Below, one piece after another: positions 1 to 64,000 of a stretch of DNA of 64,000 nt. Location: contig NZ_BMGK01000001.1 of the NCBI RefSeq assembly GCF_014640155.1, positions 248,001-312,000 on the forward strand, given 5' to 3'. The stretch is from Planktosalinus lacus. GTDB lineage: Bacteria; Bacteroidota; Bacteroidia; Flavobacteriales; Flavobacteriaceae. How positions within the stretch are numbered: the first letter of the stretch is position 1; every line of letters starts with the position of its first letter. The notes beneath the pieces were generated by a model. The model was not told where the DNA came from. It saw only the letters and a program-made list of their open reading frames with translations, and did no database searches. The position numbers and the translations under genes are program-made.

Positions 1-719
1 CAAAGAGGATTGAAGGAATTACCGTGACAATGGAAACAATCACCCCTATCTTCATCCATAAAAACATTGAAGCCGTTTAATTCTTGTGGTGTCAAAATGG
101 TTTCACCTAAAAGATGGCGGTCAAAACGCGAATCTGCAGAGGTGAGCGTTCTTACAAATTGTGCAATTGCTTTTGTAACCAAAACAGAATCTATTGTGGA
201 ACTTCCAAAAGCATCATTAAAAAGTGTTGGGTATTCATTGTGATTTTGAAGACTGGCCACAACATTGGGCCAGGTATTATTCATTTCAATTGGGTTTGTG
301 ACCGGTTCAAAAATTTGTTTTTCGAGTGTTGTTGCGCTTCCGTTCCAGTTAAATTTTTCCTGGAAATTCCATGCTAAATTTTGAAGAGGCATGGAGTTTC
401 TGAACCCTTCAATGCCGTCAATACCCACACTAAATTGAAGTGGATCTGAAAAAGCATTCTGTGGGCGGTGACAGTCTGCACAAGCTTGTGTGCCATTTCC
501 GGACAGAACGGGGTCAAAAAATAATTTTCTTCCCAATGCGACACCTTCTTCAGTTTGTGGATTTGAAGCAGGAATTACAGGTTCAGATAAAAATTGGGAG
601 AATAGTTCAGGTATTTCGAGGGGTTGTGGAGTTGCGACATATTCATTACTGTCGTCACTTGAATTACAGGCGACAATTGAAATAATTAAACCAAATAGTA
701 TAACAACTTTTAAACGCAT
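1..719 (-). CDS. MbnH/MauG-like di-heme cytochrome c peroxidase family lipoprotein (partial, 3' end beyond window)
   Basis: About 239 residues are visible; the C-terminal part lies beyond base 1. The protein starts with a hydrophobic segment ending in a lipobox with Cys18, so it is probably a periplasm-facing lipoprotein. Two c-type haem motifs are readable: C80-A-D-C83-H84 and C228-F-H-C231-H232, the arrangement of the bacterial di-haem cytochrome c peroxidase/MauG family. The ATG at 719 overlaps the stop codon of the upstream MbnP-like gene (TGATG), indicating translational coupling. Characterised MbnH enzymes paired with MbnP oxidise a tryptophan of the partner to kynurenine; a plain peroxidase role is the alternative. 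Haem family assignment is firm; the MbnH role is inferred from the neighbour. Confidence 0.87.
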   Translation of the reverse strand, partial: MRLKVVILFGLIISIVACNSSDDSNEYVATPQPLEIPELFSQFLSEPVIPASNPQTEEGVALGRKLFFDPVLSGNGTQACADCHRPQNAFSDPLQFSVGIDGIEGFRNSMPLQNLAWNFQEKFNWNGSATTLEKQIFEPVTNPIEMNNTWPNVVASLQNHNEYPTLFNDAFGSSTIDSVLVTKAIAQFVRTLTSADSRFDRHLLGETILTPQELNGFNVFMDEDRGDCFHCHGNSFNPL

Positions 720-1477
720 CAGGGGGTCGTAATATCACCTAAACTAAATACTGTACCGCTATTATCATACATCATTTTTTGTGCTGTGTAGTTCATCATC
801 AGTTCTGTGTTGAACTCATTCAAGTCCCAGGTGTGCGGGTTTTTAAACCATTCAGCAACATTCATATTGAATTCAAAAGTGGTGTTTTGATTTAACGTAA
901 AGTCTGAAGAAAGATATACGGTTCTGTAATTTGCTTCATAGGTGTTTTCACCCACACGGGCAGTTCCCATATGATAATTGAAAGGTTGAGCACCTTCAGT
1001 AGTTTCATAAGTGCCGTCCATTTGTAAAAAATGGTAACCACCACCTAAATTTTCAGGCCAGTTCCAGGAAACTGAGTTTAGGTCTGCATAGGCACCAGAT
1101 ATATTGTATTGTTCATCGAGTCCCAATGTAAAGGAAATGACAGTATATTCTCCTTCAGGAATATTTGCATTGAAGGTAAAGTTTAAGGTTTCTTCATCTG
1201 ATAAATCAAAAAGTTGATATCCTGAGAGTTGTGTTGTTTGACCGTTTTCCTGGTAAAAAGTGATGTTTGAAACAATGTAACGCAAGCGGTCAAGTGACAA
1301 CTGGTCACCGTTTGCATTGGTATAAGTGGTTGAGCCAAAATCATCAAATGTTAGATTTTGATTGTCCCAGTTGTGGTTAAATTTGAATGATAAGTCAAGA
1401 TTATTTACTTTGTCATCATCACTACTGCAGGCACTAAATAGTGTAATTACCGCAAGTAGTATTAAGGTTTTTTTCAT
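719..1477 (-). CDS. MbnP-like lipoprotein
   Basis: A 252-residue lipoprotein: signal segment with Cys17 followed by an SSDDD linker. The body matches my recollection of the MbnP family pattern, a beta-sandwich with an early LSLDRLRYIVSNI stretch (about residues 60-72), a WNWPENLGGGYHFLQMDG stretch (138-155) and an FNYHMGT stretch (166-172). Trp210 and Trp217 near the C-terminus are candidates for the oxidised residue. Family knowledge: MbnP proteins bind copper after their MbnH partner turns a Trp into kynurenine. The gene sits 6 bases after the propeller lipoprotein and overlaps the haem gene by one base. No methanobactin precursor is visible in the window, so this would be a methanobactin-independent member. 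Confidence 0.83.
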   Translation of the reverse strand: MKKTLILLAVITLFSACSSDDDKVNNLDLSFKFNHNWDNQNLTFDDFGSTTYTNANGDQLSLDRLRYIVSNITFYQENGQTTQLSGYQLFDLSDEETLNFTFNANIPEGEYTVISFTLGLDEQYNISGAYADLNSVSWNWPENLGGGYHFLQMDGTYETTEGAQPFNYHMGTARVGENTYEANYRTVYLSSDFTLNQNTTFEFNMNVAEWFKNPHTWDLNEFNTELMMNYTAQKMMYDNSGTVFSLGDITTP

Positions 1478-1483
1478 TGTAGA

Positions 1484-2842
1484 TTACTTTAATTTTATTA
1501 ATAGAACGTCTTTTGACCCTTGATTATTGGGAATGTCAAAATCATTGCTTTCTGTGCTTCCCGTAAGGACAATATTTCCATTAGTTGTTAATATCCCTGA
1601 GTTACAAAACTCCAGATTACTACCTCCATAGTTTTTTTCAAAAATCAAATCTCCATTGGCATCGGTTATATTCAGCCAGAAGTCACTTTGGCCATAATTG
1701 GCAGAGACATCCTGGTCGTTGCTTCTGGAGGTTCCAAAAAGGATTAACTCCCCATTTTGTTTTTCAATTACTTTACGACCGGTGTCAAACTGTGCTCCAC
1801 CATAAGTTTGTTGCCACAGTAAATCTCCGGTTTCATTTATTTTTAACAACCATGAGTCTGCGTTTCCTTTTGAGTTTGTAACATCCTGATCGTTGCTTCT
1901 GGTGTCTCCCAGGATGAGGAAATTCCCATCATTGGTTTTTGAGATTGAATAAGCGATTTCAATTCCAGAGCCGCCGTAGTTTTTTTGCCATTCCATTGCT
2001 CCTGAGGCATCAGTTTTTACAACCCAAAAGTCGTAACTTCCTTTAGGGTCTGTAATGTCAAAATCTTCACTTTCGCTATTGCCAATCATTATGAATCCCC
2101 CATCGGGTGTTTGCACAACATCATAAGCCCGATCGTTGCTGGTTCCTCCAAAATAGGTATCCCATTGTTGGTTTCCTGAGGCGTCTGTTTTGATGCCCCA
2201 AAACTCACCTACGCCGTGACGATTACCGGATTTATTTACAGGCTGTGAGACTGACCTTCCGTCAAAATCCATAAACCCTGCAAGGAAATATCCACCGTCA
2301 GTGGTTTGAATTAAAGACTGACCCTGGTCGTTTCCTGTAAATCCAAATGTTTTTTCCCAAAGGATATTTCCGGAGTTATCAAGTTTTAATAACCAAAAAT
2401 CATAAAAACCGTTATTTAGGGATACATCACCATCGTTACTTCTGGTATAGCCTATTACACCTAAACCACCATCGGATGTATTGATGATTTTTGTAGCTCT
2501 GTCGTCAGACGACCCACCATAAGTTTTGCTCCACAGGAGGTTACCGTCTGCATCAGTTTTGAAAACCCAAAAATCAGCATCGGTACTTGTTTTGTCTGAA
2601 ATGTCTCCATCGTTACTCAGAGTATATCCCAAAACCGCAAAGCCCCCATCAGTAGTTTCAATAATGGAATTGGCATCATCTTCACGTGAACCACCAAATG
2701 TTTTTGCCCATTCTATTTCACCTAAAAATTGACCCGGGGTGTCATCTGAATTTATGACGTCATCATCACTCTTACAGCTAACGACAAGCATAAATACCAG
2801 TAAAATAAGAGCACTATTTGGGGTCAAATTTTTAAAAAGCAT
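1484..2842 (-). CDS. lipoprotein with seven propeller-type repeats
   Basis: A 452-residue lipoprotein (Cys23 after a hydrophobic signal, then KSDDD). The mature part is built from about seven repeats of roughly 55-60 residues, each with a W-x-K-x-x-GG-S start, a TTDGGF core and a D-F-W-V-x-K-x-D-x-x-G end. Seven such units suggest a single-chain seven-bladed beta-propeller anchored in the outer membrane. There is no T9SS sorting domain and no catalytic signature. It is separated by one base from the upstream LVIVD gene and by 6 bases from the MbnP-like gene, so it is transcribed with them. Function is unknown; a binding or scaffold role in the same surface assembly is an inference. Confidence 0.8.
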   Translation of the reverse strand: MLFKNLTPNSALILLVFMLVVSCKSDDDVINSDDTPGQFLGEIEWAKTFGGSREDDANSIIETTDGGFAVLGYTLSNDGDISDKTSTDADFWVFKTDADGNLLWSKTYGGSSDDRATKIINTSDGGLGVIGYTRSNDGDVSLNNGFYDFWLLKLDNSGNILWEKTFGFTGNDQGQSLIQTTDGGYFLAGFMDFDGRSVSQPVNKSGNRHGVGEFWGIKTDASGNQQWDTYFGGTSNDRAYDVVQTPDGGFIMIGNSESEDFDITDPKGSYDFWVVKTDASGAMEWQKNYGGSGIEIAYSISKTNDGNFLILGDTRSNDQDVTNSKGNADSWLLKINETGDLLWQQTYGGAQFDTGRKVIEKQNGELILFGTSRSNDQDVSANYGQSDFWLNITDANGDLIFEKNYGGSNLEFCNSGILTTNGNIVLTGSTESNDFDIPNNQGSKDVLLIKLK

Positions 2843-2843
2843 G

Positions 2844-4256
2844 TTACTTTTTGATTATTTTTTTTGTGGTGTTACCATTGAGTATTACAAAATACATTCC
2901 ATTGTTTAATGAACTTATGTCTAATGTTCTGCCCATCGTATGATTGTTTTCAATTAAGATTACCTCTTGGCCCAGCGTATTTAGAATTCTAATTTCGTTA
3001 ATAGGTGTTTCCTGAGATTTAATTGTAATAAAATCTTGAGCCGGATTAGGCGTAATGCTAAAAGTCGGTTTAGACTGTGATTCTGTTGATAAAAAGTTGG
3101 GATCCTTAACAAGTAAGAAGCCTCTGTCAACATCACTTATTACTATATTTCCACTTGCAAAGTAGGGATATACACTCCAAGCACCACCAAATCCGGTATT
3201 GTCATCCCCGGGGCGCGAGTCAAAATAACCAACTTCTGTCATTATTTGATTGTCAATTTCTGAAATATCAATTGCTCTCAAACCTGCGTGATAATTAGCC
3301 AAATAATATGTATCACCTCTCACATAACCGTTGTGATCAATTGCAGTTGTTGGGCCGGTATAATCAAACGTTTGAAAAGGGCTGTCAAGGTCTGTAAAGT
3401 CAAATATCACTGTTCTGGTATTAAACCCAAAATTTAGTTCGTCTAACTCATCACCCATTAAAAAGTATCTATGATCTTCTGTTAGCCAACCTTGGTGAGA
3501 ATAACTTGTACTTGTAAAGGTAACATTGCTAATCAATTGGATGTTGTTTTTGTCTGTTACATCCAGGATAACAACTTCGTTTTCATTGCTTCCAATAAAG
3601 AGTTCTTTACCGGCATGGTCTGGGTCTGGGCCTTCATAAAATACCACTTGTGCATCGTGTGTATAATCTGAACTGCTATAACCAGATTCAAATACAGGGT
3701 TTGTTGGGTTTTGAATGTTAACAATGTGTGGACCACCGCTAAAAGATGAAGTACCAACAGCGTATGCATACCCATTTTCTTCATTGATCACAATATTGTG
3801 TGCTCTACCAAATCCATCATAATGAGCATCGTTTGTGAACGTTTCAGGTGGATTGTTTACGTTTCTTAGTCGTGTTAAATCAAATATTTGCATACCATGA
3901 TTCGATGCTTCACTGACAATAAAGGCGTGGTTGTTATAAACCTTGGCATCTCTCCAAGTACTTGGATCAGTCTGTGTGGGAAGCTTACCAAGATATATTG
4001 GATTTACGGGGTCTGAAATATCTATAAAAGCAGTACCGTTTGAAACACACATAATTGCATATTCTTTATTTGTATCAGGGTCTGTCCATCCCCAACTATC
4101 ATTTCCTGCACCCGCTGAAAGTATGCCTAAATCAATTTCAGACTGCAAATCATAACCATCACAAGGATATGAACCGGCAAAGCCATTTTCACAAGGGATT
4201 TGAGCAAATAGAAATCCGCTAAAAAGAAGAAACAGGGGGAGTAATTTAATTTTCAT
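2844..4256 (-). CDS. choice-of-anchor B (LVIVD-repeat) protein with T9SS type A sorting domain
   Basis: 470 residues: signal peptide ending FLFAQ (about 1-19), then a long LVIVD/beta-propeller body, then a C-terminal sorting domain starting around residue 390 (FSITPNPAQDFITIKS, ending in KKIIKK) that marks cargo of the type IX secretion system. The pattern of D-I-S-D-P-V-N-P, H-N-I-V-I and H-D-A-Q-V-V-F repeats is typical of the choice-of-anchor B family, whose biochemical function is not established. It is the first gene of the four-gene minus-strand operon. Acidic D-rich loops suggest calcium or other metal binding, which is inference only. Confidence 0.85.
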   Translation of the reverse strand: MKIKLLPLFLLFSGFLFAQIPCENGFAGSYPCDGYDLQSEIDLGILSAGAGNDSWGWTDPDTNKEYAIMCVSNGTAFIDISDPVNPIYLGKLPTQTDPSTWRDAKVYNNHAFIVSEASNHGMQIFDLTRLRNVNNPPETFTNDAHYDGFGRAHNIVINEENGYAYAVGTSSFSGGPHIVNIQNPTNPVFESGYSSSDYTHDAQVVFYEGPDPDHAGKELFIGSNENEVVILDVTDKNNIQLISNVTFTSTSYSHQGWLTEDHRYFLMGDELDELNFGFNTRTVIFDFTDLDSPFQTFDYTGPTTAIDHNGYVRGDTYYLANYHAGLRAIDISEIDNQIMTEVGYFDSRPGDDNTGFGGAWSVYPYFASGNIVISDVDRGFLLVKDPNFLSTESQSKPTFSITPNPAQDFITIKSQETPINEIRILNTLGQEVILIENNHTMGRTLDISSLNNGMYFVILNGNTTKKIIKK

Positions 4257-4396
4257 TCGATGTTGTTTTTTGTTTAGGCTACAATACTACAATAATTTGT
4301 TAGTAAATTTATTTATAATCTTGTTAAAAATAGAGCTATGTTAGCCAATTTTGTGTTATAGACAGCTTGAAAACACTCGTTTGATAAAAATTGTTT

Positions 4397-4404
4397 TAGT
4401 TTTG
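4397..4404 (+). promoter_or_regulatory. TAnnTTTG -7 element upstream of thiL
   Basis: TAGTTTTG matches the Bacteroidota housekeeping -7 consensus TAnnTTTG and lies 19 bases before the thiL ATG. No TTG is found at the expected 19-21 base distance upstream, so only the -7 half is supported. Confidence 0.4.
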
Positions 4405-4423
4405 CTTCTTAAAGAAAGTTTCT

Positions 4424-5479
4424 ATGAGCAAGAAAAAGTCTGACTCTATTAAAGATATCTCAACCCTGGGTGAATTTGGTCTTATTGATCATTTAACCAA
4501 AGATTTTAAAATAGTTCAAAAATCCACCTTAAAGTCAATAGGTGATGATGCCGCTGTGATTTTTGAACAGGATCGTCAAATGGTTGTCACCACAGATTTA
4601 TTGATTGAAGGTGTACATTTTGATTTGAGTTATATGCCCTTAAAACATTTAGGTTACAAAGCGGTGGTGGTGAATCTTTCAGATGTGTATGCTATGAATG
4701 CTGAAGCTACTCAAATAACTGTTTCCATTGCCATTTCCAACAGGTTTCCGCTTGAAGCGGTTGATGAATTGTATGAAGGCGTCAAAACTGCTGCTAAAAT
4801 TTACAATATTGATGTAGTGGGTGGAGACACCACTTCTTCAACCCGAGGATTGATTATTAGTGTGACCGCTATTGGTTTTGCTGAGAAAGAGGAGCTTGTT
4901 TATCGCGATGGCGCAAAAGAAAACGATTTGATTGTTGTCACGGGAGATTTAGGTGCGGCTTATCTTGGTTTACAGGTTTTGGAAAGAGAAAAGCAAGTAT
5001 TTCAAGTTAACCCTAATAATCAACCAGATTTGGAACCTTATGTATATTTGGTTGAACGACAGTTAAAACCCGAAGCACGAAAAGACGTTCGTGAACTTCT
5101 CAAAGCTCTTGAAGTGATGCCCACAGCGATGATAGATATTAGTGACGGACTTTCTTCAGAGGCCATGCACTTGTGTAAAAATTCAAAACTGGGGTGTAAT
5201 TTATATGAAGATAAAATACCTTTGGATCCTCAGGTAATTTCAACTTGTGAAGAGTTTAATTTAGACAGCACAACGATTGCTCTAAACGGAGGGGAGGACT
5301 ATGAATTGTTATTTACTATCTCTACCGAAGATTTTCCTAAAATAAAAGGCAACCCTCACTTAACGGTCATTGGACATATGACCCATCAAAAAGAAGGTAT
5401 GCATATAATTACAAGAGCTAACACTAAAATTCCATTGAAAGCAAGAGGTTGGAATTCATTTCAGGAAACTTCTGAATAA
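4424..5479 (+). CDS. thiL: thiamine-monophosphate kinase
   Basis: 351 residues, usual length for ThiL, which phosphorylates thiamine monophosphate to the active cofactor thiamine diphosphate using ATP in the cytoplasm. The N-terminal GEFGLIDHL stretch, the GDDAAV motif (40-45), TTDLLIEGVHFD (56-67), GGDTTSS (about 139-145) and the C-terminal NGGEDYELLFT stretch are all ThiL/PurM-superfamily signatures for nucleotide, Mg and substrate binding. It is monocistronic, diverging from the LVIVD operon. Its last 19 bases overlap the 3' end of the convergent small gene. Confidence 0.95.
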   Translation: MSKKKSDSIKDISTLGEFGLIDHLTKDFKIVQKSTLKSIGDDAAVIFEQDRQMVVTTDLLIEGVHFDLSYMPLKHLGYKAVVVNLSDVYAMNAEATQITVSIAISNRFPLEAVDELYEGVKTAAKIYNIDVVGGDTTSSTRGLIISVTAIGFAEKEELVYRDGAKENDLIVVTGDLGAAYLGLQVLEREKQVFQVNPNNQPDLEPYVYLVERQLKPEARKDVRELLKALEVMPTAMIDISDGLSSEAMHLCKNSKLGCNLYEDKIPLDPQVISTCEEFNLDSTTIALNGGEDYELLFTISTEDFPKIKGNPHLTVIGHMTHQKEGMHIITRANTKIPLKARGWNSFQETSE

Positions 5480-5718
5480 GACGCTCTTCTCATTTTCTTT
5501 TGAATAAATGCTGAAAGACATGAGTTGATTTCTTTCATTTTTGGAGTGAGCGCTTCAATCAATCCATTGACATTGTCTGTTACCTCATGGCCACAACAGC
5601 TGCAACGATACTCTGAAATAACATCATTAATTTTTTTGGTTTCTTTATAATTGTGCCCAACGGTAGCACAAATTATTTTTCCGAATGGTGAGGTTGCTTT
5701 GGGGGTAGCTTTTTCCAT
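5461..5718 (-). CDS. small protein with C-GH-CSCCG pattern, DUF1660-like
   Basis: 85 residues with no signal peptide. The visible pattern is C-A-T-V-G-H (about 17-22) followed by Y-R-C-S-C-C-G-H (about 38-45), spacing reminiscent of the small DUF1660-type proteins with a GH motif and a CxxCG knuckle that could bind zinc. The C-terminal half is basic. Its stop overlaps the 3' end of thiL on the opposite strand by 19 bases. There are no phage genes nearby. I cannot assign a function; the resemblance is weak because only one cysteine cluster is complete. Confidence 0.6.
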   Translation of the reverse strand: MEKATPKATSPFGKIICATVGHNYKETKKINDVISEYRCSCCGHEVTDNVNGLIEALTPKMKEINSCLSAFIQKKMRRASYSEVS

Positions 5719-5785
5719 GTGTCGGAGTATTTTTGTTAAGGTTTAAAAGTAATAAAAAATTACATATACCCGACAAAAGGCAATA

Positions 5786-6556
5786 TTATTCGATGAAATG
5801 CATATAATTTAACATTTCAGGCCTGTTCTCTATGGTGCTCATATGGCCTCCATTTAAAATTATTAACCGGGAATTGGTTGTTTCTGCAATGGTTTTTAGT
5901 TCTGAAACCGGCATGATAGGGTCTAAACTACCTGCTATGATAATTTTAATTTTGTCAAACTTTTTTAAAAAATGAGACCGGTTTTTTCTAATTTTCATTC
6001 CTTCAAGTGCAGCAATGATGCCTTGAGTTTTCATTTTTAAAGCATCTTTTTTTAGCACTTCAATTTCATGGGCAAATTTTTCTTTGTTTTGTTCTGCAAA
6101 GAGATTTGTAATTGCCATACTTAAAAAAACATTTTTATGCTTTTTAACCAGTGCGATGGTCCTGTCGCGGTTTTCCTTTCTCTCAGCGGAATCTGCTTTT
6201 GGAGTGGAGTTTAACAACACAATTGCTGTACAATTTTCAGGAAATATTTCGGCGAAAGCCAAAGCTACATACCCTCCCATTGAGTGCCCGATAAATTTAG
6301 CTCGTGAAATATTTTCCTTTAATAATACAGCTTGAACCACTTGAGCCATTAACTCCATAGTATGAATATAACCCAAACAGTCACTTTTTCCATGTCCGGG
6401 TAAATCGATGGTAATAACGGTATGATTATTTGATAGTTGGGAAATAAAGGGGTCCCACATCGTTTGATTTTCCAAAAAACCGTGGAGTAACACCAATGTG
6501 TTTCCGTTGCCCTGACGCGTATAATAAAAACTAGAAGATTTATAATTCAGCAACAT
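5786..6556 (-). CDS. alpha/beta-fold hydrolase
   Basis: 256 residues, cytoplasmic (no signal). The complete alpha/beta hydrolase catalytic set is visible: oxyanion-type HGF (25-27), nucleophile elbow G-H-S92-M-G-G, acid Asp212 in GSLDPIMP and His238 in NGGHMS. Length and motifs fit small esterases or MenH/BioH-like enzymes, but nothing in the sequence or context fixes the substrate. It lies 49 bases downstream of aminopeptidase P on the same strand and may be co-transcribed with it. Confidence 0.85.
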   Translation of the reverse strand: MLLNYKSSSFYYTRQGNGNTLVLLHGFLENQTMWDPFISQLSNNHTVITIDLPGHGKSDCLGYIHTMELMAQVVQAVLLKENISRAKFIGHSMGGYVALAFAEIFPENCTAIVLLNSTPKADSAERKENRDRTIALVKKHKNVFLSMAITNLFAEQNKEKFAHEIEVLKKDALKMKTQGIIAALEGMKIRKNRSHFLKKFDKIKIIIAGSLDPIMPVSELKTIAETTNSRLIILNGGHMSTIENRPEMLNYMHFIE

Positions 6557-6605
6557 TTGATTTTATTTAACTGAACACTGCTACTGATTATAGACCACTA
6601 AAAAA

Positions 6606-7898
6606 TTATCCATTCATCAACTCTTCAATCTCTTCCACTTCTATCGGAATGTTGCGCATCAAATTAAAAGGCTCTCCTTTTTCCTGAACCACTACGTCAT
6701 CTTCCAGACGAATTCCAAAACCTTCTTGTGGAATATAAATTCCCGGTTCTACTGTAAACACCATGTTGGGTTGTATGGGTTCCCACAGGATACCATAATC
6801 GTGGGTGTCCAAACCTATGTGGTGTGAAGTGCCGTGCATAAAGTATTTTTTATAAGCCGGCCAGTCGGGGTTTTCGTTTTGAACATCGGCTTTGTCCAAA
6901 AGACCGAGGCCAAGTAACTCTGAGGTCATCAGTTTGCCCACTTCCTCGTGGTATTCTTTCCAAAGCGCACCGGGGACAAGGAGTTTTGTTGCTTCATTTT
7001 TAACGCGGTTTACAGCATTGTAAACTTCTTTTTGTCGTTGAGTGAATTTCCCTGAAACCGGAATTGTACGGCTCATATCGCTGGAGTAGTTTGCATATTC
7101 GGCTCCCACATCCAGTAAAATTAAATCACCCGCTTTGCATTCCTGATTGTTTTCAATGTAGTGCAGCACATTGGCATTGTTACCGCTGGCGATAATGGGG
7201 GTATAGGCAAATCCCCTTGAGCGATTATTCAGGAATTCGTGCATAAACTCAGCTTCCAGATTATATTCCATCACACCGGGCTTGACAAAATTCAATATCC
7301 TGCGGAAGCCTTTTTCGGTAATATCACAGGCTTTTTGCATCAGTTTGATTTCGATAGGGTCTTTTATACTGCGCAAACGTTGCAGGATGGGATTGCTTTT
7401 TGCCCACTGGTGAGCAGGAAATTTTTCTTTTGTTTTTGCAATAAAACGGTCTTCACAGGTTTGGGTTTCCACCGCCTGACGGTAGTGTTCATTGGTGTTA
7501 AAATAGATGGTCTCCGTCTGTGTCATGAGTTCAAAAAAGATTTTGTCAAACTCCTGCAACCAGTAAACTGTTTTGATGCCGCTCACTTCAAACGCGCGTT
7601 CTTTGGTGAGTTTTTCACCTTCCCACACGGCAATATGCTCATTGGTTTCTTTGAGGAACAACACTTCCCTGTTTTTAGGATCCGGGGCATCAGGAAATAA
7701 CAGCAGTATGCTTTCTTCCTGGTCTACACCGCTTAAATAAAGTATATCACGTGCTTGTTGAAACGGCATGGTGCTGTCTGCACTGATGGGGTAAATGTCA
7801 TTAGAGTTAAAAACGGCCAAACTTTTAGGCTTCATTTGCGCCATAAAGTTGTTGCGGTTTTTAATGTAGAGGGCTTTGTCTATAGTTTCGTATTTCAT
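6606..7898 (-). CDS. pepP: Xaa-Pro aminopeptidase (aminopeptidase P, M24B)
   Basis: 430 residues, the usual size for PepP. It removes the N-terminal residue of peptides with proline in position two, using a dinuclear Mn centre. The N-terminal creatinase-like domain (about 1-170) precedes the pita-bread domain. Metal ligands can be read as Asp263, Asp274, His359, Glu384 and Glu399, with His246 and His366 as the supporting catalytic histidines. No signal peptide, so cytoplasmic. Start ATG at 7898 gives the standard N-terminus. The segment between this gene and the upstream LRR gene holds a terminator, so it likely has its own promoter. Confidence 0.94.
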   Translation of the reverse strand: MKYETIDKALYIKNRNNFMAQMKPKSLAVFNSNDIYPISADSTMPFQQARDILYLSGVDQEESILLLFPDAPDPKNREVLFLKETNEHIAVWEGEKLTKERAFEVSGIKTVYWLQEFDKIFFELMTQTETIYFNTNEHYRQAVETQTCEDRFIAKTKEKFPAHQWAKSNPILQRLRSIKDPIEIKLMQKACDITEKGFRRILNFVKPGVMEYNLEAEFMHEFLNNRSRGFAYTPIIASGNNANVLHYIENNQECKAGDLILLDVGAEYANYSSDMSRTIPVSGKFTQRQKEVYNAVNRVKNEATKLLVPGALWKEYHEEVGKLMTSELLGLGLLDKADVQNENPDWPAYKKYFMHGTSHHIGLDTHDYGILWEPIQPNMVFTVEPGIYIPQEGFGIRLEDDVVVQEKGEPFNLMRNIPIEVEEIEELMNG

Positions 7899-7927
7899 AA
7901 CTAAATTCCCGTGTAGGTGGGAGTCTC

Positions 7928-7955
7928 AAAATTAAAAGCCTGCCTTTCGGCAGAC
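7928..7955 (-). terminator. Rho-independent terminator after the LRR gene pair
   Basis: On the minus strand CTGCC-GAAA-GGCAG forms a GNRA-capped hairpin followed by a T-rich run (forward positions 7928-7937). A second hairpin TTCCGC/GCGGAA lies just upstream (about 7979-7995) without a T-tract. Confidence 0.6.
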
Positions 7956-8032
7956 AGGTTCATATCTCCATTAATTACTTCCGCATAAAGCGGAAAAAAC
8001 AAAGTTACTCAAAGGAGTTGAGACGTTAAAGT

Positions 8033-9337
8033 TTAATTACGAATAACTTTTTCAACAAGATGCCCTTTGTTTGTTTTTAACCTCAGAAAGTAGATGCCGG
8101 GTGATAGTTTAGAAAGGTCTACTCGATTGTTTTGGAGTGAAACATCCAGTTGTTTTCCTGAAGCGTCCAAAAGGGTGAGTTGCTCAATCACTACAGACCC
8201 GGAATTTATATAGAGCCAACCGTTTGTAGGGTTGGGGTAGTATGCCACTTCCAAAAGGTCAGGATTTAGAGTTGAAAGGTTGCAGTTTTCACTGATGATT
8301 ACCTCAGGGTCCACCTCCCACAAGCCTTCATTGATCATTTGGGTTACATAAGCTTCATCATCAACTTGAAGGCATTGCAAGTTGGGGTTGTTTATAACAG
8401 TAATTTCATAAGCATTCAAGGTAGCGGTATTAATGTTGTGATTATTCCCATTTTGAATGTCAATCGCTGTAAGATAGGTGTTCTTAACCTGCATTCCCAA
8501 AAACTCAGGATTGTTAGATAAATCAAGTGTTCCTTCCAGGGGGGTGTTTTCACTGACAAACTGCATTAATTCGGGGTTTTGGCTCAGGTCAACACTTGTG
8601 ATTTCAGTGTCGCTGATGGTCAACCCTTTTAAGTTTTGATTTTGGGTTACATCAATTTCTGTCAATGGGTTGTCATATACGCTAATACTTATTAGACTTG
8701 AGTTTTGGCTAATATCTATGGCTGAAAGATTGTTATTGCCCATGTGTATGTGGGTAATATTTACATTTTGACTAAGGTCTATTTCTGTAATGTTGTTGTC
8801 ATAGACCATCAGTCTTAAGAGTTGCGTGTTTTGAGTAATGTCCAGTTCGCTCAGGTTATTGCCACTTAACCAGAGGCGTTCTAAATTGGGGAGCATGCTT
8901 ACATCAACTGATGGTAAGCCATTGTTAATTAAACGAATTTCCTTCAGGGACCCGGTATTTGGGAAAATAACCTCATCAATGGGTTGACTGCTGGAGAGGC
9001 TTACCTCCCTGAGGCTAAGAAGGCCGGACATATCAATGGCGCTGAAATTGTTATTGGTAATGAACAACTCTAAAATGGAAGGAAACTGGTCAATGCCTTC
9101 AAACGATTGAATGTCATAGCCTACAAGGTGTAAATTGAGGGTCATACCCACCTCTTGCTGGTCAATGATGCCGTCCTGGTTAAAATCAACAGGGCTGTCA
9201 GGGAAACCGTCAAAATCCTGGTCTATCACCAGCTCGTTGAGCAAGACATCCATAAACACGGGGTCGGGCACGGTCACCTCCTGTGCCGTCACAGGATAGT
9301 TTATCAAGAATATAAATGCTAGAATTATTTTTTTCAT
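8033..9337 (-). CDS. T9SS-exported leucine-rich-repeat protein, copy B
   Basis: 434 residues when started at the ATG at 9337, which places a clean signal peptide (MKKIILAF... ending PVTAQ) at the N-terminus; the frame extends further upstream only to a TTG with a non-signal leader, so I rejected that start. After the signal come two acidic loops, DQDFDGFPDS and DFNQDGIIDQ, resembling calcium-binding EF-hand/dockerin loops, then about ten leucine-rich units of roughly 21 residues with the LTEIDLSQN-type core, then a T9SS type A sorting domain (YYPNPTNGWLYINS to KVIRN). Probably a surface adhesin or binding protein. It is a tandem duplicate of the gene immediately upstream. Confidence 0.85.
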   Translation of the reverse strand: MKKIILAFIFLINYPVTAQEVTVPDPVFMDVLLNELVIDQDFDGFPDSPVDFNQDGIIDQQEVGMTLNLHLVGYDIQSFEGIDQFPSILELFITNNNFSAIDMSGLLSLREVSLSSSQPIDEVIFPNTGSLKEIRLINNGLPSVDVSMLPNLERLWLSGNNLSELDITQNTQLLRLMVYDNNITEIDLSQNVNITHIHMGNNNLSAIDISQNSSLISISVYDNPLTEIDVTQNQNLKGLTISDTEITSVDLSQNPELMQFVSENTPLEGTLDLSNNPEFLGMQVKNTYLTAIDIQNGNNHNINTATLNAYEITVINNPNLQCLQVDDEAYVTQMINEGLWEVDPEVIISENCNLSTLNPDLLEVAYYPNPTNGWLYINSGSVVIEQLTLLDASGKQLDVSLQNNRVDLSKLSPGIYFLRLKTNKGHLVEKVIRN

Positions 9338-9402
9338 TTTTATACTATATAGTAACCTCAACAATTCATCGCTTGGAGGTTGTTGATTTTTAACATTCAA
9401 GT

Positions 9403-10701
9403 TTAATTACGAATAACTTTTTCAACAAGATGCCCTTTGTTTGTTTTTAACCTCAGGAAGTAGACGCCGGGTGATAGTTTAGAAAGGTCTACTCGATTGT
9501 TTTGGAGTGAAACATCCAGTTGTTTTCCTGAAGCGTCCAAAAGGGTGAGTTGCTCAATCACTACAGACCCGGAATTTATATAGAGCCAACCGTTTGTAGG
9601 GTTGGGGTAGTATGCCACTTCCAAAAGGTCAGGATTTAGAGTTGAAAGGTTGCAGTTTTCACTGATGATTACCTCAGGGTCCACCTCCCACAAGCCTTCA
9701 TTGATCATTTGGGTTGCATAAGCTTCATCATCAACTTGAAGGCATTGCAAGTTTGGGTTGTTTAAAACAGTAATTTCATAAATATTTAAGGTGTTGATGT
9801 TGTGATTGTTTCCATTTTGAATGTCAATCGTTGTAAGATTGGTGTTATTAACCCTCATGCTCAAAAACTCAGGATTGTTTGATAAATCAAGTGTTCCTTC
9901 CAGGGGGGTGTTTTCACTGACAAACTGCATTAATTCAGGGTTTTGGCTAAGTTCAACATTTGTGATTTCAGTGCCACTGATGGTCAACCCTTTTAAATTT
10001 TGATTTTGGGCGACATCAATTTCTGTCAATGGATTGTCAGTTACTAGTATACTGATCAAGCTTGAATTCTGGCTTACATCTATGGTTGAAAGGTTGTTTT
10101 GGTCTAAACTGAGATGTGTTAGATTTACATTTTGACTCAGGTCTATTTCTGAAAGGTTGTTGTTATCACCCCAAATCCTTAAAAGTTGTGTGTTCTGAGT
10201 AAGATCCAGTTCACTCAGGTTATTGCCGCCTATCAAAAGAACTTCTAAATTGGGGAGCATACTAACATCCATAGCGGGTAGTTCTCCATTGATTATTTTA
10301 ATTTCTTTAAGTGTTTCGGTATTTGGGAAAATAACTTCATCAATGGGTTGACTGCTGGAGAGGCTTACTTCCCTGAGGCTAAGAAGGCCGGACATATCAA
10401 TGGCGCTGAAATTGTTATTGGTAATGAACAACTCTAAAATGGAAGGAAACTGGTCAATGCCTTCAAACGATTGAATGTCATAGCCTACAAGGTGTAAATT
10501 GAGGGTCATACCCACCTCTTGCTGGTCAATGATGCCGTCCTGGTTAAAATCAACAGGGCTGTCAGGGAAACCGTCAAAATCCTGGTCTATCACCAGCTCG
10601 TTGAGCAAGACATCCATAAACACGGGGTCGGGCACGGTCACCTCCTGTGCCGTCACAGGATAGTTTATCAAGAGGATTGATACAAAAATTAGATATTTCA
10701 T
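9403..10701 (-). CDS. T9SS-exported leucine-rich-repeat protein, copy A
   Basis: 432 residues from the ATG at 10701 (signal MKYLIFVS... ending PVTAQ); upstream in-frame starts would bury the signal peptide. Domain order is the same as copy B: signal, two Ca-type acidic loops, about ten LRR units and a T9SS type A sorting domain. The first roughly 120 mature residues and the last roughly 100 are almost identical to copy B at DNA level, while the central LRR units differ at many positions. A 65-base gap separates the two genes, which read in the same direction and probably share the promoter upstream of 10701. Confidence 0.85.
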   Translation of the reverse strand: MKYLIFVSILLINYPVTAQEVTVPDPVFMDVLLNELVIDQDFDGFPDSPVDFNQDGIIDQQEVGMTLNLHLVGYDIQSFEGIDQFPSILELFITNNNFSAIDMSGLLSLREVSLSSSQPIDEVIFPNTETLKEIKIINGELPAMDVSMLPNLEVLLIGGNNLSELDLTQNTQLLRIWGDNNNLSEIDLSQNVNLTHLSLDQNNLSTIDVSQNSSLISILVTDNPLTEIDVAQNQNLKGLTISGTEITNVELSQNPELMQFVSENTPLEGTLDLSNNPEFLSMRVNNTNLTTIDIQNGNNHNINTLNIYEITVLNNPNLQCLQVDDEAYATQMINEGLWEVDPEVIISENCNLSTLNPDLLEVAYYPNPTNGWLYINSGSVVIEQLTLLDASGKQLDVSLQNNRVDLSKLSPGVYFLRLKTNKGHLVEKVIRN

Positions 10702-10888
10702 AGTGTGGTCTTTCACATTCATTATTAAACGCCTGCTAAGAAAGTGACTGATCAAAACATGTAAACAAGCGTCCAAAAGGTAAGAAATTTCTTAAATGAG
10801 GGGTTTTTTGTATTCAAAATAAAAAGGATTAAGGTTTGTAAAAATGGGGAGTTTTGCTAAGATATAAAATATTTTTTAAAGCAAAGCT

Positions 10889-10918
10889 TTTGAAACCAAC
10901 TTGTAAATAGTTACTTTC
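10889..10918 (+). promoter_or_regulatory. Bacteroidota-type promoter for the Asp-box protein
   Basis: TTTG (10889-10892), 19 bases, then TACTTTC (10912-10918), close to the TTTG/N19-21/TAnnTTTG arrangement known for Bacteroidota sigma factor. It ends 23 bases before the ATG at 10942. Confidence 0.5.
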
Positions 10919-10941
10919 AACACGCTAAAAAATCAACTTTT

Positions 10942-13794
10942 ATGAAATCCATTCTCTCCTCTCTCGTCGTTTGCTTATTTATCTCTTTTTCATTTGCACA
11001 ACCTGCTGCTACCACGGCTGTTGAGTTGCAAGCTGCACTTGAACAATTGGAAGCCCATTCTGGAAATTCGCTTGTAAAAAACATGGCCTTTACCAACATT
11101 GGCCCTACCGTGATGAGCGGTCGTGTGGTCGATTTGGATGTAAACCCACTTGACCCCACCGAATTTTATGTTGCTTATGCCAGTGGTGGCTTATGGCACA
11201 CAAATAACAACGGCACCAGTTTCACCCCGGTAATGGACAATGCTCCAACACAAAATCTTGGGGATATAGCCGTTGACTGGAAAAGCGGAACCCTATGGGT
11301 GGGCACCGGCGAGAATAATTCTTCCCGTTCATCTTATGCGGGAATCGGTATTTTAAAATCAACTGACAAAGGAAAAACATGGCTAAATATGGGACTTACA
11401 GATTCCCACCATATTGGCCGTGTTATCATTAATCCAAATAACCCTGATGAGGTTGTAGTAGCGGTTGCGGGCCATTTGTATTCACCCAATGAAATGCGCG
11501 GTGTTTATAAAACGTTGGACGGTGGAAAAACATGGAATAAGACACTCTTTATAAACAACGAAACCGGTATTATCGATCTGGAGGCAGACCCTAAGAATTT
11601 TAATGTTCTCTATGCTACCTCCTGGCAAAGAGACCGCAAAGCCTGGCATTTTGAAGGGAGTGGGGAAGGATCGGCCATTTACAAAAGTACTGATGCCGGA
11701 AACAGCTGGACGAACGTTTCAATGGAAGGAAGTGGTTTTCCAACAGGAAACGGTGTGGGGCGCATTGGGTTGGCCGTTTATGACGCCAATACTGTTTATG
11801 CGTTTCACGACAATCAAGATTTCAGGCCCAAAGACAAAGGCTCTCAAGCCGAAGGCATTCTCACCAAAGAGGATTTTAAAAACATGACGGTAGCCCAATT
11901 TATGGCTCTGGATAATAGTGCTTTAAACCGTTTTTTACGGGAAAACAATTTTCAGGAAAAATACCGCGCTGAAAATGTCAAACAAATGGTAAGTGGAGGC
12001 ACGGTAAAACCGGAAGATTTGGCCAAGTACCTCGAAGATGCCAATGCCATGTTGTTTGATACCCCGGTCATTGGTGCTGAAATTTATAAAACCACCGATG
12101 GCGGAAAAAGCTGGACCAAAACCCATGATGATTTTCTGGATGACATCTATTATTCATACGGATATTACTTTGGTGAAATTCGTGTGGAGCGCAACAATCC
12201 CGATGCGATTTACATTTTTGGGGTTCCCATTTTAAAATCCAAAGACGGCGGAAAAACCTTTACATCGATGGATGCACCCAATGTGCACGTAGATCATCAC
12301 GCATTGTGGTTGAATCCCAACAAACCCGGGCATCTTATCAACGGGAACGATGGCGGGGTCAACATCACCTATGATGATGGAAAAAACTGGCTCAAAGCAA
12401 ACTCCACGCCTGTGATGCAAGTCTATGCCCTGCAAGTGGATAATCAAACACCTTACAATGTGTATGCAGGTTCGCAGGACAACGGTGTTTGGGTGGGCCC
12501 CAACAACTATTCCCATTCCATGCGATGGCACAATACCGGTGATTATCCTTATAAAGAATTGATGGGTGGTGACGGGATGTATATTGAAGTAGATGAACGC
12601 AACCCAACTATTGTTTATACCGGTTTTCAGTTTGGGAATTATTTCAGGATAGACAGAGATCAGGATAAAACCACTTACATCCAACCCAAACACGAACTCG
12701 GCGAGGCGCCTTTTCGTTTTAACTGGCAGACCCCTATTTTGCTTTCTAAACACAATCAGGATATTTTGTATTATGGCGGAAACAAACTAATGCGTTCCAT
12801 GAACCAAGGGGATGATTATACGGCCATTTCACCAGACTTGACTAAGGGTGGTAAAAAAGGAAATGTGGCGTATGGCACATTGACTTCGATTGACGAGTCA
12901 CCGTTTCAGTTTGGTTTGTTGTATGTCGGAAGTGATGATGGCCTGCTTCACATTTCTAAAAACAGTGGTGGAAGCTGGGAGAAAATCTCTGATAGTTTTC
13001 CGCAGGATTTATGGGTGTCGCGTGTAATTGCTTCAAAGCACAAAAAAGAACGGGTATATTTGACACTTAACGGTTACCGCTGGGATGATTTTAAACCCTA
13101 TGTCTATATGAGTGAAGACTATGGAAAAACCTGGAAAGCTATTCATGGTAATTTGCCATTATCACCTGTAAACGTCATCAGGGAAGACCCTGCCAATGCA
13201 AACATCCTGTACCTGGGTACTGATAACGGAGCCTATGTAACTTTTAACCGCGGTGAAAGCTGGGAACGTTTTTCCTCTAATTTGCCGAATGTTGCTGTGC
13301 ATGATTTACGCATTCAGGCTGAAGCCAAGGATTTGGTTTTGGGAACCCACGGCCGTTCTATTTACAAGACAAATATTGCAATGCTACAGGAAATGAGCCC
13401 TGAAAAACTAAAAGATAACCTGATTGTATTTGATATAAGCAATGTGCGTCATTCTGAGCGCTGGGGAAGCAAATGGAATAGTTGGAGGGAACCCATTGAG
13501 CCATCAACTGAAATCCGTTTTTACACCGGGAACACCGGTGCTGCAACCATTATGATAAAAACCGAAAAAGGCACCACACTTTATAGTAGTTCTGAGGATG
13601 TCATTAAAGGTTTTAACAGGTATGAATATGATTTAACTCTTTCTGAAAATGGAAGAAAAGCTTATTTAAAAGAAAATAAGGAAGCTACTATTGAAGAAAA
13701 ACAAAATGGAAAATACTATTTACCAAAAGGAACCTATACCTTGGAAATTACTTTAAACGGAGTAAAGAAAACAAAGGAAATGGTGGTGGAATAG
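10942..13794 (+). CDS. secreted Asp-box (BNR/VPS10-like) beta-propeller protein
   Basis: 950 residues with a signal peptide (MKSILSS... ending SFAQ). At least nine Asp-box signatures of the type S/T-x-D-x-G-x-T/S-W are visible (for example STDKGKTW, TLDGGKTW, STDAGNSW, TTDGGKSW, SEDYGKTW), as in sortilin/VPS10-like and exo-acting glycosidase propellers; two propeller halves are likely. The segment around residues 310-370 (KEDFKNMTVAQFM...) is an insertion without Asp boxes. There is no T9SS domain, so it is probably periplasmic. Similar Bacteroidota proteins are often called glycosyl hydrolases, but I see no catalytic glycosidase motif, so that label is unproven. Confidence 0.8.
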   Translation: MKSILSSLVVCLFISFSFAQPAATTAVELQAALEQLEAHSGNSLVKNMAFTNIGPTVMSGRVVDLDVNPLDPTEFYVAYASGGLWHTNNNGTSFTPVMDNAPTQNLGDIAVDWKSGTLWVGTGENNSSRSSYAGIGILKSTDKGKTWLNMGLTDSHHIGRVIINPNNPDEVVVAVAGHLYSPNEMRGVYKTLDGGKTWNKTLFINNETGIIDLEADPKNFNVLYATSWQRDRKAWHFEGSGEGSAIYKSTDAGNSWTNVSMEGSGFPTGNGVGRIGLAVYDANTVYAFHDNQDFRPKDKGSQAEGILTKEDFKNMTVAQFMALDNSALNRFLRENNFQEKYRAENVKQMVSGGTVKPEDLAKYLEDANAMLFDTPVIGAEIYKTTDGGKSWTKTHDDFLDDIYYSYGYYFGEIRVERNNPDAIYIFGVPILKSKDGGKTFTSMDAPNVHVDHHALWLNPNKPGHLINGNDGGVNITYDDGKNWLKANSTPVMQVYALQVDNQTPYNVYAGSQDNGVWVGPNNYSHSMRWHNTGDYPYKELMGGDGMYIEVDERNPTIVYTGFQFGNYFRIDRDQDKTTYIQPKHELGEAPFRFNWQTPILLSKHNQDILYYGGNKLMRSMNQGDDYTAISPDLTKGGKKGNVAYGTLTSIDESPFQFGLLYVGSDDGLLHISKNSGGSWEKISDSFPQDLWVSRVIASKHKKERVYLTLNGYRWDDFKPYVYMSEDYGKTWKAIHGNLPLSPVNVIREDPANANILYLGTDNGAYVTFNRGESWERFSSNLPNVAVHDLRIQAEAKDLVLGTHGRSIYKTNIAMLQEMSPEKLKDNLIVFDISNVRHSERWGSKWNSWREPIEPSTEIRFYTGNTGAATIMIKTEKGTTLYSSSEDVIKGFNRYEYDLTLSENGRKAYLKENKEATIEEKQNGKYYLPKGTYTLEITLNGVKKTKEMVVE

Positions 13795-13870
13795 CTGTAG
13801 TTTTTATTCATTTTAATTTAGAATGAATCCAAAAAAGCCAAGGGTCGCTTTATCCCAGGCTTTGCTATGG

Positions 13871-13892
13871 AGTATCTATACAGTATCTATAC
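13871..13892. repeat. perfect 11-bp tandem repeat
   Basis: AGTATCTATAC occurs twice head to tail in the 121-base gap between two convergent genes. No function is evident; probably a small duplication. Confidence 0.7.
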
Positions 13893-13915
13893 ATTAGGTT
13901 GCTTTTTGGTCCATC

Positions 13916-14695
13916 TTAAAGTAGCTGAAACTCGTCTTTGTCATTCAAAAATTTCAATTGAGTCCTGATTTTCTCTAAATGCTCTTTATCAATAGAAACA
14001 ATTTTAATTTCTTCTTCTTCGGGGAGCGAATCAGTTATTAATTTTCCGAGACCGTCATAAACAGCTGAGTGCCCCACATATTCATAACCGTCACCATCCA
14101 TGCCCACACGGTTTACGCCTGCACAGTATGCCATGTTTTCCACGGCTCTAGCCTGCAATAAAATATCCCAGGCATTGACTCGGGCTTTGGGCCAGTTGGC
14201 CACATAAAGAATCAATTCATAGCCTTCTACGTTGCGCGACCACACGGGGAATCTCAGGTCGTAACAAATCATCAGGCAGATGTTCCACCCTTTGTAATCG
14301 ATGATTACTTTTTCTTTGCCGGGGCTGTATGTTTTTTCCTCTTTTGCAAGCGTAAAGAGATGCCTTTTATCATACTTCCCGATCACGCCTTCAGGAGTTA
14401 CAAAAAGCATCCTGTTAAAATAGTTCTCATTCTCCTGAATAATAACACTTCCCGTAATGGCGATATTTTTTTCTTTTGCCAGGGTTTTCATCCATTCCAC
14501 GGTGGGTCCATCCATAGGTTCAGCATTTGGAGTTGCATTCATGGTGAAACCTGTGGTAAACATTTCAGGAAGGATAACTAAATCAACATTCTCTGAAATA
14601 GAGCTGATTTTCCCTGAAAAATATGCCCGGTTGGCAGCAGGGTTTTCCCATTCCAGCGGCGCTTGAATCAGTGCCAGTTTTAATGTCTCTTTCAT
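13916..14695 (-). CDS. omega-amidase / nitrilase-family amidohydrolase
   Basis: 259 residues from the ATG at 14695, which gives the canonical nitrilase-fold N-terminus (LKLALIQAPLEW); upstream in-frame starts add an atypical tail inside the aminotransferase gene. The catalytic triad is visible as Glu44 (LPEMFTTGF), Lys110 (KYDKRHLF) and Cys144 (MICYDLRFP). Length and motifs resemble YafV/Nit2-type omega-amidases, which hydrolyse alpha-ketoglutaramate or alpha-ketosuccinamate to the keto acid and ammonia. Start overlaps the stop of the upstream aminotransferase (ATGA), so the two are translationally coupled, which supports the omega-amidase role. Cytoplasmic. Confidence 0.88.
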   Translation of the reverse strand: MKETLKLALIQAPLEWENPAANRAYFSGKISSISENVDLVILPEMFTTGFTMNATPNAEPMDGPTVEWMKTLAKEKNIAITGSVIIQENENYFNRMLFVTPEGVIGKYDKRHLFTLAKEEKTYSPGKEKVIIDYKGWNICLMICYDLRFPVWSRNVEGYELILYVANWPKARVNAWDILLQARAVENMAYCAGVNRVGMDGDGYEYVGHSAVYDGLGKLITDSLPEEEEIKIVSIDKEHLEKIRTQLKFLNDKDEFQLL

Positions 14696-15840
14696 AATTT
14701 TCTCAATATTTCTGTGGCTTGTGTGAGGGTTTCTTCGGTTTTGGCAAAGCAAAACCTGAGTACTTTTGGGTCTTCCCCATTTTTACTGAAAACGGACGTG
14801 GGAATAGAGGCAACTTTGTGGTCAATGGTAAGCCGTTTGGCAAAATCTACATCGTTTTCATCTGTGATGTTTTTGTATGACAACAATTGGAAATAGGTTC
14901 CTGAAGCCGGGATAAATTCCCATTTGGAGCCTTCAATTCCGTTTAAAAAAACATCTCTTTTCTTTTGATAGAACGCTGAAAGCTCTAAATAATTTTCAGG
15001 GTTTTCAAGATATGTTGCCAGCGCATGCTGGATGGGACGGTTCACACAAAAAACATTGTATTGATGTACTTTTTGAAACTCGGCCATCAACTCTTTTGGC
15101 GCAACACAATACCCCATTTTCCAACCGGTATTGTGGAAGGTCTTTCCAAACGAGGCCGTTATAAAGGAGCGCTGTGCTAATTCCGGAAAACGAGCTACAC
15201 TCTGATGTTTTTTGCCATCAAAAATGATATGTTCATACACCTCATCACTTAAAATTAGAATATTGGTATTCCTGACGAGTTCCTGCAACTGCAGTAAATC
15301 TCCTTCTGAAAGAATAGTCCCACTGGGATTGTGCGGACTGTTGATAATGATCATTTTGGTTGCCGGGGATATTTTCTGTTTTACCTCTTCCAAATCAATA
15401 TGATAATCGGGAGTTTTAAGAGGGATGTTGACCGGTTTCCCCCCGTTGAGGATTACGGCGGGTTCATAGCAATCATAGGCCGGCGTGAACATGATTACCT
15501 CATCTCCTTTTGAGATAAAAGCTGTTATGACCGTAAAAATTGCCTGAGTAGCACCGGCTGTTATGGTAATTTCTGTTTCGGGGTTGTAACTGCTGCCGTA
15601 TAAGGTGTTGATTTTATGGCAAACGTTTTCGCGTAAAGCGGGCAAACCCGCCATGGGTGCATACTGGTTGTGGCCGTCACGCATCGCTTTTGAGACAAGG
15701 TCAATGAGGGTTTTATCACTTTCAAAACCCGGAAAGCCCTGGGACAAATTAATTGCATTGTGGTCTGCGGCCAATTTGCTCATTACTGTGAAAATGGTTG
15801 TCGAGACATCAGGCAATTTGGAAACTATGGGAAACTGCAT
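14692..15840 (-). CDS. methionine-type (class I/II) PLP aminotransferase
   Basis: 382 residues. Fold-type I aminotransferase with NLSQGFPGF (31-39), NSPHNPSG (167-174), SDEVYEH (198-204) and the PLP lysine Lys233 in SFGKTFHNTGWKMGY. The NLSQGFP N-terminus and overall length fit the YbdL/kynurenine-aminotransferase/glutamine-transaminase-K group, which transaminates methionine or glutamine. It overlaps by 4 bases with the omega-amidase gene. Family knowledge: these enzymes use glutamine as amino donor and make alpha-ketoglutaramate, which omega-amidase removes to pull methionine salvage forward. No other salvage genes are adjacent. Confidence 0.88.
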   Translation of the reverse strand: MQFPIVSKLPDVSTTIFTVMSKLAADHNAINLSQGFPGFESDKTLIDLVSKAMRDGHNQYAPMAGLPALRENVCHKINTLYGSSYNPETEITITAGATQAIFTVITAFISKGDEVIMFTPAYDCYEPAVILNGGKPVNIPLKTPDYHIDLEEVKQKISPATKMIIINSPHNPSGTILSEGDLLQLQELVRNTNILILSDEVYEHIIFDGKKHQSVARFPELAQRSFITASFGKTFHNTGWKMGYCVAPKELMAEFQKVHQYNVFCVNRPIQHALATYLENPENYLELSAFYQKKRDVFLNGIEGSKWEFIPASGTYFQLLSYKNITDENDVDFAKRLTIDHKVASIPTSVFSKNGEDPKVLRFCFAKTEETLTQATEILRKL

Positions 15841-15902
15841 ATTAATTTTCTGTAGATTTTTGGTCTGCTAAAGTTCTGAAAATAATGCAAGAAACACGAA
15901 TC

Positions 15903-17264
15903 TTACCCAAACAAATATGCAACCACTTCCTCAATTTTGGAAACCTTCTGAACGCTTATGGCTGAATTCAGCTTAGGGATTTTGCAATATTTTGACACCA
16001 TAATGGTATTGAAGCCCAGTTTTTCAGCTTCCAGGATGCGTTGTTCAATACGCGCCACCGGGCGAATTTCGCCTGCAAGGCCCACTTCGGCTGCAAAGCA
16101 AATGTCTTTTGGTAATGAGATGTCTTCATTGCTGGAGAGAATGGCAGCAACCACAGCCAGGTCAATGGCCGGGTCATCCACAGAAATGCCTCCCGTAATG
16201 TTTAAAAACACATCTTTTGCTCCTAGACGGAATCCGGCGCGCTTTTCCAAAACGGCAAGAATCATATTCAGTCGCTTTGCATTGTAGCCCGTTGTGGTGC
16301 GTTGTGGTGTACCATAGACCGCCGTGCTCACCAATGCCTGAATTTCTATCAGCAAGGGTCTAATGCCTTCCAGTGTGGCGGCGATGGCATTTCCGCTGAG
16401 GTCTTCTTCGTTTTTTGAAATCAGGATTTCGCTGGGGTTGGGCACTTCACGTAAACCGTCTGCCCGCATTTCATAGATGCCTATTTCGTGTGTGGAGCCA
16501 AAACGGTTTTTGTGTGCTCTTAAAATCCGGTACACGTGGTTTCTGTCGCCTTCAAATTGCAAGACGGTATCGACCATATGCTCGAGAATTTTTGGTCCGG
16601 CGATGGTTCCGTCTTTGGTGATATGCCCAATGAGTAACACCGGAGTGGCGGTTTCCTTGGCATATTTAATGAGTTCTGTGGTGCATTCTTTTATTTGCGA
16701 GATGCTTCCGGCACTGCTTTCTATGTAATCGCTGTGCAGGGTTTGAATGGAGTCGATTACCACGATTTCCGGTTGCAATTCTTCTATTTGTTTGAAGATA
16801 TTTTGGGTTTTAGTTTCGGTGAGGATAAAGCAATTTTCTGCTTTTGAGGGAATGCGTTCTGCACGCATTTTTATTTGTTTCTGGCTTTCCTCCCCTGAAA
16901 CATAGAGTAATTTGTAGGGCATTTGCAAGGCGATTTGCAACAATAATGTTGATTTGCCAATACCGGGTTCACCACCCAAAAGAATTAAGGACCCGGGAAC
17001 GATTCCGCCACCCAGCACACGATTGAACTCTGTGTTTTGGGTGTCGAGGCGGGCTTCTGCCGTGGTGTCAATTTCATTGATGCGCAAGGGTTTAGTGAGT
17101 CGACTTGATTTAGTTTGAGAAGGTTTCCAACTAAGTTTTTCGGGTTTTTCAATGAGTTCTTCGGTAATGGTATTCCATTCTTTGCAGGCCGTGCACTGGC
17201 CCTGCCATTTGGCAAACTGGGTACCGCAATTCTGGCAAAAAAAAGCTGTTTTGATTTTTGCCAT
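15903..17264 (-). CDS. radA: DNA repair protein RadA
   Basis: 453 residues, full length. N-terminal zinc finger with Cys10, Cys13, Cys24 and Cys27, Walker A GGEPGIGKST (97-106), the RadA-specific KNRFG motif (252-256) and a C-terminal Lon-protease-like domain (GISVDDPAIDLAVVAAI region). RadA is a hexameric DnaB-like helicase that promotes branch migration in recombination. The start codon overlaps the stop of the upstream esterase-like gene (TAATG), indicating coupled translation. Confidence 0.96.
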   Translation of the reverse strand: MAKIKTAFFCQNCGTQFAKWQGQCTACKEWNTITEELIEKPEKLSWKPSQTKSSRLTKPLRINEIDTTAEARLDTQNTEFNRVLGGGIVPGSLILLGGEPGIGKSTLLLQIALQMPYKLLYVSGEESQKQIKMRAERIPSKAENCFILTETKTQNIFKQIEELQPEIVVIDSIQTLHSDYIESSAGSISQIKECTTELIKYAKETATPVLLIGHITKDGTIAGPKILEHMVDTVLQFEGDRNHVYRILRAHKNRFGSTHEIGIYEMRADGLREVPNPSEILISKNEEDLSGNAIAATLEGIRPLLIEIQALVSTAVYGTPQRTTTGYNAKRLNMILAVLEKRAGFRLGAKDVFLNITGGISVDDPAIDLAVVAAILSSNEDISLPKDICFAAEVGLAGEIRPVARIEQRILEAEKLGFNTIMVSKYCKIPKLNSAISVQKVSKIEEVVAYLFG

Positions 17265-18415
17265 TAGAAACCAAAGTCTTGTTTGATTTTGTCAGCTCTG
17301 TCCAAAAGCATATCTATTGTTATGAACCCAACTTCTTCCAGTTCAAAAGCTGACTGATAGGTGCGCATCGCTTTTTTGGGTTCACCGGTTTCTTCAAAGA
17401 AACGTCCTAAATAGTAGCTTCCTAAAACTGTGTCAGGATGTTCTTTACTGGCCAATTGAGCGACCTGTTCAAGAGATGTCCATTCTTTTTTTCGTTCGGC
17501 AGCTGAGGCAATTGCAATAATATCATTTTCGCGCACCTCTGTTTTAAAACCAAATAAATCTTCAATAGTGGTATATTTTGTCATTAAATACTCAAAGACA
17601 GGCGTTTTAAGATTTAAAATAATTTCGTCATAATCCTTTTTGCTGATTGGTCTGAAAATTGAAAATATTTCTTCCAGTGCTGATGGAATGGCTTTCCCAA
17701 CTAATGAATAATGGGAAGCTCCCTCAAAGTCATCAAAATAATAGTGAATATTTTCCTTATTAATGGTTTTCATATTTTCGTGAAGCTCAAGAGTTACCTC
17801 TCTTATGGGTTTTAAATCGTTGGAGCCAGTTGCCAGATAATAAAATATTTTGTGGGGAGTTTTTGAAAGGCTTTCGGCAATACGACTATCCATCATTGGT
17901 GCTAAATCAGGACTTAATGATAAATATCCATTAAACAATGGTGGGTCTTTAAACAGGTAGTAATTCATAAAATTAGCAGTAAATTCATGACCGACTGCCA
18001 GAATAAATTTTGCTGTTCTGTAATTTTTATCAATATGTGGAATTAATTCCAATCCGATAAATTCAAAAAAATCGGCTCCTTTTTCTGTTGGCAAAAAGTT
18101 GGTCTCGTCATATTGGCCATCAAAGTCGCGTGTGCGTCCTTGCATAATTCCCACAACGATTGCCTCCGGCATTTCTTCCCAATAAGAATAGTAGTCTACA
18201 TTTCCGGCTACGGGTTCAAAAAGGTAGTCTGCATCAAAAACCAATACAATGGGGTATACTTTTTCAGTGTTGGCATCATAATTTCGCGGCAACTGTATTT
18301 TTAACCTTCTGGTTTCCTGAAGCTTAGTTGAATTGAATTCTTCATAAATCACTTGTGATGATAAGCCTGTTACCATAAAAAAGCACAACAGAAGTAGGAT
18401 TAATTTTGCTTTCAT
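17264..18415 (-). CDS. esterase-D-like exported protein lacking the nucleophile serine, with C-terminal TPR-like helices
   Basis: 383 residues with a signal peptide (about 1-21). Residues 30-270 follow the putative esterase (EsterD, PF00756-like) fold: YPIVLVFDADYLF, EAIVVGI, LELIPHIDK and YLSLSPDLAP. At the nucleophile elbow, where G-x-S-x-G is expected, the sequence reads G142-H-E144-F-T-A147, so serine is replaced by glutamate; the later GASHYS histidine is retained. The C-terminal 90 residues (ASKEHPDTVLGSYYLGRFFEETGEPKKAM) look like TPR helices. It is probably a non-catalytic binding protein in the periplasm. One-base overlap with radA suggests co-transcription, but a shared role is not obvious. 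Confidence 0.75.
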   Translation of the reverse strand: MKAKLILLLLCFFMVTGLSSQVIYEEFNSTKLQETRRLKIQLPRNYDANTEKVYPIVLVFDADYLFEPVAGNVDYYSYWEEMPEAIVVGIMQGRTRDFDGQYDETNFLPTEKGADFFEFIGLELIPHIDKNYRTAKFILAVGHEFTANFMNYYLFKDPPLFNGYLSLSPDLAPMMDSRIAESLSKTPHKIFYYLATGSNDLKPIREVTLELHENMKTINKENIHYYFDDFEGASHYSLVGKAIPSALEEIFSIFRPISKKDYDEIILNLKTPVFEYLMTKYTTIEDLFGFKTEVRENDIIAIASAAERKKEWTSLEQVAQLASKEHPDTVLGSYYLGRFFEETGEPKKAMRTYQSAFELEEVGFITIDMLLDRADKIKQDFGF

Positions 18416-18493
18416 CTGTACCTAAATTTTAAATGAGATGTGAAAGGTATAAATTATTTTACTTTTTAATGTAAAATTTCAACCCTATGTAAG

Positions 18494-19477
18494 TTAAATA
18501 TTGGAGCGAGTCGAACTTCTTACCTTATTCAATACAGGAAGTAACAAAAATGAAAGTCCTCCAAGAATGATCACCATCACTGTTTGGGAGGTCCAGACAA
18601 GCCAACCAAATGCAGTACCGGCAGTTTCAGGCACATTAAAAAGCAACAGGATACCGGCAATGAAAAAAGGGTAAGAGCCAAAACCGCCATTTGTAAAGGC
18701 AATAGTGATACTGCCCACAACAAATGATGTGATTACTGCGGCAAGAGAAATGGTGCTGGTTTCATCGAGCGCAAAAATCATTAAGTAATACATTGATAAA
18801 TACATCACCCAAATAAAAATGGTGTGGCCTATAAAGGCCCACTTTTTTTCCATTTTAAAAATACTAAAGACGCCTTCTTTTATGCCCAATAAAAAGTTTT
18901 TGATTTTTAAGCTCAGTGGTGTGTTTGATTTTTTTAAAAAATAAAAAAACAAAAACCCAACAGGAACTGCTATTAGCACTAAAATAAAGAGGTTGAAAGA
19001 ATCAATGGTTTCAGATAAATAGCTTGTCAAGAGTTTGTATTGCAGGCTTAATGTTAGTGCAATGAGAGAAAGTAAAATAACAAAATCTGCAACACGCTCT
19101 GAAATAATGGTTCCAAATGCTTTGTCAAAGGGTACATTTTCATATTTGTTGATCACCAACGCTCTTGAAATTTCACCACTTCTGGGGATAAACAGATTCA
19201 TCAAATAAGTGATATAAATCGCCATCACATTGTTGTGGTATTTGGGTTTATATCCCATTGGCGAAAGCATGTAATTCCATCGGTAAGCCCTTGACAAATT
19301 GCTCAGAATACCAAAGAAAACAGAAATAGCAACAAAGCCATAGTTGGCTTCCTGAAAGTGATTTTTAATTTCTTCAAGTTGTGAAGGTGTAAATTTGTTG
19401 TATGAATACCAAATGAGAAATACCCCCAATAGAAGGGGCAATGCAATTTTAAAAAACTGAATTGTTTTTTTCTTCAA
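18494..19477 (-). CDS. flippase-like integral membrane protein (UPF0104 / LPG synthase TM family)
   Basis: 327 residues, with about eight hydrophobic membrane segments. The motif RAYRWNYML near residue 64, PRSGEISRALVINKYENVPFDKAFGTIISERVADF in the centre (positions about 98-132, where PRSGE and ER are the family hallmarks) and a Gly-rich NGGFGSYPFF region near 263 place it in the lysylphosphatidylglycerol synthase TM/UPF0104 family. No aminoacyl-transferase domain is attached. It lies 2 bases after panD and is almost certainly in the panCD operon. The transported or bound lipid is unknown. Confidence 0.85.
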   Translation of the reverse strand: MKKKTIQFFKIALPLLLGVFLIWYSYNKFTPSQLEEIKNHFQEANYGFVAISVFFGILSNLSRAYRWNYMLSPMGYKPKYHNNVMAIYITYLMNLFIPRSGEISRALVINKYENVPFDKAFGTIISERVADFVILLSLIALTLSLQYKLLTSYLSETIDSFNLFILVLIAVPVGFLFFYFLKKSNTPLSLKIKNFLLGIKEGVFSIFKMEKKWAFIGHTIFIWVMYLSMYYLMIFALDETSTISLAAVITSFVVGSITIAFTNGGFGSYPFFIAGILLLFNVPETAGTAFGWLVWTSQTVMVIILGGLSFLLLPVLNKVRSSTRSNI

Positions 19478-19479
19478 AA

Positions 19480-19830
19480 TTATTTGAGAAGGTTGGTTTT
19501 TTCGTCCGGAAAAATAAGTGCCGGCTTGAATGAGCGGGCCTTTTCAATATCCATCATACCATAAGTGATGAGAATGAGCACGTCACCCACTGCTACTTTA
19601 CGCGCAGCAGCACCGTTCAGAGTTAATTCACCGCTATTTCTAGGGCCTGGAATTGCATAGGTTTCAATACGTTCACCATTGTTATTATTAACAATTTGAA
19701 CTTTTTCACCTTGAATAATATTCGCAGCATCCATTAAATCTTCATCTATAGTAATACTGCCAATATAGTTCAGGTCTGCACCTGTAACTTTTACTCTGTG
19801 AATTTTAGATTTTACAACGTTTACAAACAT
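19480..19830 (-). CDS. panD: aspartate 1-decarboxylase proenzyme
   Basis: 116 residues. PanD makes beta-alanine from aspartate for pantothenate synthesis using a pyruvoyl group. The self-cleavage site Gly24-Ser25 (YIGSITID) is intact, as is the conserved [16 protein letters not shown]-terminus and the NGAAARKV stretch (about 73-80) involved in maturation and catalysis. It follows panC after 13 bases and precedes the flippase gene by 2. Confidence 0.96.
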
Positions 19831-19843
19831 TTTGCAAAGATAA

Positions 19844-20692
19844 TTAATTTAAAGCGATATTATCAATTAAGCGGATTTCTCCTGCAAACACGGCGATAAA
19901 TGCGCGGTATTTTTTATTTTTTTCTTTATTTTTGAGGGGTTGAAGCGTTTCTTCGTCAGCAATTATAAAATATTCAAGTTTGAGTGTTGTGTTGGCTTCA
20001 AAAGTTTCTTCTACTCTCTGAGTAAGTTCATTAACATTTTTTATGCCAAAATCTGCCTGAACTTCAGTTAAAACTTTGTAGATCAACGCTGCCTCTTTAA
20101 ATTGTTTTTCTGAAAGGCGTTTATTTCTTGAACTCATAGCCAATCCCGTGGGTTCTCTCATTATGGGACACGCAATGATTTGTACTGGTATATGCTCAAT
20201 TTCTATAAGTTTTCTTACTATTTGAAGTTGCTGAAAATCTTTTTCTCCAAAATAAGCTTTATTAGGTTCAATAAGTTTAAAGAAAGATTTTAAAACACTG
20301 CCCACACCGTCAAAATGTCCGGGTCTGAAACTTCCCTCCATCTCATGCTCAATGCCTTCAAAGTCAAATTGTATAGTTTGCAAGCCATTTGGATAAATAT
20401 CCTCCACGCGTGGAACATAAATCATCAACTTGTCTTTTAGATGTGATACTATTTGAATGTCCTCTTCAATAGTTCGCGGATAATTTTCAAAATCTTCTTT
20501 ATTGTTAAATTGGGTGGGGTTCACAAATATACTAACCACCACCGTATCATTTTGATTCATTGCACTTTCAATTAATGAAAGGTGACCTTTGTGTAAAGCT
20601 CCCATTGTAGGCACAAAACCAATAGTTTGCTCTTGCTTCTTAATCGCGTTAAGTTTAGGCTTTAGCTCTGAAATTGAATAGTATACTTGCAT
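19844..20692 (-). CDS. panC: pantothenate synthetase
   Basis: 282 residues from the ATG at 20692; a longer in-frame start at 20743 adds 17 residues without family support. PanC condenses pantoate with beta-alanine using ATP. Signatures: [16 protein letters not shown] (27-42, with the His34/His37 nucleotide-binding pair), [24 protein letters not shown] (pantoate binding) and the MSSRNKRLS lobe near 183-191. First gene of panC-panD-flippase, divergent from the GT5-like gene. Confidence 0.96.
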
Positions 20693-20752
20693 TTTTTTTC
20701 TTGAAACGGGGTGCAAACTTAAGATAATCCCTTCAATCTGCATAAATTTTCG

Positions 20753-20760
20753 TAATTTTG
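20753..20760 (+). promoter_or_regulatory. TAnnTTTG -7 element for the GT5-like operon
   Basis: TAATTTTG is a perfect match to the Bacteroidota -7 consensus, 38 bases before the ATG at 20799. The -33 half is not clear. Confidence 0.45.
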
Positions 20761-20798
20761 CGTGTTTTTTAAACCCTAACTTGAATAAAGAAATATTT

Positions 20799-21608
20799 AT
20801 GAAAGATAAAAGAGTCTTGTATGTGTCGTCAGAAGTTATTCCCTATCTACCTGAGACCGAGATTTCTTCAATGTCGTTTGAAGCACCGCGAGCAGTAAAC
20901 AATAAAGAAGGTCAAATAAGAATTTTCATGCCTCGCTATGGCAATATTAATGAAAGAAGGCACCAACTTCATGAGGTGATCAGGCTTTCGGGTATGAACT
21001 TAGTAATCAATGATCTGGACATGCCTTTAATAATTAAAGTTGCATCCATTCCCAAAGAGAGAATGCAGGTTTATTTCATTGAAAATGATGACTATTTCAA
21101 AAGAAAAGCTACTTATGCCGATGAAGACGGCGTTTTTTTTCCTGACAATGATGAACGAGCCATCTTTTTTGCTAAAGGGGTAATAGAAACTGTTAAAAAA
21201 TTAAACTGGTCTCCAGACATAATCCATGTTCATGGCTGGTTGGCATCCTTTCTGCCTTTGTATTTAAAAAAATATTACGGGAACGAACCCTTGTTTGAAA
21301 AAAGTAAAATAGTTACTTCTGTATACAATCAAGGCTTTGAAGGAACGTTAGACAAAGAGGTGATCAATAAAATTGGTTATGACGGAATTGAAGAAGAGGA
21401 TGTCACTGATTTAAAAGAGCCAAACTACAGCAATGTCATGAAAACTGCCATTAAATATTCTGATGCTGTCATTATTGGTTCTGAAGAAATTCCTGCTGAA
21501 ATTGAAACTTATCTTAAAAAGATAGATATACCTGTGTTAAAGTTTCATAATAAAGAAGAATTTCAAGAAGCATATATTGATTTTTACACCTCAAAAGTTT
21601 TAGATTAA
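20799..21608 (+). CDS. short glycogen/starch-synthase-like (GT5 N-terminal domain) protein, probably non-catalytic
   Basis: 269 residues from the ATG at 20799; an in-frame TTG at 20781 is less likely. The sequence follows the N-terminal Rossmann half of glycogen synthase: RVLYVSSEVIPY, IRIFMPRYGNI, YFIENDDYF and DIIHVHGWLASFLPLYLK. The ADP-glucose-binding K-x-G-G-L motif expected after SSEV-x-P is absent (the segment reads YLPETEISSMSFE), and the entire C-terminal GT-B domain is missing; full-length GlgA is about 470 residues. There is no frameshift or leftover coding sequence downstream, so this is a stable short form. It is probably co-transcribed with the DUF4270 gene (23-base gap). Confidence 0.8.
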   Translation: MKDKRVLYVSSEVIPYLPETEISSMSFEAPRAVNNKEGQIRIFMPRYGNINERRHQLHEVIRLSGMNLVINDLDMPLIIKVASIPKERMQVYFIENDDYFKRKATYADEDGVFFPDNDERAIFFAKGVIETVKKLNWSPDIIHVHGWLASFLPLYLKKYYGNEPLFEKSKIVTSVYNQGFEGTLDKEVINKIGYDGIEEEDVTDLKEPNYSNVMKTAIKYSDAVIIGSEEIPAEIETYLKKIDIPVLKFHNKEEFQEAYIDFYTSKVLD

Positions 21609-21631
21609 ATCACCCTTCAAATTTTCTTTAA

Positions 21632-23230
21632 ATGATAATGAAACAAATGAATTCAGTAGTTAAACTTTTTGGTTTCACAATTTTACTAATGACTATTGTT
21701 TCCTGTGCAGAAGATTTTAGTTCTGTTGGAAGTGATATCATAGGAGACCCAAATTTTGAATTCGATCTCTATGAAAATGCATCTATAAAAGCTTATAGCA
21801 GAAGAGCCTACCCAGTTCAAACAAACAACCTGCCTGTATATCAACTAGGTATTTATAATGACCCAGTTTTTGGTAGATCTGAAGCAAGTATTTTGACTCA
21901 GGTTACTATGAATGAGACTAACCCAACTTTTGGCGAAAACCCTGAGATAGAAAAAGTGATATTAGATATCCCTTATTTTTCAACTGCTCAAGGCACAGGA
22001 GATGATGCCACTTATGCTTTAGATTCTATTTTTGGACAAGCTCCTTTTAACCTTTCTGTTTATGAATCCAACTATTATTTAAGAGATTTTGACCCGGCGA
22101 GTGGTTTTGAAGAACCCCAAAAATACTTTTCCAATCAAGGTCCTGTATTTCAAAACTTTCTTGGTCAGTTACTGTTTGAAGAGGCAGAATTTATCCCCAG
22201 TAATGGTGCTGTAATCTTAAACCCTGATACAGATGACGAAGAAAGACTGGCACCAAGATTCAGAGTTGAACTAGGACTGGAAGCAATCAATTTTTTTAAA
22301 GAAAAAATACTTGATCAGGAAGGCACAGATGTTTTGTTGAACAACACCAATTTTAAAAACCACTTAAGAGGATTGTATTTTATTGCTGAAGCAACAGAAA
22401 ATGAGGGCAACTTAAGTTTGCTTGATTTAACAGAAGCCTCTATTGAGATTATCTACACAAAAGATGATCAAAGTACAGGAGGAACCAGTGGTTTAATACC
22501 TCAAGATCCATCAATGGAAGATGATCGAGTGGAGGATACTTTTACATTATCATTTAATGGAATTACGGTCAACACCATAGAAAACAATATACCTTCTGAA
22601 CTGGAGTCTGCACTAAACAACCCCAACCAAAATGGAGAGGAAAACCTTTATCTTAAAGGTGGTACCGGCACGATAACAATCATAGAGCTTTTTGGAGAAG
22701 ACCTGAACAACAACTCGGTATCTGATGAATTGGAAGACCTGAGAGAAAAAAAATGGCTTATCAATGAAGCAAACATCACCTTGAATGTAAACAAAAGCCT
22801 GGTTAACGGAAGTCCTTCAGAACCTGAAAGGATATTTTTATATGACCTTAACAATAACACTGTCTTGATTGATTATCAACTCGATAATATTACCCCCGCA
22901 AATAATTTGGTCAATTTTAAAACCAATCATTTAGGTCGCCTTCAAAGAGATGCATCAGGTAATGGTGAATCCTACCGTATCAGGGTAACAAACCACATTA
23001 GTAATCTTATAAACAAAGATTCTACCAATGTAAAGTTAGGTCTAGTGGTAAGTCAAAATGTAAACATTAGAACCTCACAATCATTGCAAAATGAAATACC
23101 ACCGGGAATAGAATATGCTCCCACCAACAGTGTTATTTCACCCGAAGGAACCGTTCTTTACGGAACCAATTCATCAAGTCCTGATAAAAGTATTAAGCTC
23201 AATATTTACTATACAGAAATCAATAATTAA
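21632..23230 (+). CDS. DUF4270 family outer-membrane lipoprotein
   Basis: 532 residues. Lipoprotein signal with Cys25 (LLMTIVSCAED); alternative in-frame ATGs at 21638 and 21647 would only shorten the leader. The mature part is beta-rich with the DUF4270 pattern: an early DLYENASIKAYSRRAYPVQT stretch, ENPEIEKVILDIPYF and a C-terminal SIKLNIYYTEI end. Function of the family is unknown. It sits between the GT5-like gene and glmS (2-base gap to glmS), a tight cluster suggesting a cell-envelope sugar context. Confidence 0.85.
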   Translation: MIMKQMNSVVKLFGFTILLMTIVSCAEDFSSVGSDIIGDPNFEFDLYENASIKAYSRRAYPVQTNNLPVYQLGIYNDPVFGRSEASILTQVTMNETNPTFGENPEIEKVILDIPYFSTAQGTGDDATYALDSIFGQAPFNLSVYESNYYLRDFDPASGFEEPQKYFSNQGPVFQNFLGQLLFEEAEFIPSNGAVILNPDTDDEERLAPRFRVELGLEAINFFKEKILDQEGTDVLLNNTNFKNHLRGLYFIAEATENEGNLSLLDLTEASIEIIYTKDDQSTGGTSGLIPQDPSMEDDRVEDTFTLSFNGITVNTIENNIPSELESALNNPNQNGEENLYLKGGTGTITIIELFGEDLNNNSVSDELEDLREKKWLINEANITLNVNKSLVNGSPSEPERIFLYDLNNNTVLIDYQLDNITPANNLVNFKTNHLGRLQRDASGNGESYRIRVTNHISNLINKDSTNVKLGLVVSQNVNIRTSQSLQNEIPPGIEYAPTNSVISPEGTVLYGTNSSSPDKSIKLNIYYTEINN

Positions 23231-23232
23231 TT

Positions 23233-25080
23233 ATGTGTGGAATTGTAGGTTATATAGGTCATAGAGAGGCTTATCCTGTAGTGTTAAAGGGTTTGCAACG
23301 TCTTGAATACAGGGGCTATGACAGTGCGGGTGTTGCAATATTTGACGGCAATGAAATAAACCTTTGTAAAACTAAAGGAAAAGTTGCTGATTTGGCACTT
23401 AAGGTGAAAAATGAAATTTCCACTCACGGCACTTTAGCGATAGGGCACACACGTTGGGCGACTCACGGAATTCCTAATGATATCAATTCACATCCACATT
23501 TTTCAAATTCAGGGAACCTGGTTATTATCCATAATGGAATTATTGAAAACTATGGAACTTTAAAAAAAGAACTTATAAAACGAGGTTATATTTTTACTTC
23601 AGACACAGATACAGAGGTTTTGGTCAACCTTATTGAAGATGTCATGAAAAATGAAAAAGTAAAACTCGGAAAAGCTGTTCAGATTGCATTGAACCAGGTT
23701 GTGGGAGCTTATGCCATTGTAGTTTTTGATAAAAATAAACCAAATGAATTGGTTGTTGCAAAACTTGGCAGCCCTTTGGCAATCGGGATAGGCGAAGATG
23801 AATTTTTTGTTGCCAGTGATGCCTCTCCTTTTATTGAGTTTACTAACAATGCCATTTATCTTGAAGATGAAGAAATGGCCGTTATAAGAAGAAATAAAGA
23901 GGTTAAAATCAGAAAAATAAAAGATGACTCTCTTGTTGAGCCTTACATACAAGAATTACAGCTCAACCTAGAACAAATTGAAAAAGGTGGTTTTGACCAC
24001 TTTATGCTCAAAGAAATTTATGAGCAACCCAGCGTTATTAAAGACACCTACAGAGGTAGGCTTTTAGCAGATCAAGGACTTATAAAACTTGGGGGGCTTG
24101 AAGACCATATTCAAAAATTTGTCAATGCAGACAGGATTATTATTATTGGCTGCGGTACTTCCTGGCATGCAGGTTTGGTAGCAGAATATATTTTTGAAGA
24201 CCTTGCCAGAATACCTGTTGAGGTTGAATATGCTTCCGAATTTCGTTACAGAAATCCTATCATAACCGAAAAAGATGTCGTTATTGCTATTTCACAAAGC
24301 GGTGAAACTGCCGATACACTTGCAGCTATTAAATTGGCCAAATCAAAAGGGGCCTTTGTATATGGGGTTTGTAATGTAGTGGGGTCAACAATCTCAAGAG
24401 AAACCCATAGTGGTTCCTATACACATGCCGGTCCCGAAATTGGTGTTGCATCAACAAAAGCCTTTACCACTCAAATAACTGTACTGACCTTAATTGCTTT
24501 AAAACTTGCCAGTGTTAAAGGAACGATTTCTTACAGAGACTATAATATTTACCTGCAGGAGCTTGAGCTAATTCCTGAAAAAGTAGAAAAAGCCCTTTTA
24601 TCTAATGAGCACATAAAAACTGTAGGAGAGGTTTTCAAAAATGCCAGAAACTTTCTTTATTTGGGAAGGGGTTATAACTTTCCGGTAGCATTGGAAGGCG
24701 CCCTTAAACTAAAAGAGATTTCATACATCCATGCCGAAGGCTATCCTGCGGCCGAGATGAAACATGGTCCTATTGCATTAATTGACGAAGAAATGCCTGT
24801 GGTTGTCATTGCTGTAAACAGTAATCACTATGATAAAGTTGTAAGTAATATTCAGGAAATCAAATCCAGAAAAGGTGTTATTATCGCCATTGTTTCTGAA
24901 GGAGATACAACAGTTAAAGAAATGGCAGATTATGTCATTGAAGTTCCAAACACACCAGAATCACTGACTCCTTTGATTACAACTATTCCACTGCAATTGT
25001 TGTCATACCATATTGCTGTTATGCTCAATAGAAATGTGGATCAACCCAGAAATTTAGCAAAATCTGTCACGGTAGAATAA
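23233..25080 (+). CDS. glmS: glutamine-fructose-6-phosphate aminotransferase (isomerizing)
   Basis: 615 residues. Makes glucosamine-6-phosphate, the first step to UDP-GlcNAc for peptidoglycan and LPS. Met1-Cys2 leaves Cys2 as N-terminal nucleophile of the glutaminase domain (1-240; HTRWATHG and HNGIIENY motifs). Two SIS sugar-isomerase domains follow (GCGTSWHAG near 308; ISQSGETADTLAA near 353; LGRGYNFPVALEGALKLKE near 476) and the family C-terminal end is LAKSVTVE. Second from a compact envelope-related cluster. No glmS riboswitch is expected or seen because the upstream gap is 2 bases. Confidence 0.97.
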   Translation: MCGIVGYIGHREAYPVVLKGLQRLEYRGYDSAGVAIFDGNEINLCKTKGKVADLALKVKNEISTHGTLAIGHTRWATHGIPNDINSHPHFSNSGNLVIIHNGIIENYGTLKKELIKRGYIFTSDTDTEVLVNLIEDVMKNEKVKLGKAVQIALNQVVGAYAIVVFDKNKPNELVVAKLGSPLAIGIGEDEFFVASDASPFIEFTNNAIYLEDEEMAVIRRNKEVKIRKIKDDSLVEPYIQELQLNLEQIEKGGFDHFMLKEIYEQPSVIKDTYRGRLLADQGLIKLGGLEDHIQKFVNADRIIIIGCGTSWHAGLVAEYIFEDLARIPVEVEYASEFRYRNPIITEKDVVIAISQSGETADTLAAIKLAKSKGAFVYGVCNVVGSTISRETHSGSYTHAGPEIGVASTKAFTTQITVLTLIALKLASVKGTISYRDYNIYLQELELIPEKVEKALLSNEHIKTVGEVFKNARNFLYLGRGYNFPVALEGALKLKEISYIHAEGYPAAEMKHGPIALIDEEMPVVVIAVNSNHYDKVVSNIQEIKSRKGVIIAIVSEGDTTVKEMADYVIEVPNTPESLTPLITTIPLQLLSYHIAVMLNRNVDQPRNLAKSVTVE

Positions 25081-25105
25081 TTTCTTTTTTAGAAAAATCA
25101 AATTG

Positions 25106-25137
25106 TTGCCTTATCTAATGAAAATTAGCTATATTGT
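25106..25137 (+). promoter_or_regulatory. possible promoter before the TonB-dependent receptor
   Basis: TTG (25106-25108), 21 bases, then TATATTGT (25130-25137), an imperfect match to TTG/N19-21/TAnnTTTG, 25 bases before the ATG at 25163. Confidence 0.3.
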
Positions 25138-25162
25138 TGTCGCTAATTAATAAACATAAGAT

Positions 25163-27922
25163 ATGAGAACATTTTTACCCCTAATGCTTTTATTTTTTTG
25201 TTTTGCCTCTTATTCCCAAACTACAGTAACGGGAAATGTGGTAGACAATAATGGTTTGCCCATTCTTGGAGCAAACATAATCGTAACAAATACCTCCCAA
25301 GGAACCGTTACCGATTTTGACGGTAACTTTACATTGACAGTTTCTGAACCATTACCATTTTCATTAGAAATAAGTAGTGTGGGTTTTGAGTCAAAGTCAT
25401 TTGAAATCACTACCAACAATCAGGTAGTCAATGCTGTTTTAGTTGAAGGTACTTCGCTTGACGAAATTGTGGTTTCAGCGTCAAGAACACCTGAACGAAT
25501 TTTTGAATCACCGGTTACAGTAGAGCGCTTCGGCATTAACGAAGTGAAAAATACTGCTGCAGCTACCTTTTATGGAGGATTGGAAAACCTCAAAGGGGTT
25601 GACATTAACACAAACAGTTTGACATTTCAATCTGTAAATACCCGTGGTTTTGCAACCTTTGCAAACACCCGTTTTGTGCAACTTGTAGATGGAATGGATA
25701 ATGCTGCTCCTGTTTTAAACTTTCCTTTAGGTAACCTTTTGGGAATGACAGAACTAGATGTTCACAGTATTGAACTGCTTCCTGGTGCTTCTTCTGCACT
25801 TTATGGGGCCAATGCCTTTAACGGGATTTTATTTATGACCAGTAAAAATCCTTTTGACTTTGAAGGAATCAGTGCTTACTACAAGCAAGGTATCACCTCA
25901 CAAGAAGCAGCCGGTGACAATAGTTTCTTTGATTTTGGCGTGCGAGTTGCAAAAAAATTCTCTGACAAATTTGCAGCTAAAGCAAACTTTTCCTTTTTAA
26001 AAGGAACAGACTGGTATGCTGTAAGTGAAAAAGACGTTCTCAATCCTGGAAGAGATCGGTCACATCCAAACTATGACGGACTGAACATTTATGGAGATGA
26101 AGTATTCACTAATATTAAAGGTGTAGGAGAAGGTCTTGCAGCCGCTGGGCTAATTCCAGCTGCTGCTGTCAATCTTTTACCTAGTGAAAATGTAAGCAGA
26201 ACCGGATATGCGGAAAGAGACCTCACAGACTACAATGCTGAAAGTGTTAAATTTGATGCTGCATTATATTACAGGCCTTGGGGAAATGATTTTGAAATCA
26301 GCTATTTAGGAAAAATAGGTGTAGGTTCTACGATTTATCAAGGAGCAAACCGCTATGCAATTAACAACTTCTTCTTACAACAACATAAAATTGAATTTAA
26401 AAATGACAATTTCTTCTTAAGAGGCTATATCACAGATGAAGATGCCGGGGACTCTTATGACACTCGCTTCACGGCTGTTAACTTAAATAGACAGTGGAAA
26501 TCAGATCGAGAATGGTTTGGTCAATATGCAGGAGCCTTTATTCAAGGAACACTAGCCGGTCTAAGCCCGGAACAAGCACACGCCCTAGGAAGACAAACTG
26601 CCGATACAGGCAGGTTTGAACCGGGAACACCCGAATTTCAAAATGCCTTTAACAAAGTGACAAATGATCCTAACCCTACAACCGGGGGTCAATTTAAAGA
26701 TGCTTCACAATTGCGCCACGCAGATGCAAACTACAACTTTACTCACCTGATGCCAGATATTGCAGAAGTTCAGGTTGGAGGTTCTTTTAGAGAATATAGA
26801 TTGAATTCGTTTGGAACTATTTTTACAGACTTTGACGGGCCAATTTCTTACAATGAATATGGGGCTTATTTACAAGTTCAGAAAAAACTCGTTGATGATA
26901 GACTAAAGTTAACCGGGTCAGTTCGTTATGACGAGTCTGAATTATTTGATGGAAGTTTTTCTCCAAGGTTTTCGATTGCTTATTCTGCAGGAGAAAAGAG
27001 AAATCACAACATTAGAGGTTCTGTACAGTCCGGTTTTAGAAACCCTACAACCCAAGATTTATTCATAGGTCTTGATGTGGGTAGAGCTATTCTAGTAGGT
27101 TCAGCAGAAGCAAATCTTGATCGTTATAATAATACATTTCCAATTAGTGGAGCAGGAGCTGCTGCTACCGGAAGCAATTCAGGTACTGTTTCAGGTAGGG
27201 ATGCTTACGAAAATGCATTTTCATTAAGCTCGGTAAACGCAGGTGCTCCTGAGGCAGCAAATGTTGATCTGGTAAAACCGGAACAAGTTACTGCATTTGA
27301 AGTTGGTTACAGAGCACGATTAGGAAGAGTAATTCTTGATATGAATGTGTATTATAACCAATACCAAGATTTCATTTCTAATGAAACTGTGATTGTTCCT
27401 TTGTATGGAGAGGTGGGTGATAATTCACTTTCATTACTTGCTTTACAACAAGGCGATGTTAAGCCTTTCCAAACCTACACCAACTCTGATGCTGACGTAA
27501 AATCTTATGGAGCAACAGTAGGAATCGGATCGCGAGTGTTTGGTAATTTTGATTTAGATGCCAACTATACCTTTGCTGAAGAAGATTTTGACCAGGCCTC
27601 TGCGCCAGATTTCAGAACCAGTTTCAACACTCCAAAACACAAAGTAAAGGTTTCTTTTGGAAACACTGATGTTGTTAAAAACCTAGGATTTAACATCAAT
27701 TACAGATGGAGTGATGCTTTTGAGTGGCAAGCAACATTTGCAGACGGTAACGTGCCGGCTTATTCTGTAGTAGATGCACAGATAAACTATACTATTCCTG
27801 TTATAAAGTCTACCTTAAAAATGGGTGCTGCAAACATCGGAAATAACGAGTATTTCACTGCTTTTGGAACAGGACTTATCGGAACTCAGTATTATGTTTC
27901 CTTAACAATCAATAACTTATAA
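25163..27922 (+). CDS. TonB-dependent outer-membrane receptor with carboxypeptidase-like N-domain
   Basis: 919 residues: signal peptide (1-19), a CarboxypepD_reg-like domain (about 20-107, VTGNVVDNNGLPILGANIIV), a plug domain (about 118-235, with SVNTRGFATFANTRFVQLVDGMD and PGASSALYGANAFNGI) and a 22-strand barrel ending in SLTINNL. There is no SusD-type partner; instead the next gene, 15 bases on, encodes an SGNH/GDSL lipoprotein. TonB receptors import large or scarce substrates across the outer membrane. The partner suggests an esterified or lipid-like ligand, which is inference. Its position right after glmS has an 82-base gap with its own possible promoter. Confidence 0.9.
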   Translation: MRTFLPLMLLFFCFASYSQTTVTGNVVDNNGLPILGANIIVTNTSQGTVTDFDGNFTLTVSEPLPFSLEISSVGFESKSFEITTNNQVVNAVLVEGTSLDEIVVSASRTPERIFESPVTVERFGINEVKNTAAATFYGGLENLKGVDINTNSLTFQSVNTRGFATFANTRFVQLVDGMDNAAPVLNFPLGNLLGMTELDVHSIELLPGASSALYGANAFNGILFMTSKNPFDFEGISAYYKQGITSQEAAGDNSFFDFGVRVAKKFSDKFAAKANFSFLKGTDWYAVSEKDVLNPGRDRSHPNYDGLNIYGDEVFTNIKGVGEGLAAAGLIPAAAVNLLPSENVSRTGYAERDLTDYNAESVKFDAALYYRPWGNDFEISYLGKIGVGSTIYQGANRYAINNFFLQQHKIEFKNDNFFLRGYITDEDAGDSYDTRFTAVNLNRQWKSDREWFGQYAGAFIQGTLAGLSPEQAHALGRQTADTGRFEPGTPEFQNAFNKVTNDPNPTTGGQFKDASQLRHADANYNFTHLMPDIAEVQVGGSFREYRLNSFGTIFTDFDGPISYNEYGAYLQVQKKLVDDRLKLTGSVRYDESELFDGSFSPRFSIAYSAGEKRNHNIRGSVQSGFRNPTTQDLFIGLDVGRAILVGSAEANLDRYNNTFPISGAGAAATGSNSGTVSGRDAYENAFSLSSVNAGAPEAANVDLVKPEQVTAFEVGYRARLGRVILDMNVYYNQYQDFISNETVIVPLYGEVGDNSLSLLALQQGDVKPFQTYTNSDADVKSYGATVGIGSRVFGNFDLDANYTFAEEDFDQASAPDFRTSFNTPKHKVKVSFGNTDVVKNLGFNINYRWSDAFEWQATFADGNVPAYSVVDAQINYTIPVIKSTLKMGAANIGNNEYFTAFGTGLIGTQYYVSLTINNL

Positions 27923-27937
27923 AATAATTATAGAATT

Positions 27938-29422
27938 ATGAAAATCAATAGTATAAAATATAAATGGCTAATGCTTTGTGTTGGAGCACTTTTTGTTGCT
28001 TGTGAATCTGACGATGACAGCATTTCAACAGATGATGAACCGGTTGTGATTGTTTCTGGTGAAGCGGACTTTTCAAATTATGTTTCTTTAGGAAATTCAT
28101 TAACCGCCGGATATACTGATGGCGCTTTATTTATTGCCGGTCAGGAAAATTCATTGCCTAATATTCTTGCGGGGCAATTTGCTCTTGCAGGAGGGGGTGA
28201 ATTCAACCAGCCCTTAATGAATGACAATTTAGGAGGACTCCTTCTGGGTGGTAATGTGATTACAGCAAACAGATTGTTTTTCAATGGTGCAGGTCCAGAG
28301 CGAGTTCAAGGAATGCCTTCTACAGAAATCACCAATACCTTAAGTGGCTCATTTAATAATATGGGCGTACCCGGTGCTAAAAGTTTTCATTTACTGGCAC
28401 CCGGTTATGGAAATGTTGCAGGGGTAGCTACTGGACAGGCAAACCCTTACTTTGTAAGATTTGCTAGTAGCGCTAACACCACGATAATCAACGATGCCGT
28501 TGCTCAGCAACCTTCTTTCTTTTCTTTGTGGATAGGTAACAATGATGTATTGGGTTATGCCACCAGTGGTGGGGCCGGTGTTAATCAAGCGGGAAATTTA
28601 GACCCTTCTACTTATGGTGGAAATGACATCACTGATCCCAATGTGTTTGCACAAGTGTACTCAGGATTGGTAGATGCTTTGACTGCATCAGGCGCAAAGG
28701 GTGTGGTTGCAAACATTCCAAATGTTATGACAATACCTTATTTCAATACGGTTCCTTACAATCCTGTTCCATTGGATGCTGCTACAGCAGGAGCTGTAAG
28801 CCAGGCATATGCAGCATACAATGCCGGTTTGTTACAAGCAGAAGCAGCCCAATTGATTTCAGCTGATGAGCGTGCAGAGAGAACGATTAGCTTTTCTGCC
28901 GGTCAAAACTCAGTGGTTATCGTTGATGAATACTTAACAGACCTAAGCGGATTAGGCCTGCCTTCATACAGACAAACCACTTCTGACGACTTATTGGTGC
29001 TTACTTCTTCCACGTTTATTGGAACAACTGTTAACAACAACCCTCAATTAATTAATGGGGTTACTGTTCCGTTGGAAGATCAATGGGTTTTAACTACACC
29101 AGAACAAGAAGATGTGATCAATGCAACCCTAGCATTTAATCAGGTTATTGAAACTGTTGCAAACCAAAAGGGGTTGGCGTTTGTTGATGCCTACGAAATA
29201 TTAAATGCAGTTGCTGAGACAGGCGTTGCGTTTGATGAATACACTATGAATGCGAGTCTGGTGTTTGGTGGCGCTTTTTCACTTGATGGTGTACACCCAA
29301 CAGCCAGAGGCTATGCTTTTTTAGCAAATAATTTTATGGAGGCCATAAATGCTACTTACGGCTCTAATTTGCCTGCAGTGAAAGCCAGGGATTATATAAC
29401 GTTATATCCTGCTTCTATGTAG
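27938..29422 (+). CDS. SGNH/GDSL-family outer-membrane lipoprotein
   Basis: 494 residues. Lipoprotein signal with Cys22 (LFVACESDDD). All SGNH blocks can be found: block I LGNSLTAG with Ser54 (Asn in place of the Asp of GDSL), block II Gly near 143-146 (NMGVPGAKS), block III W-I-G200-N-N202-D and block V D450-x-x-H453 (LDGVHPTARGY). It is therefore a likely active esterase, lipase or acyl hydrolase on the cell surface or in the periplasm. Length is greater than typical GDSL enzymes owing to insertions between blocks. Likely operon with the upstream TonB-dependent receptor; a terminator follows. Confidence 0.87.
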   Translation: MKINSIKYKWLMLCVGALFVACESDDDSISTDDEPVVIVSGEADFSNYVSLGNSLTAGYTDGALFIAGQENSLPNILAGQFALAGGGEFNQPLMNDNLGGLLLGGNVITANRLFFNGAGPERVQGMPSTEITNTLSGSFNNMGVPGAKSFHLLAPGYGNVAGVATGQANPYFVRFASSANTTIINDAVAQQPSFFSLWIGNNDVLGYATSGGAGVNQAGNLDPSTYGGNDITDPNVFAQVYSGLVDALTASGAKGVVANIPNVMTIPYFNTVPYNPVPLDAATAGAVSQAYAAYNAGLLQAEAAQLISADERAERTISFSAGQNSVVIVDEYLTDLSGLGLPSYRQTTSDDLLVLTSSTFIGTTVNNNPQLINGVTVPLEDQWVLTTPEQEDVINATLAFNQVIETVANQKGLAFVDAYEILNAVAETGVAFDEYTMNASLVFGGAFSLDGVHPTARGYAFLANNFMEAINATYGSNLPAVKARDYITLYPASM

Positions 29423-29443
29423 ATTTAGCGAAATAATAATGAA

Positions 29444-29472
29444 TAAAAAAACCCGCAATCGCGGGTTTTTTT
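29444..29472. terminator. bidirectional terminator
   Basis: AAAAAACCCGC-AAT-C-GCGGGTTTTTTT: a GC-rich stem (about 29452-29465) flanked by A- and T-runs on both sides, serving the SGNH gene (+) and the Ig-like lipoprotein gene (-). Confidence 0.85.
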
Positions 29473-31078
29473 ATTCTAAAATAAAGGTTTCATTCAGGGT
29501 CCAGTTTGCTCTGATATCTAAAAGTTTTGGAAAGTAAATTACTCTTTCGGGTTGTTGTTTTTTGAGGAAACTTCCAGTGTCCCACTTTCCATTTTTGTTT
29601 GTGTCATAGATAATTCTCACATAATGCATTCCTGGCAGAATGTGTTCAAAATTGAAAGTAGTCTGCTCGTCTTCAGCATAAAACTCTTTTCTCACTTCCC
29701 CACTTTCAGTAACCAATTGAACTATTAATGGGTATTCCAGTACATTTTCAAGTGATAGTGATAAAAAGCCATAATCTGAAATAGATCGGGTATTTGTTCT
29801 AAATTGAAGGGTGTCAATGACCGCGCCAAAAAAATCGGTGATGCTTTCAGGATATAGATTTAGCGTATACACCTGTCGCTCTTCCTTTTCAAATTGTAAG
29901 TTCACGGTATTGTGAAACGAATCAAAATCTATATTGAAATCTACATATGCAGAGTCTTTGTCAATAATTTGAATGTGTTCTTTGTCAAAATCAACAATTG
30001 GATTGCTTGCAGTAATCATAAAGGATTCGTTAAGTAATAAGGTGCCTGTTTTAAGCGGAGAAACCACCAAGCTGTCTGTCTCTTCTTCTTTAAGTCTCAC
30101 TGAGAGGGTGTCTGTTTTTGAGCGATTACTTACTTTAAAAGACAAAGAGTCTGTTTCGATTATGGGTGTGAACCAATAATTTAAAGTATCCTTTTCTTTT
30201 TCTTTGGTAATTTGATATTCAAACCCGGAGGGTTTAGAGTTCAACAATTCTATTTGTAAACTATCTACATTGCCTTCATACCCAAACTGAAGTTTTTGAC
30301 GATTGACTGAACTTAAACGAACCATTGAATAGTCAGGTACTTCCTTAAACAGGTTGATGTTAAAAGAGGTGTCAGTCGGAACTGAAATCGGATCTTCCAA
30401 AAAACCGATTTTATCAACTTTTGGATCAAATTTATAATTAGAATTGTTGTCTTTTAAACCCACTAATAAATAGTCTCCTTCCTTTATGTTTTCTATTGAA
30501 AAAAAGCCCGGTGCACTTTGAGAACTAGCTACATAGAGCGGTTTGTTTTTATAAATAACTGAATCAGAAAACTGTTCATTTATTTCATATAACATCACAG
30601 TTACTTTCTCGTCCGGATTGAGATTGAGCGCGTCTGATATGGTTCCTAAAACCTTTAAACTGTCAATGTAACTTCCGGTAGAAAATACATATTTAAAATA
30701 ATCAAAACTGTTGTCTTCATTATTATCAACAATGCTGGACCCAAAATTGATTGTGTATGTGGTGTTTTCTTTTAAGGTGTCATTAATAACAATTTTTAAG
30801 GTTTTTGAAGTTCCAAAGGGAGTGATTACCGGTTGATTGTCTAAAGGTGGTGAGATGACCAACTGATTTTGAAGGTCTTTCAGCTTTATGTATTCATCAA
30901 ACTCTATGGTGATCTCGTTTCCCTTAAAATTTGTAGAATAATTTTCAGGAACAGCTTTTAATATTACGGGCGGAATAGTATCTCTCGCACCTCCTTGAGG
31001 ATTTCCGCGTTTGGCACAGTCAACAAAGGACAATGAAAACAACAACAGAAAAAAAACGTATAAATAATTACCCTTCAT
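29471..31078 (-). CDS. Ig-like (SbsA-type Big_5) domain lipoprotein
   Basis: 535 residues from the ATG at 31078, which gives a lipoprotein signal ending LSFVDC; the frame is open further upstream but would overlap comF and destroy the signal. After Cys comes AKRGNPQGGARDTIPPVI and then an SbsA-like Ig domain (about 35-135, ITIEFDEYIKL, TTYTINFGSSIVDNNE). The rest is beta-rich repeats ending in a region with D-T-N-K-N-G-K-W-D (calcium-type loop). Function unknown; the family is common in Bacteroidota. It lies 65 bases downstream of comF on the same strand. Confidence 0.82.
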   Translation of the reverse strand: MKGNYLYVFFLLLFSLSFVDCAKRGNPQGGARDTIPPVILKAVPENYSTNFKGNEITIEFDEYIKLKDLQNQLVISPPLDNQPVITPFGTSKTLKIVINDTLKENTTYTINFGSSIVDNNEDNSFDYFKYVFSTGSYIDSLKVLGTISDALNLNPDEKVTVMLYEINEQFSDSVIYKNKPLYVASSQSAPGFFSIENIKEGDYLLVGLKDNNSNYKFDPKVDKIGFLEDPISVPTDTSFNINLFKEVPDYSMVRLSSVNRQKLQFGYEGNVDSLQIELLNSKPSGFEYQITKEKEKDTLNYWFTPIIETDSLSFKVSNRSKTDTLSVRLKEEETDSLVVSPLKTGTLLLNESFMITASNPIVDFDKEHIQIIDKDSAYVDFNIDFDSFHNTVNLQFEKEERQVYTLNLYPESITDFFGAVIDTLQFRTNTRSISDYGFLSLSLENVLEYPLIVQLVTESGEVRKEFYAEDEQTTFNFEHILPGMHYVRIIYDTNKNGKWDTGSFLKKQQPERVIYFPKLLDIRANWTLNETFILE

Positions 31079-31143
31079 ACTGCAAAGATGCGAAAAAATA
31101 GTGCAAATTTTAACTGATAAATTTTGATTGTAGTTTTTATAAT

Positions 31144-31812
31144 CTATTTGGTAATGGCAATTGTTGCAAAACTCACCTTCACTCCGCCGGCTTTTAAAAG
31201 CTTTGAAGTACACGCTTCCAAAGTTGCACCTGAAGTTACAAGATCGTCTACAATTAAAAGGTGCTTGTCCTTGATTTTTTGAAGATGCTGAACTTCAAAC
31301 ACTTCCTGTTGGCTGAAAATTCGGCTTAATCGTTCCTTGAATACCTGTGATTTTGTGGGCGTAATTTTCACCAAAACGTCGTCTATATAAGGAACATTTA
31401 GGGCTTGAGCAATTTCTTTTCCAAACAATTCTACTTGATTATACCCTCTTTGTCTCAACTTCTTTCTGTGTAACGGAACCGGAATAATGGCCTCCACTGT
31501 GTGGTAAGCATCACATTCAGAAAGTTCAGCACCCAGCCATTTTCCAAATTCAGCACCCAAAGATTTCACACCCCTATATTTGAGTGCGTGTACAAACTTT
31601 TGGGTCAATCCGTTTTTTTTAAAATAAAAAAGAGCAGTTGCATTTTCAACCGGAATCCTGCCATAAAAAACCTGAAGCATTTCATCGCTTCCGTTTTTGT
31701 GAAAACATGCTATTGGAAGATTATGTCTGCAATAGGTGCAAATTTCTACTTCGTGTGCCAAAAGCTCACGTTGACAACCTCTACAAAGTTTTGGAAAGAA
31801 AAGATTTAACAT
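31144..31812 (-). CDS. comF: ComF family phosphoribosyltransferase-like protein
   Basis: 222 residues. N-terminal zinc-binding CRGCQ (13-17)...CTYC (about 30-33) followed by a PRTase fold with the PRPP-binding motif LLIVDDLVTSGATLEAC near 187-203. ComF proteins are linked to natural transformation, and the domain is needed for single-strand DNA handling in competent bacteria. No other competence genes are close by. Normal length. Confidence 0.93.
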   Translation of the reverse strand: MLNLFFPKLCRGCQRELLAHEVEICTYCRHNLPIACFHKNGSDEMLQVFYGRIPVENATALFYFKKNGLTQKFVHALKYRGVKSLGAEFGKWLGAELSECDAYHTVEAIIPVPLHRKKLRQRGYNQVELFGKEIAQALNVPYIDDVLVKITPTKSQVFKERLSRIFSQQEVFEVQHLQKIKDKHLLIVDDLVTSGATLEACTSKLLKAGGVKVSFATIAITK

Positions 31813-31908
31813 TTAATTTTAACACTTTATCGTTTTTTAAACACTCGACTATGGTTTCTTCAACTAAATTAGCGTACTATTACAAGTTACAAAAATTAAC
31901 CTAACCAA

Positions 31909-32796
31909 ATGGAAACCGAAAATAAAAAACAAAACAACAGCTTAAAATGGTTTATTGGCATACTTGCATTATTGCTGATTGCTTTGACCATTTTTACAAT
32001 TAAACTCTACCAGGATTCACAGGAAGCAACCACCAATCTTGAAATTCAAAAAATGGATATCGAAAAAGAGCTGGAAGAATTGCTGGTAAATTACAACCTT
32101 ACCATAGAGGACAATCAAACAAAGGACTTAAAACTTCTCGAAGCAAGAGATCGCATTGAAGTGTTACTGGATTCTGTGAAAGACGCTCAGGCAAACCTTG
32201 ATCTTATTAGAAGGTATCGCATTGAGATAAATAACTTAAAAAGTGAGCGCGATGTACTTTTTAGACGCGCAGATAGTCTCAGGATTGTAACTGAGCAGCT
32301 ACAAGTGGAAAAAGACAGCACTGCATTCGTTCTCGATGAAACAGTTAAAAAAGTAGATTCTATTTCATTGCAAAACCAAGCTTTGGCAGAAGTGGTTGCA
32401 AAAGGTTCCGCACTTAAAATTTCCGGATTGAAAGGAGAAGGGGTGCTTGTAAGAAACAGTGGAAAAATTGTAGAAACTTCTCGTTCACGAAGAGCAGACA
32501 AAGTGAGGACCTGTTTCACTATCAATGCCAATGAAATTGCTGAATCTGGAGACAGATTGCTTTTCATACAAGTCATCAACCCTGAAAACAATGTGCTGGG
32601 CGAAAAGTCAATTGTCAATTTTGAAGATAAAATATTGACTTACAGCACAACTTCAAACATTTTTTACGAAAATGAGGAATTGGATGTTTGTGTTTTGGTG
32701 AATGCAGTTGAAGACGATCTGATTGAAGGAATTTATCACATCAATATATTTGATGGGCCTCGTTTAATTGCAAATTCAACTTTAGAACTCAAATAA
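31909..32796 (+). CDS. membrane-anchored coiled-coil protein, unknown function
   Basis: 295 residues. A short charged N-terminus, one transmembrane helix (about 13-32, FIGILALLLIALTIFTI), then about 120 residues of heptad-rich coiled coil (about 40-165), then a compact C-terminal beta-domain (170-295) with RRADKVRTCFTIN and a SRSRR basic patch. Similar flavobacterial proteins are sometimes called chromosome-partitioning proteins, but I see no Walker motif, so that name is not supported. It stands alone between comF and glyS, with a terminator behind it. Confidence 0.75.
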   Translation: METENKKQNNSLKWFIGILALLLIALTIFTIKLYQDSQEATTNLEIQKMDIEKELEELLVNYNLTIEDNQTKDLKLLEARDRIEVLLDSVKDAQANLDLIRRYRIEINNLKSERDVLFRRADSLRIVTEQLQVEKDSTAFVLDETVKKVDSISLQNQALAEVVAKGSALKISGLKGEGVLVRNSGKIVETSRSRRADKVRTCFTINANEIAESGDRLLFIQVINPENNVLGEKSIVNFEDKILTYSTTSNIFYENEELDVCVLVNAVEDDLIEGIYHINIFDGPRLIANSTLELK

Positions 32797-32817
32797 CACA
32801 GCTTTCTAACAAAATTT

Positions 32818-32852
32818 AAAACCGCTTCGGCAATTTTCGGGGCGGTTTTTTC
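32818..32852 (+). terminator. terminator of the coiled-coil gene
   Basis: AAAACCGC (32818-32825) pairs with GCGGTTTT (32842-32849) across a 16-base loop, followed by T. The hairpin lies directly against the glyS -7 element. Confidence 0.6.
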
Positions 32853-32860
32853 TATTTTTG
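32853..32860 (+). promoter_or_regulatory. TAnnTTTG -7 element immediately before glyS
   Basis: TATTTTTG is a perfect -7 match whose last base is only 4 bases before the ATG, so transcription would start at or next to the start codon. Confidence 0.5.
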
Positions 32861-32864
32861 CCAA

Positions 32865-34400
32865 ATGATAAACAAAGAAGAACATTTTAAGAAGGTTGTT
32901 TCACACGCCAAAGAATACGGATTCATATTTGGCTCCAGTGAAATATATGACGGGCTCAATGCCGTATATGATTATGCTCAAAACGGTGTTTTACTCAAAA
33001 ATAACATACGTGAATACTGGTGGAAAAGTATGGTGCAAATGCACCAAAACATCGTGGGGCTTGATGCCGCCATCTTGATGCACCCCACTACCTGGAAAGC
33101 TTCCGGTCACGTTGATGCATTCAATGACCCTTTGATTGATAATAAAGATTCGAAAAAACGCTATCGTGCTGACGTGCTTGTCGAGGATTATGCCGAAAAA
33201 CTGCATCAAAAGGCACTCAAAGAAATTGAAAAGGCCAAAAAGCGTTTTGGTGACGCCTTTGATGAGGCGCAATTTGTAGAAACCAATGAGCGTGTCATCA
33301 GATACCGTACTCAGCAAAAAGAAATTGTACAACGCCTGGCAAAATCCCTTGAAAAAGAAGACTTAGCTGATGTCAAGGCTCTTATTGAAGAATTGGAAAT
33401 TGCAGACCCATTAACAGGCTCTAAAAACTGGACCGATGTGAAGCAATTTAACCTGATGTTTGGCACGAAACTGGGGGCTTCAGCAGACAAAGCAACCGAT
33501 TTATATTTGCGCCCGGAAACAGCCCAGGGAATCTTTGTAAACTTTCTCAATGTGCAGAAGACGGGAAGAATGAAAATTCCTTTTGGTATTGCACAAACCG
33601 GAAAGGCCTTTAGAAATGAAATTGTTGCTCGCCAGTTTATTTTCAGAATGCGTGAATTTGAACAAATGGAAATGCAATATTTTGTGCGCCCTGGCGACGA
33701 ATTGAAGTGGTATGAATATTGGAAAGAGGTAAGATATAACTGGCATCTGTCCTTAGGTTTAGGAAAAGAAAACTACCGTTTTCACGATCACGAAAAATTG
33801 GCGCATTATGCCAACGCTGCCACCGACATCGAGTTTGATTTTCCTTTTGGTTTTAAAGAACTGGAAGGAATTCACTCACGCACCGATTTTGATTTAAAAG
33901 CACATGAAGAATTTTCAGGTAAAAAGCTTCAGTTTTTTGACCCTGAATTAAACAAAAGCTATGTGCCTTATGTCATTGAAACTTCCATAGGTTTGGACAG
34001 AATGTTCCTTGCGGTATTCAGCAGAGCACTGGAAGAAGAAACCCTGGAAGACGGGAGCACACGTTTGGTGTTAAAAATACCCGCTGTGATTGCACCTACA
34101 AAAGCTGCAGTCCTTCCGCTTATAAAAAAAGACGGTTTACCCGAAATAGCAGAAAAAATAATCGAAGAATTACAATGGGATTTTCAGGTGTCCTATGATG
34201 AAAAAGATGCAATAGGAAAACGCTACCGCAGACAGGATGCTATTGGAACTCCCTTTTGCATCACTGTAGACCACGATACTAAAACAGACAATAAAGTAAC
34301 TATCAGACATCGGGATTCGATGAATCAAGAGCGAGTGGCTATTGAAAATCTCAGTGAAATTATCGGAAAACAAGTAGCGATCAAAAACTGGTTAAAATAA
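32865..34400 (+). CDS. glyS: glycyl-tRNA synthetase (class II, alpha2 type)
   Basis: 511 residues, matching the dimeric single-chain class II enzyme rather than the alpha2-beta2 form. Class II motif 2 (FRNEIVARQFIFRMREFEQME, residues about 246-266), the RPETAQGIFVNF stretch (about 216-227) and motif 3 (ETSIGLDRMFLAV, about 370-382) are present, followed by an anticodon-binding domain (APTKAAVLPL to the end). Charges tRNA-Gly in the cytoplasm. Confidence 0.96.
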   Translation: MINKEEHFKKVVSHAKEYGFIFGSSEIYDGLNAVYDYAQNGVLLKNNIREYWWKSMVQMHQNIVGLDAAILMHPTTWKASGHVDAFNDPLIDNKDSKKRYRADVLVEDYAEKLHQKALKEIEKAKKRFGDAFDEAQFVETNERVIRYRTQQKEIVQRLAKSLEKEDLADVKALIEELEIADPLTGSKNWTDVKQFNLMFGTKLGASADKATDLYLRPETAQGIFVNFLNVQKTGRMKIPFGIAQTGKAFRNEIVARQFIFRMREFEQMEMQYFVRPGDELKWYEYWKEVRYNWHLSLGLGKENYRFHDHEKLAHYANAATDIEFDFPFGFKELEGIHSRTDFDLKAHEEFSGKKLQFFDPELNKSYVPYVIETSIGLDRMFLAVFSRALEEETLEDGSTRLVLKIPAVIAPTKAAVLPLIKKDGLPEIAEKIIEELQWDFQVSYDEKDAIGKRYRRQDAIGTPFCITVDHDTKTDNKVTIRHRDSMNQERVAIENLSEIIGKQVAIKNWLK

Positions 34401-34564
34401 AACCTAAAAGAGGAGAATATTTCAAGCTAGAAAAATATTAAGGAACAAAAATAACCAATAACAACCTGACATTCTGAAGAGTACTAGGTGAGTGAGTAAG
34501 CAACTAAGAAAAGTCAAAAAAAATTAAAAAAACATATATCTGTTTATTTTTTAATCCCTTAGGG

Positions 34565-34596
34565 TTGTATTGTTGATTTTAAAATCCTTATATTTG
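34565..34596 (+). promoter_or_regulatory. consensus promoter of the HU gene
   Basis: TTG (34565-34567), 21 bases, then TATATTTG (34589-34596), a complete Bacteroidota-type promoter, 45 bases before the HU ATG. The rest of the 241-base gap after glyS (34401-34641) holds no gene that I can see. Confidence 0.65.
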
Positions 34597-34641
34597 CGGT
34601 CTTGTAAAAAAATTAATTTTTAATCCCTAAATTATATTAGA

Positions 34642-34932
34642 ATGACAAAAGCAGATATCGTAGCTAAAATTTCAGAAAAGCTAGGAATGGAAAAAGGAGA
34701 TGTGCAGGCAACTGTAGAAAGTTTTATGACAGAAGTAAAAACTTCACTTGAAAGTGGTGACAATGTTTACTTACGTGGTTTTGGAAGTTTCATCATCAAA
34801 ACAAGAGCAGAAAAGACTGGCAGAAACATTTCAAAAAATACAACAATAAAAATTCCAGCACACAATATCCCTGCATTTAAACCGGCAAAGGTTTTTGTAG
34901 AGAGTGTAAAAGAGAATGTTGTTGTAAAATAA
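34642..34932 (+). CDS. HU-family DNA-binding protein
   Basis: 96 residues, the usual length of the histone-like HU/IHF fold. MTKADIVAKISEKLG start, LRGFGSFIIKTRAEKTGRNI beta-arm region (48-67) and PAFKPAKVF end are textbook HU signatures. It bends and compacts nucleoid DNA as a dimer. A strong consensus promoter lies upstream. The 29-codon basic gene follows after 24 bases on the same transcript. Confidence 0.95.
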   Translation: MTKADIVAKISEKLGMEKGDVQATVESFMTEVKTSLESGDNVYLRGFGSFIIKTRAEKTGRNISKNTTIKIPAHNIPAFKPAKVFVESVKENVVVK

Positions 34933-34956
34933 TTAATAACTTAAAAAAGACACACT

Positions 34957-35046
34957 ATGCCAAGTGGTAAAAAAAGGAAAAGACACAAGGTAGCAACCCA
35001 TAAGCGCAAAAAGAGAAGTCGCGCTAATCGCCATAAGAAAAAGTAG
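34957..35046 (+). CDS. 29-residue highly basic protein, candidate small ribosomal protein
   Basis: ATG at 34957 to TAG at 35044-35046 encodes 29 residues, beginning MPSGKKRKRHKVATHKRKKR and ending RHKKK, with more than half Lys/Arg/His and no acidic residue. Composition resembles very small ribosomal proteins (Thx, bL34/bL36-like). It lies 24 bases after HU and its stop codon is built into the terminator stem, so it is the last gene of the HU transcript. I recall near-identical small proteins in many Bacteroidota. It could correspond to the Flavobacterium-specific ribosomal protein bL38, but I cannot confirm that identity from memory. Confidence 0.8.
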   Translation: MPSGKKRKRHKVATHKRKKRSRANRHKKK

Positions 35047-35064
35047 TTTCTAACTACTTTTTTT
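35037..35064 (+). terminator. terminator of the HU / small basic gene transcript
   Basis: AAGTAGTT (35041-35048), loop TCT, AACTACTT (35052-35059) and a T-run. An 8-bp perfect stem that includes the stop codon of the 29-residue gene. Confidence 0.85.
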
Positions 35065-35161
35065 AGTTAAAAGAAAAACGTTCTTTGAAAAAGAAATTTT
35101 ACTGACATTCAATGGTTTTTGGGTAAACTATTTGTGTCAAATTAAGGTTTCACCGGGTATT

Positions 35162-35184
35162 TTTCTTACTTTATAAGTAAGAAA
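35162..35184 (+). promoter_or_regulatory. perfect 10-bp hairpin in the RNase E/G leader
   Basis: TTTCTTACTT, loop TAT, AAGTAAGAAA. It sits 81 bases before the GTG start of the RNase gene and has no T-tract, so it is not a terminator; a leader structure is more likely. The remainder of the 200-base region holds no gene. Confidence 0.5.
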
Positions 35185-35264
35185 CCTGTGAGAAATATTG
35201 TTTAATCCATCTGTCCTGAAATGCTTATAGAGCAATAAAACGGGGCGGATAAAAATTACTAAGA

Positions 35265-36806
35265 GTGAACTACGAATTATTTATCAGATCCAGTTCCTCA
35301 GAAGTTGATTTTGCCCTTCTTAAAGATGGAAAACTAATTGAATTGCATAAGGAAGAAGATGACAGTGAATTTGCTGTTGGTGACGTGTTTATCGCCAAAA
35401 CCCGCAAAACTGTTCCTGGTCTCAATGCCGCATTTGTTAATGTAGGATACGAAAAAGACGGATTCTTGCATTATCAGGATTTAGGGCCGCAACTCCCTTC
35501 CTTATTGAAATTCACAAAACTTGTAAGCACAGGTAAACTTAAAGATTACTCTTTAAAGAATTTCCCATTTGAGAAAGATATTGATAAAAATGGCAAGATA
35601 AACGATGCCATCAAATCAAATCAATCCATTTTGGTTCAAATAGTAAAAGAACCTATCTCCACCAAAGGACCCAGAATAAGTTCTGAGTTATCATTGGCAG
35701 GGAGGTATATCGTTTTGGTTCCATTTTCAGATCGTGTTTCTATTTCTCAAAAAATAGAATCAAAAGAAGAAAAAGAACGCTTAAAACGATTGGTACAAAG
35801 CATCCGGCCAAAAGGCTTTGGTGTTATTATTAGAACCGTAGCAGAGGGTAAAAAAGTAGCAGAACTGGACAAAGATTTACAAAACTTGCTTGACCGCTGG
35901 TCTGCAATGTGTAAAAAGCTACAAAACGCGCATCACCCTTCAAAAGTAATGAGTGAAATGAACAGAGGCTTGTCCCTTATCAGGGATTTACTCAATGATT
36001 CTTTCACGGCCATACATATTGATGACGAAGCGCTTTACTTAAAAATTAAAGATTATGTGCACGAAGTTGCACCACAAAAAGAATCAATCGTTAGGTTGTA
36101 TGACTCCAAGGTTCCCATTTTTGAAAAATTTGGTATTGAAAGACAAATAAAAACGTCTTTTGGTCGCACTGTTTCAGGAAGTAAAGGAGCCTATTTGGTA
36201 ATTGAACACACTGAAGCCCTGCATGTTGTTGATGTAAACAGCGGTAACCGCTCTAACAAATCAGACAGCCAGGAAGCCACAGCACTTGAAGTCAATATAA
36301 TCGCAGCAACAGAGTTGGCTCGCCAACTCCGACTGCGCGATATGGGAGGGATTATTGTAGTCGATTTTATCGACATGTCAAATCCAAACCACAGAAAGCA
36401 ACTTTACAATCACTTACGTGATGAAATGAAAGATGACCGGGCAAAACATAAAATTTTGCCTCCCAGTAAATTTGGATTGATCCAAATTACACGACAACGT
36501 GTTAGACCTGAAATGAATATTAAAACCCGAGAGCTTGATCCTAACGGCGAAGCCGGAGAAATTGAGGCTCCTATTTTAATCATAGACAGGATTAACAGTG
36601 ATTTAAAAAGATTAATTAAAAAAGACTATAAAAAGATTACATTAAACACACATCCTTTTATAGCAGCCTTCTTAATAAAAGGCTTTCCATCGATTCGTTC
36701 TAAATGGTTTTTAGAACATAAAAAATGGGTAAAAATTCAACCAAGAGATGCTTACACCTATCTCGAATACCACTTTATTGATAAAGATGGTAAAGAGATA
36801 AAATAA
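35265..36806 (+). CDS. rng: ribonuclease E/G family endoribonuclease
   Basis: 513 residues starting at GTG (35265), which gives the conserved MNYELFIRSSSSEVDFALL start. An S1 domain (about 35-125), the RNase H-like/catalytic region with the Mg-binding aspartates in VVDVNSGN (about 323-330) and IIVVDFIDM (about 364-372), and the RQRVRP stretch are present. The Cys-Pro-x-Cys zinc-link that normally follows RQRxRP in RNase E/G is missing; the protein reads RQRVRPEMNIKTRELDPN. No long C-terminal degradosome scaffold is attached. It processes rRNA and mRNA in the cytoplasm. Confidence 0.94.
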   Translation: MNYELFIRSSSSEVDFALLKDGKLIELHKEEDDSEFAVGDVFIAKTRKTVPGLNAAFVNVGYEKDGFLHYQDLGPQLPSLLKFTKLVSTGKLKDYSLKNFPFEKDIDKNGKINDAIKSNQSILVQIVKEPISTKGPRISSELSLAGRYIVLVPFSDRVSISQKIESKEEKERLKRLVQSIRPKGFGVIIRTVAEGKKVAELDKDLQNLLDRWSAMCKKLQNAHHPSKVMSEMNRGLSLIRDLLNDSFTAIHIDDEALYLKIKDYVHEVAPQKESIVRLYDSKVPIFEKFGIERQIKTSFGRTVSGSKGAYLVIEHTEALHVVDVNSGNRSNKSDSQEATALEVNIIAATELARQLRLRDMGGIIVVDFIDMSNPNHRKQLYNHLRDEMKDDRAKHKILPPSKFGLIQITRQRVRPEMNIKTRELDPNGEAGEIEAPILIIDRINSDLKRLIKKDYKKITLNTHPFIAAFLIKGFPSIRSKWFLEHKKWVKIQPRDAYTYLEYHFIDKDGKEIK

Positions 36807-36853
36807 AAAAAGCGCTGATTCCTGAACTTGTTTCCGGATTTCAGCGCTTTTTG
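36807..36853. terminator. bidirectional terminator between rng and sdhB
   Basis: AAAAAGCGCTGA (36807-36818) pairs with TCAGCGCTTTTT (36841-36852); 12-bp perfect stem with a 22-base loop, serving convergent genes. Confidence 0.85.
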
Positions 36854-36873
36854 CGTTTATATACTTTTAGAAT

Positions 36874-37620
36874 CTATCCTTTCAAACTCGCACTCATATA
36901 CTCCCTGTTCATACGGGCGATGTTTTCCAGCGAAATACCTTTAGGACATTCAATCTCACAGGCACCGGTATTGGAGCAGTTTCCAAAACCTTCTTCATCC
37001 ATTTGGCGCACCATGTTGAGCACACGGTCTGTCGCTTCTATTTTTCCTTGTGGTAATAGGGCAAACTGCGATACTTTTGCCGAAACAAACAACATCGCAG
37101 AGGCATTTTTACAAGCTGCCACACACGCTCCGCACCCAATGCAAGTTGCGGCATCAAACGCCTTGTCTGCATCGTGCTTGTTGACCGGAATCGCATTGGC
37201 GTCAATGGTATTCCCGGAAGTATTTACTGAAATAAATCCGCCGGCATGTTGGATTCTGTCAAACGAACTTCTGTCAACAATCAAATCCTTAATTACCGGA
37301 AATGCTTTCGCCCTGAAAGGTTCTATATAAATAGTGTCACCATCTTTAAAGGTGCGCATGTGCAACTGGCAGGTAGTAATCATTCTGTCCGGCCCATGGG
37401 GCTCACCGTTAATTTGCAATGAGCAAGACCCGCAAATGCCTTCACGGCAATCGTGATCAAATGCAACCGGCTCTTCACCTTTATTGTTCAATTGTTCATT
37501 GAGCATATCGAGCATGTCAAGAAAAGACATATCAGGTGAAACATCATCAATTTTATAGTCAACTATTCTTCCTTTTTTACCGGCATCAGACTGACGCCAT
37601 ATTTTTAGGGTTAAATTCAT
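36874..37620 (-). CDS. sdhB: succinate dehydrogenase / fumarate reductase iron-sulfur subunit
   Basis: 248 residues. Plant-type 2Fe-2S ligands Cys58, Cys63, Cys66 and Cys84, then Cys160-IG-Cys163-GA-Cys166-VAA-Cys170 and the [17 protein letters not shown] stretch carry the 4Fe-4S and 3Fe-4S clusters. Transfers electrons from SdhA flavin to the membrane subunit of complex II. Last gene of sdhCAB, 66 bases after sdhA. Confidence 0.96.
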
Positions 37621-37686
37621 AATTTTTAGACTTTAATGGTGAGTATTGAGAGTTAGTCTATTCTCTAACATCTCAAGTCTCTAATC

Positions 37687-39690
37687 TTATTTATAGCTAC
37701 GCGTAACCAGTTTAATATTTTCAAAATTCAATTCCTCTTTATGCAATACTGCTTCGCTGGGTTTTCCTTTGTATTTCCACGCAGCCACATAGGCAAAGTT
37801 TTCATCATCACGCAACGCCTCGCCTTCTTCAGTTTGATATTCTTCACGGAAGTGACCTCCACACGATTCATTTCTGTGTAAAGCATCTTTTGCGAAAAGC
37901 TCTCCAAGCTCCAGAAAATCTGCAACACGCATTGCTTTTTCCAACTCCTGGTTTAATTTATCTGCGGCGCCGGGAACTCTCACTTCTTTGTAAAATTCAT
38001 CACGCAAAGCTGCAATTTCTTCAATGGCTTCATTCAATCCTTTGGCATTTCTTGCCATCCCTACTTTGTCCCACATGATTTTTCCAAGGCGTTTGTGGAA
38101 ATGGTCCACGGTTTTAGTCCCTTTGTTATTCATAAAGTGTTCTATCTGTGCCCTTACATTTTTTTCAGCAGCTTCAAACTCGGGCAAGTCGGTTGAGATT
38201 TTCCCGGTGCGAATGTCATTTGCAAGGTAATTCCCGATTGTATAAGGAAGCACAAAATAACCATCAGCCAGTCCCTGCATTAATGCAGAAGCTCCCAAAC
38301 GGTTCGCACCGTGATCAGAGAAGTTGGCTTCGCCTATTGCATAACACCCTTCAATGGTGGTCATCAGGTTGTAATCTACCCATATGCCACCCATTGTGTA
38401 ATGCACGGCAGGATAAATCATCATTGGGGTTTCATACGGATTTTGATCCACAATCTTTTCATACATCTGGAACAGGTTTCCATATTTGTTGGCAACCACT
38501 TCTTTTCCCAGTTTTTGAACTAAGGTTTTATCGTTTTCGTCTAAATGTTTTATACGTGCTTGCTCTTTTCCATAACGCTCAATCGCTGAAGCGAAATCAA
38601 GATACACGGCCTCCCCTGTTTTATTGACACCAAATCCGGCATCGCAACGTTCTTTTGCAGCTCTGGAAGCTACATCACGCGGCACCAGGTTTCCGAAAGA
38701 AGGATATCTTCTTTCCAAATAATAGTCTCTGTCTTCTTCTTTTAAATCGGTGGGTTTTAATTTTCCTTCACGAATGGCTTTGGCGTCTTCCAGTTTTGCA
38801 GGCACCCAGATTCTACCATCATTACGTAAAGATTCAGACATCAATGTCAGTTTTGACTGATGGTCTCCCGAAACGGGAATACAAGTAGGGTGAATTTGTG
38901 TATAACAGGGGTTGGCAAAATAAGCACCTTTTTTATGAATTTTCCAGGCTGCCGTCACATTGCTTCCCATCGCATTGGTCGAAAGGAAAAACACGTTTCC
39001 ATACCCTCCGGTACCCAGTACCACAGCGTGTGCAGAATGTCTTTCAATTTCGCCTGTAACCAGGTTTCGGGCAATGATGCCTCTTGCTTTTCCGTCAACG
39101 ATGACCAAATCAAGCATCTCGTGACGGTTGTACATTTTTATTTTTCCGCGGCCTATCTGGCGGTTCATCGCTGAATAAGCACCCAATAAAAGTTGTTGCC
39201 CAGTTTGGCCTTTGGCATAAAAGGTTCTGGAAACCAAAACACCTCCAAAAGAGCGGTTGTCAAGCAAGCCGCCATATTCACGGGCAAAAGGCACGCCTTG
39301 AGCGACACACTGGTCAATGATGTTTGCTGAAACCTCAGCCAGGCGATAGACATTGGATTCGCGTGAGCGGTAGTCACCACCCTTTACAGTGTCATAGAAA
39401 AGACGGTAGGTTGAATCACCATCACCCTGATAGTTTTTAGCGGCATTGATTCCGCCTTGAGCGGCAATAGAGTGTGCACGACGCGGAGAATCCTGAAAAC
39501 AGAATGCTTTCACATTGTAACCCAACTCGGCCAGTGTTGCAGCAGCTGAACCACCGGCAAGCCCGGTTCCCACCACAATGACATCAATATTACGCTTGTT
39601 GGCTGGGTTTACCAGGTTTATTTTATTTTTATGATTGGTCCATTTTTCAGAAATGGAGCCTTCGGGTGTTTTTGAGTCTAAACTAGCCAT
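37687..39690 (-). CDS. sdhA: succinate dehydrogenase / fumarate reductase flavoprotein subunit
   Basis: 667 residues. N-terminal FAD-binding [21 protein letters not shown] (about 37-57), the covalent-flavin histidine His73 in [13 protein letters not shown], the HPTC substrate stretch and [21 protein letters not shown] near 450 are conserved. Oxidises succinate to fumarate at the inner membrane. The length and single-chain SdhC partner fit the non-proteobacterial type B complex of Bacteroidota. Lies 10 bases after sdhC. Confidence 0.97.
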
Positions 39691-39700
39691 AGTATGAGTA

Positions 39701-40372
39701 TTAATTTAAGTGGTGATACAACGCAATGAAAATAAATCCAAGCGGAATAATGATGGCATAAGCGGTTGTAAAACCTTTTAAGGCTTTGGAATATTTATTA
39801 TTGAACCCCATTGATTGAAACGATGATTGAAAACCATGTATCAGGTGTAATGCCAGAAAGACAAAACCTACAATATACAAAACTGTTCTCCAGATTGGTT
39901 CAAAAGAATGCACTACATGATCATAATAACGGTAATTACCGGCAGCATCTAGCCCGCTCATATCACCTTCAATAAATTTAATATTAATCTCGGGAACCCA
40001 GAAATCGATGAAATGAATAACCAAAAATATCAAGATAAAACCACCGCTGTAGATCATATTGCGTGACATCCAGGAGGAATTAGCGCTACCGTTGTATCTG
40101 GCATAGGATATTTTTCGAGCATTGCGGTTTTTGATTTCAAGAACAAACCCCATAACAAAGTGAAAAACAACGCCAAAAATTAAGATAGGCTGAGCTACAT
40201 ATTGTACAAACCCATTTGTTCCCATAAAATGAGAAAATTCATTGAATGTTTCTGCGCTAAAAACTGAAGTAATATTGATGAAGAAATGTTGTGCTAAAAA
40301 GATGACTAAAAATAGTCCTGAAAGGGCCATTGCAAACTTTCTTGCAATAGTTGAATTTAAAAATCCGCTCAT
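39701..40372 (-). CDS. sdhC: succinate dehydrogenase cytochrome b subunit (type B, single chain)
   Basis: 223 residues with five hydrophobic segments. His29, His71, His120 and His176/His179 lie inside or at the ends of membrane helices and are candidates for ligating two haem b groups. A single fused anchor of this size, with no sdhD gene, is the type B architecture found in Bacteroidota and Wolinella fumarate reductase. It passes electrons to menaquinone. First gene of sdhCAB, with a well-matched promoter upstream. Confidence 0.94.
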
Positions 40373-40398
40373 TTGAATTTATTTAACTATAAGGTTTA

Positions 40399-40429
40399 CA
40401 AAAATACGATGATGGAAACTTATCTACAA
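40399..40429 (-). promoter_or_regulatory. consensus promoter of sdhCAB
   Basis: On the minus strand TTG (40429-40427), 20 bases, TATTTTTG (40406-40399), 26 bases before the sdhC ATG. This is among the best promoter matches in the window. Confidence 0.65.
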
Positions 40430-40831
40430 GCTAACTAAGGGTTAAAGTTGGCTATTTAGAATGGTTTTAAAGAGTTGTATGGTTTAATCGTATTTGTGTA
40501 TTAAAACTTTAATATTAAAGTGTCTATATAAAAATAAAGTAGGCATTAATTCTTAGTTGAGGTAGTAGAAAAATAAAATATAATTTCAATTATTTTAAAG
40601 CGGTGATTTTAGGGTTTAGCCTGTTTAAAAAAATAATTATGTTTTTGCTTTATTAGTGTCGAGAGTATCAATAAATACGATGCTAAATTTCAATGAAATT
40701 ACAAAAAACACAATCAATAAGCATAAAATTAGCAATTTAACATAAAATGGTTTTATAAATCTTTGAATATTACATATTTTTAGGCCCTAAATATTAAAAT
40801 TCAACTAATCCCTTAACTTAAACAAACATTT
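40430..40831. other. AT-rich divergent intergenic region (40373-40831 overall)
   Basis: The 459-base gap between sdhC and the first T9SS cargo gene contains the sdh promoter at its left end. The rest is AT-rich without an ORF, tRNA or obvious repeat. A weak TATTTTTA near 40775 may drive the plus-strand gene. No other structure was recognised. Confidence 0.5.
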
Positions 40832-43057
40832 ATGAAATTTAAAAATTACCTAAGTTTAGTTCTTTTGGTTTGCATTGTAAGCTTTACCAATGCGCAAGAA
40901 GAACCCAGACATAAAGCCACAGACTTTGGTTTTTATGCTTCCCCTACCTATGTGCCCAGTATTGCAGAACAAATGCGAAATGGCACTTTTATAGAGGGTT
41001 TAAGCGGTCGTGAAGGCAGAGAGCAAATAGATGGACCAGAAGTAAACCCAAAGCACAAACACGTAAACAATGTTATTCCCGGAAAAGGATTGCCAGCTGA
41101 AGGGCAAGGTGACCCATTAGTAAGAGCGATTGAAAATGCATTAAAGTACCCTGGTCGTGAGCCCATAAATGTAAATCCTAATGCTAACAACGGACCATCA
41201 TTTACACCTACAGATCCTACTATTACTGTTGGTCCGAACCATGTAATTGCCGGTTGGAATGTTGGGTTTAGGATTTTTAATAAGGATTTAACCCCAATCA
41301 CCAATTCAGCTTCGCTTAATACAATATTTAGTGGAACAGTAATAGGAGATCCAATTTTTCTTTATGATCACGAAGCAGATAGATTTGTTATTACTGAATT
41401 CAGTGGTTTAGGAGCAGGGCCGAATGGCTTTAAAGTAGCTATATCAGAAGGACCAGACCCAATAAATGATGGTTGGTTTGTATATCAAGGTCAGTTTAAT
41501 ACAGGACAGTTTCCTGACTATACTAAATTTTCAATTTGGCATGATGGGTACTATGTGACTGCAAATATTGGTAGTTCAAACAGATTATTTGTAGTTGAAA
41601 GAGAAAAAATGTTATTGGGAGAACCCGCACAATTCCAATCATTTCCGCTGCCTGGTATTGTAACATCAGGATTTTATAGTCCTCAAGTTCTTAGTGCAAT
41701 GGGAGATGATCTTCCAGAAACTGAAGCTACTGTCGTTTACCAGCAAGATGATGCCTGGGCAGGAGTTGCCTCAGACCATTTGAAGCTATGGACTGTTGAT
41801 GTAGATTGGGAAGTCCCTGCAAACTCAAGTATATCTTCTGCAGTTCAAGTGCCTGTAGCTCCATTTAATGGAGTTTTCAACGGAGGAAGTTTCTCAAATT
41901 TACCACAGCCAGGAGGTGGCCCGGCAATTGACGCCATGCAGGCTACAATTATGAATCAAGCTCAATTGCGAAAGTTTCCAACTTATAATTCTGCTGTTTT
42001 AAATTTTGTTGTCAGAGTTAATGCTAGCGGAACCAATCAGGCAGGAATTCGTTGGTATGAAATTCGTCAAGATGTTGGAGGAGGAGCTTGGACGATTCAC
42101 CAAGAAGGCACATACACATCTCCTGGAGAAAAAAGTGCATTTAATGGAAGTATGGCCATTGATGTTGATGGAAACATAGGTATGGCTTACTCTACTGTTG
42201 GAACAAGAGACGTTCAGGAAAAAATTGCGATTAAATATACCGGGAGACTTGCAAATGATCCGCTTGGAGACATGACAATTTCAGAAACAGAAATAGGGTT
42301 AAGTACTGCCAATAACACAAATACTCGCTATGCGGATTATTCACATACGGTAATAGACCCATTAGATGGATTAACTTTCTATAACAATAATGAGTTTTTC
42401 AATAACAATAGAAGAAACATTATCAGTTCTTTTAAAATTGCTCCAAATTTTGATAATGACTTAGGAGTTGTTCAGATTGTAACCCCGTTTAGTGGTCCTT
42501 TAACTGATGAAGAGGAGGTAACTGTAACCATCAGAAACTTCGGAACCCAGGTACAATCAAATTTTGATGTTTATTTCAATATTGATGGGGGTGCTAATGT
42601 TGTAGAAACTTTTACGGGAACTTTAGACCCACTGGAAAATGTAGAGTTTACTTTTACCGAAACAGCAGACCTAAGCACTGCCGGAGAAACATATTCTATC
42701 ACAGCAGGTACTGACCTATCAGGGGATGAAGATCCAAATAATGATGAAACTACCAAAGAAGTAGAAAATGAAACACTCAACATCAATGATATTCCACTTG
42801 AAAATGCTGATTTGATTGTTGTGAACCAAGGTAATAATCAATTTGAAGCAATTTTAACAACAAACCAAAACATTGAAAGCAAGGTTTTTATAGAAGTATA
42901 CAATGTTAGCGGCCAGGTGATTGCGTATAATTTATTGGAAAATAACAATGGAACTTACAGTTATAATCTTAATATGTCCTATGCAGCATCCGGTGTATAC
43001 CTTGTGAGAATAGGGACTGATACAAAGGGTTTAGTTAAGAGAATTATTGTAAAATAG
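40832..43057 (+). CDS. T9SS cargo protein with CARDB-like domain (paralogue 1)
   Basis: 741 residues: signal peptide (about 1-21, ending TNAQ), a large N-terminal beta-rich domain (to about 535) without a known catalytic motif, one CARDB-like Ig domain (about 540-645, LGVVQIVTPFSG to NNDETTKEV) and a C-terminal T9SS type A sorting domain ending SAAxGVYLVRIG-like and VKRIIVK. The N-terminal domain shares many stretches with the next gene (GFRIFNKD, PGIVTSGFYSPQVL, QQDDAWAG, LKLWTVDVDW), so they are paralogues. Surface or secreted; a seven-bladed-propeller-like fold is possible but unproven. Confidence 0.8.
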   Translation: MKFKNYLSLVLLVCIVSFTNAQEEPRHKATDFGFYASPTYVPSIAEQMRNGTFIEGLSGREGREQIDGPEVNPKHKHVNNVIPGKGLPAEGQGDPLVRAIENALKYPGREPINVNPNANNGPSFTPTDPTITVGPNHVIAGWNVGFRIFNKDLTPITNSASLNTIFSGTVIGDPIFLYDHEADRFVITEFSGLGAGPNGFKVAISEGPDPINDGWFVYQGQFNTGQFPDYTKFSIWHDGYYVTANIGSSNRLFVVEREKMLLGEPAQFQSFPLPGIVTSGFYSPQVLSAMGDDLPETEATVVYQQDDAWAGVASDHLKLWTVDVDWEVPANSSISSAVQVPVAPFNGVFNGGSFSNLPQPGGGPAIDAMQATIMNQAQLRKFPTYNSAVLNFVVRVNASGTNQAGIRWYEIRQDVGGGAWTIHQEGTYTSPGEKSAFNGSMAIDVDGNIGMAYSTVGTRDVQEKIAIKYTGRLANDPLGDMTISETEIGLSTANNTNTRYADYSHTVIDPLDGLTFYNNNEFFNNNRRNIISSFKIAPNFDNDLGVVQIVTPFSGPLTDEEEVTVTIRNFGTQVQSNFDVYFNIDGGANVVETFTGTLDPLENVEFTFTETADLSTAGETYSITAGTDLSGDEDPNNDETTKEVENETLNINDIPLENADLIVVNQGNNQFEAILTTNQNIESKVFIEVYNVSGQVIAYNLLENNNGTYSYNLNMSYAASGVYLVRIGTDTKGLVKRIIVK

Positions 43058-43082
43058 GCTACTCAATAGAACTCAAAACTTT

Positions 43083-43114
43083 AAAAGGCCGTTAATTTTT
43101 AACGGCTTTTTTTT
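43083..43114 (+). terminator. terminator after T9SS paralogue 1
   Basis: GCCGTTAA (43088-43095) pairs with TTAACGGC (43099-43106), followed by eight T; preceded by an A-run. Confidence 0.85.
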
Positions 43115-43211
43115 ATACCTATTTGGCAATAAATTATTTAATTCGACAATAGATGTTTAAAACCTAAAAAATAGTTAAATTTACTGGCAAGTAAAATTAA
43201 AACTAAAACTT

Positions 43212-46133
43212 ATGAAATCACATTATTTATTTGCTTCTCTGCTTTTGATTTTTTCAATGGCAATAGAAGCTCAGGAAAATGAACCAACAGGTCCTTCCCA
43301 CATTGGAACAATGACGATGCAATATGTTCCCTCAATTGCATCTCAGGGAGAACTTTTACCTTCAAGAGAAAAGGTTGGAGGGCAAATTGAAGACGGAAGA
43401 GCTTTTCCACACAAAGTACTTGTAGGAAAAGATCCTCAAATAGAGGATGATTATTTTGTTAGAAATGCTCATCAATTAACCCAATCTATTCCGGGCAGAG
43501 AACCTGATTTGGTTTTTGATGCTTATTCTTCTGCTTCACAACCAACAGATCCTGATCTCGCAGTAGGTCCAAATCACGTAGTAGTTACTTTTAACACTGG
43601 GTTTAGAATTTTTGACAAAGAGGGTAATCCTTTGACTGGACAAATAGCACCAAACCCAACAATATTTCCAAACGGAGGTTGCTGTGATTTAACTGTTTCT
43701 TATGATAGTGCTGCAGATAGATGGGTAATCAGCTTTTTAGGAGGTGGAGCTCAAATTGCAGTTTCAGATGGTCCTGACCCAGTCAATGATGGATGGTTTA
43801 ATTATAACATTCCTCAAATTAATGATTATCAAAAGCTGTCAGTTTGGAGTGATGGTTATTATATGACAGACAATACAGGGTCTAATAATAAAGTATGGGC
43901 ACTTGAAAGGGACGCCATGTTAAATGGAGACGCTAATGCTCAAATCATTGGGTTTAACTTACCGGGAATTGTTACGAGTGGTTTTTATAGCCCTCAAGCG
44001 TTAAATGTTACTAATGATGATATGCCTTCAGCCGGTAATGCTACTTTTGTTTATTTACAAGATGATGCTTGGGCTGGTGTTTCAGAAGATCATTTGAAAC
44101 TTTGGAGTTTGACAGTAGATTGGGTTACCCCAGGAAATTCTGTAATGAGTGCACCAGTTGAATTAACTACCACACCATTCATATCAGTTTTTGACGGAGG
44201 AAGTTTTTCAAATTTAACTCAACCTAATAATGGAGTGCCAATCGATGCTCTTCAAGCAACGATTATGAACCAAGCTCAGTTTAGAAAATTTGGTTCTCAT
44301 AATTCGGCTGTTTTTAACTTTGTTGTTGACACTGATGCTACAGCTGGAGAACTCGCTGGAGTAAGATGGTTTGAATTAAGACAAGACGCAGATGGTGACC
44401 CCTGGATAATTCATCAAGAAGGTACTCATATTTCAACAGATGGAAAACACGCGTGGCATGCCAGTTTAATGATGGATGCCTCAGGAAACATAGGAATGGG
44501 ATATTCAGGAATGGCTGGCCCAACCACACCAAACCCAACTGACTTTAGAGTTAGTTCTTATTACACAGGTAGGTTTGCAAATGACCCTCTTGGAACCATG
44601 ACTATTTCAGAAGAGTTAATTGCCGCGGGTAATGCAAATATTCCCGGTTTAAGATATGGAGATTATAACAAAATTGACATTGATCCTGATGACGATAAAA
44701 CGTTTTGGTTTATCAATGAATATGTGAATAGTGGTAGGAAAGGTGTTGTTGGAAGATTTAAAATAGCACCAGATTTTAATGATGATATGGGTGTTGTAGT
44801 TATAAACACACCAAATGATGGCGCACTTACCAATAATGAAGAGGTCGAAATTTCTGTGTTTAACTTTGGGTTAGATACTCAAACAAATATTCCGGTTAGT
44901 TTGACTTTAGATGGAAACTTAATTGCAAATGAGGTTATCCCAGGACCCATTGAATCGTCAAACTCTGTAAATTATACATTTACAGCAACACTTGATTTGT
45001 CTAATGAAGGTCAAACCTATGAAATTGTTGCTTCTACTAACTTATCAGGGGACGAAGATTCTTCAAATGATAGCACTACAAAAAATGTAACACATATTTT
45101 TGCTAATGATATAGGTGTTTCTGATATTACAAGCCCCGAAAATGGTGAAGGATTAGGAAATGAATCAGTAACTATTGTTATAGAAAACTTTGGAACAGCG
45201 AATGCTTCAAATTTTGACGTTTCTTACTCAATAAATGGAGGCACACCAGTAGTTGAAACTGTTAATTCTACTGTAAATGCAGGAAGCACTATAAACTATA
45301 CTTTCAATGAGTTAGCTGACATTTCAACTCCTGGTACTTATGAATTTGAATCAGCTACATTATTAGGAAGTGATTCAGATAATAGCAATGATAGCACGAC
45401 TAAAACGGTCGTAAATCTTTCTTGTAGTTCAGAAACAGTTTCACCTAATACACCCATTGGTCCGGGAGCCGGAGCAGTAAATACATCAGTAATCACCTTT
45501 ACAGATGACTTTATTGTAAATGATGTGAATGTTACAATCAATGCTACGCATAGTTGGGTTGGAGATTTGGACATTAAACTTGTAGGTCCAGATAACACTG
45601 AAGTTGTTTTGTTTGACAGACATGGGGGCAGTGGTGATAATTTAACAAATACAACATTTGATGATGAAGCAGCTACACCCATAGCGAGTGGTACTCCTCC
45701 ATATTCAGGCACGTTTAGACCTGATGGCTCTTTGGCTGACTTCAGCGGGATTAACTCGGCCGGTGACTGGTCACTAGTTATTACCGATAACGCAGGTGGA
45801 GATGGGGGTACACTATTGGACTGGACACTTCAGTTATGTGGAGATCCAAATTTAAGTATAGGTGATAATAATATAGACGACACAGAATTATTGATTATTA
45901 ATAAAGGCGATAAACTTTTTGATGTATTATTGCCAACTTCTATAGATTATGACAGATTAAACATTACTGTTCACAATATGTTAGGTCAGAAGCTATTTAG
46001 CAATGTGCTTAAAAATGAAGACGGAACAGGGTACAAATATGAATTGGACATGTCTTATGCAGCTACAGGTGTTTATCTGGTAAGAATAGGTAATAAAGAA
46101 ATAGGAAGCGTTAAAAGAATAATTGTAAAATAA
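43212..46133 (+). CDS. T9SS cargo protein with two CARDB-like domains and a proprotein-convertase P-domain (paralogue 2)
   Basis: 973 residues: signal peptide (1-20), N-terminal domain homologous to the preceding gene (to about 535), two CARDB-like domains (about 538-635 and 637-735), a P/Homo B domain (about 740-878, with FTDDFIVNDVNV, THSWVGDLDIKL and GDWSLVITDNAGGDGGTL) and a T9SS type A domain ending VKRIIVK. P-domains usually accompany subtilisin-like or metalloproteases; here no protease domain is fused to it. It is separated from paralogue 1 by a terminator, so it is independently transcribed. Confidence 0.83.
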   Translation: MKSHYLFASLLLIFSMAIEAQENEPTGPSHIGTMTMQYVPSIASQGELLPSREKVGGQIEDGRAFPHKVLVGKDPQIEDDYFVRNAHQLTQSIPGREPDLVFDAYSSASQPTDPDLAVGPNHVVVTFNTGFRIFDKEGNPLTGQIAPNPTIFPNGGCCDLTVSYDSAADRWVISFLGGGAQIAVSDGPDPVNDGWFNYNIPQINDYQKLSVWSDGYYMTDNTGSNNKVWALERDAMLNGDANAQIIGFNLPGIVTSGFYSPQALNVTNDDMPSAGNATFVYLQDDAWAGVSEDHLKLWSLTVDWVTPGNSVMSAPVELTTTPFISVFDGGSFSNLTQPNNGVPIDALQATIMNQAQFRKFGSHNSAVFNFVVDTDATAGELAGVRWFELRQDADGDPWIIHQEGTHISTDGKHAWHASLMMDASGNIGMGYSGMAGPTTPNPTDFRVSSYYTGRFANDPLGTMTISEELIAAGNANIPGLRYGDYNKIDIDPDDDKTFWFINEYVNSGRKGVVGRFKIAPDFNDDMGVVVINTPNDGALTNNEEVEISVFNFGLDTQTNIPVSLTLDGNLIANEVIPGPIESSNSVNYTFTATLDLSNEGQTYEIVASTNLSGDEDSSNDSTTKNVTHIFANDIGVSDITSPENGEGLGNESVTIVIENFGTANASNFDVSYSINGGTPVVETVNSTVNAGSTINYTFNELADISTPGTYEFESATLLGSDSDNSNDSTTKTVVNLSCSSETVSPNTPIGPGAGAVNTSVITFTDDFIVNDVNVTINATHSWVGDLDIKLVGPDNTEVVLFDRHGGSGDNLTNTTFDDEAATPIASGTPPYSGTFRPDGSLADFSGINSAGDWSLVITDNAGGDGGTLLDWTLQLCGDPNLSIGDNNIDDTELLIINKGDKLFDVLLPTSIDYDRLNITVHNMLGQKLFSNVLKNEDGTGYKYELDMSYAATGVYLVRIGNKEIGSVKRIIVK

Positions 46134-46155
46134 ACCTTCTTATTCTATAGCTTTA

Positions 46156-46187
46156 AAAGGCTGTCAAATTTTGACAGCCTTTTTTTA
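46156..46187. terminator. bidirectional terminator
   Basis: GGCTGTCAA (46159-46167) pairs with TTGACAGCC (46171-46179), with A- and T-runs on either side, between convergent genes. Confidence 0.85.
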
Positions 46188-46526
46188 TTTTCTTTTTTCA
46201 ATTTCAATAATTTCTACAGGGGTTGCCTTGTTACATCTGTTGGCCATTCTTAATGATCTGTAACTTACCCAAATTTTTTCTTGATTCACTTTAAAATTCT
46301 TATCTAAATTAACTGGGTCTAAAAGATAATCGACCCCTTCAACAGAGAGTGTATAGGGGCAAGCATTTTCATTTTCAGAAAAAATGACAACTGCTTTTTG
46401 AAAACCTTTTTCTATCATTTCAGATTCATTTTTTGAAATTTCCATTTCAGAAGATTTTTTAGAACTGTTACAAGAAAATAAAACAACAAAAAAGAAAAGG
46501 GTTAAATATTTTATGTTTAAAGTCAT
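46185..46526 (-). CDS. small lipoprotein of unknown function
   Basis: 113 residues, lipobox with Cys19 (VVLFSCNSS). The mature part begins with a charged coil (SSKKSSEMEISKNESEMIEKG) and contains two cysteines (ENACPYTL and NRCNKATP) that could form a disulfide, with the end VEIIEIEKRK. I do not recognise a named family. It lies alone between two T9SS genes, convergent with the first. Membrane leaflet (inner or outer) cannot be decided. Confidence 0.7.
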   Translation of the reverse strand: MTLNIKYLTLFFFVVLFSCNSSKKSSEMEISKNESEMIEKGFQKAVVIFSENENACPYTLSVEGVDYLLDPVNLDKNFKVNQEKIWVSYRSLRMANRCNKATPVEIIEIEKRK

Positions 46527-46624
46527 AATTCATATTTTTATAATGTTGAAAGCTAAGTATTTAAAATTGAAAATACTTAAAATTAGCACTAAAATTAACA
46601 ATAATTTAATTAATTAAACAAAAA

Positions 46625-48889
46625 ATGAAAAAAACACTATTGTATTTCTTTTTGTGTTGCACATTCATCGTTTCGGCACAGGTAACCAATGAAGGGACTC
46701 CTGAAAGTTGGAAGTTAAGCAATCTCAAAAACTTAGAAAGTATTAAAATGCCAAAATTTGATCTTCAGGCGATGCAAGCTGAAGATGCTATTTATGACGG
46801 GCAAGGCGACAGACCCTGGCGATTTGGAAAAGAATTTATCGTAAACCATACACTTGAAAATTCAGGAGAGTGGACAACACTTGATAATGGAGCTCGTATA
46901 TGGCGAATTAGATATCAGTCAGAAGGCGCTATTACTATGAATTTTCTATTTGAAGATTTTTATATGCCAAGAGGAGGAAAAATTTTCTTGTACAATAATG
47001 ACAAATCAGATTTATTAGGAGCCTATGATCACAGCCAAAATAACAGTGAAAGAACTCTCGGAACTTGGTTGGTAGACGGTGAAGATGTCTGGATTGAGTA
47101 TTATGAACCTGCAAAAGTACAAGGCCAAGGAATTCTTCAAATTGGCAAGGTAGTTCATGGATATAGGTCACAAAGCAATTTTGCTGTTGAGAAAGGATTG
47201 AACGACTCCGGAGATTGTAATCATGATGTTGACTGTCCTATTGGTGAATTTGAAGACCTTAAAAATCACAACAAAAAAGGGGTAGTAATGTTGTTGTCAG
47301 GTTCAAGTGGGTTTTGTTCAGCTTCATTAATCAATAACACATCAAATGATGGAACACCTTATGTCTTAACAGCAAATCATTGCTATAGTAACCCTGCTAC
47401 TTGGGCATTCAGGTTTAACTGGATAAGCCCTGATCCCGTTTGTGCATCTACTCAAAACAGCACAAACGGTCCAACAACTCAAACAATGAGTGGTGCGACT
47501 TTAAGATCTAGAATTGGGCCATCAGATTTCTGTTTAGTTGAAATTAATAACCCAATTCCAGGAGCCTGGGACGTTGTTTGGAACGGTTGGGATAGGAGTG
47601 ACGATATTCCTGATAAGACCTGGGGAATACACCATCCATCTGGAGACATTATGAAAGTATGTGTTGATGACAATGCTCCCGGTCAACTTACTCAAAATGG
47701 GAATGAACCTGTTTGGCGTGTTTTCGATTGGGATTTAGGTGTAACTGAAGGAGGTTCTTCGGGGTCACCATTATTTGATCCTCAAGGAAAAATTGTTGGA
47801 CAACTTTGGCGCGGGGCTGCAGCCTGTGCAGGAACAAATGATAATAACCAATGGGATGAATATGGCCGATTTGGAAGATCCTGGGCTGATGGAGCAACGC
47901 CTGCTACTCGACTTGAAGACTGGCTCGACCCAGATGCAACAGGACTGGTAACAATTGATGCAAACCCACCTTTTGAAGTGTTGGCATACAATGCCGGAAT
48001 TTCTATCAATAATGTAGAAACTTTATTATGTGATAATGTGATTGAGCCTGTTTTAGTTGTTAGAAACTTGGGTTCAGAAACACTGGTTTCAGCAGATATT
48101 GAATATGGATTGGAAGGCACAAGTTTAACTCAAATTGAATGGACAGGAAGTCTTGAAAATGGAGAGCAAGAAGAAATTATACTTGATGCCGTTGCAATTA
48201 ACCAAAATGGAACTTTTACAGCCACACTGGAAAACCCAAATGGACAACCTGATGAATTTCCCGGTAACAATGAAGCAAATGTTAGCTTTGAAGCTCCGGA
48301 AGAATTCATTACTCCCGAAGTAAACTTGACAATTGTTCTTGATGATTACCCGGAAGAAACAACCTGGGAATTCTTAAACTCTGCAGGAGCAACTTTATAT
48401 TCAGGTGGACCTTACCCTGGTCAAGACGGACAAACCATAGAAGAGACCTTTACACTATCATCAGACGATTGTTACACATTTACAATTATTGATGACTTTG
48501 GAGATGGAATTTGTTGTGGTTTTGGAAATGGAAGTTACTCTCTTGAAACAGAAGACGGGACTATCATTATTGAAGGAGGTGAATTTGAATCTTCAGAATC
48601 TGTTACTTTCAGCAATTTTAATGTATTGAGTACTGGTGAAAATCAACTTTCAACTCAGGTCTCCTTATATCCAAATCCTTCAACCGGCATGGTTACGATA
48701 TCAAATACTACAGGAAACAATTTAAACTATGAAGTTTTTAATGTTGTTGGGCAAGTTATCACAAAAGGAGATAATGAAAACAACTTATTTAGTCTTGATT
48801 TATCAAATAACGCTGTAGGATTGTATTTTGTAAAACTAACAGATGTTGAAACTAACAGTACAACAACTAAAAAATTAATTTTAAAATAA
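46625..48889 (+). CDS. T9SS-exported trypsin-like serine protease, lysyl-endopeptidase type
   Basis: 754 residues: signal peptide (1-19, ending VSAQ), a pro/N-terminal domain (20-195), a chymotrypsin-fold protease domain (about 196-440) and, further on, a beta domain with DCYTFTIIDDFGDGICCGFGNG (about 617-638), then a T9SS type A domain. The triad reads His252 (TANHCY), Asp301 (SDFCLVEI) and Ser379 (GGSSGSPLF), with spacing close to Achromobacter lysyl endopeptidase, and many cysteines for disulfides. Extracellular protein digestion is likely; Lys specificity is suggested by the family only. Confidence 0.9.
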   Translation: MKKTLLYFFLCCTFIVSAQVTNEGTPESWKLSNLKNLESIKMPKFDLQAMQAEDAIYDGQGDRPWRFGKEFIVNHTLENSGEWTTLDNGARIWRIRYQSEGAITMNFLFEDFYMPRGGKIFLYNNDKSDLLGAYDHSQNNSERTLGTWLVDGEDVWIEYYEPAKVQGQGILQIGKVVHGYRSQSNFAVEKGLNDSGDCNHDVDCPIGEFEDLKNHNKKGVVMLLSGSSGFCSASLINNTSNDGTPYVLTANHCYSNPATWAFRFNWISPDPVCASTQNSTNGPTTQTMSGATLRSRIGPSDFCLVEINNPIPGAWDVVWNGWDRSDDIPDKTWGIHHPSGDIMKVCVDDNAPGQLTQNGNEPVWRVFDWDLGVTEGGSSGSPLFDPQGKIVGQLWRGAAACAGTNDNNQWDEYGRFGRSWADGATPATRLEDWLDPDATGLVTIDANPPFEVLAYNAGISINNVETLLCDNVIEPVLVVRNLGSETLVSADIEYGLEGTSLTQIEWTGSLENGEQEEIILDAVAINQNGTFTATLENPNGQPDEFPGNNEANVSFEAPEEFITPEVNLTIVLDDYPEETTWEFLNSAGATLYSGGPYPGQDGQTIEETFTLSSDDCYTFTIIDDFGDGICCGFGNGSYSLETEDGTIIIEGGEFESSESVTFSNFNVLSTGENQLSTQVSLYPNPSTGMVTISNTTGNNLNYEVFNVVGQVITKGDNENNLFSLDLSNNAVGLYFVKLTDVETNSTTTKKLILK

Positions 48890-48910
48890 TTCTTTAAGCA
48901 CTATTAGTTT

Positions 48911-48944
48911 TAAAAGACCTCATTTACCGTGAGGTCTTTTTTTT
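48911..48944. terminator. bidirectional terminator
   Basis: AAAAGACCTCA (48912-48922) pairs with TGAGGTCTTTT (48930-48940) across a 7-base loop, followed by T. Serves the protease gene (+) and the convergent outer-membrane protein gene (-). Confidence 0.85.
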
Positions 48945-48948
48945 ATGA

Positions 48949-51900
48949 TTAAAAGTAAGCCTTTAACTGAATAGTGCCGGTGTGAATTGTGTTAGAGCTT
49001 TCACTTTTTCTTCCAAGGTAAGAAAGATTGGCATCCAGGTATTTTGTAATACTTTTTTGAAAAAGTAAGTTCCAGGTAAAGTTTTTATCAGGCTGCAATC
49101 CCTCCAGCATTTGAAATGCCACAGGAGAAAATGCATTTCCATTAAAATCATTTGAAATAAAATTGAACCCTCCGTTGATTGAATAGTTTTCAGATTGATT
49201 GTATGTGAATTCTAATCCCATTTTTTGTTGCTTCAAGTTTTCTCTTTCACCCAATAAATTTTCTTTGTTTGTAAACTGATATAGTACAGAAAACTCAGCA
49301 TTTTCAGAAAACAAATAAGAAATTTTTGGTGCCAAGTCATAACTTTCAATTGTAAAGTTTCGCTGGTCAAAATTTTCTGAAGATGTTTTGTTTTCACTAA
49401 AATGAGATTTAAAGTTAACCAACCAGCTTTGCTTAATTTTGTGACTAAAATTTAATTGATGACTTTGTAAAGTATTTTTTTGTAATCCCACCGAAAGTAA
49501 ATTGTTGGCTTTTGAGTTTGTGAAAGTATAGCTGGTTGTGTAATGTTGTTTACCCCGGTTAAAAAACAGAATATTCCTAAAGTTTAAGGCCAAGCCCAGT
49601 TGGTTTTCCTCTTCTTCGCTAAACGGATTAATGTCCAATGAATTTCCCTGACGAAGAGTTTTTCTGTCGATTAGATAAGACGTTTGATTATAAAATTTAG
49701 AGAGAATATTTTTTGCGGATTGGTTATTAGTGAAATTCCCCGGATTTACAGTAAGAACCTGTCCAAACTTGTTCTGATAAATTTTCACAAAAACCTGATT
49801 GGGAAGTAAAACCCTCACAAAAATGGCTTCATCCGGAAATTGTGCAATTTCAAACTCCTCCAGGTCCTGAACACCATTTTCATTATAATCATTCCAAACG
49901 TGAGTACCCTGACCTGGCTCTACTTCCACGAAAGTGAATTCTTGCTGTGGGAGCACACCACTGTTGGTTTCAAACGTGGAGTTCCATTGCACGGCACCAT
50001 TGAATAAGCGTTGATTAAATAAAATCCGGCTGGTGATGGATTGTTCGTTTTCATTGTCTCCATATTCGTCCTTCAATTGTCTGTAATTAGCAAAAATTGA
50101 AAGTTGGGTGTTTTCAGATTGAAGAAGTTGTGATTTTAAATAATATGTATTGGATTGACTTACCCGTTGTAATTCATTGACTTTGACGCTGTCATTTACT
50201 CTTTTTCGATACCCCATTTCAACATAAACCGAAGTGCTGTCGCCCAGTCCAACAAATCCTTCATAGGCAAAAAACCTTTGACTTATAGGTGTGATACTGT
50301 CTGTTGCCAAAATGCGTTGCTCATTGTCTTCTTTGGCAATTTTTGCACCCACCCATATCTTATTAAAGTCATAAACAGTATTTGCATTGAACCGTAAAAA
50401 AGAAGATTTTTGAGTGGGACCTGAATTCTCTAAAATACTTCCATAAACCTGAGAATTTAGGTTCCCTATTTTTCCAGATGCATTCAAGACGTGCCGACTT
50501 CCGTCAAAATTTTCAGAAAAATCAAGTTTTTGAAACTCATATGTTGCATTTCCAAGGTTGGTATCTGCAATTTGTAGCCCCGCAACTACCAAGCTTTGGT
50601 TGCCTTCCGGGTTTTCAAGATTCCAGTCTCGATTAAATTCTACAGCATATAAACGTTCTATGGTATTGAAGTCTTGGTCTATATAATCAGCGTTTAAATA
50701 GCCGTCAATCTGAAGACCCTCTTCCTGACTATATAAATTATGTTTTGTCTGAATTTTGAATGCAAACCCGTTGTTGTCATCATTATCCAGATTAGAAAAT
50801 AAATTTAAATCTTTTTTGCTGGCGGCAAGTTCAAAGCCAACAGTTGATTTTTCTCCAGGGCGATAACTTCCTTGTACCCCACCCACCTGAAGTTGAGTGG
50901 GAGCAAAAAGCTGAATAACCGGCGCATAGTTCCCTTGTGGAACTCCACTAACAGGGGGAACAAATTCAAAAATCCTGCTTATGGCTGAATTATCTGAAAT
51001 GACGTAGTCGCCCTGATTTTCTCCAACCAACGTAAATCTTACTTGAAAAAGTTCGTCTTCAGGGTTGTTTGAAAAAACAAAGATTTCCTGTCCTTCAAAC
51101 AATTCTTTTTTATACAAAATTTTATTATCAGAATAAGAATCTGGAACTGCAGATGGAGCGACCATTTGCTCTGTATCGTCTCCGGCATTTTGAAGAATTT
51201 GTACTTGTTCTTCCGAAAGGTTTTGTTGCAAGGGCTGATTTTTTAAATCACTTTCGATATATCCATAAGCCCCAATATCCAGTTTTTCGGAAGTATAGTT
51301 TCCTCCGCCATAACCAATAAAACGCGTGTAATTACGATCGGAATATTGATACTCAATCACTATACGCATATCGGCCGTAATCGGAAATGTATTGTTAAAC
51401 CTTACTTCACCGGCGTTGTAATCTATCACATAGTCGGCATTTTCACCTCGCTTAAGTAAAAGCCCGTTTATATAAACACGCTCACTTCCTGAGATGATTA
51501 ATATATACAGTTCACCATTGGGACCAATTAACTTATAGGGACCCTGGTTTCCTTCCTGACCCACAAACTGGCTTCTGGCAAAAACCCCACGGACAACCCC
51601 TCCGGAAAGATGCATCGAGGTTTGAGAATCCTCCCCGCTGAGTGTTCCTTTTACTGACAAGCCCTGAATTTTTTTTTGAAATCTCGCAAAATAACTCGAT
51701 TGGTTTTCCAAATCAATATCACCAGCTCTAATGGTCCAATTGTCGCTAAAAAGTTCAATGAAAATTTGGTCAAATTCGTTTAAATTTTGAGAATAACCAC
51801 CTTCCTGAACCGGTATGTTAGCGTCCTGGATAGAAGCTCTAATGCCCACCCGATCACTTAGTTTACCAGTGATTTGAAGGTCCAGTTCAGAGTTCACAAC

Positions 51901-52365
51901 AGCATTTTGATTGTTGCCTATTGTGATTCCTCTGGAAATGCTTCCGCTGGAATTCAACCCTTCAAAAGGAACGAAGGTATTTGTGCGCGTTGATTGTTGT
52001 AATGAATACAAACGGTCCATCGCTCCTGTGCTTTCAGAAATAATGGAAGCGTCAAGTAAAGAGTATTTTTTGGTTAAAAACCCCGGGTAGTTTAAGTAGC
52101 TTATTGTTACAGAATCTAGTGAATTTTGAATATCTTCATACAAAAAAACCACAGCTGTTTCAAAATTTACACGATATTTTGAGGTGTCAATTGCTTTATC
52201 GTCTTTATCCTTCAAAACAAAACGAGCCGGATTGATACTCACCGAATCAAGCACAATAGAATCTTGAACCACAACTTTCACGGTTCGGTAATTGGTTGAA
52301 CCTTCCTGCGAAAAGCAAAAAAACCCTATCAAAAAAAATACAGCTAAAAATTGGTATTTCATCAA
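48949..52365 (-). CDS. large outer-membrane beta-barrel protein, SprA-like N-terminal region
   Basis: 1138 residues with a signal peptide (1-19). The N-terminal region (about 20-260) carries STGAMDRLYSLQQS, SGSISRGITIGNNQNAVVNS, DRVGIRASIQDANIPVQEGG and the DQIFIELFSDNWTIRAGDIDL stretch, which resembles what I recall of SprA, the giant T9SS translocon barrel. SprA itself is about 2,400 residues. The rest is rich in alternating aromatic strands to a terminal Phe (LKAYF), as in barrels. It may be a small SprA paralogue or a related family; no plug or TonB box is seen. It stands alone. Confidence 0.7.
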   Translation of the reverse strand: MMKYQFLAVFFLIGFFCFSQEGSTNYRTVKVVVQDSIVLDSVSINPARFVLKDKDDKAIDTSKYRVNFETAVVFLYEDIQNSLDSVTISYLNYPGFLTKKYSLLDASIISESTGAMDRLYSLQQSTRTNTFVPFEGLNSSGSISRGITIGNNQNAVVNSELDLQITGKLSDRVGIRASIQDANIPVQEGGYSQNLNEFDQIFIELFSDNWTIRAGDIDLENQSSYFARFQKKIQGLSVKGTLSGEDSQTSMHLSGGVVRGVFARSQFVGQEGNQGPYKLIGPNGELYILIISGSERVYINGLLLKRGENADYVIDYNAGEVRFNNTFPITADMRIVIEYQYSDRNYTRFIGYGGGNYTSEKLDIGAYGYIESDLKNQPLQQNLSEEQVQILQNAGDDTEQMVAPSAVPDSYSDNKILYKKELFEGQEIFVFSNNPEDELFQVRFTLVGENQGDYVISDNSAISRIFEFVPPVSGVPQGNYAPVIQLFAPTQLQVGGVQGSYRPGEKSTVGFELAASKKDLNLFSNLDNDDNNGFAFKIQTKHNLYSQEEGLQIDGYLNADYIDQDFNTIERLYAVEFNRDWNLENPEGNQSLVVAGLQIADTNLGNATYEFQKLDFSENFDGSRHVLNASGKIGNLNSQVYGSILENSGPTQKSSFLRFNANTVYDFNKIWVGAKIAKEDNEQRILATDSITPISQRFFAYEGFVGLGDSTSVYVEMGYRKRVNDSVKVNELQRVSQSNTYYLKSQLLQSENTQLSIFANYRQLKDEYGDNENEQSITSRILFNQRLFNGAVQWNSTFETNSGVLPQQEFTFVEVEPGQGTHVWNDYNENGVQDLEEFEIAQFPDEAIFVRVLLPNQVFVKIYQNKFGQVLTVNPGNFTNNQSAKNILSKFYNQTSYLIDRKTLRQGNSLDINPFSEEEENQLGLALNFRNILFFNRGKQHYTTSYTFTNSKANNLLSVGLQKNTLQSHQLNFSHKIKQSWLVNFKSHFSENKTSSENFDQRNFTIESYDLAPKISYLFSENAEFSVLYQFTNKENLLGERENLKQQKMGLEFTYNQSENYSINGGFNFISNDFNGNAFSPVAFQMLEGLQPDKNFTWNLLFQKSITKYLDANLSYLGRKSESSNTIHTGTIQLKAYF

Positions 52366-52492
52366 TTACTTAAACTGAAAGCGTGGCTATTTATTTTATT
52401 GATAAATGTATTGAAATCTTTGTTTATATCTTCTAAGGAAAGTCTGGGAGTTTATTTATTTTAGCATTGAAAAAAAATAGGAATATTAAAAA

Positions 52493-52517
52493 TAAGATTC
52501 CTCCTTCGCGGGAATAA
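52493..52517. repeat. short dispersed repeat, copy 1
   Basis: Begins with the 12-mer TAAGATTCCTCC also present at 55021-55032, and forms an imperfect ATTCC...GGAAT inverted repeat. It lies just upstream of the exonuclease III start. Confidence 0.4.
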
Positions 52518-52522
52518 ATGAA

Positions 52523-53287
52523 ATGAAAATAGTATCATACAACGTTAACGGAATCAGAGCTGCTATTAACAAAGGTTTTTTTGAGTGGCTGAAACAGGCA
52601 AATCCAGATGTGGTTTGTCTTCAGGAAACCAAGGCACATAAAAGCCAATTGGAACTTGCCATGTTTGAGGATGCAGGCTATGAATACAACTATTGGTTTT
52701 CAGCTGAAAAAAAGGGCTATAGTGGGGTTGCAATTCTTTCAAAAATTAAACCAAATCACATAGAATATGGCACTGGAATAGACTACATGGACTTTGAAGG
52801 AAGAAACATCAGAGCAGATTTTGATGACATTTCTGTGATGAGCATGTACCTTCCCAGCGGGACGAATGATGCACGCCTGGGATTCAAGTTCAATTATATG
52901 GACGACTTTTTGGAATATTCTAAGGACCTGAGAAGAGACATCCCCAACTTAATTGTTTCAGGTGATTACAACATTTGTCATAAACCTATAGACATTCACG
53001 ATCCCATAAGAAATGCAAAAGTTTCAGGGTTTCTGCCCGAGGAGCGTGACTGGTTAAGTAAATTTGTAGAAAGTGGTTTTGTTGATTCCTTTCGTGAATT
53101 CAATCAGGAACCCCACAATTATACCTGGTGGAGTTATCGTGCTAATGCTAGAAACAACAATAAAGGATGGCGTATTGATTATCACATGGTCACCCAAGCT
53201 TTACAAGAAAAACTCAAACGCTCCGTTATATTACCTGAAGCCAAGCACAGCGATCACTGTCCGCTGTTGGTTGAAATTGACAGGTAA
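52523..53287 (+). CDS. xth: exodeoxyribonuclease III
   Basis: 254 residues, full length for the AP endonuclease/exonuclease III family. MKIVSYNVNGIRAAI start (Asn7), LQETKAH with the metal-binding Glu35, SGDYNICHKPIDIHD (about 147-161), WWSYRANARNNNKGWRIDY (about 204-222) and HSDHCPLLV with the catalytic His near 245 are all present. Repairs abasic DNA and degrades 3' ends. Followed after 2 bases by the SanA-like gene, so likely an operon. Confidence 0.95.
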   Translation: MKIVSYNVNGIRAAINKGFFEWLKQANPDVVCLQETKAHKSQLELAMFEDAGYEYNYWFSAEKKGYSGVAILSKIKPNHIEYGTGIDYMDFEGRNIRADFDDISVMSMYLPSGTNDARLGFKFNYMDDFLEYSKDLRRDIPNLIVSGDYNICHKPIDIHDPIRNAKVSGFLPEERDWLSKFVESGFVDSFREFNQEPHNYTWWSYRANARNNNKGWRIDYHMVTQALQEKLKRSVILPEAKHSDHCPLLVEIDR

Positions 53288-53289
53288 AT

Positions 53290-53940
53290 ATGAAACTAAA
53301 ACCTATTTTTAGAAAAATTGGTTACACCATCGCACTGGTTTTTATAGTCTTAGTAGCGGTTTTAATTTTATCTGATGTTTTGATATCAGGCTACGCCAAA
53401 GAAAAAACCTTCAATGATGTGGCTAGCATACCAAAGAATAAAGTGGGGGTGGTTTTGGGAACATCCAAATATCTCAAAGGCGGAACCATAAATTTGTATT
53501 ACCAATACCGCATTGATGCTGTTGCAAAATTATTCAATTCAGGAAAAATTGATTTTGTACTCATTAGTGGTGATAACAGATATCGCAGTTACAATGAACC
53601 ACAAACCTTCAAAAACGATCTAGTAAAAAAAGGTGTGCCTGAAAATAAAATTTTCTTGGATTATGCAGGTTTTAGAACACTTGATTCGATGGTAAGAGCC
53701 AAGGAAATTTTTGGTCAGGAAAGTATCACAGTAATTTCACAACAATTTCACAACGAAAGAGCCGTTTATATTGCAGAAAAAAGAGGGTTGAGAGCCATTG
53801 GCTTTAATGCAAAAGATGTTAAGTTGCGCAGTGGGATTAAAGTGAAAGTAAGAGAATATTTTGCGCGGGTTAAAGTGTTTTCAGACTTAATATTTAGTAA
53901 ACAACCTCATTTTTTAGGTGAACAAATAGAAATAAATTAA
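53290..53940 (+). CDS. SanA/YdcF-like (DUF218) membrane protein
   Basis: 216 residues. One N-terminal transmembrane helix (about 12-33), then a DUF218 domain with VGVVLGTSKYLKGG (about 52-65), VLISGDNRYRSYNEP (about 94-108) and VISQQFHNERAVYIAEKRGL near 152-171. SanA in enteric bacteria affects envelope permeability to vancomycin; the molecular reaction is not established. It sits between exonuclease III and an OmpA-family lipoprotein with 2- and 3-base gaps, so co-transcription is very likely. Confidence 0.85.
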   Translation: MKLKPIFRKIGYTIALVFIVLVAVLILSDVLISGYAKEKTFNDVASIPKNKVGVVLGTSKYLKGGTINLYYQYRIDAVAKLFNSGKIDFVLISGDNRYRSYNEPQTFKNDLVKKGVPENKIFLDYAGFRTLDSMVRAKEIFGQESITVISQQFHNERAVYIAEKRGLRAIGFNAKDVKLRSGIKVKVREYFARVKVFSDLIFSKQPHFLGEQIEIN

Positions 53941-53943
53941 GCT

Positions 53944-54897
53944 ATGATCAAATCAATTCTTACCATTGCAGTGGTTTCGTTAACATTGACCTCTTGTGTT
54001 TCCTCCAAGGTTTTTGAAGACCTCAAAACTGATTACGATGCACTTAAAGCCGAGAACAGGGATTTAATGGCTCAACTCGACTCCAAAAAAGGAAATGCAG
54101 ACCCATATGCTTTACAAAATCTTCAAAATGAATATGAAAAGTTAAAATCAGAGAGAGATCGTTTGGCACTTGACTACGCTGCTTCACAGAACAATTTAAA
54201 ACGATTGCAGGATTCCTATGATACTTTGGAAGCGAATAGCTCTGAAAATTTATCATCAAACCTTGAATTAAACCGTGAGTTACTCACAAAACTTGACGAA
54301 AAAGAGCGTGCCCTCGCAGCTGAACAGGCCCGACTCGAACAAATGCAACGTGACCTGAACGCACGGTCTAAGCGGGTTGATGAATTGGAAGGAATCATTG
54401 CAGCCAAAGAAGCTCAAATGAACAATTTAAAAAATGCCATTTCTGCTGCTTTAACCAATTTTGAAGGGAAAGGCCTCACGGTTGAACAACGTGATGGGAA
54501 GGTATATGTCTCTATGGAAAACAAACTGCTTTTTGAAAGTGGAAGTTGGGCGGTGAATTCCAACGGACGTTCGGCTGTGGTAGAGCTTGGAAAAGTTCTG
54601 GCACAAAATCCGGAAATTGCCGTATTGATTGAAGGGCATACAGATAATGTGCCTTATGGCGGAAGCGGAGCATTGAATGACAACTGGGACTTATCAACAA
54701 AAAGAGCTACCGCGATAGTTTCAATTCTTTCTGATAACCCAGCAATTTTAAAAGAAAACCTCACTGCCGCAGGTAGAGGTGAATTTGCGCCTATTGCTTC
54801 AAATACTTCAGCCGAAGGAAGAGCTAAAAACCGAAGAATTGAAGTTGTGCTGACACCAAAATTGGATGAAATCAGTAAGTTGTTGAATGAGATTTAA
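53944..54897 (+). CDS. OmpA-family lipoprotein with coiled-coil stalk
   Basis: 317 residues: lipobox with Cys18 (LTLTSCVSS), a long coiled coil (about 25-170) and a C-terminal OmpA peptidoglycan-binding domain (about 190-310) with VLIEGHTDNVPYGG, DNWDLSTKRA and AKNRRIEVVLTP. It would be anchored in the outer membrane and tether it to peptidoglycan, with the coil acting as a spacer. Third gene of the exonuclease III - SanA-like - OmpA set. Confidence 0.92.
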   Translation: MIKSILTIAVVSLTLTSCVSSKVFEDLKTDYDALKAENRDLMAQLDSKKGNADPYALQNLQNEYEKLKSERDRLALDYAASQNNLKRLQDSYDTLEANSSENLSSNLELNRELLTKLDEKERALAAEQARLEQMQRDLNARSKRVDELEGIIAAKEAQMNNLKNAISAALTNFEGKGLTVEQRDGKVYVSMENKLLFESGSWAVNSNGRSAVVELGKVLAQNPEIAVLIEGHTDNVPYGGSGALNDNWDLSTKRATAIVSILSDNPAILKENLTAAGRGEFAPIASNTSAEGRAKNRRIEVVLTPKLDEISKLLNEI

Positions 54898-54956
54898 TTG
54901 CGATCATTTTTTGTTAAGCATCTCTTAAGCAATGGTAATTTTGGAACCTACTTTCT

Positions 54957-54964
54957 TATTTTTG
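54957..54964 (+). promoter_or_regulatory. TAnnTTTG -7 element upstream of aldo/keto reductase
   Basis: TATTTTTG, a perfect -7 match about 98 bases before the ATG at 55062, with TGG rather than TTG 21 bases upstream. Direct repeats TTAAGCA at 54915 and 54926 lie nearby. Confidence 0.35.
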
Positions 54965-55020
54965 CAATGCTTATAATAACACATCAAAAAAAATTTCAAT
55001 AAAAGAATTTTAAAATTAGA

Positions 55021-55052
55021 TAAGATTCCTCCCCAAGTCAACTTGGGGACGG
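55021..55052 (+). repeat. hairpin-bearing repeat in aldo/keto reductase leader
   Basis: The 12-mer TAAGATTCCTCC overlaps a perfect inverted repeat CCCCAAGT-CA-ACTTGGGG (55031-55048) that ends 13 bases before the ATG. It could fold over the ribosome landing site. Confidence 0.5.
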
Positions 55053-55061
55053 GTAATTGTT

Positions 55062-56096
55062 ATGAAATACAAAAACTTACCCAATACCGAATTAAGAGTC
55101 AGCGAGCTCTGCTTAGGCACCATGACCTGGGGTGAGCAAAACACCCAAAAGGAAGCTTTTGAACAGCTGGAGTTTGCGCTTGAAAACGGAATTAATTTTG
55201 TTGATACCGCCGAAATGTATTCCATTCCTGGTCGGAAGGAAACTCAAGGAAGCACCGAAACCATTTTGGGTAATTGGTTTGCCCAAAACGGCAACAGGGA
55301 TAAGGTCATACTCGCTACCAAAGTTGCAGGCCCCAACCGTAAATTTGATCATATACGCTCATCACTTGACTTTTCAAAAGCGTCGCTCAACGATGCCATC
55401 ACCAAAAGTTTAAAACGCCTCCAAACTGACTATATAGATCTTTACCAGCTGCATTGGCCTGAACGTAACACAAACTACTTTGGACAACGTAACTATAAGC
55501 ATCGTGAAGATGATAACTGGCAAGACAATATTGCTGAAGTTTTAGAAAACCTGGATTCTTTAGTGAAAGAAGGAAAAATCCGCCATATAGGAGTTTCAAA
55601 TGAAAGTCCGTTTGGAGTGATGCGTTATATTGAAGAAGCCCGAAAAGGAAAGCGTAAAATTACTACCCTACAGAACCCTTTTAGTTTGTTGAGTCGAAAA
55701 GATGAAATCGGGATGACCGAAGTGCTTCATCGTGAAAATGTAGGTTATCTGGCTTATTCACCTTTAGGTTTTGGTCAGTTAACCGGAAAGTATTTGGAGA
55801 ACACCCCTCAAAATGCGAGAGTGACTCTTTTTCCTAATTACAGTCGATATCACAAACCCAACAGCTTTGCTGCAACCCGAAAGTATAACGAACTCTCAAA
55901 ACAAAATGGAATCTCATTAACTCATATGGCTCTTGCCTTTGTAAGGCAGCAATCATTTGTGAGCAGTACGATTCTCGGGGCGACCTCAGTAGATCAATTA
56001 AAAGAAAACATCGCTAGTAAAGACATAGTGCTTCCAAAAGAAATTTTAAAGGAAATAAATAAAATACACGAAGAAATACCCAATCCTGCTCCATAA
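55062..56096 (+). CDS. aldo/keto reductase (Tas-like)
   Basis: 344 residues. (Beta/alpha)8 NADPH-dependent reductase with the catalytic tetrad Asp48, Tyr53, Lys87 and His131 (DTAEMYS, ATKVAG, QLHWPE) and a C-terminal cofactor region (LGATSVDQLKENI). The LCLGTMTWGEQNT start and length match the Tas/YghZ-type subgroup. Cytoplasmic; natural substrate unknown. It carries its own possible promoter and a leader hairpin. Confidence 0.93.
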   Translation: MKYKNLPNTELRVSELCLGTMTWGEQNTQKEAFEQLEFALENGINFVDTAEMYSIPGRKETQGSTETILGNWFAQNGNRDKVILATKVAGPNRKFDHIRSSLDFSKASLNDAITKSLKRLQTDYIDLYQLHWPERNTNYFGQRNYKHREDDNWQDNIAEVLENLDSLVKEGKIRHIGVSNESPFGVMRYIEEARKGKRKITTLQNPFSLLSRKDEIGMTEVLHRENVGYLAYSPLGFGQLTGKYLENTPQNARVTLFPNYSRYHKPNSFAATRKYNELSKQNGISLTHMALAFVRQQSFVSSTILGATSVDQLKENIASKDIVLPKEILKEINKIHEEIPNPAP

Positions 56097-56157
56097 ATTG
56101 AGAGTGAGTTTACACAAAAAACTTTGAACCATAAGCCTTAAACCTTGAACATTTAGA

Positions 56158-57162
56158 ATGGATTCATTAACCCAAATCGTATTAGGAGCAGCTGTTGGTG
56201 AGGCGGTCTTAGGAAAAAAAGTAGGTAACAAAGCGATACTTTATGGTGCCATAGCCGGGACAATTCCAGATTTGGATGTGCTTGCAAACCTTTTTACAGA
56301 TACCATCACAGCCATTGAAATTCATCGTGGGTTTACACACTCTATTTTCTTTTCAGTGTTGTTTGCACCAATTTTTGGTTGGTTGGTTTCCAAGATTGAA
56401 AAAAAATCTGGAGTGGGATGGAAAGGTTGGAGTTGGCTATTTTTCTGGGCATTGATCACGCACCCAATTCTCGATGGGTTTACTACCTGGGGGACACAAT
56501 TTTTCTGGCCCTTTGAATATCGGGTAGCTTTCAAAAATATTTTTGTGATTGACCCGCTTTACACAATCCCTTTTCTGGTTTTTCTGGTTTTAACCATGTT
56601 TCAGAAAAGAACTTCACTTAAACGACAAAAGTTCAACCGATTGGGGTTAATTGTCAGCAGTAGTTATCTTGCAATTACACTAGTGATTAAAGGGATTGCT
56701 TATCAGAAGTTTGTAAACGCCCTGGAAGACCAAAATATTCATTTTCTCCAAGTGCAAACCAAGCCGGCTCCTTTAAACGCCATTTTATGGACTGCAAATG
56801 TTGAAACCAATGATGCTTTTTTAATTGGTGATTATTCATTGTTTGATTCACAGCCTATTCAATTTCACGCTTTCGCGAAAAACCATCATTTACTGGGAGA
56901 TTGGATTCACAAGCCCAATATAAAACGCCTCATAAAGATTGCAGAGAACGGTTGGTTTACAATTACCGAAAAAGAAGGTGAATTGTATTTTAATGATTTG
57001 CGTTTTGGGTTATTAAATAACGATCCGTTCAACCCGGAGTTTACGTTTAGTTATAGGTTATTTGAAAAAAATGGTATCATCTATGCTGAAGAAACCGAAA
57101 AAAACCGCGATGACGCACAAAAGTTAATAGCTGATCTTTGGGAGCGAGTAAAGGGAAATTAA
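56158..57162 (+). CDS. YdjM/LexA-regulated-type membrane metal-dependent hydrolase
   Basis: 334 residues with four hydrophobic segments in the first half. PF04307-type signatures are clear: MDSLTQIVLGAAVGEAVLG, AGTIPDLDVL (about 34-43), HRGFTHSIFF (about 57-66) and ITHPILDGFTTWG (about 100-112), giving His/Asp residues that could bind a metal at the membrane. The C-terminal half is soluble. Function of the family is not settled. Its stop overlaps the stop of mfd by a few bases on the opposite strand. Confidence 0.88.
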   Translation: MDSLTQIVLGAAVGEAVLGKKVGNKAILYGAIAGTIPDLDVLANLFTDTITAIEIHRGFTHSIFFSVLFAPIFGWLVSKIEKKSGVGWKGWSWLFFWALITHPILDGFTTWGTQFFWPFEYRVAFKNIFVIDPLYTIPFLVFLVLTMFQKRTSLKRQKFNRLGLIVSSSYLAITLVIKGIAYQKFVNALEDQNIHFLQVQTKPAPLNAILWTANVETNDAFLIGDYSLFDSQPIQFHAFAKNHHLLGDWIHKPNIKRLIKIAENGWFTITEKEGELYFNDLRFGLLNNDPFNPEFTFSYRLFEKNGIIYAEETEKNRDDAQKLIADLWERVKGN

Positions 57163-60100
57163 TTTGTAATAAACCTTTCCAAAACCTTTAAGGCCTGCTT
57201 CACAGAGTTTACATGGTCAAAACTCAACAACAACCGCAAGCCGCTACGGGTTTGTTTTTCCTTAATTTTGACCAAACCGGATTGTGATTGCACAAACTGC
57301 AACACCTTTTGAAATGCCTCACTCTGATAAAATCCAGATTGCTGGTCGGCGATGAAGTAGCCCACAAATTTGCCTTGCTTCATCACCACGCGTTCCAAGC
57401 CCATTTGTATGGCAATCCATTTTATCCGAACACTGTTCAATAAATCAATCACCTGAACCGGAAGTTCACCAAAACGGTCTTCCAGTTCTTTCTCAAATTG
57501 CTGCAATTCTTCTTCGGTTTTTAAATCGGAAAGCTTGTTGTAGAGATTGAGTCTTTCAGTAATATTATTTACATAATCATCGGGGAACAGAATTTCGAAA
57601 TCGGTATCAATGACAGTTTCCTTGATGTATTTTTTATCTTTTTCATCTTTGTAAAGGTCTTTAAACTCTTTCTCTTTGAGTTCTTCAATGGCTTCGGCAA
57701 GGATTTTCTGGTAAGTGTCAAAACCAATTTCGTTGATAAAACCACTTTGCTCACCACCCAGCAAATCTCCGGCACCACGTATTTCCAAATCTTTCATCGC
57801 AATGTTCAATCCACTGCCCAATTCTGAGAATTGCTCGAGTGCCGTGATGCGTTTTCGGGCGTCTTCTGTCATTGCAGAATATTCGGGTGTGATAAAATAA
57901 CAAAACGCTTTTTTATTACTTCGCCCCACACGGCCACGCATCTGGTGCAAATCGCTTAAACCAAAATTATTGGCGTTGTTGATAAAAATGGTGTTGGCAT
58001 TGGGCACATCTAGCCCGCTTTCGATAATGGTTGTGGAAACCAGTACATCAAATTCGCCGTTCATAAACGCCAGCATCAGGTTTTCCAGTTTTTTACCTTC
58101 CATCTGCCCATGACCGATTCCGATTTTGGCATCGGGAACCAAACGTTGGACCATCCCGGCAACTTCTTTGATGTTTTCAATGCGATTGTGTACAAAAAAT
58201 ACTTGTCCACCACGCGAAATTTCATAACGAATGGCATCGCGAATCGACTCCTCTGAAAACCGAATCACATTGGTTTCAATAGGGTAACGGTTGGGAGGAG
58301 GCGTAGTAATCACAGACAAATCCCTCGCCGCCATCAAACTGAATTGGAGTGTTCGTGGGATAGGGGTTGCGGTCAAAGTCAGCGTATCCACATTTTCTTT
58401 GATGAGTTTCAGCTTGTCTTTTACGGCCACACCAAACTTCTGTTCTTCATCAATAATGAGCAACCCAAGGTCTTTGAATTTTACGGCTTTGTTCACCAAT
58501 TGGTGTGTTCCGATAACGATATCCAGTTTTCCGGACTCGAGGTTTTCCAGAGTTGTTTTCCGTTCTTTGGCGGTTCTGAAACGGTTCAGATAATCGATGT
58601 TTACCGGCATTTCTTTCAAACGCTCAGTAAAGGTTTTATAATGCTGAAACGCCAAAATGGTCGTGGGCACCAAAACCGCCACTTGCTTGCCGTTGTCCAC
58701 CGCTTTAAAAGCAGCACGAATAGCCACTTCGGTCTTTCCGAAACCAACATCCCCACACACCAAACGGTCCATAGGTTGCTCATTTTCCATATCTTTTTTT
58801 ACATCTTCGGTAGCCGTGATTTGATCGGGGGTGTCTTCATAAATAAAGGAAGATTCCAGCTCGTGTTGCAAATAGGAATCGGGGTCAAAAGAAAAGCCTT
58901 TTTGGAGTTTTCGTTTGGCATACAACTCAATAAGGTTGAAGGCAATTTCCTTGACACGGGTTTTCGTCTTTTGCTTCAGTGCTTTCCACGCATTGGATCC
59001 CAGTTTGTAGATTTTTGGTGGTTTGCCGTCTTTACCGTTGTATTTGGAGATTTTGTGCAACGAGTGGATACTCAGGTAAAGAATATCCCGGTCGCCGTAA
59101 ACCAATTTGATGGCTTCTTGTTTTTTGCCTTCCACATCAATTTTCTGCAAACCGCCAAATTTCCCGATTCCGTGATCGATGTGGGTGACATAATCACCAA
59201 TTTCCAGATTGGTCAATTCTTTTAATGTGATGGCTTGCTTTTTGGCGTAGCCGTTTTTCAGCTGAAATTTGTGGTAGCGCTCAAAAATCTGATGGTCTGT
59301 ATAACACAGCTGTTTTTGGATATCGTCAATAAAACCCAAATGCAATGGAAAAACCACTGTTTCAAACTGTTTTACATCCAGTTGGGCGTCTTCAAAAATA
59401 TCGTGAAAGCGCTTTGCTTGTTGCTCGGAAGAACAGAATATATAATTTTTATATCCCTTTTCAGAATTGTCGTTGAGGTTTTCAATAAGCAGCTCAAACT
59501 GCTTGTTGAATGAAGGTTGTGGCCGTGTTTGAAAATTGATGGCTCCCGCAGAAACGCCTTTTTGCATCACTACTGTCGTGAAACCGGCCATTTCATTTTT
59601 CATCAGTTTTGAAGTGCAGAAAAGTGCTTCGGGTTCCAGTTGGGTGATGCCTTCGGTTATTTTGGAAAAAGCTTCTTCCGCTTTTGCGAAAAGATTGTCG
59701 ATACCACTGTACAGCAATTCCGGATTTTTAATAAAAACCACAGTTTTGGAAGCGATATAGCTCAGGAAACTTTCCCGGTTTTCCTGTAGTTTTTTGTTTT
59801 CCACATTGGGGATGACGCTTATTTTTTTTACCTGTTCCAACGAAAGTTGCGTTTCTACATCAAAGCTGCGGATGCTTTCCACTTCATCGCCAAAAAACTC
59901 GATGCGGTAGGGTTCGTCATTAGAAAAAGAAAACACATCCAAAATCCCACCGCGTACTGAAAACTCACCCGGCTCGGTCACAAAGTCGGTGCGGTGAAAC
60001 TGGTATTCAAAAAGCACTTCGTTGACAAAGTCTATGGAGAGTTGATCACCCACTGAGATTTTCAGGGTATTTTTTTCCAATTCTTTTTTGGTGACCACTT

Positions 60101-60518
60101 TTTCAAAAAGCGCATCGGGATAGGTAACAATAATCGCCGGTTTTTTTCGGGAATTGATACGGTTCAGCACTTCAGATCGCAACAAGACATTTGCGTTGTC
60201 TGTTTCTTCAATCTGATAGGGACGGCGGTAACTCCCGGGATAGAAAAGCACATCTTTATCACCCAGTATGGCCTCCAGATCGTTGAGGTGGTAAGCGGCT
60301 TCTTCTTTGTCGTTAAAAATCAGTAAGCAGGGGAGCTCTGTTTGTTTAAAGGCCTGTGCAATGACAAGCGATGTTGCGGCACCCACAAGTCCCTGCACGT
60401 GAATTTCTTTTTCGGAACGGGCAATAGATTCCCCTAGTTTTCGGGTTTCCGAAGACTTTGCAAAAAGCGAATCGACAATGGCTTTGCTCATGAGCGGCAA
60501 AGATACATTGCTAGTCAT
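57159..60518 (-). CDS. mfd: transcription-repair coupling factor
   Basis: 1119 residues, full length. Order: UvrB-like N-terminal domains (1-330), RNA-polymerase-interacting domain around YVTHIDHGIGKFGG, SF2 translocase with Walker A GDVGFGKTEVA near 588, DEEQKFG, TATPIPRTLQ, DQ-like QMRGRVGRS and a C-terminal TRCF domain. Mfd removes stalled RNA polymerase and recruits UvrA. ATG at 60518 is used; a second ATG nine codons on would also be plausible. Confidence 0.97.
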   Translation of the reverse strand: MTSNVSLPLMSKAIVDSLFAKSSETRKLGESIARSEKEIHVQGLVGAATSLVIAQAFKQTELPCLLIFNDKEEAAYHLNDLEAILGDKDVLFYPGSYRRPYQIEETDNANVLLRSEVLNRINSRKKPAIIVTYPDALFEKVVTKKELEKNTLKISVGDQLSIDFVNEVLFEYQFHRTDFVTEPGEFSVRGGILDVFSFSNDEPYRIEFFGDEVESIRSFDVETQLSLEQVKKISVIPNVENKKLQENRESFLSYIASKTVVFIKNPELLYSGIDNLFAKAEEAFSKITEGITQLEPEALFCTSKLMKNEMAGFTTVVMQKGVSAGAINFQTRPQPSFNKQFELLIENLNDNSEKGYKNYIFCSSEQQAKRFHDIFEDAQLDVKQFETVVFPLHLGFIDDIQKQLCYTDHQIFERYHKFQLKNGYAKKQAITLKELTNLEIGDYVTHIDHGIGKFGGLQKIDVEGKKQEAIKLVYGDRDILYLSIHSLHKISKYNGKDGKPPKIYKLGSNAWKALKQKTKTRVKEIAFNLIELYAKRKLQKGFSFDPDSYLQHELESSFIYEDTPDQITATEDVKKDMENEQPMDRLVCGDVGFGKTEVAIRAAFKAVDNGKQVAVLVPTTILAFQHYKTFTERLKEMPVNIDYLNRFRTAKERKTTLENLESGKLDIVIGTHQLVNKAVKFKDLGLLIIDEEQKFGVAVKDKLKLIKENVDTLTLTATPIPRTLQFSLMAARDLSVITTPPPNRYPIETNVIRFSEESIRDAIRYEISRGGQVFFVHNRIENIKEVAGMVQRLVPDAKIGIGHGQMEGKKLENLMLAFMNGEFDVLVSTTIIESGLDVPNANTIFINNANNFGLSDLHQMRGRVGRSNKKAFCYFITPEYSAMTEDARKRITALEQFSELGSGLNIAMKDLEIRGAGDLLGGEQSGFINEIGFDTYQKILAEAIEELKEKEFKDLYKDEKDKKYIKETVIDTDFEILFPDDYVNNITERLNLYNKLSDLKTEEELQQFEKELEDRFGELPVQVIDLLNSVRIKWIAIQMGLERVVMKQGKFVGYFIADQQSGFYQSEAFQKVLQFVQSQSGLVKIKEKQTRSGLRLLLSFDHVNSVKQALKVLERFITN

Positions 60519-60560
60519 TTCCCTACAACAGCAAGTCTTTATTTTATGATTTTTTTCTCT

Positions 60561-61349
60561 TTATTTAAAAAATCTACCTGCAAAGGGTAAAGTTTTTCGG
60601 TTTTTAAAGGCGTGAATGGAGCTACTTAACAACAATACTGCAGCAACGATCAAGGCTGTTGTTGTCACGCTTTGGCTTACATTTTCATTAGCAACGGCAA
60701 TAGCAATCAGCGCCCAGGCCCCCACCAAAGCAAACTCCCGCATATTACGCGTCCAGGTCACAAAAAGATTTAAAAGTCCGGCGATAATAATCATGGTAAT
60801 GGTCCATACTACATCACTCAAACCAAATCCATCCCAGTTTATTTTAGTGAGGTATGCAGCCATATTGGCAATCAAGGCCACAGAAATCCACCCGATGTAA
60901 ATACAAAACGGCCACCAGAGAAACAAGATGTTTTTAAAAGGCGCATTCCAGCGTTCCATATTGGTGCGCAGGACAATTTTAGCAAGAGAGAATAATAAAA
61001 CAAGCATTATCAGCACAGAAAGCCCTAGTTCTTCATGCAACCATGCAAAGAGCCACAGTGAATTAGCAATACACGAAATTACAAACCACCAGCCCACTTG
61101 GGTAGCCAGATCATTGTCTTTTGCTTTACTGAACAAACCCAGCCCCTGATAGATCACAAAACCCAAAAGGAGCAAATAGATGATTCCCCAAATAGAGAAT
61201 GCATAGCCTGCAGGCGTAAACAGGTTTTCATACGCTTGTGAAACGGTCGCATTTGTGTTTCCGTTAATGAGCCCGGTGTTGGACAAATAATTGATAAATA
61301 TCATGGAAACGAACGCGATTCCATTGAAAACTTGTAGTGTTTTTTTCAT
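60561..61349 (-). CDS. TspO-like membrane protein, long seven-helix form
   Basis: 262 residues with about seven hydrophobic helices. The FTPAGYAFSIWGIIYLLL stretch (about 45-62), WWFVISCIANSLWLFAW (about 87-103), W-rich WWPFCIYIGWISVALIAN and tryptophan-rich DVVWTITMII are typical of the longer TspO/MBR-related proteins rather than the 160-residue classical TspO. Porphyrin or other ligand is not predictable. Monocistronic, followed by mfd after 42 bases. Confidence 0.8.
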   Translation of the reverse strand: MKKTLQVFNGIAFVSMIFINYLSNTGLINGNTNATVSQAYENLFTPAGYAFSIWGIIYLLLLGFVIYQGLGLFSKAKDNDLATQVGWWFVISCIANSLWLFAWLHEELGLSVLIMLVLLFSLAKIVLRTNMERWNAPFKNILFLWWPFCIYIGWISVALIANMAAYLTKINWDGFGLSDVVWTITMIIIAGLLNLFVTWTRNMREFALVGAWALIAIAVANENVSQSVTTTALIVAAVLLLSSSIHAFKNRKTLPFAGRFFK

Positions 61350-61428
61350 ACTGACGAATCTTGAATTTAAAGGTAAAGCAAGTTTTTAAAAAAGCAATTT
61401 TAATTTTCTCAAAATCTTACTGAAATAG

Positions 61429-61436
61429 TATCTTTG
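61429..61436 (+). promoter_or_regulatory. TAnnTTTG -7 element before the TerB-like gene
   Basis: TATCTTTG, a perfect -7 match, 17 bases before the ATG at 61454, so the 5' leader would be about ten bases. Confidence 0.5.
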
Positions 61437-61453
61437 TTAAAAATTTGAAGAAC

Positions 61454-61879
61454 ATGTCATTAGAAGATTTATTTAGTGGTGGAAGCCACAAAAGAAAGTT
61501 AGGTCATTTTTCAGCATTAGTAAACGTGGCTTTGGTTGATGGTCCCATGACTCCGGAGGAAGAGTTTTTATTGCTTCGGTTTGCCAGAAAGTTGGACATC
61601 AACGAACTGGAATATAATGAGATACTAAAGAATCCAAAAAAATATCCTGTTTTCCCTACGCATTCTCAGGAAATAAGATTGAAACAATTGCACGATATTT
61701 TTAGGATTGTTTATTCCAATAAAGAATTAGACGAGGAAGAGGCAGCTTTTTTAAACCGCTATGCCATTGTCCTGGGTTTCAATGAAACTGAAGCGAAAAG
61801 AATCATAGACCGCTCCATAGAAATTTTTAGTGGCGGGCTCAATTTTTATGATTATGAATATCTATTGAACAAGAAATAA
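61454..61879 (+). CDS. TerB-like domain protein
   Basis: 141 residues from the ATG at 61454; an in-frame TTG at 61445 adds only three residues. All-helical with repeating acidic segments (DGPMTPEEEFLLLRFARKLDI, and SNKELDEEEAAFLNRYAIVLGF) that match the two-lobed tellurite-resistance TerB/DjlA-type domain, which may bind metal. No other ter genes are present. Cytoplasmic. Confidence 0.78.
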   Translation: MSLEDLFSGGSHKRKLGHFSALVNVALVDGPMTPEEEFLLLRFARKLDINELEYNEILKNPKKYPVFPTHSQEIRLKQLHDIFRIVYSNKELDEEEAAFLNRYAIVLGFNETEAKRIIDRSIEIFSGGLNFYDYEYLLNKK

Positions 61880-61892
61880 AACTACAATAATA

Positions 61893-61921
61893 AAAACCCT
61901 GAAAGAAATTTCGGGGTTTTT
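61893..61921. terminator. bidirectional terminator
   Basis: AAAACCCTGAAA, loop GAAA, TTTCGGGGTTTT: about an 11-bp stem with one G-T pair and T-tails on both strands, between the TerB-like gene and fbp. Confidence 0.85.
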
Positions 61922-62928
61922 TATTGGGCATTTTTCATAAACTCTTCGGCTTTTTCCACCATGTTTTTACTTCCGCAGAAAAAAGGAACGCGTTCATGCA
62001 ATTCCTTTGGCTGGATTTCCATAATGCGGTTAAAACCGTCACTGGCTTTTCCGCCTGCCTGCTCTACTATAAATGCCATGGGGTTGCATTCATAGAGCAA
62101 ACGTAATTTTCCTTTTGAGGCTTTAGAGCTTTTGGGATAAAAATAAATACCTCCTTTTAAAATATTCCGGTGAATGTCTGAAACCAGCGAGCCGATGTAT
62201 CTGGAAGTATAAGGCCGGTCATCTTCTTCCATCTGACAGTATTTTATATAGTCCTTGACACCTTGCGGAAAATGAATATAATTGCCTTCATTTACTGAAT
62301 AAATGTGCCCGTCTTCCGGAATACACATATTAGGGTGAGAAAGGTAGTAAGTTCCAATGGCAGGGTTTAAGGTAAAACCGTTTACCCCGTGACCGGTTGT
62401 GTAGACAATCATCGTTGAGGTTCCGTAAATTATATAACCTGCGGCGACCTGATTGACGCCCGGTTGTAAAAAATCTTCCAGTGTAACCGGTGTTCCGGCG
62501 GGGGTAACCCTTCTGTAAATGGAAAAAATGGTGCCTACTGAAACATTTACATCGATGTTTGATGAACCATCCAACGGGTCAATCAAGACCACATATTTGT
62601 TTTGGTTATTTTTTTCTCGGCCTGAAATGGTGATAAACCCATCGTTTTCTTCAGAAGCTATTCCACATACAATTTCACGGTTTGTCAGGGTTTTAATAAA
62701 GGCTTCGTTGGCAAACACGTCTAGTTTTTGCTGTTCTTCACCTTGAATGTTTTTGTCACCAAAGGCACCTAAAATATCAACCAAACCGGCTTTGTTTACC
62801 TCGTGGTTTACTACCTTTGCAGCCAGCCTGATGGAGTTGATCAATCGGGAAAGTTCGCCGGAAGAGTAAGCAAAATCCTTTTGGTTTTCAATGATAAATT
62901 CGCCTAAAGTTTTGTTGTGGTCTGCCAT
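61921..62928 (-). CDS. fbp: fructose-1,6-bisphosphatase class I
   Basis: 335 residues. Metal-binding Glu93-Glu94 (ASEEND), the [12 protein letters not shown] motif (117-128) and the [10 protein letters not shown] and NEGNYIHFP stretches are conserved. Hydrolyses fructose-1,6-bisphosphate to fructose-6-phosphate in gluconeogenesis. Monocistronic, with a perfect minus-strand -7 element (TACTTTTG) at 62963-62956. Confidence 0.97.
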
Positions 62929-62955
62929 TTTTTGGAAAAGATGTGTTTGTGTTTA

Positions 62956-62963
62956 CAAAAGTA
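62956..62963 (-). promoter_or_regulatory. -7 element of fbp
   Basis: TACTTTTG on the minus strand, a perfect TAnnTTTG match 27 bases before the ATG. No clear -33 half. Confidence 0.45.
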
Positions 62964-63036
62964 CATGAATTTTTTCCATTCTTAAGTAAATATATAGGAC
63001 GGAAAAATTCGTGTATTTTTACTTAGGAAATATCGA

Positions 63037-63044
63037 TATTTTTG
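63037..63044 (+). promoter_or_regulatory. -7 element of the acetyltransferase - aspartate kinase unit
   Basis: TATTTTTG, a perfect TAnnTTTG match 41 bases before the ATG at 63086. No clear -33 half. Confidence 0.45.
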
Positions 63045-63085
63045 TGATGAATGAAGTGTAATTTAGGAACCAATTTCTATGAGAT

Positions 63086-63565
63086 ATGAATTATAAAATA
63101 AGAGAAAGTAAAAAAGAAGACATGCCTCAAGTGCTCGATTTAATAAAAGAGCTGGCCACCTTTGAGCGTGAGCCCGAAGCTGTGGTTGTTACCGTTGAGG
63201 AACTCGAGAAAGAAGGCTTTGGTGAGCATCCGCTCTTCAAATGTTTTGTGGCTGAAGTTGATGATGAAATTGTAGGGATGGCTTTGGTTTATTTCCGGTT
63301 TTCAACCTGGAAAGGCCGCACCATTCACCTGGAAGATTTAATTGTGAAAGAAAAAATGAGAGGCTCAGGCCTTGGAAGTGCTTTGTATCAGGAAGTGTTG
63401 AAATATGCCAAATCACAAGGCGTAAAACGTGTTGAATGGGTGGTACTCGACTGGAATGAGGGTGCCATTAAATTTTATGAACGCAGCGGAGCCAAAATAT
63501 TAAAGGACTGGCGCACCGTGCATATGGACGAACAAGGAATTACAAATTTTATAGATTTTAATTAA
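63086..63565 (+). CDS. GNAT N-acetyltransferase, SSAT-like
   Basis: 159 residues, single GNAT domain. Acetyl-CoA motif A reads M-R92-G-S-G-L-G (91-97), and the FSTWKGRTIHLEDLIV (72-87) and VLDWNEGAIKFYERSGA (120-136, Tyr131 as general acid) stretches match spermidine/spermine or diamine N1-acetyltransferases. Actual amine substrate is unproven. Overlaps the aspartate kinase start by one base (TAATG). Confidence 0.88.
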   Translation: MNYKIRESKKEDMPQVLDLIKELATFEREPEAVVVTVEELEKEGFGEHPLFKCFVAEVDDEIVGMALVYFRFSTWKGRTIHLEDLIVKEKMRGSGLGSALYQEVLKYAKSQGVKRVEWVVLDWNEGAIKFYERSGAKILKDWRTVHMDEQGITNFIDFN

Positions 63566-64000
63566 TGCGTGTATTCAAATTTGGTGGTGCTTCTGTAAAA
63601 GATGCTGAAAGTATAAAAAACCTATCGAGGGTTTTAGAAACTACCGGTGTTGAAAACCTGGTGGTAGTGGTCTCTGCAATGGGAAAAATGACCAACGCCC
63701 TTGAAAAAGTCGTTTCTGATTACTTAACAAAATCACCTGAATTAAAAGCATCCCTTGCATATGTGATTGATTACCATTACCAAATAGTTCAAGCACTTTT
63801 TCCTGAGAAAAGTCATCCTGTTTATGAAGAGATACAAGAATTTTTTGAGGAACTAAAGTCTTTTTTTGAATTGAATAAATCCAATTCTCATTCCTATGTA
63901 TATGATCAGGTTGTGTGTTATGGCGAGTTGATTTCCACTAAAATTATAAGTCAATTTTTGAATCACCACAATTTAAAAAATACCTGGTTAGACAGCAGGG
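63565..64000 (+). CDS. aspartate kinase (partial, runs off window)
   Basis: The 145 visible residues begin MRVFKFGGASVKDAESIKNL, the amino-acid-kinase nucleotide-binding start of aspartate kinases, followed by LVVVVSAMGKMTNALEK (about 32-48) and YGELISTKII. Aspartate kinase starts Lys/Met/Thr synthesis. The rest of the kinase domain and any ACT or homoserine-dehydrogenase part is beyond base 64000. Start overlaps the acetyltransferase stop (TAATG), so the two are translationally coupled. Confidence 0.92.
   Translation, partial: MRVFKFGGASVKDAESIKNLSRVLETTGVENLVVVVSAMGKMTNALEKVVSDYLTKSPELKASLAYVIDYHYQIVQALFPEKSHPVYEEIQEFFEELKSFFELNKSNSHSYVYDQVVCYGELISTKIISQFLNHHNLKNTWLDSR

Follow-up and report, generated by a model that had tools for sequence, protein, structure and literature searches.

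The gene block at HU, bS22, and rng

The window analyzed here, a stretch of 64,000 nt from Planktosalinus lacus, contains on its forward strand, downstream of a glycyl-tRNA synthetase gene, the gene of an HU-family DNA-binding protein (34642..34932; Pfam Bac_DNA_binding, PF00216, 1.5e-27) and the rng gene of an Rne/Rng-family ribonuclease, which has a GTG start (35265..36806; TIGR00757, 401 bits with a cut-off of 326). Between them, 24 nt 3′ of HU and 218 nt 5′ of rng, lies an open reading frame on the same strand (34957..35046) that runs from the ATG at 34957 to a TAG stop codon at 35044-35046 and encodes 29 amino acids, MPSGKKRKRHKVATHKRKKRSRANRHKKK. Sixteen of these residues are Lys or Arg and three are His, acidic residues are absent, and the calculated pI is about 12. 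An earlier note on this DNA had described a 29-residue, basic ORF between HU and RNase E/G; its position is exact, and the composition bears out the description. Based on matches to PDB sequences, conservation, and the pattern of codon changes, the ORF is annotated here as the gene of the ribosomal protein bS22.

For comparison, 77 loci were aligned with the window, including the window's own locus (L005); L001-L057 are the best-scoring loci and lean to the window's own family, and L058-L077 were chosen for diversity. In all 57 loci of the former group (the window's own included), HU is located directly upstream of the bS22 gene, at a distance of 13–93 nt, and rng downstream. In the set of 80 named loci, HU is upstream in 80 and rng downstream in 78, and the contigs of the other two end within about 400 nt of bS22. 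Of the 20 more distant loci, eight have rng nearby, and ten have their best match to HU about 690–1100 nt upstream. In the two of these that were scanned, L062 and L064, a gene of a TPR-repeat protein (1004-1897 and 1086-1937, respectively) is situated between HU and bS22. The HU-bS22 junction of Flavobacteriales may thus be the result of a deletion or, alternatively, the TPR gene may be an insertion. A Flavobacteriales-type HU-bS22-rng block is also present in a record titled SAR202 cluster bacterium (L109), which is probably a misbinned contig.

Upstream of HU, a putative promoter for HU and bS22 was recognized at 34565..34596 (+), consisting of TTG, 21 nt, and TATATTTG, that is, of the TAnnTTTG type, which we take to be the Bacteroidota-type promoter consensus. 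In raw counts, 44 of the 57 loci carry the motif in the 150 nt upstream of HU, and none of the 57 carries it within HU or the HU-bS22 gap. This distribution suggests that bS22 is expressed from the HU transcript.

Identity, conservation, and loss of bS22

A phmmer search of the PDB sequences with the 29 residues (E up to 10) matched three chains, namely, 7jil_5 from Flavobacterium johnsoniae (E 1.5e-11, one mismatch across 29 aligned residues), 9i5v_10, labeled 'AURKAIP1/COX24 domain-containing protein' (E 1.8e-08), and 8fmw_V, which is bS22 of Borrelia burgdorferi (E 1.3e-05). A family profile of 29 sequences retrieved these three chains again and nothing further, also with E up to 10. The F. 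johnsoniae protein, found as chain 5 of 7jil and in four later PDB entries, is identical in 28 of the 29 aligned residues (Ser21 to Ala) and of similar size (29 residues here, 30 there), the difference being one extra C-terminal Lys. The Borrelia protein is more diverged, although 28 residues align end to end. The matches to the solved ribosome chains 7jil_5 and 8fmw_V support the proposal of the earlier note that the ORF encodes a tiny ribosomal protein. In its description of bS22, PMC10085706 gives a size of about 30 residues, 55–65% of them positive, and the protein encoded here, with 29 residues and 16 Lys/Arg (55%), falls within this range.

The note had, however, pointed to bL38 or a further unrecognized protein, and this part has to be revised. 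The near-identity to 7jil_5, the match to Borrelia bS22, and the separation of the two proteins in PMC10618245 identify the product as bS22, a known 30S protein of solved Flavobacterium ribosomes, and neither as bL38 nor as a new protein. PMC10618245 handles F. johnsoniae bS22 and bL38 as different proteins: bL38 is also a small protein of the same ribosome, but it belongs to the 50S subunit, lies near the sarcin-ricin loop (H95 of 23S rRNA), and contains beta-strands, whereas bS22 is helical and, in Flavobacterium as well as in Borrelia and Mycobacterium, occupies a pocket of the 16S rRNA. Chain 8fmw_V, the match from Borrelia, is likewise named bS22. Although '50S ribosomal protein L38' is among the names given to the chain in the five PDB entries, we consider it very improbable that the ORF encodes this 50S protein, and we reject the bL38 identity based on the PDB match and the description of bL38 in that paper. 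The naming in the PDB is itself inconsistent, as the same 30-residue chain is called both 30S S22 and 50S L38 across the five entries (7jil_5 and four others), so that the mix-up of bL38 and bS22 has a counterpart in the records.

When the ORF was searched with the Pfam and NCBIfam models (E up to 10), no family model recognized it, and the COX24_C/mS38 model (PF08213), searched in the P. lacus genome, did not match it over the cut-off. Thus, bS22 is a known but poorly annotated protein, being nearly universal in the phylum and yet recognized by none of these models. According to the account of Borrelia in PMC10618245, the bS22 gene of that organism, which starts with GUG, lacked annotation in the genome before the structure was solved. 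According to the structure papers (PMC10618245, PMC10085706, PMC6582356), bS22 of Mycobacterium and Cutibacterium, mitochondrial mS38/Cox24, and eukaryotic eL41 are similar to the protein described here in that a highly basic helix occupies the same small-subunit pocket. In these papers, Cutibacterium bS22 is placed at the same site and is 37% identical to the F. johnsoniae protein, bS22 and eL41 are argued to form one group (both PMC10085706), and mS38 and bS22 are discussed (PMC6582356). In sequence, however, these proteins are beyond detection here, the profile finding none of them, and given that Pfam, NCBIfam, and PF08213 yielded no match, membership in a wider bS22/mS38 family depends on the close relatives in Bacteroidota and Borrelia together with the structure papers.

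By homology to the near-identical solved chain, bS22 of P. lacus would be a 29-residue, highly basic part of the 30S subunit, forming a bent helix below the mRNA channel, in a pocket of the 16S rRNA helices h2, h27, h44, and h45, and it would contact the 23S rRNA (H67/H68) when the 30S joins the 50S subunit. Because of this pocket position and the H67/H68 contact, we propose that bS22 stabilizes the top of h44 and an intersubunit bridge.

The gene is highly conserved. With E-values of 0.01 or better, matches were found in all 60 relatives, one per genome (in G057 as a contig-end fragment only), and in 288 of the 296 genomes of the phylum, leaving eight without a match. Among the 29 aligned forms, M1, K6, K8, K11, H15-R20, and R25-K27 are invariant. 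Compared with the window, 1185 codons were changed across the 77 loci, 1046 of them synonymously and 139 non-synonymously; the synonymous share is 88% of the changed codons versus 19% (49 of 252) of all possible single-base changes. The changed bases numbered 238, 73, and 1161 at codon positions 1, 2, and 3, respectively. This pattern indicates that the ORF is under purifying selection at the protein level. The overlap of its 3′ end with a terminator stem (see below) could be taken to mean that the ORF is untranslated and that an RNA element or the terminator accounts for the conservation; however, the clustering of changes at third codon positions, the excess of synonymous codons, and the presence of a near-identical peptide in solved ribosomes make this explanation extraordinarily unlikely. 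The earlier note had considered the ORF a genuine gene and had let its proposal depend on conservation of the 29 codons across genera and on ribosome association. The conservation was found, and the ribosome association is supported by the near-identical chain in the solved F. johnsoniae ribosome. Copies in phages, plasmids, or viruses were searched for, with no hits.

The eight genomes of the phylum that lack a match also yielded none in a profile search (E up to 10). In family f49, none of the seven genomes (G203, G250, G254, G365, G369, G373, and G378) had a credible bS22 match; the one in G365 covers 13 residues (E 0.29) and lies inside a long frame. The remaining misses, G303 and G346, come from fragmented assemblies of 310 and 230 contigs. 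In the distant genus g125, bS22 is present in five of the 12 species, where it follows HU; two further genomes match at chance level (E 0.33 and 0.35). In the seven genomes of this genus that lack bS22 (L201-L207), HU is present and followed by a convergent neighbor, and no strongly basic ORF lies between the two genes; the loss is thus clean and not due to an assembly gap. The lineages without bS22 (members of g125, and f49) look like halophilic Rhodothermia and are presumably halophiles. A link between the loss and halophily was nevertheless not supported: within g125, genomes with bS22 (−0.036 to −0.052, five loci) and those without it (−0.019 to −0.047, six loci) are not set apart by the net charge of their sampled proteins. 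Nor did the counts of SD-like motifs support a requirement of bS22 for SD-less initiation, in which its loss would restore SD motifs. In these small samples, with starts taken from the longest ORFs, such motifs were found at −17 to −5 in 9 of 65 ORFs from g125 genomes with bS22, 5 of 76 from g125 genomes without it, and 3 of 69 from f49 (control windows 4, 2, and 8). The clean loss in one genus offers natural knock-outs in which the function of bS22 could be examined.

A terminator hairpin at the bS22 stop codon

An intrinsic terminator, composed of a hairpin (35037-35063) and a T run, extends over 35037..35065 (+), as judged from the fold and from a count of the stem core. The last codons and the TAG of bS22 fall in its 5′ arm, and thus the ORF ends inside the terminator stem, as had been noted before. 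A standard consensus terminator scan missed the hairpin, apparently because the stem is A/T-rich, and in the P. lacus genome the hairpin pattern occurs in this single place. The stem core AGTAG..CTACT was found near the bS22 stop in 50 of the 77 loci. In 35 of the 77 it begins within the coding sequence or the stop codon, which is TAG in every one of these cases, and in 15 of the 50 it begins after the stop. A looser hairpin criterion yielded 39 overlaps, but included a few weak hairpins, so that the stem-core count was used instead. TAG, not TAA, is the most common bS22 stop codon (45 of 77 loci and 55 of 80 named loci), apparently because it is part of the terminator stem.

This arrangement might have a regulatory consequence: a ribosome finishing bS22 could block the hairpin and thereby allow the polymerase to read into rng, so that bS22 translation would set the level of RNase E/G. 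The stem cores that begin inside the coding sequence or at the TAG would fit such a mechanism, as would the window's bS22-rng gap, in which inspection by eye revealed no promoter motif. However, the 15 loci in which the core begins after the stop show that the overlap is not required, and the Lys-Lys-Lys-stop codons may simply double as a stem; hence, we regard this mechanism as unlikely. Taken together, the ORF almost certainly encodes bS22, a 30S protein with the pocket position and intersubunit role assigned by homology, which would be translated from the HU transcript, with most transcripts predicted to stop at the terminator that overlaps its stop codon.

The leader RNA of rng

Downstream of the terminator, the motif content, covariation, and fold delineate a conserved structured leader of rng with an rRNA-type boxA in Flavobacteriaceae (35080-35264, +), which has no Rfam match at the gathering score. 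It begins with a boxA-like element, GTTCTTTGAAAA (35080..35091, +), the core of which is as in the rRNA boxA of relatives. Two hairpins, P1 and P2, were seen by inspection and in a single-sequence fold; P2 (CGGGT...ACCTG) is located at 35154..35188 (+). Covariation was counted for a further hairpin, P3 (TCTGTCCTG ... CGGGGCGGA; 35210..35249, +), which was obtained with RNAalifold and covaries.

The boxA core GTTC[AT]TTGA is present in the gap between bS22 and rng in 52 of the 65 loci with rng close by, versus 0.22 expected from mononucleotide shuffles. Of the 13 leaders that lack it, one (L030) belongs to the window's own family and the others are outside that family. In the P. lacus genome, a longer boxA pattern matched 17 times versus six times for the reversed control, and three of the 17 matches, the site in the rng leader among them, fall outside long ORFs. 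The P. lacus assembly gave no 16S match. Four relatives whose rRNA operons are complete were examined: all four carry this core in the 16S-23S spacer (for example, CGTTCATTGACATATTG), and their 16S leaders show the core or a close variant of it, the exact core being present before 16S in only one of the four.

For the analysis of structure, a set of 22 leaders was used, that is, the 29 distinct boxA leaders of up to 185 nt (from the 52), minus eight that looked divergent or redundant, plus the window's own (L005). In the RNAalifold analysis of this set, 88.7% of the cells of P3 are paired and the covariation score is 0.74, versus 32–51% and 0.07–0.25 for slid versions of the helix; none of 500 shuffles reached either value. 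Compared with dinucleotide shuffles, the 52 leaders folded with a mean z-score of −3.6, with 44 of them below −2, and the stretch in the window, terminator included, with −5.4. A model built from the 22 leaders matched 67 of the 80 named loci (69 matches, E up to 0.01), although some of the named genomes may be from species close to those behind the model. All matches were on the plus strand between bS22 and rng, and the rest of the 321,018 bases gave no match; the loci that the model missed include those of Chryseobacterium and its kin.

At the gathering score, Rfam had nothing in the window, in the loci of 12 relatives, or in three boxA loci; the best match at a low threshold, FuFi-1, reached 23 bits of the 59.6 needed and was taken as chance. 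Among literature titles on boxA, NusB, and RNase E/G autoregulation, none concerned such a leader in Bacteroidota, and the rng leader RNA is apparently undescribed. In E. coli, the 5′ UTR of rne is also a structured leader that precedes a gene of the RNase E type, and in this respect the two are alike. In boxA leaders of gammaproteobacteria (suhB, rpsJ), an rRNA-type boxA likewise precedes a non-rRNA gene; the boxA search of PMC5725501 was limited to gammaproteobacterial genomes. The leader described here differs in being intercistronic, in occurring in Flavobacteriaceae, and in preceding rng.

One possible function is that of a cis-regulatory RNA, in which the boxA and the hairpins would let NusB-uS10 (Nus factors) and/or RNase E/G tune RNase E/G expression. 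The frequency of the boxA core far above expectation, its recurrence in the 16S-23S spacers and, as variants, in the 16S leaders, the pairing and covariation of P3, the stability of the fold, and the confinement of the model matches to the bS22-rng gap all point in this direction. On the other hand, a boxA in a leader need not bind Nus factors, 13 of the 65 leaders lack the core, the model matches may partly reflect close species, and a covarying hairpin alone would fit autoregulation by the RNase without Nus factors. On balance, we consider the chances of such a cis-regulatory function to be about even. A more specific proposal, which we put forward with slightly less confidence than that, is that the bS22-rng interval of Flavobacteriaceae acts as a cis-regulatory RNA, so far undescribed, by which the production of RNase E/G is coupled to ribosome assembly. 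Transcription of HU and bS22 would meet the terminator that incorporates the bS22 stop codon, RNA from read-through would expose the rRNA-type boxA and load NusB-uS10, and the covarying hairpins 3′ of boxA would then set rng expression.

The bS22 gene itself is ordinary, the gene of a known ribosomal protein; the new part is the neighboring leader RNA, which is a lead worth following. If functional, this leader would tie a main RNA-processing enzyme of these bacteria to ribosome assembly via Nus factors and boxA, outside the gammaproteobacteria that have been surveyed.
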